This document shows positions 1-39,531 of a stretch of DNA of 39,531 nt, in pieces. The notes under the pieces are model-generated. The model ran no database searches. It was not told the DNA's origin and worked only from the letters and a program-made list of their open reading frames with translations. The position numbers and the translations under genes were made by a program. Every line of letters starts with the position of its first letter. Position 1 is the stretch's first letter. The stretch spans positions 1-39,531 of the forward strand of contig JAQBXL010000013.1 of the NCBI GenBank assembly GCA_027624135.1, written 5' to 3'. Origin of the DNA: Chloroflexota bacterium (lineage in GTDB: Bacteria; Chloroflexota; Dehalococcoidia; Lucifugimonadales; UBA3495).

Positions 1-97
1 GGGCGGCCAGTTGGGCCACCGTCTCCTCGCCCTTGAGTGCTTCCAGGGCCACTTTGGCCTTGAATGATGCGCTGTGTTTACTACGATCTTTCGACAT
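1..97 (-). CDS. IS3-family transposase OrfA, N-terminal part (partial at window edge)
   Basis: Reverse complement from ATG at 97 reads MSKDRSKHSASFKAKVALEALKGEETVAQLAA, typical of IS3-family OrfA/helix-turn-helix transposases; runs off the window. Confidence 0.8.
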   Translation of the reverse strand, partial: MSKDRSKHSASFKAKVALEALKGEETVAQLAA

Positions 98-187
98 GTC
101 CCACTCCTTCCTCACAGCAACGGCTGTGCGTATTTTAGGAGCAGGACCCTCACTTAGCTACCTGTCCGAATTTCCGGGTCCACCTCA
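1..187 (-). mobile_element. Left-edge fragment of an IS3-like insertion sequence including a probable terminal inverted repeat
   Basis: Transposase start at 97 preceded (minus strand) by TGAGGTGGACCCGGAAATTCGGACA (163-187), resembling IS3-group termini; the other end is outside the window. Confidence 0.6.
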
Positions 188-319
188 GACAATCACCCGT
201 TTTCGGATTCCCAGGTCAGACCTCTTCGGACCGTTCTTCGAACATGTCCTTGTCTTCAGAGTCTCCGTCGAATCGAACCGAACTTGATGGTTCTGATTTG
301 TTTAGTCTGGCAGCCCAAA

Positions 320-748
320 CTAAGCGTTATGGGATCTTGTGGTGCGCCAGGAGGTGCTTTTCTCGTAAGCATGACCAACCTTCAACATCGTCTCCTCATC
401 GAAGTGACGTCCGCCGATTTGAAGGCCGATGGGCAGTCCCTGCGAGTTGAACTCACAGTTCAGTGAGAGCGCCTGGGCGTCTGCCAAATTAAAGGATCGA
501 GTCATGACCGGTGGCAGCCCGGCTGCCATCTCTTTTGAGGTGATCACTGGGTCATCGCCCAATATCGGGGCGCACCCCTTGGAAGCGGGAAGAATCAGCA
601 CGTCGTAGGACTTTAGGGCCTCGAGTACTTGCCGGCGAACCAGCTCTCTGTCTTGAGCAGGAATATACGCATCGTGTGACTGGAGGTCAATCGGATGGCT
701 GCCTTGGCCTAACTTCAACGAGCCGACGTCCCTTGATGATTCAAGCAC
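320..748 (-). pseudogene. Amidase (amidase signature family) C-terminal remnant
   Basis: YDVLILPASKGCAPILGDDP...FNLADAQALSLNCEFNSQGLPIGLQIGGRHFDEETMLKVGHAYE matches the amidase C-terminus; the catalytic Lys/Ser/Ser core is absent and no N-terminal half was found upstream. Confidence 0.7.
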
Positions 749-1310
749 CAGTAACTAACCCTGCCACTTCTGCATCAGGCTTGCGTTCCGACTGCTCCGT
801 GCCGTTCCGCGAGCGCTGGAACACCTAGAACGGGCTTCCGCGCCAGGGGCAACTAGGCCACCGAAGGCATCGACGACATAAATCATCAGCAACAACCCCT
901 CCCCTATATTTGACATGACATAAACGTGACCTTACACTTCCCCTCTCGAACGATTCGGAGGTTTCTGACCAAGACGAAACTCATCATATCCCTGATTCTG
1001 GCTGGACTGCGGCGACTCAATAAGTGGCGGTGGCTCCGCCGTTACGTTTGGCAGTGTAGGTTTTGGCGGCGGGGAGACGTGATGGCCAGTCCTAGACCGA
1101 TGGCTGGATAGGGCAGATAGAGGGCTGGCCTTTCTATTGATGTAGGGGTCAGCGCCAGCCTGGTCTGCGCACTCTTGTCCTTGAGCAGCGCGCCGGTGGT
1201 GTTTGGACCTTTGGGGATGATGGCTGGCGTGGTGGCGGTTGCCAAGGGTAATGGTCGGTACGCCAATCAGAAATAGATTCTGCAGAGGCTGAGTACACGG
1301 AGCGAATGAA

Positions 1311-1580
1311 ATGATGTTGAAGCTATTTATGGCAGCAAACGTAATGGATGCTTTCACTACAATGCGCGCCGTGTTTTACGGCGGCATAGAAGGCAACCCG
1401 ATAATAGCTGGTGGAATCCATTACATCGGCCTGGAACCAACCCTGATACTGAAAGTCTCCGCGGCTATGGCTATCGGCCTGATGCTCGCGAAACGTGGCA
1501 AAGTACACTTGCTAAAATGGCCAACTGTCATAATCGTCATGGTCGCCCTATCAAATAGCATATACCCGTATTTGCTGTAG
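1311..1580 (+). CDS. Small membrane protein (DUF5658-like)
   Basis: 89 aa with hydrophobic helices and an N-x-x-D-A...E-G-N-P-I pattern typical of DUF5658-like proteins; family assignment from memory. Confidence 0.45.
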   Translation: MMLKLFMAANVMDAFTTMRAVFYGGIEGNPIIAGGIHYIGLEPTLILKVSAAMAIGLMLAKRGKVHLLKWPTVIIVMVALSNSIYPYLL

Positions 1581-1697
1581 GAACCCTAGGGAAATAGCCG
1601 ATACACTTTCCTTTAGTCAGTCCGCCAGCGGCTCGGTGAGGGTCGTCCTTTCCTTTCTGAACCCGGTAAATGACTCAACCGAACGCAGCAATAAAAA

Positions 1698-1730
1698 CCG
1701 CCGCCCGGAGATAATCTCCGGGCGGCGGCT
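1698..1730. terminator. Strong rho-independent (probably bidirectional) terminator
   Basis: Perfect 14-bp stem CCGCCGCCCGGAGA-TAA-TCTCCGGGCGGCGG flanked by AAAAA on the left and CTTTT on the right. Confidence 0.85.
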
Positions 1731-2479
1731 TTTGTCACCATCAAGGCCATCCTCCAGTTTGTCCCTAATGATCCAAGCGGTAACGTATGCCACTGTCTTT
1801 GCGCCTGTCAGCGCACGTGGTCGGAATGGGTGAGTCTGGTGGACGGCTCGACATTTTCATCTATTTGATCGGGCGAATCGGCGAAGAATGCGCCTATGGG
1901 TAAGACCGATCCTGTCGGAATGCAGGCGGAAATCCGAACGTTTGACACATGTATTGAGCCAAAGAGGGCCCAATTTTCTTTCGCCCAAAGCCAGTCAGGA
2001 CGAAACGATGCGCCTCGCCGCAAAGGGGCAAGGACCCCGAAAGAAGAACTGGTGCTTAGGAAAGATTGCTCCTGAATCAACTCCACACCAATGGAGAGAT
2101 GTCCCAGATACTTGGCATTGTAGCTCTTGGTCCCCAACCTCGAATTCCAGTCTCGATGCCAAATCATCCCAATCCGGGCAGTAACTCCGGCCCCGTTAAG
2201 TTGACCCGGTAGGTCCACAGTGTTGGCCCCATAGAGGGCGCCAAGTAGGCGGGATTTGCGTCATCTCGTTGGTTCATTAAGTCCTTCTAGAACCAACCTC
2301 CGAGTGAGACCATAACTATCAGACCCTACAAATGGCGCCGCATTTTCTCCCACATCAAAGACCGATGCGGCGGGCCAGAGTCTTGCTCGATAGGACCCAG
2401 TTATCTACTCCAAGACCGGATTCATTGATACCACCGTGCAACGCTGGGCACCTATGCGTTGTCCTGGAGGAGGACGCAT

Positions 2480-2836
2480 ATGCGAAAAGTGATGGTGGTG
2501 GACGACGATGCAATCATGAGAATCCGTTGTAAGCAAATGTTGGCCGAAAATGGATTCGACGTCGCCGAGGCAGCCAACGGGATTGAAGCTATATCTGTCT
2601 ATCAAGATTTCCAACCAGATATGGTGTTGATGGACATAATCATGCCCGACTTGGGCGGCCTGGATGCCTTGAAGGAAATCAAAGTCATTAACCCTAATGC
2701 CCAGGTGGCAATGCTAATGGTCGAGGGCCAGCAAGCCTTGGTCATGGAGGCGCTTAAAACAGGTGCTGTGGATTTCTTGATCAAACCCTTCGATCAAGAA
2801 GAAGTTCTGGGCACCATCAAAAAAGCATTGGGTTAG
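2480..2836 (+). CDS. Single-domain response regulator (CheY-like receiver)
   Basis: MRKVMVVDDDAIMRIRCKQML...DMVLMDIIMPDLGG...GAVDFLIKPF; ATG at 2480 preceded by GGAGGAGG. Confidence 0.9.
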   Translation: MRKVMVVDDDAIMRIRCKQMLAENGFDVAEAANGIEAISVYQDFQPDMVLMDIIMPDLGGLDALKEIKVINPNAQVAMLMVEGQQALVMEALKTGAVDFLIKPFDQEEVLGTIKKALG

Positions 2837-3327
2837 CCCCATCCGGCCTCGAGGATCTAGGCTTTGATCGGTCATTCTGAGCTTGATCCCGGATTGTTCG
2901 CCCAGGTACCTTTATCTGACCCATCCGAACGTGACGATTGCCTCGCGTTCCAGCTAGAAATGAAAGTCCTTGGTTCAATCCCCTTGGGTAGTCCACGATT
3001 CTGTGGTAGACGTTGTTCTCGATAATTCCGAGGCGCCCCAGCGAACTTGCTGGTGGTAATCGTCACCCCGCCACCCCATCTCCGGATCCGTCCTATACTT
3101 CAGCACGTATTATTCAATAGAAGGCAGCAGTGTCATTAATTGAGATAAGGCCTGTTTGTATCGGTCTTGGTGTTGCCAGCGTTTATGGTAGAGTGACTCA
3201 CCGATTGGTAGCATACAAGCACCGCACCGACGGCATAACCTGGATTAAGGAGAAAGTTTTCAACGATCTCCCGCAGTGGGAACCGTGATGCAGAATCGGA
3301 TCCCGTCTGTTGGAGAAAGGATTTCTG

Positions 3328-4266
3328 ATGATGGATCGCACTATTTCTTCTTTTCTCCAGCAGCTCATCGTCGAAAAAGGCTTCTCCCGCAACACCGCCG
3401 ACGCCTACCGTAACGACCTAGGCCAGTTCTGGACGTTCCTCCAAGCCCAGACCAATGATGATTCCCACAAGGACGCCAACGACGAAAACGGTTCCGAATC
3501 CGAGTCGTCCAAGGGCTCCTTCACTTGGGCCACGGTGGACATCGAGGTCCTCAACAAGTACATCCAAGACCTGAGGATTCGCAAGCGCTACCGGGACACT
3601 ACCACCGCCCGAAAAGTCGCCTCGATCAAATCCTTCTTCGGTTTCTTGTCGGAAAACAGCATCATCGCCGAGGATCCTACCGGGCCCCTGAGATCTCCTC
3701 GAATCGCCCGCGTGTCGCCCAAGTTCCTTTCTGAAGAGGAAGTGGCGCTTCTGCTGGAATCGGCCTACAAATCGGGGAGCAATGATGGGCAGCGCGACGC
3801 CGTTATCATGGAACTGCTCTATGCCACCGGTCTCCGTTCCGGCGAGCTCGTGTCCTTAAACCTGGAGGACGTGGACCTGTCCGAGGCTTGCATCCGTTGC
3901 AGGGGCAAGGGCTCCAATGAACGTATCGTATATCTGGACTCCAAGGCCTTGGAGAAGCTCGGGCGTTACCTCCGGGAGTCCCGCATCGCTTTATTGGGGC
4001 ACAACCGCGCTGAGTCGGCGTTGTTCGTCAATCAAAAGGGAGAGCGGTTGTCCCGCCAGTGGGTGTGGGTTATCTTGAAGACCTGCGCGCAAAAGGCCGG
4101 AATCGAACAAGACATTTCGCCGAATGTCCTTCGGCATAGCTTTGCCACTCATCTCCTACAGAGTGGTGCGTCCCTCGGGCAGGTGCAGAAACTGCTGGGA
4201 CACTCCAGCATCTCGATCACCCGGGTTTACGCCCACCTGACCGAAGGATCAGTGAAGAAAAATTAA
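3328..4266 (+). CDS. Tyrosine recombinase, XerC/XerD-like
   Basis: N-terminal SAM-like domain (FLQQLIVEKGFSRNTADAYRNDL) and catalytic motifs ATGLRSGEL, LRHSFATHLLQSGA, LLGHSSISITRVYAH. Confidence 0.92.
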   Translation: MMDRTISSFLQQLIVEKGFSRNTADAYRNDLGQFWTFLQAQTNDDSHKDANDENGSESESSKGSFTWATVDIEVLNKYIQDLRIRKRYRDTTTARKVASIKSFFGFLSENSIIAEDPTGPLRSPRIARVSPKFLSEEEVALLLESAYKSGSNDGQRDAVIMELLYATGLRSGELVSLNLEDVDLSEACIRCRGKGSNERIVYLDSKALEKLGRYLRESRIALLGHNRAESALFVNQKGERLSRQWVWVILKTCAQKAGIEQDISPNVLRHSFATHLLQSGASLGQVQKLLGHSSISITRVYAHLTEGSVKKN

Positions 4267-4279
4267 GCGAATAGCTGCT

Positions 4280-4330
4280 CCAGAGGGCGACCTGGCAATT
4301 CGAACCGTAGATTCGAATCCAGGACTCTGG
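4280..4330. repeat. Extended imperfect inverted repeat / hairpin just downstream of the tyrosine recombinase
   Basis: CCAGAG (4280-4285)/CTCTGG (4325-4330), CCTGG (4291-4295)/CCAGG (4319-4323), ATTCGAA (4298-4304)/TTCGAAT (4312-4318); 18 bp total with bulges; no following T-tract. Confidence 0.6.
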
Positions 4331-4422
4331 CAAGGATAACGGTAGCGAGCCGATTGAGATTATCACCCCGTTGGCGTTATCGGAAAGAAAGCTCAACCCG
4401 TTGAGGAAGAGGCTGGAGGTAT

Positions 4423-4840
4423 TCAGCGCACTTTTCCTCCACTGCGTTGAGCTTCTTCTCTTTCCATGGGCCAGAGGTCAATCCTTAACCCTTGCCCCTC
4501 GCCCATTAGAGTCGTGTTCTGGCGCTTAATGGCTTCCCTGATTCTGTGAGCCTTACCCACCGCGATCATCGTTGCCCCGGCGTTTCTTGGCGTGGTCCAG
4601 CGGATTTTTGCTGGGTTGACCTTGGGAGCCTTGCCCAGGCGAGCCACCGGCGCCCTGGCATTTCGTTCTATTGTCTTGCAGATTCTCTCCATGATGGCTT
4701 TGGGAGCCTTGCCCGGACGGGTCACCGGTGCCTTGACTCTGCGAGTCGTGGTCTTGCGCTTCAGCGCTACCGTGGCCCTGCGAACTGTGGTCTTGCGCTT
4801 CGCCCCTACCTTGGCCCTAGCGGGTAGTTGAAGGCGGCTG
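4423..4840 (-). other. Low-complexity basic (K/R/A/P/T-rich) imperfect-repeat ORF, histone-H1-like or AlgP-like; possibly degraded
   Basis: Minus frame reads ..ARAKVGAKRKTTVRRATVALKRKTTTRRVKAPVTRPGKAPKAI..APVARLGKAPKV..; matching DNA repeats such as TTGGGAGCCTTGCCC. No convincing start codon or RBS. Confidence 0.4.
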
Positions 4841-4935
4841 ACCGGTCACGCTCGATTTCGAGACTACCACTACTCGATTCTCGCAACTGCTATAGTAGTA
4901 GCCGCTCGGAGTAGTCCCTGCGGAGGATTTTAGGC

Positions 4936-6477
4936 ATGAAGTACGACCACATAATCGTTGGTGGAGGAACTGCAGGTTGCATTGTGGCCGCCAGATTATC
5001 GGAAGACCCCACTCGCTCAGTGTTGTTGCTGGAAGCGGGACCCGAATATCCGGACTTCGAACAGCTACCAGACTCCTTGAAATACGGATGGGGGATGCTC
5101 AATCTGGAGGCGAGAAAAGCCGGTGGACCGTTTAACTGGTCATTCACTGGAACGGCCACGCCGCAACAACCGGAGCTGATGCCGGTGCCTCGGGGCAAGG
5201 CAATGGGCGGCACCAGCGCAATCAACGGCCAGACCTTCATCAGGGGGGCACCCGAGGACTTTGACACTTGGGCGTCCTGGGGCAACGACGAATGGTCGTA
5301 CGTTAAATGCTTGCCTTTTTTCCGGAAGCTCGAGAGCGACGAAGATTATTCGGGTGATTTCCACGGCACCGAGGGGCCGGTACCGGTGCGGCGTCACCAC
5401 CGTGAAACCTGGCCGCCAGCCCAGGAGGCTTTTTATCAAGCCTGCATCGCCGCCGGGTATCCGGACGTACCCGATGTCCACGAACCCGATTCGACGGGCA
5501 TCAGCCTCCGTGCCGAGAACAATATTGACGGCGTGCGAATGAGCATGGCGCTGGCCTACTTAGACCCCAATCGGCACCGGCTTAACTTGACCGTTAAAGC
5601 TGGAGTACAGGTCAACAAAATCATCTTTGCCGGAAACCGGGCCAGCGGGTTGGAGGTGGAGAGTGGCGGCGAAATATTCACGATTGAAGGTGACGAGATC
5701 ATCCTGTGTGCCGGCTCTGTGTCCTCTCCACATCTATTGATGCTATCGGGTATAGGTCCAGCTGACCACCTGGCGGAATTCGGTATCCCGGTGGTTGCCG
5801 ATAGTCCCGGAGTAGGGCAGAACATGCGTGACCATCCGAATGTGACCGTCAAGTTCTCGGTTAAAGAGGGCACCTATGATGACCCAAATGGGATGAGGGC
5901 GCTTCGCCTACGTTTCAGCGCCACCGGATCCAGCACACCCAATGACATGATCCTCTCCCCGGCTTCGATGAACACGGTCATCCGGGAAGGCGATGACCCG
6001 AGCCATACCATCAACTGTGGATTGTATTTGGCAGTGGGTAAAGGTGAACTTCGCTTAACATCTGCCGAGCCCTCCGTGTACCCCATCATGAACTACCACT
6101 ATCTTGAGGACCCGTGGGACCGCGAGCGTCTGCGGGAGGCTGTCCGCAAGTGCGTTGACCTGTTGAGAGACCCTGCTTACTCCGGGATTATCGAAGAACG
6201 GACCGCGCCGATGGAGAGTGACCTAGTTTCGGACCAGACGTTGGACGACTGGCTGCTCAGAAACGTGAGTTCCTCATTCCATATCTCCGGCACCTGCAAG
6301 ATGGGCCCAGACAGCGATGAGGAAGCCGTGGTTGACCAGCGCTTAAAGGTGCGGGGAGTCGAAGGACTGCGCGTCGTGGACGCCTCGGTGATGCCAGACG
6401 TAGTCCGGGCCAACACAAATGTCACCACGATGATGATCGCCGAACGGGCGGCTGAATTCATCAAACAGGGGCTTTAG
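4936..6477 (+). CDS. GMC (glucose-methanol-choline) family FAD-dependent oxidoreductase
   Basis: DHIIVGGGTAGCIVAARLSED FAD motif, PRGKAMGGTSAINGQTFIRG, C-terminal SSSFHISGTCKMG...VVDASVMPDVVRANTNVTTMMIAERAAEFI. Confidence 0.95.
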   Translation: MKYDHIIVGGGTAGCIVAARLSEDPTRSVLLLEAGPEYPDFEQLPDSLKYGWGMLNLEARKAGGPFNWSFTGTATPQQPELMPVPRGKAMGGTSAINGQTFIRGAPEDFDTWASWGNDEWSYVKCLPFFRKLESDEDYSGDFHGTEGPVPVRRHHRETWPPAQEAFYQACIAAGYPDVPDVHEPDSTGISLRAENNIDGVRMSMALAYLDPNRHRLNLTVKAGVQVNKIIFAGNRASGLEVESGGEIFTIEGDEIILCAGSVSSPHLLMLSGIGPADHLAEFGIPVVADSPGVGQNMRDHPNVTVKFSVKEGTYDDPNGMRALRLRFSATGSSTPNDMILSPASMNTVIREGDDPSHTINCGLYLAVGKGELRLTSAEPSVYPIMNYHYLEDPWDRERLREAVRKCVDLLRDPAYSGIIEERTAPMESDLVSDQTLDDWLLRNVSSSFHISGTCKMGPDSDEEAVVDQRLKVRGVEGLRVVDASVMPDVVRANTNVTTMMIAERAAEFIKQGL

Positions 6478-6534
6478 CGAGGCAACTCAAGTTCAGGGCA
6501 ATTTGATCCAGAGCGATGACTCTGGCCGCCTGTC

Positions 6535-7650
6535 CTAGCCGTCGAAGCCGTATAGCGTGGCGCAGTTGTCCCAGAGGAACTTCCGCTTGGTTTGGTCTGA
6601 AAGGGGCATCTCTAAAAACCGATCTACCGACTTAGGGTACTTGGAGTCGGCGTGGGGGTAGTCGGTGGAGAAGACGATATTGTCTTCCAGTCCGTACTTG
6701 CTGACGATCTCGGCCGGTTCTTCATCGCATTCCACCGAAAGGTAGCATTGGCGCTTGAAATATTCGCTGGGCTCCATCTTCAGGTCGGGGTGGTCGTACT
6801 TAGCGGACATCTCGTAATGTTCGTCCAAACGCCAGAGCAACCAAGGAGCCCAGGAGCAGTTGCCCTCCAAGAATGCGACGGTTAGGCCCGGGAACCTCTC
6901 GCATACCCCGCCGCCGACCACATCCACCGCCGCCAGCATCATTGCCATCGAATGGGTGCAGGTGTGATAGAGCATGTGTGTTTCGAAATTGGCCCCCGGC
7001 TGCGGGAGGTCCACCTTGCCGCCTTCGTGGAAGCTAAGTGGCACACCCAGGCGTTCGATCTCCGCCCAGAGCGGGTCGTAATACGAGTCGTGCCAGTTTC
7101 TATCGTTGACCGGGTTGGGCCGGACGAATACCGTCTTGAACCCCAGTTCGGTCACTGCCCTTCTAGCCTCATGGATTGCGCCTTCGACATCATGCGGAGG
7201 GAGCATTGCTGCGCCGAACATCCGACCGTTGCCGCCGGCGCAAAAATCGGCCAGCCAATCGTTGTAGGCCCGGGAAATCGCCGTGGCAAGACCCGGCTCC
7301 AGATCATTCGTGCCTAGGGTGAACAATCCTCTACTGGGGAATAGCACGGCCAGGTCAATGCCTTCGTTGTCCATCGCTACAAGTTGGGAAGCGCTATCCC
7401 AATTTTGTGCCTCTGAATCCCGGTAGACGTCCATCTGCTCGGCCATGATGGGCGTGATTGCGTTCACATAGCTGCGGTTCTCAGGCGGGAATATATGGCT
7501 ACCCACTCGAACCGCCAGGTCACGGGGATGGCGGGTAAGGCCCTGAGGGGCCTGGTCTTTGTAGGCTGGGTCTATGTATCGCTCCCAAAGATCGGGTGGC
7601 TCAACGATGTGCATATCCGAGTCGAGTACCTTGAAACCCTGTTTGACCAT
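6535..7650 (-). CDS. Amidohydrolase family (PF04909-type) metal-dependent hydrolase
   Basis: VLDSDMHIVEPPDLWERYIDP...GVPLSFHEGG...FLEGNCSWAPWLLWRLDEHYE...NIVFSTDYPHADSKYP. Confidence 0.93.
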   Translation of the reverse strand: MVKQGFKVLDSDMHIVEPPDLWERYIDPAYKDQAPQGLTRHPRDLAVRVGSHIFPPENRSYVNAITPIMAEQMDVYRDSEAQNWDSASQLVAMDNEGIDLAVLFPSRGLFTLGTNDLEPGLATAISRAYNDWLADFCAGGNGRMFGAAMLPPHDVEGAIHEARRAVTELGFKTVFVRPNPVNDRNWHDSYYDPLWAEIERLGVPLSFHEGGKVDLPQPGANFETHMLYHTCTHSMAMMLAAVDVVGGGVCERFPGLTVAFLEGNCSWAPWLLWRLDEHYEMSAKYDHPDLKMEPSEYFKRQCYLSVECDEEPAEIVSKYGLEDNIVFSTDYPHADSKYPKSVDRFLEMPLSDQTKRKFLWDNCATLYGFDG

Positions 7651-7886
7651 TCGAGGCGCCTCCGACTGTTAACTTTTAGTTGATTTTGGGTCGCTGGAAC
7701 CTGGAGATGATAGCAGATTGCCCTCCGGTGGTCTCAACCGTTTGCCTGACTCTAATCGACCCATGGGATGGCGGTTAATTACCAGCGAAACTTCCACGGT
7801 AGTCCAGCAAGTGATTCCAGATAATCGAAAGAGCGGACCGGGACGGCAAGGCCGTGACCGCCAATCAGTTCTTCGTTGATTGGCTT

Positions 7887-8867
7887 CTATAGAACAACCG
7901 CCAAGCCAGTTTGGGCCGATTGGTAGGCCTTCAACACGATGTCCAGGTCATTGAGGCCGTCTTCGCCGGTCATAGCTGGTTCCGTTGCCTCCATGATACT
8001 GCGCCTGAACTCTAATACCATGGGTAAGATGCCACAGTGGTCAGCGTCGAAAAGCCGGGTCTCTTGCGAGATACCGTAATCGATCTTAAGCCAGGAGTCG
8101 CCCAACTCGAAATGTAGGTTCGCAAGTGTACCCAACACACCCACCCACGGACGGTTGCTCGTCTTGCCGATGCTCCAAGTATGGTTAATGATACCCACTA
8201 CCCCTTCTGGTGAGCGAGTGGTTACGACGATCCCATCCTCAGCCTCTAACCCCGAAACGCCGGGCAGGGTTTGAGCGCCGTACACCTGATTTGGTAGTCC
8301 GGATAGGTAGGAGAGTACGCTGACTTTATGGATTCCACCATCGATGAATACCCCGCCGCCATTTCGCTCGGTCTCGTTACGCCAAGAGCCCGGATCGAAT
8401 GGGTACTCTTCCTGCAATTGGACAAGGCGCACTTGGCCTAAATCTCCCGACTCGATCAGCTTTTTTGCTTCCTGTACCGGGGCCAAGAACCTGTAATTCT
8501 CAGCGACCATCAGATTGACGCGGGCATCGCGGGCAGTTGAAATGATCAAGCGACCTTCTCGGATAGTCCGCGCTATCGGCTTTTCCAATAGGATGTGCTT
8601 CTGCCAGGTTGCGGCGAGTCGAGCATGCTCTAGATGGAGGTCATGGGGAGTGCATATGTATAAGGCGTCTATCCGCGAATCCGAGGCGGCATCTCGATAA
8701 GATCCGAAAGCACCCGCACCGTCGAACTCATCTGAGTAGGCCCTGGCACGGGCATAGTCTCGGCTGGCGAAGTAGAGGTCCACCGAATCCCGGGCGTCCG
8801 CCAGCGACTTGGCAAATGTTCGGGCGAACCTGCCGCACCCTATGATGCAGAGTCCCAGTTTCAACAT
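7887..8867 (-). CDS. Gfo/Idh/MocA family oxidoreductase
   Basis: LGLCIIGCGRFARTFAKSL Rossmann motif; IDALYICTPHDLHLEHARLA; ILLEKPIARTIREG. Confidence 0.93.
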   Translation of the reverse strand: MLKLGLCIIGCGRFARTFAKSLADARDSVDLYFASRDYARARAYSDEFDGAGAFGSYRDAASDSRIDALYICTPHDLHLEHARLAATWQKHILLEKPIARTIREGRLIISTARDARVNLMVAENYRFLAPVQEAKKLIESGDLGQVRLVQLQEEYPFDPGSWRNETERNGGGVFIDGGIHKVSVLSYLSGLPNQVYGAQTLPGVSGLEAEDGIVVTTRSPEGVVGIINHTWSIGKTSNRPWVGVLGTLANLHFELGDSWLKIDYGISQETRLFDADHCGILPMVLEFRRSIMEATEPAMTGEDGLNDLDIVLKAYQSAQTGLAVVL

Positions 8868-8901
8868 CCGTCCTCACCCACGGATTTAGCCATCGTCAAC
8901 G

Positions 8902-9963
8902 CTATCCGGCCAGATTGGTTATCATGACCCACATTGGCGAAGCCCCGACGGCGTACGTTTCCAGCCGGGTGAGTTCGCCAGTCTCTTGATCAACGCGGAA
9001 TCCGATCAGATTGCCGGTTTCCAGGCCAGCGACGTAAAGAAAATGTCCCGTCGGATCGAGGCTGAATGCGCGGGGAATCGGATCCACATCGGTCCAGCCC
9101 GTTGGAGTCAGCGCACCGGTCGTTTCGTCAATCGAAAATGACGCGATGCTGTTGTGGCCTCGGTTGCCAACGTATAGATGGGTACCCAGAGGGTGAATCT
9201 GAATCTGCGAACACAGCTTGCGCCCTTTATAGTCGTCAGGTAACGTCGTGACTTTCTGGCCTGCCGTAAGCGTTCCATCGGATCTATCCACCGAATAAAC
9301 GGTAACGCTGCCACCTTGTTCGTTGGAGACGTACATCAGGTTCTTGGTCGGGTGGAAACGGTAATGTCGCGGACCATCTTCGGCCTCGGCGTTGATCACT
9401 AAGGGATCGTTGGGTGTCAGGCGTCCTGTTTCCGCATCGAACTTGAATTGGTAAATCGCATTTATGGCTTCCTGCCTGCCGGGCGGCAGAAGCGCGAGCC
9501 CACCAGATCCGGTGTCAATATGAGGCAGAAACGCGAACCTGTTCGTCGGGTCCGTCTGGAAACAATGAGCGCCGGAATTGGTTTCCAGCCACTCGGTTGC
9601 TTCTCCGCCGACCGCGCCGTCCTCATCGATGGGATGGACCGCGCAATGGCCAGCTTGGTAGTAGGCGGAAAGTACGTGCCGGCCAGTATGGTCCGTCGAC
9701 AAATAGCACGGCTCGCCCTTTAGCTCAGCGCTTCCGGTCAGAGTCAGGTCGCCGGTGCTCTGGTTGATCGCAAAGCTCGACAAGCGAAGTCCGTTCCGCT
9801 GCCCAACGTAGAGTGTAGTGGCGGAGGGGTTGATCGCAAGAGGGGCAGGCCCACCATCCACTTTGACCGTGCCCTGGCTTGCGAGTTGACCTGTCTCTGG
9901 GTCCATGACGAACCGAGCGATCCGGTCATCATCTTGTAGCGCTACGTACACGTGGAATGCCAT
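8902..9963 (-). CDS. Lactonase family beta-propeller protein (6-phosphogluconolactonase-like, PF10282)
   Basis: MAFHVYVALQDDDRIARFVMDPETGQL... repeated beta-propeller blades; start at 9963 preferred to the longer 9978 ORF start. Confidence 0.88.
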   Translation of the reverse strand: MAFHVYVALQDDDRIARFVMDPETGQLASQGTVKVDGGPAPLAINPSATTLYVGQRNGLRLSSFAINQSTGDLTLTGSAELKGEPCYLSTDHTGRHVLSAYYQAGHCAVHPIDEDGAVGGEATEWLETNSGAHCFQTDPTNRFAFLPHIDTGSGGLALLPPGRQEAINAIYQFKFDAETGRLTPNDPLVINAEAEDGPRHYRFHPTKNLMYVSNEQGGSVTVYSVDRSDGTLTAGQKVTTLPDDYKGRKLCSQIQIHPLGTHLYVGNRGHNSIASFSIDETTGALTPTGWTDVDPIPRAFSLDPTGHFLYVAGLETGNLIGFRVDQETGELTRLETYAVGASPMWVMITNLAG

Positions 9964-10071
9964 GTAAACCTCCCTCACCGAGAATTTCTGACTCGAGCCT
10001 CTACACCGATCTTGCGATGTTATAAAAAGATAAGCGTGGATGCCTGTTTCGCTATGGCCTTGAGGTTGCGT

Positions 10072-11244
10072 CTACCATCCTGGTCCCGCGGGCTTCAAGC
10101 CTAGCAACACTTGTCCGGCCATTTCGAAGTTGGCCGGACTGCCGCCCAGATGCTTGGTAGCCACATGAATATCGCGGTGATACCGCTCCATCGGGTGGGA
10201 CGCATAGACTGCGGTCGTGCCGGCTGCCTCGAAAAGCAGATCGATGGCTCTCGCCGATTCGCGACTGGCAATTGCGACCGCCAGTCGAGCTTGAGCGATC
10301 TCCTGGCTGAGATCTAGTTCGCCATTACAGGCCGCTTTCCACACGTTTCCAATGGCATCGTAAACATAGGCGCGGGCTGAACTTAACGCGGCTTCCGCGT
10401 TGCCCACTGCAGCATGCACAGCGGGGCGGTCTCGGATGGGGGTGGGCGACATGTTAGTGCCAGAACCAGCGACCGACTCTAGGAAAGTGTCCATGGCGCC
10501 CCGGCCGATGCCCAACAAACAAGTAGCGAAGGGGCCCCAGAAATAGACCAGCATCGTTCGCGGATTGAATAGCGGCCCAGTTTCTTCGGGTTGATCGGAC
10601 AACCGTAAGGTTCGCTCACCGGGGATAAAGACATCGTGCAGATAGAAGTCGTGGCTCCTGGTAGCGCACATCCCTGCGGCGGTCCATGTTTCGCGGACAT
10701 CTGCTTCTTCTTTGGGCAAAAATATGATTAGAGTTTGTGGGATACCATCGTCCGACAGTTTTGGACCTTGATCGTCGAATACGATGCAATGACACACCAG
10801 CCAGTTGGCGTAGTCGATGCCACTCGCGAACGTAAAGCGTCCGCTAACGCGAAAACCACCGTCAACCGGCTGGGCCTCGCCCCTTGGAATTACTGAACCC
10901 GCTACTCGAACGTCTGCTGATTGCCCAAAAAGCTTTAGGGCGACCTGATTTTTGAGTCTCCCACCCACATTTCCGGCGACACATGTAATCATTGCACTCC
11001 ATCCTGCGGAACCATCGGCTCGGGAAATCTCTTCGACCACTTCCATGACGGCCAAAGGATCGATTTCGAGCCCGCCGACGGACCGGGGGTAGTAGGCCTT
11101 GAAGATGCCCGCATCGGCCATTCCCCGTACCACCGGCTCGGATAGTCGCCTTTGACTTTCCATTTCGTTGCGGCTCTTCCTGATTAGAGGCAGCAGGGCC
11201 CTGGAAGCCGAAATAAAATCACCGTTCGTCTTTGCAATAGACAT
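10072..11244 (-). CDS. Acyl-CoA dehydrogenase-fold flavin-dependent monooxygenase/oxidase (HsaA/DszC-like)
   Basis: ALLPLIRKSRNEMESQRRLSEPVVRGMADAGIFKAYYPRSVGGLEIDPLAVMEVVEEISRADGSAGWSAM; RYHRDIHVATKHLGGSPANFEMAG C-terminus. Confidence 0.88.
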   Translation of the reverse strand: MSIAKTNGDFISASRALLPLIRKSRNEMESQRRLSEPVVRGMADAGIFKAYYPRSVGGLEIDPLAVMEVVEEISRADGSAGWSAMITCVAGNVGGRLKNQVALKLFGQSADVRVAGSVIPRGEAQPVDGGFRVSGRFTFASGIDYANWLVCHCIVFDDQGPKLSDDGIPQTLIIFLPKEEADVRETWTAAGMCATRSHDFYLHDVFIPGERTLRLSDQPEETGPLFNPRTMLVYFWGPFATCLLGIGRGAMDTFLESVAGSGTNMSPTPIRDRPAVHAAVGNAEAALSSARAYVYDAIGNVWKAACNGELDLSQEIAQARLAVAIASRESARAIDLLFEAAGTTAVYASHPMERYHRDIHVATKHLGGSPANFEMAGQVLLGLKPAGPGW

Positions 11245-11265
11245 TTTTCACTTCGTTTACTGAAT

Positions 11266-12906
11266 CTAGCTGAAGTTGGACCTTCGGGCCTCCAGGTTGG
11301 TGTGGATATCAAGCAGCACTGTCTTGCCTTCGGCGTTGAGTCGCTGGGCTTGTTTCAGCGCGTTGGCAATCTCGCCGGGTTCGGTCACGGTAATTCCGAC
11401 GGCGCCCATGCCCTCGGCTAGCTTGGCGTAGTCGCCGGTCATCCGGGTCGTGCCGAACAACTCGTTGGCGACGGGATACCCGCCCGGATAGGTGGCCATG
11501 CCGCCATTATTCAGGACGATGGTCGTGATTGGCGCGCCTTCCCGGACCGAGGTTTCGATGTCCAGCCCAGACATGCCGAATGCGCCATCACCCATGAAAT
11601 TCAAGCAGAACTTGTCGGGGTTGGCCAGTTTCGCGCCGATCATCAGAGGTATGCCGTAGCCCAAGTGGGTTGTCTTGCCCCATCCGATGTAGCTGTGGGG
11701 AACGGTCGAGGTGTAGAAGGGCATGATCGTATCTCGCGGAGCTCCGGCGTCGTGGGTAACGATACTATTTACCTTGTCCAGATTGCGCTCCAGTTCACCG
11801 ATCACTCTATAGGTATTGATCGGCGTCTCATCCGAATTCAGTATCTGAGTCCAATCAACCATCCACTGTGATTTCAGCTTGGCGATCTCTGCGGCGACAT
11901 CGGTCTTGCCTTTATGGCCGTCTTGACCGATCTGCGCTTTTACTTCCTCGACCATTGCCTGCAGGGTGAGTTTGGCGTCGCCAGGGATGCCGATGTCCAC
12001 CGAAAAATCTTTGTTCAGGTCTTCGATGCTCTCCGTGTTGTGAATGATGACCTTTCCATCGGGAATCGGCTGGCCGTAACTGGTCCGAGTCATGCTGGAG
12101 CCAACCGCGAATAGCACGTCGGACTCCTGGAGCCAGGTCCACGCCGGCAATGAGGTGGCGCTGCTTCCGGCCCCCAAGGCTAGGGGGTGGCGGTCGTCGA
12201 AGGACGACTTGCCTGGCATGGTGCTGTAAACGGGTATCTCAGTTAGCTCTGCCAATTCCTTGAGCTCTTCGGTGGCCTTGGACATCAGCACGCCCATACC
12301 CGACCAGATGACCGGTTTATTGGCGTTTAGCAGCAGCTTGACGGCATCCTTGATGTCTGAGGCAGCGGGCGATTGTGGGGCCCGCTTTGGCGAATGATAA
12401 TTCAATGCCTCTTCAGACACCTGGTGGGTACCTATGTCGGAGGGGATCTCGACAATGACTGGTCCCGGGCGTCCGTTGCGGAGGTTGTGGAACGCCCGGC
12501 GCATGACATTGGCGACCTGGTCAGCCTGGACAATGACCTCGCCGTACTTGGACACAGTTTCGAATGTACGCACGGGAGAGAAATTGGGACGGACGGCGTA
12601 TTGGCTGAGCGCCGGTCCTCCGGGCAGGTACAAGATGGGGATGTTGTCGCCGAATGCTTGAGCAATGCCCCCCATCGAGTTTTCTGAGCCAGGACCACCC
12701 TGGGTAATGACTACGCCGAACTTCTCACGGTCGTTCATCCGGCTGAATCCGTCAGCGGCCATGATCGCGCCCCGCTCATGTCTGAACATGATGGTGCGGA
12801 GACCTTCTTTAGCCACCGCTTCGATGAGATTGTTGGAAGGGAAACAGGATATCCACTCGATACCCTCGAGCTTTAATATTCGAGCAACGGCTTCAGTTAC
12901 GTTCAT
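11266..12906 (-). CDS. Thiamine-pyrophosphate-dependent enzyme (acetolactate synthase / benzoylformate decarboxylase-like)
   Basis: FRHERGAIMAADGFSR (catalytic Glu motif), GDGAFGMSGLDIETSVREGAPITTIVLNN TPP motif, three-domain architecture. Confidence 0.93.
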   Translation of the reverse strand: MNVTEAVARILKLEGIEWISCFPSNNLIEAVAKEGLRTIMFRHERGAIMAADGFSRMNDREKFGVVITQGGPGSENSMGGIAQAFGDNIPILYLPGGPALSQYAVRPNFSPVRTFETVSKYGEVIVQADQVANVMRRAFHNLRNGRPGPVIVEIPSDIGTHQVSEEALNYHSPKRAPQSPAASDIKDAVKLLLNANKPVIWSGMGVLMSKATEELKELAELTEIPVYSTMPGKSSFDDRHPLALGAGSSATSLPAWTWLQESDVLFAVGSSMTRTSYGQPIPDGKVIIHNTESIEDLNKDFSVDIGIPGDAKLTLQAMVEEVKAQIGQDGHKGKTDVAAEIAKLKSQWMVDWTQILNSDETPINTYRVIGELERNLDKVNSIVTHDAGAPRDTIMPFYTSTVPHSYIGWGKTTHLGYGIPLMIGAKLANPDKFCLNFMGDGAFGMSGLDIETSVREGAPITTIVLNNGGMATYPGGYPVANELFGTTRMTGDYAKLAEGMGAVGITVTEPGEIANALKQAQRLNAEGKTVLLDIHTNLEARRSNFS

Positions 12907-13182
12907 GGGTTAAATCCTTCTCCAGACATCGTCCCGCCCTGGTTTAGTCACATCGGAAGCAATTCTAGCCCAAGGAGAGAAGGGTGTCTAAGATTCCTGT
13001 GGTGTTCAAAGACGGAATTCCAGTCCGCTGCCCTTCACAGAGGGATTGTAATGGACGGGAAAACGACTCAAACATGGATGTGCGCATTATCTGGTCAGAA
13101 TATAAAACTAGTATAAAATAGTCTTTAATCTCCAGTCCATTCCCATGAAATGGAACTGACAACAACTTGGAGGCGCACCAAC

Positions 13183-13485
13183 ATGGCATCCGAGACGATC
13201 ATTGAAGCGGACATTGAAAGGCTTGTAGGGACTTACTCTCTTTGGATAATCGGAACGACCAACAACCCGGAACAGAGGGAAGTTGAAATCGGCGCCCCTA
13301 TGGGTTGGTGTCAATTTGACGCAGATTCCGAGTTGGCGGCAAGAAAAATTGAAGCATACTGTTTTGCCAGAGGGATGCACGAAGATACCGTAGGCCGTGT
13401 TCCCGGAGCCAAATATGTCTACATATTTATGGGATTACAAGCGCGTCTAGAAGGCAGATCGTCGGTCCGCCAAGGAATCCGTTAA
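13183..13485 (+). CDS. Hypothetical small protein
   Basis: ATG at 13183 with SD TTGGAGG; 100-aa uninterrupted ORF MASETIIEADIERLVGTYSLWIIGTTNN...; family not recognised. Confidence 0.6.
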   Translation: MASETIIEADIERLVGTYSLWIIGTTNNPEQREVEIGAPMGWCQFDADSELAARKIEAYCFARGMHEDTVGRVPGAKYVYIFMGLQARLEGRSSVRQGIR

Positions 13486-13568
13486 AAGCACAATGCGTCC
13501 CGGACTTGTCGGCGAAGTGCATCGGCTGGGATTGGATCAGTGCCCTCGTGCAAACACACCTTGAGTCA

Positions 13569-14474
13569 CTAAGCAGGAACCGGCATCCCGGCGATCTTTA
13601 GCTCGATTCGGGCCAGAGTCTCAAATGTGGTGATAAACAGAGTCTTCCAGTCTTCGCCACCCCAAGCCATGTTGGTGGTATGTTCGACCTCGGTCAAGAT
13701 TGTTCCCAGATGCTTGCCGCTGGGGTCCATGATCCAAACACCGCCCGGTCCGGTGCAATAGACGTTTCCCTCGACATCCACTTTCATCCCGTCGGGAATA
13801 CCAGACATCTCACCTCTTAGCTCGCAGAAGACCCGCCGATTGGCCAGCATTCCAGTCGCCCTCACGTCGTAGGCATCAATACGCCCGAGGCTGCGGAACA
13901 TGTCATCCCGTACCAGCAACCCCAGGGAGTCGTTGATGTAGAGGATGCTCTCATCCGGAGAAAATGCCAGACCGTTCGGCAAGACATAATCCCGGACTAA
14001 TAGATTAATATCGCCCAGGTCCGGAGATACCCGATACACTCCCGAGAAATCCAGATCGTTGTCCGGGGAGGGACCGCCGGGATCGGTGAAGTAGATGCTG
14101 CCGTCCGACTTGACCACCACATCATTCGGCCGGTTCAATCGCAGCCCATGATATTTGTTGGCTACAACGGTGGTACTGCCGTCGGGTTCGATCCGGATCA
14201 CCCGCCGGGCGCCGCCCTCGCAGATGATCAACCTACCCTGGGGGTCTCGTGTAAGTCCGTTGGCGTTATTGGTGTCGTCTTGGACCAGAGAAACTCCCTC
14301 GGCAGCGGACCATTTCCTCCTCCGGTTCCCTCGAACTTCGCTAAACAACAAATGCTGATCTTCCTTCCACCATAGCGGCCCTTCACCGACGAAGTAGCCG
14401 GTGCCGAGCACCTCTACCTCTTGGTCCGGGGACACTATTCGATCTAATTCTGGCGAGAGCCGTTCGATAGGCAT
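13569..14474 (-). CDS. SMP-30/gluconolactonase/LRE family protein
   Basis: YFVGEGPLWWKEDQHLLFSEVRGNRRRKW...ANGLTRDPQGRLIICEGGARRV...RPNDVVVKSDGSIYFTDP...NGLAFSPDESILYINDS. Confidence 0.93.
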   Translation of the reverse strand: MPIERLSPELDRIVSPDQEVEVLGTGYFVGEGPLWWKEDQHLLFSEVRGNRRRKWSAAEGVSLVQDDTNNANGLTRDPQGRLIICEGGARRVIRIEPDGSTTVVANKYHGLRLNRPNDVVVKSDGSIYFTDPGGPSPDNDLDFSGVYRVSPDLGDINLLVRDYVLPNGLAFSPDESILYINDSLGLLVRDDMFRSLGRIDAYDVRATGMLANRRVFCELRGEMSGIPDGMKVDVEGNVYCTGPGGVWIMDPSGKHLGTILTEVEHTTNMAWGGEDWKTLFITTFETLARIELKIAGMPVPA

Positions 14475-14634
14475 GTTTTACTCCTCTTGATCCCCATTTC
14501 CCTTTACTCGTTCCATAGATTACCCTGACGAGTCTTCGAATTCCTAGCTCATCATTCCGGAAATTCGTGAGACCGCGATGCGACCGGACAGTGATGTAGA
14601 AGCCATTTGATCTCTCTTCTGACCTAAAAAGAGA

Positions 14635-15693
14635 CTATCCGACCAGGTTGGCAATCAGCACTCCCATGGGCCGCTTGCCCGCCGCATAGGTCTCCAGGGG
14701 AGTCAGGCCACCGGTGTCGGTGTTGACCTGGTAGGCCGCTATGCGGCCCGACTCTGAACCGGCTGCGAATAGGAATTTGCCTTCGGGGTCCAAGCTGAAC
14801 GCACTTGGAACAGACTCAGTCGGAATCTGCCCGATCCCGGTCAAATACCCGGAGGAGGCGTCCACCGTAAAACCGGCGATGCTGTTGTGCCCGCGGTTAG
14901 GGGCGTACAAGAATTTCCCTGTTGGGGATATCTGGATCTGAGAGCAGGTGTTCCTGCCGGAATATCCATCTGGCAGAGTGCTTATGGTCTGGAACGCCGA
15001 CAGGGTTCCGGCTGAACTGTCCAGACGATAACCGGTGACGCTGCATCCCTGTTCGTCGGTGAAATAGACGACATCCAAGGACGGATGGAAGCAAAGATGC
15101 CGTGGGCCCAGAAACTCTTTCGGCTCTACTTTCAGAGGCGAGTTCGGCGTCAAGGTTCCATTGTTTTCGTCGAACTTGAACTGGAAGATCGCGTTGGGTC
15201 CCAGAGCATCTCCGGGAGGCAGCATCACGCTGTCGTTCAAGCGGGCGATGTGGGGCACGAAAGCAAACTTGTTTGACCGATCGGTCTGAATAGCGTGGGC
15301 CGCAGTCGCCGTCTCCAGCCACTGGACGGGGGTGTCACTCACTGAACCGTCATCCGCGATGGAGTGGACCGCTACATGGGCACCCTGATAATAGGAAGAA
15401 AGCAAGAATCTCCCTTTTCGGTCTGGGGCCAGATATGTGGGAGAAGCTTCCAACGACACCTTGTTGATCTGTGTAAGCTCTCCGGTGTTTGGATCAATCC
15501 GGTAGCTGGAGATCTCGTTACTGGTGCGATGACCCACATAGAGGGTCTTCTTGTCCAGACTAATCGCCGAGGAGGATGGTCCACCGGCGGCAGGAACTTC
15601 CGCTATCGAGGTTAATCTGCCGGTCCCGGAGTCCATGGCGAAAACCAAGATCTTGTCATCGTCTTGCAGTGAAACGTACATATAGTTGGACAT
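14635..15693 (-). CDS. Lactonase family beta-propeller protein, paralog of 8902-9963
   Basis: MSNYMYVSLQDDDKILVFAMDSGTGRLTS...; collinear with the other lactonase (SLQDDDKI vs ALQDDDRI, AIFQFKFDENNGTLTPNSPL vs AIYQFKFDAETGRLTPNDPL). Confidence 0.88.
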   Translation of the reverse strand: MSNYMYVSLQDDDKILVFAMDSGTGRLTSIAEVPAAGGPSSSAISLDKKTLYVGHRTSNEISSYRIDPNTGELTQINKVSLEASPTYLAPDRKGRFLLSSYYQGAHVAVHSIADDGSVSDTPVQWLETATAAHAIQTDRSNKFAFVPHIARLNDSVMLPPGDALGPNAIFQFKFDENNGTLTPNSPLKVEPKEFLGPRHLCFHPSLDVVYFTDEQGCSVTGYRLDSSAGTLSAFQTISTLPDGYSGRNTCSQIQISPTGKFLYAPNRGHNSIAGFTVDASSGYLTGIGQIPTESVPSAFSLDPEGKFLFAAGSESGRIAAYQVNTDTGGLTPLETYAAGKRPMGVLIANLVG

Positions 15694-16059
15694 AATGTGA
15701 CCTCCATCAGAATTTGTTTGCCAGATCGAATCGGCGGACTACTCGGCGGCGACCGGGATTCGGAGAGTGCAAATCTCTACTTCTACAACTTCTTCAGGAT
15801 CTGCCATCCCCTTGGTGGCCCCTATCTTACTCCAGTGGTGGCAACAATGTGGCGGCATATCGCGATGTTAGAGTGGCGCGGGACAATCCCCAAGGCCCAT
15901 CCGAGTACGTCACGCAAACGACATTCGAAGGCAAGTTGGGTTATAGTGCGCACGTTGTAATTAGCTATGCCGCAGAGCTAGGGAATAGAGCTTCTTCAAG
16001 GGACCGGCCAAGGCTAATTGAATACGCACAATCCTCAGGTCTGACAGGAGATGATGAAG

Positions 16060-17211
16060 ATGGCAGTTACCCCGTTCAATGTTGAAATTCCTGAGTCCGT
16101 GTTGGTAGACCTAAGAGAGCGGCTAGCTCGCACTAGGTGGCCCGATGAGATACCCGGCTCGGACTGGGATTATGGAACTAACCTAGACTACATCAAAGGA
16201 TTAGTGGAATTCTGGCGTACCGAGTTCGACTGGAGAAAGCAGGAGCGGTTGATCAATTCCTTATCTCACTTCAAGTCCGAAGTTGATGGGCTGAATATCC
16301 ATTTCATACACGAGAAGGGTAAGGGCCCCAATCCCATGCCCCTGATCATCACCCACGGATGGCCCGGCACCTTCTTTGAGATGCACAAGGTCATACCCAT
16401 GCTCTGTGACCCCGCCGGCCACGGCGGCGACCCGGCCGACTCTTTCGATGTGGTAGCCCCTTCCATGCCCGGTTACGGTTTTTCTGACGCCTCGCAGAAG
16501 CGTGGTCTGGACATCTTCACCATCGCTGATATGTGGGCCAAACTAATGTCCGACAACCTCGGTTACCCTAGGTTTGCCGTCCAGGGCGGCGACTGGGGTG
16601 CCAGGGTCACTGCCAAATTAGGGTTATCCCACGGGGACAAGGTAGTTGGAATCCACACGACTTCGACCACTAGTCCTACCCCCTATCGGGGAGCAGACAG
16701 TAGAGAACTATCCGACGCTGAAAATGCGATGTTGCAACAGCGAGCGCAGTGGCTGGCCGAGGAGGGCGGATACTCTCATATCCAGAGTACAAAACCCCAG
16801 ACGTTGTCCTACGGCTTGAACGATTCTCCGGCTGGCCTGGCAGCGTGGATCGTGGAGAAATACCGCCGATGGAGCGACTGCGGCGGCGATGTCGAATCCA
16901 GGTTCACCAAAGACGAACTTCTCACCACGATCACGATCTACTGGGTGACCCAATCGATAAATTCTTCTACGCGTCTTTACTATGAAGCGTTCAGCAAAGA
17001 CTGGAACCTGGCCGAGAACGAGAAGATCGAGGTACCGGTTGGAATTGCGGCCTTCCCAAGGGAAAATTCGGTACCCCTGCGGGAGTGGGCTGAGCGGTCC
17101 TTTAACATACAACAGTGGACTGACATGCCCAGCGGAGGGCACTTTGCCGCGCTGGAAGAGCCGGTCAGACTGGTGGAAGACATTCGGAAATTCTTCCGGG
17201 GTCTGCGGTAA
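16060..17211 (+). CDS. Epoxide hydrolase (EHN N-terminal domain, juvenile-hormone-epoxide-hydrolase-like)
   Basis: FNVEIPESVLVDLRERLARTRWPDEIPGSDWDYGTNLDYIKGLVEFWRTEFDWRKQE; ITHGWPGTFFEMHKVIPML; VQGGDWGARV; GGHFAALEEP. ORF opens at 16051; ATG 16060 fits the AGGAG better. Confidence 0.92.
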   Translation: MAVTPFNVEIPESVLVDLRERLARTRWPDEIPGSDWDYGTNLDYIKGLVEFWRTEFDWRKQERLINSLSHFKSEVDGLNIHFIHEKGKGPNPMPLIITHGWPGTFFEMHKVIPMLCDPAGHGGDPADSFDVVAPSMPGYGFSDASQKRGLDIFTIADMWAKLMSDNLGYPRFAVQGGDWGARVTAKLGLSHGDKVVGIHTTSTTSPTPYRGADSRELSDAENAMLQQRAQWLAEEGGYSHIQSTKPQTLSYGLNDSPAGLAAWIVEKYRRWSDCGGDVESRFTKDELLTTITIYWVTQSINSSTRLYYEAFSKDWNLAENEKIEVPVGIAAFPRENSVPLREWAERSFNIQQWTDMPSGGHFAALEEPVRLVEDIRKFFRGLR

Positions 17212-17252
17212 ACCCGTTCAAGCGGTAGGCCAGTTCTAACGGTAAACTCTTT

Positions 17253-17930
17253 CTAACCGAAGCTAGCTGCTTCCAGCCACCCTAAAATAGCTTCCAAAGC
17301 ATCATCCCAGACGTCCTGACGGCTGCGTCCACTGGCCTTTAAAACCGCAAAGCCGTGGTCGGCGCCACTTAAGATGTGAACGGTCGGGTTTGGGATCTTG
17401 GAGGTAACTGTATTCAATTCATTCGGGGACGCGAAATTATCCCGATCGCCTGAGCAGAAGAAGGTTGGGACTCCGATATCCGGCAGATGCTCGTCCCTCC
17501 AAACGGTGGGTTTGGCCGGCGCATGAAGGGGATATGCGAACAGAGCCAACCCATCGACCTGGGTTCCTTGGGAAACCACCTGAGATGCAACACGGCCTCC
17601 CATCGATCTGCCGCCGACGATCAACTTGCCGTTATCAGATCGGGCCACGCGGATGGCAGCGCGCCAGGTTTCCTGCAGCAAAGGTGGTCGATCTGGCGGT
17701 CTCTTTCCAGCCTCCATGTATGGGAACTGGAAGCGCACCGTGGTGATCCCTTCACAGGCGAGTCGTAGGCTTAGGAACTGACCGAAAGGGTCTTCGATAT
17801 TTGAACCTGCGCCAGGAGCGTACACGAATGTGAACCTGGAAGGCCCACCCGGCGAGGTCTTGATCGCGGAAACGGTGCGATCTCCAACCTCGATCTGAAG
17901 CCGGTCCTCAGACGAGTTCGAGCCGTCCAT
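17253..17930 (-). CDS. Alpha/beta hydrolase (KANL3/Tex30-like)
   Basis: FVYAPGAGSNIEDPF; LIVGGRSMGGRVASQV; DHGFAVLK; start ATG directly abuts the TGA of the upstream gene. Confidence 0.88.
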   Translation of the reverse strand: MDGSNSSEDRLQIEVGDRTVSAIKTSPGGPSRFTFVYAPGAGSNIEDPFGQFLSLRLACEGITTVRFQFPYMEAGKRPPDRPPLLQETWRAAIRVARSDNGKLIVGGRSMGGRVASQVVSQGTQVDGLALFAYPLHAPAKPTVWRDEHLPDIGVPTFFCSGDRDNFASPNELNTVTSKIPNPTVHILSGADHGFAVLKASGRSRQDVWDDALEAILGWLEAASFG

Positions 17931-19919
17931 TCAGCTACCCTTCGTACCAGTCAGAAAGTCGTAGTGCTCCCCTGCTTGGCCCATGATTACCTCGACATCT
18001 TCATCAAGCAGGTAACGCTCGGCAACCAGATCTCCCGCTGCTTGGGCAATCTTTTCGAGATACTGGCTTTTGGAAGAGTACCGCTCTTCAATGGAAAGCC
18101 GAGGGTCTCCAGCCGATTCCCGTTCTGCTCGAGTGGCTGCAAATGGAACCATTGATCCACGCAGAGTCCCGCCCGACGCTCCTCCCGTGGATAGGACCTG
18201 TCCGCCTCCCCCGATGTCCTTATGCCGGAGGTTCCATCCTGTGTGAGTCGCTAATGGGACAGTTACAAAAGGCAAAGCGATTCCTGATCGCTCGTTTACG
18301 TCTTTATCTACCGCCGACACCAGGTTTGGATACACCTTGCCAATCTCAGCCGGGACTTTGGTGGGTACGCTTGGGTCGGGACCGAAATCCAGACGAGTGA
18401 AACGGCGCATCGGCATCGGAAGTTTCAATCCAGGAATTCCCGCTAAGGCACCCGCAATTGTCTTCGGTGGGACAGCGGTGCCATCATCGATCCTTGGATG
18501 CTGGCTGGGCGGGGCAGCTTCCCCAGTGGTCACCCACCGGTCCAAGTTGGTCAATGCCGCCCGCAGAAGGCACCGGTAATCGATGATACTGAAATGATGC
18601 TGCCCATGGTGCCCGTCCACATCTGTGTCCACAGGAGGAAAGGTGGCCAGGGCATGCTGTGCGCCGGCGAAGACGTAGATCCGAACATCTTGTGGCGGAT
18701 CCACGTCTCGGCTGGCAGTCAGGTCGGTGTGCATCAGTGAACCGTGTCCGGCCCAATATTCCGAAGGGGTATGGGTGTACATCACCTTGGGCAGGGCGCC
18801 CCGAGCGGAAAGCCGGGATAGCAGACCATCTGTCAGACCCGTCTCCGCGTCGGTTTGCGCGATGTCGCTAAATGGGAACAGGCTGTTACCGCTCCGCGTG
18901 GCCTGACTGGAAGGTTGGGCAAACCGGTGATTGAATTCGCCCATCTTCCCTCCAGCGACATGGGGCATGAATCCATCAAAAACCTTGCGGCCTTCTTCAT
19001 CCCAGTTCAATCCCAGGTAGAGAAACAGCCGCAGAAATCGTCCACTCTGTGAAACCCCGAAGCTGTAAGCGTGTTCGATGTTGCTGGTCAGCTGATTGCC
19101 TTCGTCTGGAGTGCTGTACCTCAAGAATGCGGCCAAATCCCTTGTGGCTAACATACCCAGCCCAACCACCGGTGCACCGGTAGTGGTGAAGATAGCCTGA
19201 TAGACCTTGCCTGGTTCGAAACCAGACGCGAGATAAACATAACTGCCGTCTGGCACGGTTTTGCCGTTCTCGAGGCGCGCAAAGGACCATTTGTCCCTGG
19301 GGATTATCCGCTCTGGAGCGTCCTCGTCTTCCTGGACCGTTAACACTGCGGCCGGGTCATCCAGATCGCTTGCCTTATAAGGCCGGTGGTTCCTGCTGGA
19401 AAGGAATTCGATCTGAGACGGGGAGTTGAGCTGGAAGGTAACAACTACCTTGCCTGAGATTGGACCATCGGGAGTAACCGCGTTGGGAATATCTATCTTC
19501 AGCATACCGGGGACGTCGGGAACGTCGTGTTGCCAGGCACACCAAACGATGGTGTAGCCCTCCCGCATGAGAAATCCGTTGCCCGGGTCCATGGGGGCAT
19601 CGGGAGTTACTTCAGGTGCGCTGTTGATGTTCCTGAGTGCCAGGGGTTTGCCTCGATTTGGGATATCCATGAGGATCCGCTGGTTTCCTTTTTGGAGGTC
19701 CACGGGTTGAAGGATGCGGAAATCAGAGGAAAAGGTTACCATTCCATCGGCGTTGCGGGGCGCCAAATTCAGGTCTGTGATCGTTTCATTGGCCGAGTTT
19801 TCAGGGTCAATGGCGAACCGGGCGACGCCGTCCAATTGCTCATAAGGGCCCACATTTCCAAACGGCTTCCCGTCGGCGAACGGGCGTCGGCTGTTAACCT
19901 CAATGTTTGTGATCGGCAT
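17931..19919 (-). CDS. Alpha/beta hydrolase domain-containing protein (large, about 660 aa)
   Basis: Long uninterrupted ORF; NIEHAYSFGVSQSGRFLRLFLYLGLNWDEEGRKVFDGFMPHVAGG with GxSxxG nucleophile elbow. Confidence 0.88.
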   Translation of the reverse strand: MPITNIEVNSRRPFADGKPFGNVGPYEQLDGVARFAIDPENSANETITDLNLAPRNADGMVTFSSDFRILQPVDLQKGNQRILMDIPNRGKPLALRNINSAPEVTPDAPMDPGNGFLMREGYTIVWCAWQHDVPDVPGMLKIDIPNAVTPDGPISGKVVVTFQLNSPSQIEFLSSRNHRPYKASDLDDPAAVLTVQEDEDAPERIIPRDKWSFARLENGKTVPDGSYVYLASGFEPGKVYQAIFTTTGAPVVGLGMLATRDLAAFLRYSTPDEGNQLTSNIEHAYSFGVSQSGRFLRLFLYLGLNWDEEGRKVFDGFMPHVAGGKMGEFNHRFAQPSSQATRSGNSLFPFSDIAQTDAETGLTDGLLSRLSARGALPKVMYTHTPSEYWAGHGSLMHTDLTASRDVDPPQDVRIYVFAGAQHALATFPPVDTDVDGHHGQHHFSIIDYRCLLRAALTNLDRWVTTGEAAPPSQHPRIDDGTAVPPKTIAGALAGIPGLKLPMPMRRFTRLDFGPDPSVPTKVPAEIGKVYPNLVSAVDKDVNERSGIALPFVTVPLATHTGWNLRHKDIGGGGQVLSTGGASGGTLRGSMVPFAATRAERESAGDPRLSIEERYSSKSQYLEKIAQAAGDLVAERYLLDEDVEVIMGQAGEHYDFLTGTKGS

Positions 19920-20065
19920 GGGTTTACTCCAACTAAGCGCTGCACATCCCGCAGATCAAGGGTATTTTTCAATCTAAGGAACGATAGCATAAATCGACTC
20001 GCCGTCCGGGTCCAGAGTTGACGCAAGCGCACTTAATTGCATTTCTGTGCCAAGATAGATCGTCG

Positions 20066-20093
20066 AAAATTTGGCCATCAAAATTTGGCCATC
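20066..20093 (+). repeat. Tandem 14-bp duplication AAAATTTGGCCATC x2
   Basis: AAAATTTGGCCATC at 20066-20079 and 20080-20093, immediately upstream of the RBS of the 20107 ORF. Confidence 0.9.
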
Positions 20094-20106
20094 AAAAGGA
20101 GACTCG

Positions 20107-20406
20107 ATGTTATACATGATGTCCCTAAGCCACAGTCCTGACAGTTGTCCCGGAGTGAACAACGAGATACGGGACCGGGTGTTGATCGCGAAATCCACCA
20201 TGACAGACGTGCTACAGACCCACGGTTGTACATTTCAGGGTGGGTGGGTCAGTAAATCAGCCCATCTGACGTTCATCTTGCTAGACGCCCCCAACGGCCA
20301 CGCGGCAGACGATGTGGCTATTGACCTGGGTCTGGCCGTATGGAACACCAACACCATCTACCCGGTGATTACATTCGAGGAAGCAGTCGGCGGCCTGCCA
20401 GACTGA
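20107..20406 (+). CDS. Hypothetical small protein
   Basis: ATG 20107 with AAGGAG upstream; MLYMMSLSHSPDSCPGVNNEIRDRV...; no recognised function. Confidence 0.6.
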   Translation: MLYMMSLSHSPDSCPGVNNEIRDRVLIAKSTMTDVLQTHGCTFQGGWVSKSAHLTFILLDAPNGHAADDVAIDLGLAVWNTNTIYPVITFEEAVGGLPD

Positions 20407-20454
20407 AACTGTCTGGCACAGGCGACACCCTGTTGCCGGCGTCTTCTATAGGCC

Positions 20455-21216
20455 CTAAACGGCGTCCGGGTTGATTCGAGGTTCAAACCTGGGTGGCAAA
20501 CCGAGTTCCACCGATACCAGGTCTCGGCCACTGTCTAGGAATCCGCTAATTTTGATGGTTGGAGATTCCGTTAAGTACTCGAAATTTTCGCCATCGATCC
20601 GGAACGGTCGGTCGTGACCTGGGTAAATGACGTCTGCGGCTGCAGAGATTTTCTTTAGGCTAGCTTGGGCTTGTTCAACGCTCCAGAATACGAACGCAGG
20701 CATACCGCGCCTTAAGGCTCCTGCATCTGATATCGCATCGCCACCAAGGCAGACCAGGCCGCCCGAAGTCTCCACAAGAACACTTTGGTGTCCAGCGGTA
20801 TGGCCGGGTGTGTCAAACGTTCCGACCCCTTTCTCCAATTCGGTTTCACCTGAGACTTCAACGACAGTGTGGGGCGATAACGTGTCAGCGAAGTATTTGG
20901 CAGTCGCATAATCATTAGCCCTGGGGTTCCGGCTGTACTCTAATTCCTGCTTGGAAATCACAATTTCGGCGTTCGGGAATAGATCGGTGTTTTGGGAATG
21001 GTCCCAATGGGCATGGGTCAGTATCACTCTTCCGATCTCTTCAGGAGAGATCCCATGGCTTCGCAGCGTCTCAACCAACATAGTCCGTCGTCCAAAGTGT
21101 CCTACGTCCACCACTGTTAGTTTTTCTCCACGGACCAGTGTTACGGTGCAAAGACCTAGAGTTCCCTGATCAGTATTGATGCTGAAACCGGGTAAAAGAA
21201 TTTCTATCTCGGGCAT
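20455..21216 (-). CDS. MBL-fold metallo-hydrolase (AHL-lactonase-like)
   Basis: ILTHAHWDHSQNTDLFPNAEIVIS; TPGHTAGHQSVLVETSGGLVCLGGDAI; VIYPGHDRPF. Start MPEIEILLPGF at 21216 preferred to 21288. Confidence 0.92.
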   Translation of the reverse strand: MPEIEILLPGFSINTDQGTLGLCTVTLVRGEKLTVVDVGHFGRRTMLVETLRSHGISPEEIGRVILTHAHWDHSQNTDLFPNAEIVISKQELEYSRNPRANDYATAKYFADTLSPHTVVEVSGETELEKGVGTFDTPGHTAGHQSVLVETSGGLVCLGGDAISDAGALRRGMPAFVFWSVEQAQASLKKISAAADVIYPGHDRPFRIDGENFEYLTESPTIKISGFLDSGRDLVSVELGLPPRFEPRINPDAV

Positions 21217-21575
21217 ATGGATCCATCCTTGCGTTTGCAAAATAGCGTCTTGGGAGCAGATGTTAGCTATTCTTGTGGTGATAGGCAACTACTGCGTTAG
21301 TCTTTGGCGGGCATCTTGCGAGAATTCGCTAATCTCGGTGTGGTCCGAATATTCCCAATCTCCCACCAGGGTCGGAATCGATACCCGGGCAATCGAATGC
21401 GAGGGCATTTTTGCGCCTAACACCGGGCGAAGTCGGACCCATCACGTAATTGGATTGCTCGACTATTCCCCCTTGGAATTCTGGAGCGGGATCGCCTGGG
21501 TTTCAGGGTACGACGGTTGAGAGTAGGCCATCACTCTGGCTATAGTGTAACGATTCCATTTGAGGAGCCTGCATC

Positions 21576-22673
21576 ATGACAAACAAGATTCGCTTGGGAT
21601 TTGTGGGAGCTAACGTCAACTCGACCTGGTCATCCCAGTCGCACTACCCGGCTTTACTGGCCAGCCCGGATGTCGAACTTACCGCGGTTTGTACCTCTAG
21701 GCCTGAGAGCGCGGAAGAGGCGCGGCAGGCGTTTGGAGCGAAGCTCGCCTTCCACGATTTCCGGGAAATGGTTATTTCACCGGAGATCGACGCGGTGGCC
21801 GTAGTAGTACGGGTGCCATTGCACTATGAGCCGACGAAGGCCGCCATCGAGGCCGGCAAGCACGTCTACACGGAGTGGCCGCTGGGCCGGACTACCGCCG
21901 AAGCCGAAGAACTGGCGATGCTTGCCCGGGCCAAAGGGGTGCAAACGGCCGTCGGTCTGCAATCTCGGGTCAGCCCCGCATTGCTATATCTCAAGGAGCT
22001 GATCGACACAGGCTACGTGGGGGAGGTGCTGTCCTGCCATGTCACGACTATGCGTGACGGAGCGTTGGAACGCCCTTCCAGCCGCAATTGGAATCTCGAC
22101 GCCAGCCAAGGCGCGAACACGCTGACCATCGCCAACGGGCACGTCATTGACGCCCTGCGGTTCGTTTTGGGCGACTTCACACGAGTTGCGTGCATGGTCA
22201 CGACCCAGGTGCAGAAAATCTACGAGACCGATACCCAGAAGTTTGTGGACGTTACCTCCCCGGACAACATTCGAGTATCCGGACGGCTCGAGCGCGGCGC
22301 GGCGGTGTCGGTCCATGTCGGCGCCGTACCCTGGGCCGGCAGCGGCTTTCGGATGGAGATCTACGGCCGGGAAGGCACGCTAGTCACCACCGGGAGCGTC
22401 TCGTCTCAGCGCGGTGAGATGTTACGCGTGCAAGGCGCTCAGGGAAGCCACGAGTTAAAGGACCTGACCATTCCCGAGCGTTTCGTATATGTCCCGGACG
22501 ACTTCCCCCGTGGCGATCCGTTCAACGTCGGCCAGATGTATGCCCTGTTTGCCGAGGCGATCCGGACCGGTCAGAGCCGCCTGCCGACGTTCGATACCGC
22601 GGTCGACCTGCACCGCTTCATTGACACCATCAAGCAGGCGTCGGATTCGGGAGAGGAGTTGCCCGTCGCCTGA
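21576..22673 (+). CDS. Gfo/Idh/MocA family oxidoreductase
   Basis: IRLGFVGANVNSTWSSQSHYPALLASPDVELTAVCTSRPESAEEARQAFG; KHVYTEWPLGRTTAEAEEL. Confidence 0.93.
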   Translation: MTNKIRLGFVGANVNSTWSSQSHYPALLASPDVELTAVCTSRPESAEEARQAFGAKLAFHDFREMVISPEIDAVAVVVRVPLHYEPTKAAIEAGKHVYTEWPLGRTTAEAEELAMLARAKGVQTAVGLQSRVSPALLYLKELIDTGYVGEVLSCHVTTMRDGALERPSSRNWNLDASQGANTLTIANGHVIDALRFVLGDFTRVACMVTTQVQKIYETDTQKFVDVTSPDNIRVSGRLERGAAVSVHVGAVPWAGSGFRMEIYGREGTLVTTGSVSSQRGEMLRVQGAQGSHELKDLTIPERFVYVPDDFPRGDPFNVGQMYALFAEAIRTGQSRLPTFDTAVDLHRFIDTIKQASDSGEELPVA

Positions 22674-22849
22674 ACCGTCTGGGACTAAACCGCAGGATAT
22701 TGATTCCAGGGACAGTGAGTCAAAACAACCGAGGGACGTACACTCCGCCTACCGAGTGAGAGCAGTTACCCTTAAATTCCTTACAGGGTGCTGCTCTGGC
22801 GGCATAAACCACCGCGAAGAGCGTTCTTTCTGATGTTGGAGAAGAAAAT

Positions 22850-24906
22850 ATGGCGAGCCTAGAACCTGCGGCCTCGAAAAGACCTCACCAGCTGATCTCG
22901 CACGGTGACACCCGAATCGATCCCTGGTTCTGGCTGCGCGATGTCAACGATCCGGAAACTTTGGAATATCTCAGAGCCGAGAATGCTTACACCGATGAAG
23001 TCATGGCGCCGGAGGCTGAACTAAAAGAAAGCTTATTTCAGGAGATGCGAGGCCGGATCAAGGAGGACGATTCTACCGTTCCGGAGAAGGAGGGAGAATA
23101 TTTCTACTACGCCCGGTATGAAGAGGGCAACGAGTACCCCATCTTCTGCCGCAAGCATCTATCCTTGGATGCTCCCGAAGCGATCCTTCTCAACGTAAAT
23201 GAGTTGGCGAAAGACCTGGATTATTGCCGGGTTGGCACATGCGAGAATAGCCCAGACCACAAGTGGCTGGCTTATTCGGTGGACACTGACGGGTCCGAGA
23301 AATACACCATTTTCTTCAAGAATCTGGAGACCGGTGAACTGTCAGAGGAGAACATCCCCGTTCCTATTACTCCCTCGAATGGGCCAACGACAGCCAAACC
23401 GTATTCTACGATGTGCTCGACGAGAATCACCGGCCAGTCAAGATATTCAAGCATCGGCTCGGAGATAACCCTTCCGCAGATGGGCTGCTGTACCAGGAAA
23501 TGGACGAGCGTTTCTTTGTCCACGTGGGCAAATCTGCCAGCAAGCGGTTCATGTACGTGGTCGCCGCCAGTAACAACATGGCGGAATGGCATTTCATGGA
23601 AGCGGCTGATCCGGGAAGTGAACTTACGCTGATCCAAGAGCGACGTGAGAATTTTGAATACGATGTTGCCGACCATGGGGACCGTTTTCTGATTCGAAAC
23701 AACGGTGATGGCGCCAAGGATTTCAAAGTTTCAGAAACGTCGATAACGGCGCCGGCATCGGAAAATTGGCAGGACCTGGTTCCCCACGTGTTGGGACGCC
23801 CTATCGGTGGAATGGCAGTGGTTAAAGACTACCTGATCCTTTCGCAACGAACTAACGGGCTGCATCAGATACGGATAATAGAACACGCCACCGGGAAATC
23901 GTTCGACGTGGACTTCGATGCAGAAGACTATGCAGTGTCGATCCAAGAAGGCCGGGAATGGGACACCTCCAGCCTGAGGTTTTCTTACACTTCGCTCACT
24001 ACCCCTTCAACCGTATATGACTACGACATCAGTACCCGCGAGCGCGAGATCAGGAAACAGACCGAGGTGTTGGGCGATTTTTCCGAAGACAATTACCAAA
24101 CCAAAAGGATATCTGCCCCGGCCGAAGACGGCACTCTGATCCCGATATCGCTTCTTTATGCAAAGGATACTCCCCTCGACGGCTCAGCCCCCCTCTATCT
24201 TTATGGCTACGGATCATACGGGATAATCATCGATTCCAATTTTAGTTCAGCCAGGCTCAGCCTCGTGGACCGGGGATATATCTTCGCCGTCGCTCATGTT
24301 CGGGGAGGTATGGACTTGGGATGGGATTGGTACGATGGTGGCAAACTTCTCAACAAAAAGAACACGTTCACAGATTTCATCGCCTGCGCGGAGCACCTGA
24401 TCGAAAAAGACTTCACCGCCAAGGGCGGGATCGTCGCATCCGGTGGCAGCGCCGGCGGGATGTTGATGGGGGCGGTCGTCAACTTGCGCCCCATTCTGTT
24501 CAAAGCGGTCGTTGCAGACGTGCCATTTGTGGATGTCTTGAACACGATGGAGGACGACACCCTGCCTCTGACCACCATGGAATATAACGAATGGGGCAAC
24601 CCTCAAACCAAGATATTCTATGACTACATCAAGTCGTATTCTCCCTACGACAATGTGAAGCCCCACGACTACCCCCATATGCTGATCACCGGGGGCATCA
24701 GCGATCCGCGAGTGACGTATTGGGAACCAGCCAAATGGACCGCGCATCTGAGAGATTCGAAGACTGACGACAACTTGTTACTGCTGAAGATTCACATGGA
24801 CTCTGGCCATGCTGGCGCTTCAGGCAGGTTCAACCGGCTGAAAGAGGTAGCTCTGGAATACGCCTTCATCTTGAAAGTGTTTGGGCTGAGTGAAACGCCT
24901 CATTAA
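22850..24906 (+). pseudogene. Prolyl oligopeptidase (S9A family), frameshifted near 23356-23359
   Basis: First part in the 22850 frame (RPHQLISHGDTRIDPWFWLRDVNDPETLEYLRAENAYT...NLETGELSEENIP), then in the 23413 frame (YYSLEWANDSQTVFYDVLDENHRPVKIF...YGYGSYG...ASGGSAGGMLMGAV...SGHAGASGRF). Confidence 0.88.
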
Positions 24907-24950
24907 GAGGGTCGTTGCGAGTGGGAGGAGTTACCCGCTCAGACCGCCTG

Positions 24951-25871
24951 TTATTGACTGGACAGAAGCATCTGAAGGAGCGCCATTCGGATGGAAAGAC
25001 CGTTTGAGATCTGCTGGAAATAATGTGCCCGGGGGTCGGAGTCGACTTCGGGAGCGATGCTGTCTACCCTGGGGAACGGGTGCATGATAATGGCCCGCTC
25101 GCGGATCAGGCGCAGCATGTCCGGGTCGATGCGAAATGCCTGCCGGGTCGGTCCGTTCTCTGCGGGAGCATACTCCTGGGGTAGATCCGTCTGGTAGACA
25201 ACATCGGCCCGCTTGAGCGCATCATCAAGCTCCGGCCCTGGCCCGTGAATCTCCTGAAATCTCACCTCGTGCCGCCCCAGATATTCCAGCAAGTCTTCGC
25301 CCAAAGGAAGTTCGTTCGGTGAGACCAGCCAAAGCTTGATGCCGGAGTATTTGGCCAGAAAGTAGCATAGTGAGCGGCTGGCCCCGCTATGGGACAGATC
25401 GCCCATCAACACCACCGACACGCCGTCGATGCCGTCTATCGCCCGGTAAATTGTGTAGAGATCCAGCAAGGCCTGCGTTGGATGCTGATCTCCGCCGCCG
25501 GCGTTCACCACCGGGATGGACGAAACGTCAGCCGCACGGTAGACCAGACCAGAATCGGGGTGGCGCAGCACGATCAGGTCGGCGTACTGGTTCACCATAC
25601 TGATGGTGTCTTCGAAATGGCCGGACGACGCGAAGTCGGAGAAAGACTGGGGGTTTTCGGTGGAGATCACATTGCCGCCCAGCCGGTGCATGGCCGATTC
25701 AAAGGAGAGACGTGTTCTGGTGCTAACGGCGTAAAACAAAGAGGCCATGATCCGGCCGCGAAGCTCTTCACTGCCGCCGCGGGCGACGACCTTCTCCATC
25801 TCATCAGCGGCGTCGAACACCTGGGCAATCAGCTTCTTGTCGAACTGCTGTGCTCTAAGTACGTGATCCAT
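24951..25871 (-). CDS. Aspartate/ornithine carbamoyltransferase-family protein, probably not a true ATCase
   Basis: STRTRLSFESAMHRLGG, HPTQALLDLYTI, HPFPRVDSIAPEVDSDPRAHYFQQISNGLSIRMALL. Carbamoyl-phosphate motifs kept; 80s-loop and aspartate-site residues differ. Confidence 0.92.
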   Translation of the reverse strand: MDHVLRAQQFDKKLIAQVFDAADEMEKVVARGGSEELRGRIMASLFYAVSTRTRLSFESAMHRLGGNVISTENPQSFSDFASSGHFEDTISMVNQYADLIVLRHPDSGLVYRAADVSSIPVVNAGGGDQHPTQALLDLYTIYRAIDGIDGVSVVLMGDLSHSGASRSLCYFLAKYSGIKLWLVSPNELPLGEDLLEYLGRHEVRFQEIHGPGPELDDALKRADVVYQTDLPQEYAPAENGPTRQAFRIDPDMLRLIRERAIIMHPFPRVDSIAPEVDSDPRAHYFQQISNGLSIRMALLQMLLSSQ

Positions 25872-25908
25872 CGAGTTCCCGTGGGCCTTCGGGTCGGGCG
25901 ACCCGGCA

Positions 25909-26889
25909 TCAGCCCGGTAAGATATGCGTTCCCGCTCTGCCAGCCAGCGCTTCCTCAGCCCATTCTAGGCCAGTGATTACCGCCCTCTCTCCGCCGAATT
26001 CTACGAACTGGATGCAACCGATAACCTTGGGCGCCATGCTACCTCGCGCAAACTGGCCTTCTTCAAAGTATTTCCGCGCCTGGGAGGCGGTGATCTCGCG
26101 GATCGGCCGTTGAAGCTCGGTGCCGAAGTCCAGGGACACGGATTCGACATCGGTCAAGATAAGATAGATATCGGCGCCCACGCTCTCCGCCAGCTTTTCG
26201 CCTGCCAGGTCTTTGTCGATCACAGCCTCAACCCTCCGGTAGGAGCCGTCGGGCTCCAGAACCACTGGGATACCACCACCGCCACCAGCTATGACGATGG
26301 CTCCTTGATCGACGAGGGCGCGCAGAGACCGGCGCTCCAAGAGCCTAAGGGGCGCGGGTGAAGGCACCGACCGCCGATATGGCCGGTCGCTGCCCGGATG
26401 GACCTCCATCACCGTATGGCCGCGCTCTTCGTAGCTCTTTTTGCTTCCGGCATCCAAGAACGGGCCGATCGGCTTGGATGACAGGCCAAAATCGGGGTCG
26501 TCTTCACCCACAATGAAATGGCTGACCAGAGTAACCACGTCTCGCTGGATACCTTGATTGCGAAGGATCTTGTCCAACACTTGTTGCAACATAGCGCCGA
26601 TCTGACCCTGGGTCATTCCCACGCAGATATCCAGGGGTTGCTGGGGGATATCCGGTCCTGATTCCTCTTGCTGTATCAGAAGATTGCCTACCTGCGGACC
26701 GTTGCCGTGGGTGATGACAACCCGGCTGCCCGAGCGAATCAGTGGTACAAGTTGCCGGCAAGCCAGCTCCATACTGAGCGTCTGTTGCTCGACTTCACCA
26801 GTGTCGCCCTCGGAGAGAATGGCGTTTCCACCCAACGCGATGACGATCGTCTTCGTGGTCTCAAGCATCGTTCTGGTGGGGATCATCAA
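25909..26889 (-). CDS. Carbamate kinase (ArcC/AllK-like)
   Basis: [97 protein letters not shown]. Actual start may be 26868. Confidence 0.95.
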
Positions 26890-27052
26890 GATAACTCATC
26901 GATCGTTCTCGCATTCTTGGTTCGCCGTCCGAATTGAACCACAACGGTTGGGCGAAGAGCAAATAACTAACCGGCGCGAACTCGGCGTCCAAAAGCTTGT
27001 AATACAAATTTTACATCCACGATATATCCGTGAAACACCACTCGATGATAAT
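26890..27052. promoter_or_regulatory. Divergent intergenic region between carbamate kinase and the ABC importer; contains palindrome TTGTAATACAA
   Basis: Head-to-head genes; palindrome at 26997-27007 and AT-rich stretch with GATATA at 27021-27026. No experimental or motif-search support. Confidence 0.3.
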
Positions 27053-28870
27053 ATGGGCGTCGACTATACGTATGCGCGGGGATACAGTGCCACTCCGTTT
27101 CCGCGTTTTGCATCGCCTTTTGGCCATGAGAAACTTCCTTTGCCAATCATCATGCCCTGGTTTGGCCGGCTTTCCCGAACACCGGATGAGCCTGAGCCGA
27201 CCGACGGCCTTACAAAAGACCCCAAGAGAGAATCCAAGCGAGACCCCAAGCGCGCTGACACTGTAGATAACGTGTCTGAAGATGGCGTAAACCCCCGTCC
27301 CTTGCTTGCTTTACGGGGTATCACTAAACGATTCCAGGACCTTGTTGCCAACGACAACATAGACTTGGACGTATACCGTGGCGAGGTCCACGCGGTCCTG
27401 GGCGAGAACGGCGCCGGAAAAAGCACGTTGATGAAGATCATCTACGGCGTTTACCAGCCCGACGCAGGGAGCATCGAATTTGACGGGACCGAGGCTCGGA
27501 TTCAGTCCCCCCGCGATAGCAGGCGCATGGGCATCGGCATGGTGTTCCAGAATTTTGCGCTGATACCCGCCCTGACAGTGGCCGAGAATGTGGCACTCTT
27601 CCTTCCAGATCAAGGCATGGTACTCAGCCGGAAAGTCCTCATCCGGCAGATCTGGCAGGTCTCCGACAGATACAACTTGCATGTGAATCCGTCTGCCCGG
27701 GTAGGCGATCTCACCATGGGGGAACGTCAAAAGGTCGAACTCATCAAGCTGATCATGGCCAAGGCCCAGGTCCTGATTCTGGATGAGCCGACCAGTGTTC
27801 TCGCACCCCACGAAGTGGAAGGCCTGTTTGAGGTCTTCAACGAACTCAGGCGCGACGGGTTCGCGATCGTGTTCATCACCCACAAGATTCGCGAGGTTCT
27901 GTCATCTGCTGACCGAATCACCGTGCTACGGCGTGGGAGAGTGGTGACCAACAGGTCCAGTGAGGGAGTCACGGGCGACGATCTAGTTTCTCTGATGATG
28001 GGCATCGATGTTGAAGCCGTGCCACCAGGAGCCCGCATACAAGATCACATCGAATATGACTCCAAGAAGATTGCTTATCAACGGGTCGCCCACGATATCG
28101 GCGGCGCGGCGGCGATCGAATTCAAAGACGTATGTACCGGTGAGGCCAACGACCCCAGAGGCCTGCACGGGGTGAGTTTTAGTGTCATGCCCGGGCAGAT
28201 GCTGGGGGTTGCAGGCATCTCAGGCAATGGTCAGCAAGAGCTGGGCGAGACTCTGATGGGGATGGTCCGAAGCAGAAGCGGAAGTATCAGCCTAGCCGGT
28301 CAAGACATCAAAGGATGGTCGGTGGCCGATATCCTCGAAGCCGGAGTTAGCTACGTTGCTGAGGACCCCATCAGTATGGCTATGGTGCCGGAGATGCGGG
28401 TGGACGAGAACCTGGTTCTAGGAGAACTCGCCAACTACAGCAACGGCGGAATCTGGTTGGACATCGGCGGTATCAGAGATAAAATCACGGCTGCGCTGAG
28501 TAGATTCCCTCTGCAGTTGGCCGCTCACGGGATGCGGGTAGATAAATTGTCCGGCGGAAACGTCCAGAAAGTGATCCTTGCCCGCGAGATGGAACTTACC
28601 CGCCAGGCGGCCAGCAATCCTAAGGTCCTAATGGCTTATTACCCAACAAGGGGTTTGGACGTTGTGACCGCTGAAACCACCCGACGCCTGATGTTGAATT
28701 ACCGGGATCGGGGAGGCGCCATAGTTCTCGTATCTGAAGATTTGGATGAATTGTTGGCCTTGAGCGACAACATGGTGGTGATGTTTCAGGGCAACATAGT
28801 AGGGGCGTTTCCAACCGAAAATGCCTCAGTTCAAAAGATCGGCATGCTCATGACCGGACAGCAAGAGTAG
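27053..28870 (+). CDS. ABC transporter ATP-binding protein with two ABC domains (BMP/nucleoside-importer type, YufO/NupO-like)
   Basis: [45 protein letters not shown], second domain [15 protein letters not shown] and [15 protein letters not shown]. Start uncertain (27053 or 27152); the ORF-track start 26684 overlaps carbamate kinase. Confidence 0.9.
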
Positions 28871-28873
28871 CCA

Positions 28874-29932
28874 GTGCAATACCAGAGCACACTACGTCAG
28901 GCGCAAGGGCTCGCCACCACGATAACCACTCCCCCGATTGCACGGTCTCTTCTTGCCATAGTCTTCGCGTTCTTGGTTTTCGCCATATTCATCGCGATCA
29001 TCGGGCGAGACCCGGTGGAAGTTTACTCCAAGATGTTTGAGGGGACGCTAGGAAGCCGAGTAGGCCTCAGCGAAGTCGGAGTCAGGATGATTCCGTTCGT
29101 CTTAACCGGTCTGGCAGCTTCGATCCCCGCCCGGGTCGGCCTGATCAATGTTGGAGGAGAGGGCCAACTGTATATCGGGGCCTGGGCTGCTACTGGAGTG
29201 GCCCTGTACGTCGATCTCGGGACAATATGGCTGATGTTGCCCGCGATGGCGGTTGCCGGTTTTTTGGGTGGCGCGATCTGGGGCGGGACCGCAATCTTGT
29301 TGCGGCATTGGAGAAACGTCAACGAAGTCATATCCACCCTTCTCTCCAACTATGTTGCGATCCTCTTCGTCGATGTGTTTGTTTTTGGGGCCTGGAAAAA
29401 CCCCACCGGGTTCGGCTACCCCTATACTTCAAACTTCGAGTTTGAATCCATTTTGCCAACCATAGCCGATACCCGGCTGCACCTGGGATTGGTGCTTCCG
29501 GTCGTCGGAATCATAGCGACCTATCTGTTCCTCAGCCGAACCAGATGGGGCGCCAATATGCGCGCAGTCGGCGGCAATCCAGACGCGGCACGCCGGCGCG
29601 GAATCCCCGTGCTTCGCTATATCATCATCGCGATGCTAGTCGGCGGCGGGTTAGCAGGTCTTGCCGGCATGAGCGAAGTTTCGGGCATCCAGCACCATCT
29701 TCGGCCCGGAATATCCAATAACCTCGGCTTTATGGGCTTCCTCGCCAGTTGGATGGCCAATCACAATCCGATCGCCCTGATCGGCGCCTGTTTCCTGATC
29801 GCTGTGATTGTCGTCGGCGGTGATGTTCTTCAATTTAGCGGCAACCTGCCATCCGCGGCGACGTTGATTCTGATTGGCTTAGTCCTCTTCTCTGTCTTAG
29901 GGTTCCGCAAGTTGGAGCGAAAGATCGAATGA
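28874..29932 (+). CDS. ABC transporter permease (nucleoside/BMP-type, YufP-like)
   Basis: VGVRMIPFVLTGLAASIPARVGLINVGGEGQLYIGAWAATGVAL; WRNVNEVISTLLSNYVAILFVD; GTG start 4 nt after the ATPase stop. Confidence 0.92.
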   Translation: MQYQSTLRQAQGLATTITTPPIARSLLAIVFAFLVFAIFIAIIGRDPVEVYSKMFEGTLGSRVGLSEVGVRMIPFVLTGLAASIPARVGLINVGGEGQLYIGAWAATGVALYVDLGTIWLMLPAMAVAGFLGGAIWGGTAILLRHWRNVNEVISTLLSNYVAILFVDVFVFGAWKNPTGFGYPYTSNFEFESILPTIADTRLHLGLVLPVVGIIATYLFLSRTRWGANMRAVGGNPDAARRRGIPVLRYIIIAMLVGGGLAGLAGMSEVSGIQHHLRPGISNNLGFMGFLASWMANHNPIALIGACFLIAVIVVGGDVLQFSGNLPSAATLILIGLVLFSVLGFRKLERKIE

Positions 29933-30852
29933 GCGATATCTGGCTGGTGTTAGGCGGTACGTTGACCGGAGCGGTGGGCCCTGGAATCTCGGTCTTGTAC
30001 GCTACCTATGGAGAGCTGATCACCGAGAGGGCTGGAAGGATCAACCTGGGGACTGAAGGCTCCATGCTGATGGGGGCTTGCTTTGGCTTCATGGCCACCG
30101 CGGAGACAGGCTCGGCAACTGTTGGTGTATTTGCGGGTATGGCTGCCGGTAGCGGATTGAGCCTGATTCTGGCTTACCTGGTTATTTACCGCGACACCAA
30201 CCAGCTTGCGACCGGGTTCGCCCTAACCCTATTCGGGGCTGGCATCACCGCCTACGCCGGCAGAGGTTACGTGGACAGCACCATCGGGGGATTAAATCCG
30301 ATCGCCATCCCGCTTCTGTCGGAGATCCCGAAACTCGGCGAAGCTCTATTTCAGCAAGACATCCTGGCCTACATCGCTTATGGACTTGGGCCTCTGCTGT
30401 TTGTGGGACTGCACTACACCCGAACGGGCTTGAGTCTCAAGGCGGTGGGGGAAAGCATCAGCGTGGCCTACGCAGCTGGACGAAATCCCCGCGTGATACA
30501 GATCGCGGCGATCGCAGCAGGCGGCGCATTAGCCGGACTGGGCGGGGCCCAGCTTTCCCTGGGTCTAACCCACACCTGGTCGGAAGGAATGACCGTAGGC
30601 CGCGGCTTTATCGCCGTTGGACTGGTAATCTTCGCCATGTGGTCCCCGCTGCGGGCAATGGTCGGAGCGTTCTTGTTTGGTGGCGCGATCGGCCTTCAAC
30701 TACAGCTTCAAACCGTCGGGGCGCCAGTGTCGCCTTTCATATTAGACATGCTGCCCTACTTGATAATCCTGTTTGTAATGGCCCTTTGGAGCCGAGCCTC
30801 GGCTAGAGCCATGCCCGAAGGATTGAAGGGGGTTTTAAGGGCAAACACTTGA
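29929..30852 (+). CDS. ABC transporter permease (nucleoside/BMP-type, YufQ-like)
   Basis: ATYGELITERAGRINLGTEGSMLMGACFGF; 4-bp ATGA overlap with the upstream permease. Confidence 0.92.
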   Translation: MSDIWLVLGGTLTGAVGPGISVLYATYGELITERAGRINLGTEGSMLMGACFGFMATAETGSATVGVFAGMAAGSGLSLILAYLVIYRDTNQLATGFALTLFGAGITAYAGRGYVDSTIGGLNPIAIPLLSEIPKLGEALFQQDILAYIAYGLGPLLFVGLHYTRTGLSLKAVGESISVAYAAGRNPRVIQIAAIAAGGALAGLGGAQLSLGLTHTWSEGMTVGRGFIAVGLVIFAMWSPLRAMVGAFLFGGAIGLQLQLQTVGAPVSPFILDMLPYLIILFVMALWSRASARAMPEGLKGVLRANT

Positions 30853-30968
30853 CCGATGTTCAAAAACAACCGGCTTGGAAATCAAATAACCACCCAAGTC
30901 TTGGCATAAGAATGGCCTGAAAAAGCCAGGCCAGCGGCAAAGTTCCCAAAATAACAGGAGGAATTGGT

Positions 30969-32303
30969 TTGTATAACCGGATTAAGAATCTATCATTGTT
31001 TTCCAGCTTGTTTACCCGCTCCAGTAGGATCCTGATTGGAGCCCTCATGCTCGTGGCCGTTCTGGCCCTGGCAGCGTGTTCGAGTGACCCGACCGCAGCG
31101 CCAACGTCCACCAGCGCCCCTCAACCGACCGAGAGCAGTCCTGGATCGGACTCTGGGTCCGTCACCGCGACCAGTCCCTCCAGCGCCGACTTGGCCGGAG
31201 GCTCCACGGAAGTCTTTCTCCAGGGATTTGAGGATGCCGCCGCCGGAAGCCCGTTCCGTTCGACATCTGAGTTCGCTGCAGCAGCCAAGCCCCTGCCAGC
31301 CGGTGAAAAACTGAAGATTGGATTCATCTTCGTCGGCTCCCAGAAGGACTTGGGCTACAACCAGGCTGCGGCGGAAGGAAGCCAATATCTGGAGCGCGTC
31401 TTCGATGACATCGAGATACTGCGTTCGGAAAACATACCGGAGACTGCCGATGTCCAGGCGGTGGAAGAACAGATGATTCGCGATGGCGCAAGCATCATCT
31501 TCGCTACCAGCTTCGGGTACTCTGGTCCGACAAAAGAGATCATAGAGAAACACCCCGACGTCATGTTCCTCCACATGGGTGACGTAGAGGCGTTCGAGAA
31601 TTATGGGGCATTCTTTGGCAACATCTGGCAATTAGAGTATGCTGCAGGCCAAGTTGCAGGCGCCACATCAAAGACCGGAAAGCTGGGTTTCATCGCTGCG
31701 TTCCCAATACCGCAGACCCTGCTGAACGTGAACGCTTTCCACCTGGGAGCCCAGTCGGTCAACCCCGATGTTGAGACTACTTTCGTGTTGACCAGCAGTT
31801 GGTGCGACCCGGCCAAGCAAGCGACCGCGGTCCAGGCCATGGTTGACGCCGATATCGATGTTCTTACCCAGCACCAGGACTGCACCAAGACCATCGTAGA
31901 GGCAGCGGAACGCGCTGGTATCTTCGTATCGGGCTACCATCAAGACGCCAGCCCCGCCGCACCCAACGCCTGGCTGACCGGCGCTGCGTGGAACTGGGGG
32001 CCGGTCTACGCTGAGATCGTCGCAGAGATCAGGAAAGGAACATACAAGAGCTCGGTAATGTTCCAAGGATTGGACGCTGGCTGGGTTCAGCTTTCCCCAT
32101 TCGGTGATTTCCTAGACGCTGACGTAAAACAAACGGCTCTGGATACGGTTGAGTCGTTGAGGACTGGATCATTCAAGCCCTTTACTGGACCGATCAAAGA
32201 CCAAGACGGAGCGATTCAGATCGCCGATGGCGTAGTCCCGACCGATGCTGAACTTCAAGGCACAGGTTACTTGCTCGAAGGCATCACCGGCAGGACCAAC
32301 TAA
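30969..32303 (+). CDS. BMP-family ABC transporter substrate-binding lipoprotein
   Basis: Lipobox LALAAC; LKIGFIFVGSQKDLGYNQAAAEGSQYLE; FGYSGPTKEIIEKHPDVMFLHMGD; GQVAGATSKTGKLGFIAAFPIPQTLLNVNAFHLGAQSVNPDV. TTG start after AGGAGG. Confidence 0.93.
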   Translation: MYNRIKNLSLFSSLFTRSSRILIGALMLVAVLALAACSSDPTAAPTSTSAPQPTESSPGSDSGSVTATSPSSADLAGGSTEVFLQGFEDAAAGSPFRSTSEFAAAAKPLPAGEKLKIGFIFVGSQKDLGYNQAAAEGSQYLERVFDDIEILRSENIPETADVQAVEEQMIRDGASIIFATSFGYSGPTKEIIEKHPDVMFLHMGDVEAFENYGAFFGNIWQLEYAAGQVAGATSKTGKLGFIAAFPIPQTLLNVNAFHLGAQSVNPDVETTFVLTSSWCDPAKQATAVQAMVDADIDVLTQHQDCTKTIVEAAERAGIFVSGYHQDASPAAPNAWLTGAAWNWGPVYAEIVAEIRKGTYKSSVMFQGLDAGWVQLSPFGDFLDADVKQTALDTVESLRTGSFKPFTGPIKDQDGAIQIADGVVPTDAELQGTGYLLEGITGRTN

Positions 32304-32403
32304 GACCTGCGTCTAACGGCTCTGGCATAATCAGAGTACAAAAGGTAATCGTTGGGACAAGCCTGGCAGCGCCGGGCTTGTCCCATGTTCTGAGGAGTGC
32401 ATC

Positions 32404-33096
32404 GTGGGCAATACAGTTTCCGCCGACCCTTACGAATGGCCCTACGACGGCAACATCGATCCCAGCCGCACGGCCATGCTCCTCATCGACTGGCAGCATG
32501 ACTTCTGCGGGCCGGGCGGTTACGTGGACACCATGGGATACGACATCTCCATGACCAGAAGGGGAGTTGAGCCGACCCGTAACGTCCTCGAAGCCTGCCG
32601 CCGCATCCCTGGTTTCACCATCATCCACACTAGGGAAGGGCACAAAGCAGACCTGTCAGACTGCCCGCCCAATAAGCTGTGGCGGTCCAAGCAGATCGGT
32701 GCAGGAATCGGCGATGTAGGCCCCTGCGGCAGGATACTTGTGCGCGGGGAACCCGGCTGGGAGATCATCGAAGAACTCGCGCCTCAAGAAAACGAGCCGG
32801 TGATCGACAAGCCAACCAAGGGCGCATTCACGGCCACAGACTTGGACCTGGTTTTGAAAAACCGGGGTGTCACCCATATCGTGTTCACTGGCATCACCAC
32901 CGATGTCTGCGTGCATACGACTATGCGTGAAGCCAATGACCGCGGCTACGAGTGCCTACTGTTGGAGGACTGCACCGGCGCCACCGACGAGGGAAATTAC
33001 CTCGCTGCCCTAAAGATGATAAAGATGCAGGGCGGAGTGTTTGGAGCGGTGTCCAATTCCAATGATTTCATCAACGCGGTCAGTCAACAAAGTTAG
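32404..33096 (+). CDS. Isochorismatase-family cysteine hydrolase, biuret-hydrolase (BiuH)-like
   Basis: DPYEWPYDGNIDPSRTAMLLIDWQHDFCGPGGYVDTMGYD, LWRSKQIGAGIGDVGPCGRILVRGEPGWEII, TGITTDVCVHTTMREANDRGYECLLLEDCTGATD; Asp/Lys/Cys triad present. Confidence 0.92.
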   Translation: MGNTVSADPYEWPYDGNIDPSRTAMLLIDWQHDFCGPGGYVDTMGYDISMTRRGVEPTRNVLEACRRIPGFTIIHTREGHKADLSDCPPNKLWRSKQIGAGIGDVGPCGRILVRGEPGWEIIEELAPQENEPVIDKPTKGAFTATDLDLVLKNRGVTHIVFTGITTDVCVHTTMREANDRGYECLLLEDCTGATDEGNYLAALKMIKMQGGVFGAVSNSNDFINAVSQQS

Positions 33097-33107
33097 AGTG
33101 GAGGCCC

Positions 33108-34616
33108 ATGGATACCCGTACCAGTTTCCGGCAGGCGGTCCAAGATGCACACGAATATCATCCTGATGTCGTAGGGCGCAGACCAGCATTTATCTCGAGT
33201 GTCGACCGCATGACCAAGGGCCAGAGGCGCGACGTTCGAGCTTTGCCCCCGAGCGCCCAGCCGGGTCGCCGCGGACCGGTGTCAGAGGCGGGACGCCTGA
33301 TGGCGGAAGGCTCCACCTCCGCCGTCGATCAGATTCAACGCGCCTTGGAAATCATCGGCCGCTTACAGCCAGAGCTAAACGCATTCGCTCATATCGACTC
33401 CGAGGCTGCCTTGATCGCGCAAGCAGAGGCGTTGGACGCAGAGAAAGCGTCGGGCAAGATCAGAGGCCCACTTCACGGCATACCCGTGTCCATCAAGGAC
33501 ATAATCCACGTTAAGGGCATGCCAACCAGCTCCGGCTCCAAAGTCATGGCAGGGTTCATGCCTCAAGAAGACGCCACCGTGGTGCGGCTCTTGAAAGAGG
33601 CCGGGGCGATCATCGTCGGCAAGGCCCAGACCCACGAGTTCGCCCTGGGCGTCACCACCCCCCAAAGCCGGAACCCGTGGGACACCAGCCGGGATCCAGG
33701 CGGCTCCAGCGGCGGGTCGGCCATCTCCGTGGCGACGGGAATGAGCCTGTTAAGCGTAGGCACGGACACGAGGGCGTCTATCAGGGTGCCAGCTTCACTG
33801 TGCGGCACGTTAGGCTACAAACCAACCTACGGACTGGCTTCCACCGATGGGGTGGTGACTCTGTCTTGGAGTATGGACCACACCGGGCTGATGGGGCGGA
33901 CTAGCGAAGACGTGGCCATCTTGATGAACGTCTTGCAGGGAGTGGACCCGAGAGACCCGGGCACCTTGGACCGCTCCGACGACGACTACACCGGCTACCT
34001 GTTCAAAGACGTCACCGGCTTTCGGGTCGGACTGGCGGTAGAGGCCCTTGAAGGCGCAGACCCTGAATCTTTGCGCACGTTCGAGACTTGTATCGAAAAG
34101 CTAAAGTCGTTGGGTGTGGAGGTCGTTGAAACCAAGCTGCCATCGGCGGACGACTTTCGCCTTTGCAACAACCTGGGCCTGATAATCAGCCGGGTGGAGG
34201 CTGCGGCTTACCATACCGCCTTCCCTGACGCCGGGCCCAAGTACATCACCCAGGTATTTGAACAACTGGACGAAGCGGCCCAGGTGAAAGCCATCGATTA
34301 CATCAACGCTCAGCGGTTCAGGTCGGAGTTCCGGGAGCGCATGCTTGCCGAACTGCAAGGGTTTGACGCATTCATCATGCCGACCACCCTGGTGCCCGCT
34401 GTCAAAGCCGAAGACACCGAGCAATACCTGACCATCCTCTCTAAGAACTGTATCCCCTGGAGCATGATCGGCTTCCCAGCGTTGTCGGTGCCGGCTGGCC
34501 TGACATCGGGCGGCCTTCCTGTGGGGGCTCAAATGGTGGCCGCCCCGTTCGACGACGGGATAATCCTGGCTCTGGCATCAGCGTTGGAGTCGGTAACAGA
34601 AGACCTACGGCCTTAG
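33108..34616 (+). CDS. Amidase (amidase signature family; possibly AtzE/AtzF-like specificity)
   Basis: GPLHGIPVSIKDIIHVKGMPTSSGS, RDPGGSSGGSAISVATGM, GTDTRASIRVPASLCGTLGYKPTYG; RBS GGAGG before ATG. Confidence 0.93.
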   Translation: MDTRTSFRQAVQDAHEYHPDVVGRRPAFISSVDRMTKGQRRDVRALPPSAQPGRRGPVSEAGRLMAEGSTSAVDQIQRALEIIGRLQPELNAFAHIDSEAALIAQAEALDAEKASGKIRGPLHGIPVSIKDIIHVKGMPTSSGSKVMAGFMPQEDATVVRLLKEAGAIIVGKAQTHEFALGVTTPQSRNPWDTSRDPGGSSGGSAISVATGMSLLSVGTDTRASIRVPASLCGTLGYKPTYGLASTDGVVTLSWSMDHTGLMGRTSEDVAILMNVLQGVDPRDPGTLDRSDDDYTGYLFKDVTGFRVGLAVEALEGADPESLRTFETCIEKLKSLGVEVVETKLPSADDFRLCNNLGLIISRVEAAAYHTAFPDAGPKYITQVFEQLDEAAQVKAIDYINAQRFRSEFRERMLAELQGFDAFIMPTTLVPAVKAEDTEQYLTILSKNCIPWSMIGFPALSVPAGLTSGGLPVGAQMVAAPFDDGIILALASALESVTEDLRP

Positions 34617-34631
34617 GCAGGATCTTCGACA

Positions 34632-35597
34632 TTGCCTCAGACAACACGATCCAAGCGGCCCAAAGACCGTATCGGCGGCTCTCCCGTGGTCACCCTTGCC
34701 GGCTCAAAGGCAAATTGCTATCTCACGACGCCTGGTTTTTCGGGGCAGGTGATCTCCGTGGGAAGTCAATCTGCCTACATCAGAACCGACGATGACAACA
34801 TCCTGGCCGCCTGCCGGTTGGACCAACAGCCCCATCCCCGATCTTTCCTAACCGACCTGAGATCCTTGAACCTCCAAGAGGGCATGAAAGTGTGGGTTGA
34901 AGACAGCCAACTGCGGTTCTCCGGTGAACTCGCAATTCCCTTGAGGGATTGCCAGGTCTGGAATCGGGAACGGCTTGAGCGGTCAGACACCGCGCCGATC
35001 CAACAGTTCCGATCCCGTTGCTCTGAGTTGATGCAGACGACGTCTGAAATACACCGTGGCGAAAACCTTGGATTGGCTCTTTCATATCTAGCGAACAATG
35101 GGGATACCACAAGCCTGCCAACCGATACCTCTCCTTTGGTAGCCGCCGGAATCGAGCAGATCAGGAGATTGATTCCTCTCTGTCGATCTGGGGATTTGGG
35201 ATCCGTCCTGCGCAACGCGGAGCAACTCATTGGACTTGGCCCTGGACTTACCCCTTCCGGCGATGACTTTATCGGCGGTTTCCTTTTCATGGCATACCAT
35301 CTTAGTTCCGCTTATCCCTCAGAGTTAGAGTGGAACGTCGGCGAAGCCGAGATGTTCCTGTTGCGTTCGGAATCGAAGACCAGTCGAATCAGCTTTGCTT
35401 TGTTGACCGACTTGGCCGGAGGACAAAGCCACGAGTCACTCCACGACTTGGTTGACGGACTCATGTCCCGAACCCAGGATTTTGACGCTGCCGCTCTGGT
35501 GCGCCGGGTGACCGAGATCGGACACAGTTCTGGCTGGGATATGTTGACCGGCATGGTCGCGGGTACACTCCCGGTTATGCGCCGGGCTTGGGCCTAA
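34632..35597 (+). CDS. DUF2877 domain protein (AllH/YlbF-like, oxamate carbamoyltransferase-associated)
   Basis: LIGLGPGLTPSGDDFIGGFLFMAYHL motif; position directly upstream of DUF1116 and FdrA. TTG start uncertain. Confidence 0.85.
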   Translation: MPQTTRSKRPKDRIGGSPVVTLAGSKANCYLTTPGFSGQVISVGSQSAYIRTDDDNILAACRLDQQPHPRSFLTDLRSLNLQEGMKVWVEDSQLRFSGELAIPLRDCQVWNRERLERSDTAPIQQFRSRCSELMQTTSEIHRGENLGLALSYLANNGDTTSLPTDTSPLVAAGIEQIRRLIPLCRSGDLGSVLRNAEQLIGLGPGLTPSGDDFIGGFLFMAYHLSSAYPSELEWNVGEAEMFLLRSESKTSRISFALLTDLAGGQSHESLHDLVDGLMSRTQDFDAAALVRRVTEIGHSSGWDMLTGMVAGTLPVMRRAWA

Positions 35598-35607
35598 GGA
35601 GTAGCAA

Positions 35608-36858
35608 ACGATCGATATCAAAGAAAAAATTCAGGCCGCCAACACCGAGGCATTCAACCGCATAGTCGCCGCTGATCCAATCCTCCTGGACATCTTGCCA
35701 GCGGGAGAGGTCGTCCCCAGCTTGGCAGACCGTATGGTTTTACATTCCGGACCTCCGGTGGACTGGGACCATATGAGCGGCGCGCAACGTGGCTCGGTCA
35801 TCGCGATCACGATCTTTGAAGGATGGGCCGATAGCCCCGAGAGCGCCAAAGATCTGCTTTCCAAAGGTGGGGTGAGGTTCGACCCGAACCACCACCATAG
35901 CGCGGTGGGTCCGATGGCTGGAACCATCACAAGATCGATGCCGGTCTACGTGGTGGAAAACCGGACCTCTGGCAACCGGGCTTATTGCCGATTGGTCGAG
36001 GACCGCCAGCAATTCGGGGATTTTAGCGAAGGGGCGATTGACGGACTTCGCATGTGGCGTGACGTGTGGGCGCCCTCGCTGGGGCGCGGTGTTCGGCATA
36101 TGGGCGGTTTGAGCCTCAAGCCAATCATTACCAAGGCCCTACAGATGGGAGATGAGCTTCACAACCGGCCCAATGCGGCCAGCTCTATCTTTGCTGGCGC
36201 TATGGCTGTTCCGATGATCGAAGCAGGGGTGCCAACCTCTGATCTGACCAGCACCCTCTCCTATATCTCGGGCCACGACCTGCTATTTCTCGGTCTCGCC
36301 ATGGCCTCCGCCAAATCGGCCGCTGACGCCGCCCGGGGGATCGAATACTCCACTGTTGTCACGGCGATGGCCCGCAACGGCTACGAATTTGGGATCAACG
36401 TAAGCGGCCTGGATGGGGAATGGTTCACAGCGCCAGCGCCGTCCATCGACGGCCTGTATCTGCCCGGTTACGGCGAGGGAGACGGCGGGTTTGATATGGG
36501 AGACTCTGCGATCACCGAGACTGTTGGCTGGGGCGGGTTTGCCCTCGGTGGAGCTCCAGGGATACTGTCTCTCGTGGGCGGCACACCCGAAGAAGCGCTG
36601 AATTACAGCCGCGAGATGCGGGAGATCACAACGGGCCTCAGCCCCGACTATACTATTCCGGCCTTGGATTTTGAGGGAACTGCGGTCGGGATCGACATTA
36701 GAAAGGTGGCTCAGACGGGCATCTTGCCCATCATCGATACCGCGATCGCCCACAAGGAGCCTGGGCACTCGATAATCGGCGCCGGACTGGTGCGCCCACC
36801 AATGGCCTGTTTCCACGGCGCGCTCAGAGCGTTCGCGGCCAAGTACGGATTGGGGTAA
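35608..36858 (+). CDS. DUF1116 domain protein (AllG/YlbE-like, oxamate carbamoyltransferase-associated); non-canonical start likely
   Basis: LHSGPPVDWDHMSGAQRGSVIAITIFEGWAD, VGPMAGTITRSMPVYVVENRTSGNRAYC, GDSAITETVGWGGFA, IAHKEPGHSIIGAGLVRPPMACF. The frame extends upstream of the TTG at 35695 to about 35608. Confidence 0.9.
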   Translation, partial: TIDIKEKIQAANTEAFNRIVAADPILLDILPAGEVVPSLADRMVLHSGPPVDWDHMSGAQRGSVIAITIFEGWADSPESAKDLLSKGGVRFDPNHHHSAVGPMAGTITRSMPVYVVENRTSGNRAYCRLVEDRQQFGDFSEGAIDGLRMWRDVWAPSLGRGVRHMGGLSLKPIITKALQMGDELHNRPNAASSIFAGAMAVPMIEAGVPTSDLTSTLSYISGHDLLFLGLAMASAKSAADAARGIEYSTVVTAMARNGYEFGINVSGLDGEWFTAPAPSIDGLYLPGYGEGDGGFDMGDSAITETVGWGGFALGGAPGILSLVGGTPEEALNYSREMREITTGLSPDYTIPALDFEGTAVGIDIRKVAQTGILPIIDTAIAHKEPGHSIIGAGLVRPPMACFHGALRAFAAKYGLG

Positions 36859-36869
36859 GCAGGGAACCT

Positions 36870-38408
36870 ATGATTACAGAGTCAGCATTGCTCCAGAATC
36901 GGTATTTCGACTCCGTGTTCCTGATGCGGGTTTCCAAGCGCCTGAGCGGTCAGCCGGGCATCGAACAAGCCGCGTTGGTCATGGGCACGCCCAGGAACAT
37001 CCAGATTCTGGCCCAGGCCGGTTACGATGGCATTGATGCCTTGGGGGCCTCCAGTAACGATCTAGTGGTTTCTCTGAGAGCGGATTCGGTGGAAGATGCT
37101 CGCACACTGCTTGATTCCTTGGATCAATGGCTAGTTCGCGATTCGAGCCGCCCAACGGCGCAAACTGTCCGTTCTTTAGACCAGGCATTGACCCAACAAC
37201 CGGCCTCCAACCTTGCGGTGATCTCGGTGCCTGGAGAATTCGCCACCAGAGAAGCCCGGCAGGCCCTTGAACGTGGCCTCAACGTGTTCCTGTTCAGCGA
37301 CCACGTTTCCATCGAAGACGAACTGTCGTTGAAGCGGCTGGCATCGCAAAATGGACTGCTGTTGATGGGCCCGGATTGCGGCACTGCCATCCTTAGCGGC
37401 ATCGGCTTGGGATTCTCGAACGAAGTCCGGCGAGGCCACATCGGGGTCATTGGGGCATCGGGCACGGGAACCCAGGAAGCGACTTCACTCGCCCACCGTT
37501 GGGGCTCGGGAATCTCCCACGCCATCGGAGTCGGCGGAAGGGACCTATCCGACGGCATCGGGGCAATCTCCACGTTTCAGGCGATGGACGCCCTGGAAAA
37601 AGACCCCAAAACTTCGGTGATACTTCTGGTTTCCAAACCGCCGGGGACCGCCACTCAGGTGCAGGTCAACGAACGTTTGGCGGATTGCTCCAAGCCGGTG
37701 GTCACTTGCTACCTCGGCAGCAAAGACGAAGCGTCACCGGACCTAAAGAACGTCACCACCACTCACAATCTCGACGAAGCTGTTACCGCCGCCATCAGAT
37801 TAGCTGGCGGGATTCGTGTCGACGAAGATAACGCGGCTTCTCTGGAGTCTATCCAGCGGGAGCGCGGGAAACTCAGGGCCAGCCAGGCCTTCGTGCGCGG
37901 GGTCTTTGCTGGCGGCACGTTGTGTTACCAGGCCCAGCAGGTACTCCGGGATGCCGGTCTCCCAGTCCATTCCAATGAGCCGCTGGAAAAGGGCATGGAA
38001 TTGCCGGACTCTTCATTGAGTCTCGGACACACCTTGGTGGACATGGGCGCCGACGAATACACGGAAGGCAAACCCCATCCGATGGTCGATTCAACTCAAC
38101 GCGTCCAACGGATCTTGTCCGAGGCAGAGGACCCCCAGGTAGCGGTGATACTCTTGGATTGCATCTTGGGCCACGTCGCTGCCGACAATCCGGGCGGAGA
38201 CATAGCTCCGGCAATCTCAGAGGCTAAGAGAACTGCTCGACAGAGGGGGGATCATCTAATCGTAGTTGTTTCCATCTGCGGAACCGACCTGGATCAACAG
38301 GGACTAGACGCGCAGATCGATCTGCTGGAAGAAGCCGGAGCTATCGTGTTCACTTCAGGGCTTCAGGCCGCCCGGTTCGCGGCGCAATTAGTGTCTGAAA
38401 GGGGATAG
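36870..38408 (+). CDS. FdrA-like protein (AllF-like, acyl-CoA synthetase-related fold), main segment ending at in-frame TAG
   Basis: LMGPDCGTAILSGIGLGFSNEVRRGHIGVIGASGTGTQE, GISHAIGVGGRDLSDGIG, VHSNEPLEKGM, DDQ-type C-terminal CoA-ligase-like region. Confidence 0.9.
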   Translation: MITESALLQNRYFDSVFLMRVSKRLSGQPGIEQAALVMGTPRNIQILAQAGYDGIDALGASSNDLVVSLRADSVEDARTLLDSLDQWLVRDSSRPTAQTVRSLDQALTQQPASNLAVISVPGEFATREARQALERGLNVFLFSDHVSIEDELSLKRLASQNGLLLMGPDCGTAILSGIGLGFSNEVRRGHIGVIGASGTGTQEATSLAHRWGSGISHAIGVGGRDLSDGIGAISTFQAMDALEKDPKTSVILLVSKPPGTATQVQVNERLADCSKPVVTCYLGSKDEASPDLKNVTTTHNLDEAVTAAIRLAGGIRVDEDNAASLESIQRERGKLRASQAFVRGVFAGGTLCYQAQQVLRDAGLPVHSNEPLEKGMELPDSSLSLGHTLVDMGADEYTEGKPHPMVDSTQRVQRILSEAEDPQVAVILLDCILGHVAADNPGGDIAPAISEAKRTARQRGDHLIVVVSICGTDLDQQGLDAQIDLLEEAGAIVFTSGLQAARFAAQLVSERG

Positions 38409-38411
38409 AAG

Positions 38412-38591
38412 TTGGAGCAAGGAACAGGAATAGACCTGCTATTGGCCACTCCGGTCGTAGCGATCAATCTTGGGGTCGAGGATTTCGCGGAAAACCTCGA
38501 AGCCCAAGGCGCGCAGGTTGTTCACGTGAATTGGACCCCGCCCGCCGGCGGAGACCCGGAGATAATCGCGATTCTGGATAAACTTTTGTAA
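38412..38591 (+). CDS. FdrA C-terminal module as separate 59-aa reading frame, same frame as FdrA after TAG 38406-38408
   Basis: LEQGTGIDLLLATPVVAINLGVEDFAENLEAQGAQVVHVNWTPPAGGDPEIIAILDKLL*; matches the conserved C-terminal FdrA tail pattern. Absent from the ORF track because it is 59 aa. Confidence 0.75.
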   Translation: MEQGTGIDLLLATPVVAINLGVEDFAENLEAQGAQVVHVNWTPPAGGDPEIIAILDKLL

Positions 38592-38737
38592 CTTAATCCT
38601 CATCCTCTAGGCCTGGAAGTTTTAGGTTCAAATTTCCTGGGTCGGCTGCCCGCCGGCGAGGCTTGCTCAAATCGTCATCCCGTGAGAGATTTGAAGTAAC
38701 TCCCGGCCATCGTGGCCCTACGTCGAGGTGGATACGT

Positions 38738-39307
38738 TTGAAACCGTTTCTAGCTATCTTATTAGCTTCAATCCTGCTTGCTAGCATCGCCTGTGGCTCT
38801 TCGGCTGCCCCAGTTTCGGACAGCGGTGAAACCGGCGATCCCACCTCTGCGCCAACCGCTACCAAGACTTCCGTGCCGACCAGGGCTCCGACTTTGCCAG
38901 CAACCGCTACCAAGATTGCCACCCAAGAGAGCGCTCAAGCTGCGGAACCAACGCCTGCTAAGACCATCACCCAATCTATCGGTGAAGTCGCGAAAGTGAC
39001 GAATCCAGGCGTCCCAATCGTGCAAAGAGGCGACTTAGGCGCTCAAGCCAAGGAGAAAATAACTGTCCAATTAGCCATTGACTCCATGATGGTTGCCAAC
39101 TTAATGGCTAAGGTAACTCCCAACGATGATGCAGGCTACATCAGAGCCGAAGGAGTCCCCGCCACCGACACTGACTTTGGCGGAGGCCAGACTCTGGTTG
39201 GATCCACCCGCACACCAATCACCACGTATTGCTACACCTGGGATTCCAACGGCACGATCCTGTCCCAGTTAGAACCCGGCACTCTTCCGTGTCGAGCGAC
39301 TCCATAG
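38738..39307 (+). CDS. Putative lipoprotein with Thr/Ala/Pro-rich linker, function unknown
   Basis: TTG start after GAGGTGG; LKPFLAILLASILLASIACGSS lipobox; linker contains repeated ATPTATKT-like units. Confidence 0.65.
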   Translation: MKPFLAILLASILLASIACGSSAAPVSDSGETGDPTSAPTATKTSVPTRAPTLPATATKIATQESAQAAEPTPAKTITQSIGEVAKVTNPGVPIVQRGDLGAQAKEKITVQLAIDSMMVANLMAKVTPNDDAGYIRAEGVPATDTDFGGGQTLVGSTRTPITTYCYTWDSNGTILSQLEPGTLPCRATP

Positions 39308-39417
39308 GGACTGTCGGGGTCCCTCAACGCCGAGTAGCGGCGTCATCTTGTTATTGGGCTGACTCCACCTGCTCCCACCTGACCCTCACCAACTCCTCAG
39401 TAGCCAGCGTCACGTAT

Positions 39418-39435
39418 ACCAGTTGTTGAACTGGT
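39418..39435. repeat. Short perfect inverted repeat ACCAGTT-GTTG-AACTGGT
   Basis: Directly visible 7-bp stem with 4-nt loop; no T-tract. Confidence 0.6.
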
Positions 39436-39531
39436 CTGGGTAGTCCACTGTCCTCTGGTACACGCAGGGCAATCGCATCTGATTTGAGGCGAGATGGCAA
39501 TGGTAGGATAAGAGTCATCTTAGGGGTGGGG

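Follow-up and report, generated by a model that had tools for sequence, protein, structure and literature searches.

The window (the whole stretch of 39,531 nucleotides analysed here) contains a gene for a protein that resembles aspartate transcarbamylase (ATCase) and that we call T2. We propose that T2 is a PyrB-derived catabolic carbamoyltransferase with an acceptor other than aspartate, and that its carbamoyl phosphate is fed to the carbamate kinase (CK) encoded next to it; we give this reading a probability of about 0.68. According to this proposal, a ureide (R-NH-CO-NH2) would be supplied by the transport and hydrolysis steps of the gene cluster, T2 would split it with phosphate into an amine or amide and carbamoyl phosphate, and the adjacent CK would turn carbamoyl phosphate into ATP, NH3 and CO2. 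The cluster would then have two transcarbamylases, AllFGH and T2. Both the carbamoyl transfer by T2 and its catabolic direction are what we infer. The genes of the cluster are the following:

24951..25871, minus strand: T2, ATCase-like protein and PyrB paralog, 306 aa, ATG at 25871
25909..26889, minus strand: CK, 37 bp upstream of T2, start codon uncertain
27152..28870, plus strand: ABC transporter ATPase of the nucleoside/BMP type, divergent from CK-T2, start inferred from the length of its relatives
28874..29932, plus strand: ABC permease 1
29929..30852, plus strand: ABC permease 2
30969..32303, plus strand: BMP/PnrA-family substrate-binding protein (Pfam Bmp, E 1e-42)
32404..33096, plus strand: biuret amidohydrolase, a BiuH-like isochorismatase (NCBIfam BiuH, 396 bits, cut-off 370)
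33108..34616, plus strand: GatA/AtzE-like amidase (Pfam Amidase, E 5e-99; PDB matches GatA and 6c62)
34632..35597, plus strand: AllH-like protein (DUF2877; Pfam AllH, E 4e-21)
35695..36858, plus strand: AllG-like protein (DUF1116; Pfam AllG, E 6e-70; 43% identity to E. coli AllG)
36870..38408, plus strand: AllF/FdrA-like protein (38% identity to E. coli AllF over 504 aa)

Active-site residues and fold of T2

The open reading frame of T2 had been pointed out in an initial annotation of the sequence. We found that it exists and that it lies on the minus strand; the plus-strand frame over 24951-25871 is interrupted by several stops. In an alignment to E. coli PyrB (reference sequence from MG1655, whose residue numbering we use throughout), all motifs quoted in that annotation were recovered. 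T2 keeps S52, T53, R54, T55, R105, H134 and Q137, that is, the carbamoyl-phosphate site. The alignment thus agrees with the earlier statement that STRT and HPTQ are retained, and R105 is kept as well. Also retained are S80, P266, P268 and R296.

K84 and R229 of PyrB hold the carboxylates of aspartate. T2 carries the substitutions E50A, K84S, G166S, R167G, R229D, Q231P, R234Y and L267F. The 80s loop reads SDFASSGHF (K84 to S, with S80 kept), the R167 region LSHSGASR (R167 to G), the 240s-loop region YQTDLPQEY (R229 to D and Q231 to P) and the second motif HPFPR (L267 to F). Thus, the aspartate-binding residues K84, R167, R229 and Q231 are absent, as had been claimed. The loss of R167 is true of the window's T2 but is not a property of its clade, as relatives with 65% and 60% identity keep this residue. 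Beyond the residues listed earlier, the T2 clade has lost E50, E86, G166 and R234.

The initial annotation had named Lys or Arg residues supplied from shifted positions as an argument against its own reading. We looked for such residues in the alignment, and no compensating Lys or Arg is newly conserved in the active-site loops of the T2 group. The Chloroflexota T2 set gains Asp at positions 81 (80s loop) and 229. Since three positive aspartate-holding residues are lost and these acids are gained, the sequence suggests an acceptor that is uncharged or bears an amino or amide group. The motif RxQxER, which is 'found in all known ATCases' (PMC4581275), is destroyed in T2. Together with the missing replacement of Lys or Arg and a canonical PyrB elsewhere in the genome, this supports the earlier view that the acceptor is probably not aspartate; judged from its residues, T2 is very unlikely to use aspartate.

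The NCBIfam model TIGR00670 (asp_carb_tr) gives T2 254 bits at a cut-off of 237, so that automatic pipelines would name it PyrB. An AlphaFold2 model of T2 (pLDDT 91) has the ATCase fold. Its best PDB fold matches are Arabidopsis ATCases, some of them with bound PALA or carbamoyl phosphate (TM about 0.90); when the structures are aligned, 45-46% of the residues are identical. The 50 best listed fold matches are all ATCases. The poorly modelled segment is the 80s loop, with pLDDT < 50 at residues 80-83.

The gene cluster and its coupling to carbamate kinase

The CK is 40% identical to E. coli AllK/YbcF. It scores over the cut-off of PRK12352 carbamate kinase (289 bits, cut-off 266) and under that of NCBIfam arcC (342 bits, E 2e-102, cut-off 358). 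The best PDB match of the BiuH-like protein is 6xjm, 'Biuret hydrolase' (E 4e-112). For the GatA/AtzE-like amidase, none of the NCBIfam amidase models listed reaches its own cut-off; an allophanate/carboxybiuret step is possible. AllF, AllG and AllH are all encoded at 34632-38408, as neighbours of T2. In E. coli, AllFGH acts as the oxamic transcarbamylase (PMC11326118); the T2 cluster thus already encodes one unrelated transcarbamylase-like system. This second, unrelated transcarbamylase and the biuret hydrolase were both absent from the initial annotation. A scan for promoters and terminators gave nothing exceeding shuffled sequences.

Two gene calls in the window deserve a comment. Upstream of the first ATG/GTG/TTG, the AllG frame continues without a stop as far as about 35605 (an open frame of 417 aa), and the AllG proteins of relatives start about 30 residues earlier than the window's first-start call; the true start may thus be a rarer codon, or there may be a sequence error. 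Furthermore, an S9 prolyl-oligopeptidase-like gene at 22850-24906 appears to be broken up into overlapping frames at 22850-23632 and 23413-24906, with a frameshift as the probable cause.

The same genome encodes a canonical PyrB on contig C158, separate from T2, in an operon pyrR-pyrB-pyrC-carA-carB, whose pyrB neighbours were recognised by eye from their sequences. T2 is thus not the housekeeping enzyme, and it lies in a carbamate-kinase operon instead of a pyr gene context. We found CK directly upstream of T2 in three Chloroflexota and in five further loci (L066, L069, L070, L073 and G815), and these clusters also hold AllFGH or an OTC-like transcarbamylase. Within the window's family, T2 was found in 2 of 50 genomes, and CK in these two and in no other (Fisher p = 0.0008), a co-occurrence that rests on two positive genomes in a set of incomplete MAGs. 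AllG is found in 8 of the 50. Two genomes of the window's genus (G007 and G008; loci L186 and L188) contain the whole transporter-BiuH-amidase-AllHGF cluster, with proteins 71-92% identical to the window's (AllH excepted), and have neither CK nor T2 behind it; no carbamate kinase was found in either genome at E 1e-30. Thus, CK and T2 act as one unit that an otherwise complete cluster has gained or lost, which is the best evidence that the chemistry of T2 involves carbamoyl phosphate. The catabolic role tied to CK that was proposed earlier gains support from this co-occurrence and from the CK-T2 adjacency in both Chloroflexota and Desulfobacterota/'Deltaproteobacteria'.

Relatives of T2

A search of the window's family, order, class and phylum (about 850 genomes in all) gave only two close relatives of T2, with 65% (G024; JADFJS010000029, Chloroflexi B43T3L11) and 60% identity (G368). 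Both lie in the same colinear gene set as in the window (transporter-BiuH-amidase-allH-allG-allF-CK-T2), and all three proteins have in common the loss of K84 as well as R229D, Q231P and L267F. These three Chloroflexota proteins and four from Desulfobacterota/'Deltaproteobacteria' (L066, L069, L070 and L073; hereafter the Delta set) make up the seven members of clade A. The support of this clade is 95/95, and 82/85 without the active-site columns; its nearest neighbours in the tree are canonical PyrBs. S52, R54, T55, R105, H134 and Q137 are conserved in 7/7 members; T53 is altered (N/I/M) in the four Delta members, which keep the other three residues of STRT. P231 and S166 are invariant, and position 229 is D in the Chloroflexota set and Q in the Delta set; the window's protein is the only member without R167.

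The gene order differs among the Delta loci. BiuH and amidase are missing from L070 and L073, which have transporter-allHGF-CK-T2, and L066 and L069 have OTC-like transcarbamylases ahead of CK-T2; G815 carries AllF-CK-T2. The cluster of L066 (4572-15819, Syntrophaceae) encodes three carbamoyltransferases: it contains an IclR-type regulator, an OTC-like protein, a hydantoinase-like protein, a canonical PyrB, CK, the altered ATCase, a TRAP transporter and an SsnA-like amidohydrolase.

In the plasmid collection, no close relative of T2 was found, and the five PyrB-like plasmid proteins that we inspected are all canonical. Two conjugative plasmids, of Aminobacter SR38 (L085, NZ_CP062120.1) and Citrobacter freundii (L086, NZ_CP042536.1), carry AllF-AllG-AllH-CK sets with a ring-opening amidohydrolase, the latter's set lying between IS26 copies. 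The canonical PyrB of several Desulfobacterota is shortly followed by CK (L116, L119, L122-L126). Another PyrB-like protein occurs in the window's order (L011, L021, L023 and L026); it has SF[LI]T for STRT and DPMQ for HPLP, and its carbamoyl-phosphate site is thus altered too.

Further matches were found in 14 of 299 genomes in the Ignavibacteria search and in 8 of 297 in the Acidobacteriota search, and from these clade B emerged. Q231 is replaced by D, E or R in all of these matches except L150, the weakest Acidobacteriota match and a canonical PyrB; K84 is usually gone. Most clade-B loci have the order OTC-CK-T2 (with YgeW instead of OTC in L071), and the neighbours often include an ornithine aminotransferase and a cyclic-2,3-DPG-synthetase-like GTPase; next to T2 of L140 and L167, we recognised no carbamate kinase. 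The support of clade B is 100/99 and remains 100/99 without the active-site columns. The best tree separates clades A and B, but the AU test does not reject a single origin (p 0.13 and 0.19). The carbamate-kinase-linked ATCase paralogs form at least one, probably two, clades.

Two gene arrangements in clade B recall other pathways. A recurrent operon (L151-L162, L164 and L168) comprises the cyclic-2,3-DPG-synthetase-like GTPase, OTC, CK, the altered ATCase and the ornithine aminotransferase, with not all members present in each genome; it looks like a citrulline/ornithine catabolic unit plus an unexplained second transcarbamylase. The cluster of L071 (566-10924, Ignavibacteriae) comprises ygfK-like, xdhD-like, PLP lyase, ygeY, ygeW, CK and altered ATCase genes. 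It resembles the reductive uric acid cluster of PMC12507026 and may hold a second ureido-cleaving transcarbamylase.

To describe the losses, we used as a reference the 74 columns whose invariance across 31 canonical PyrBs is 93% or higher. This canonical set was picked by K84, R167, R229 and Q231, so that invariance at these positions is partly by construction; E50, E86, G166, E233, R234 and L267 were not used in picking it. Clade A has lost nine of the 74 columns (E50, K84, E86, G166, R229, Q231, E233, R234 and L267), all of which lie around the acceptor site, and clade B has lost three (K84, D162 and Q231). The changes in T2 are not due to chance: canonical PyrBs show little or no variation at the positions concerned, and a clade covering at least two phyla has most of the changes in common. 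We estimated dN/dS values of 0.08 (L070/L073), 0.10 (L159/L162) and, with dS near saturation, 0.10 (window/L062). T2 is under purifying selection and is not decaying.

Possible functions and known systems

Candidate ureides for T2 are biuret, allophanate, oxalurate and ureidoglycolate/allantoate-type compounds. We also considered that T2 might be tied specifically to biuret breakdown; this is weakened by the two Delta loci that have AllFGH-CK-T2 and lack both BiuH and amidase. A bolder combination, which we regard as a long shot, is that the acceptor is uncharged and never described for the family (e.g. urea or carbamate), that biuret or allophanate phosphorolysis yields ATP, and that PyrB paralogs were recruited behind CK more than once.

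Several points count against a catabolic carbamoyltransferase. A second transcarbamylase is not strictly needed, as AllFGH may by itself provide carbamoyl phosphate. A T2-type protein stands behind CK together with OTC, YgeW or AllFGH, which could mean a general role as partner of CK or in handling carbamoyl phosphate and not a separate substrate for each cluster. T53 of the carbamoyl-phosphate site is altered in the Delta set. The main rival explanation is that T2 binds carbamoyl phosphate for CK or for another transcarbamylase (by channelling, protection or regulation), performs no transfer, and has an acceptor site that drifts freely as nothing binds to it. This would suit both the association with three kinds of transcarbamylase and the joint presence or absence of CK and T2 in the family. 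However, the changes in the acceptor site do not resemble free drift, as P231, S166 and D229/Q229 are constant and R167 is kept except in the window, and the catalytic H134 and Q137 are kept throughout. To our knowledge, a binding-only role has no citable precedent among transcarbamylases. We consider this explanation unlikely.

The other explanations are less probable still. T2 might act as a ureidoglycine-type transcarbamylase that converts allantoate and Pi to ureidoglycine and carbamoyl phosphate, as Rxyl_2847 does; the PyrB-like ancestry, the CK linkage and the purine-ureide setting (AllFGH) would agree with this. Yet H[ST]LP, K106* (= K84), S258 and K261 of these enzymes (PMC4581275) are absent from T2, where the window has HPFP, SDFASSGHF and TDLPQEY, and neither allantoinase nor another allantoin gene was recognised in the T2 cluster, which makes such an activity rather improbable. 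A working ATCase that takes its aspartate-binding charges from other positions, and perhaps makes N-carbamoyl-aspartate from catabolic carbamoyl phosphate, would explain the score over the TIGR00670 cut-off and the ATCase fold of the model. It is highly improbable given that R229, Q231, K84, E50 and R234 are all lost, that the active-site loops hold no new conserved Lys or Arg and that the genome has a canonical PyrB. Lastly, several active-site losses, and that of R167 in the window copy only, could point to a decaying or functionless duplicate; this is largely refuted by the full-length open reading frames, a dN/dS of about 0.1, the restriction of the losses to the acceptor site and an operon conserved across phyla.

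If T2 is indeed a catabolic carbamoyltransferase, the pair CK-T2 would be a marker of organisms that obtain ATP from ureides or polyureas, and its presence or absence in similar clusters of one family would be a natural experiment on energy harvest. The CK-linked ATCase paralogs span Chloroflexota, Desulfobacterota, Ignavibacteria and Acidobacteriota with an acceptor-site signature of their own in each clade, and are thus a compact set of testable new specificities.

When comparing T2 to known transcarbamylases, we could set two groups aside. An ornithine or putrescine carbamoyltransferase was rejected because T2 has neither DxxxSMG (or the PTCase 230s loop) nor HCLP, and OTC models score far under their cut-offs. 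The knotted transcarbamylases (AOTCase, SOTCase, YgeW) were rejected because the matches of YgeW models to T2 cover no more than roughly its first 100 residues (26-27 bits; cut-offs 500 and 453). As these matches are partial and the best listed fold matches are all ATCases, there is indirect evidence that T2 lacks a knot loop or extended 120s loop. T2 shares with PyrB the fold and the carbamoyl-phosphate site (SxRT, R105, HPxQ); unlike PyrB, it has no K84, R167, R229, Q231, E50 or R234 and is encoded with CK and not with pyr genes.

AllFGH with AllK (PMC11326118) interconverts a ureide and carbamoyl phosphate, lies in the same cluster as T2 and has the same coupling to CK; however, AllFGH shares no sequence relationship with the PyrB family, and E. 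coli allFGHK has no PyrB-like gene. Clusters of bmpA-nupABC, biuH, a gatA-like gene and allFGHK occur in nitrifiers and ammonia oxidisers (PMC12625717). They have transporter, biuret hydrolase, amidase, allFGH and CK as in the window, and the parts of that source available to us mention no ATCase-like gene. In the literature on the OTC-CK operon context and Chloroflexi, we found nothing relevant beyond this source.

A PyrB-derived catabolic transcarbamylase next to CK is already known: Rxyl_2847 is a UGTCase that derives from PyrB, phosphorolyses allantoate and is adjacent to CK (PMC4016543, 2013). UGTCase and the other 'pseudo-ATCases' (Barba et al. 2013, PMC4016543) occur in clusters for nitrogen-ring catabolism and act by catabolic phosphorolysis. 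Like them, T2 is a PyrB paralog with SxRT and HPxQ intact and RxQ destroyed, and it adjoins CK in a catabolism cluster while the true PyrB lies elsewhere. Unlike UGTCase, T2 has AllFGH and BiuH and not allantoinase as neighbours. The equivalents of UGTCase K106* and R189 are both lost in the window's T2, with that of R189 kept in its relatives. Compared by motifs alone, the published pseudo-ATCase pairs (HPLA with AIA-type, H[ST]LP with GX[SC], HSLP with VXP) differ from HPFP with DLP in the window, from HPFP or HPLP with QIP in the Delta set and from HPLP with [RHQ]-[IL]-[DER] in clade B. As T2 lacks the UGTCase motifs, we do not file it under UGTCase; we infer that it is a catabolic transcarbamylase of the pseudo-ATCase kind, which would work like UGTCase.
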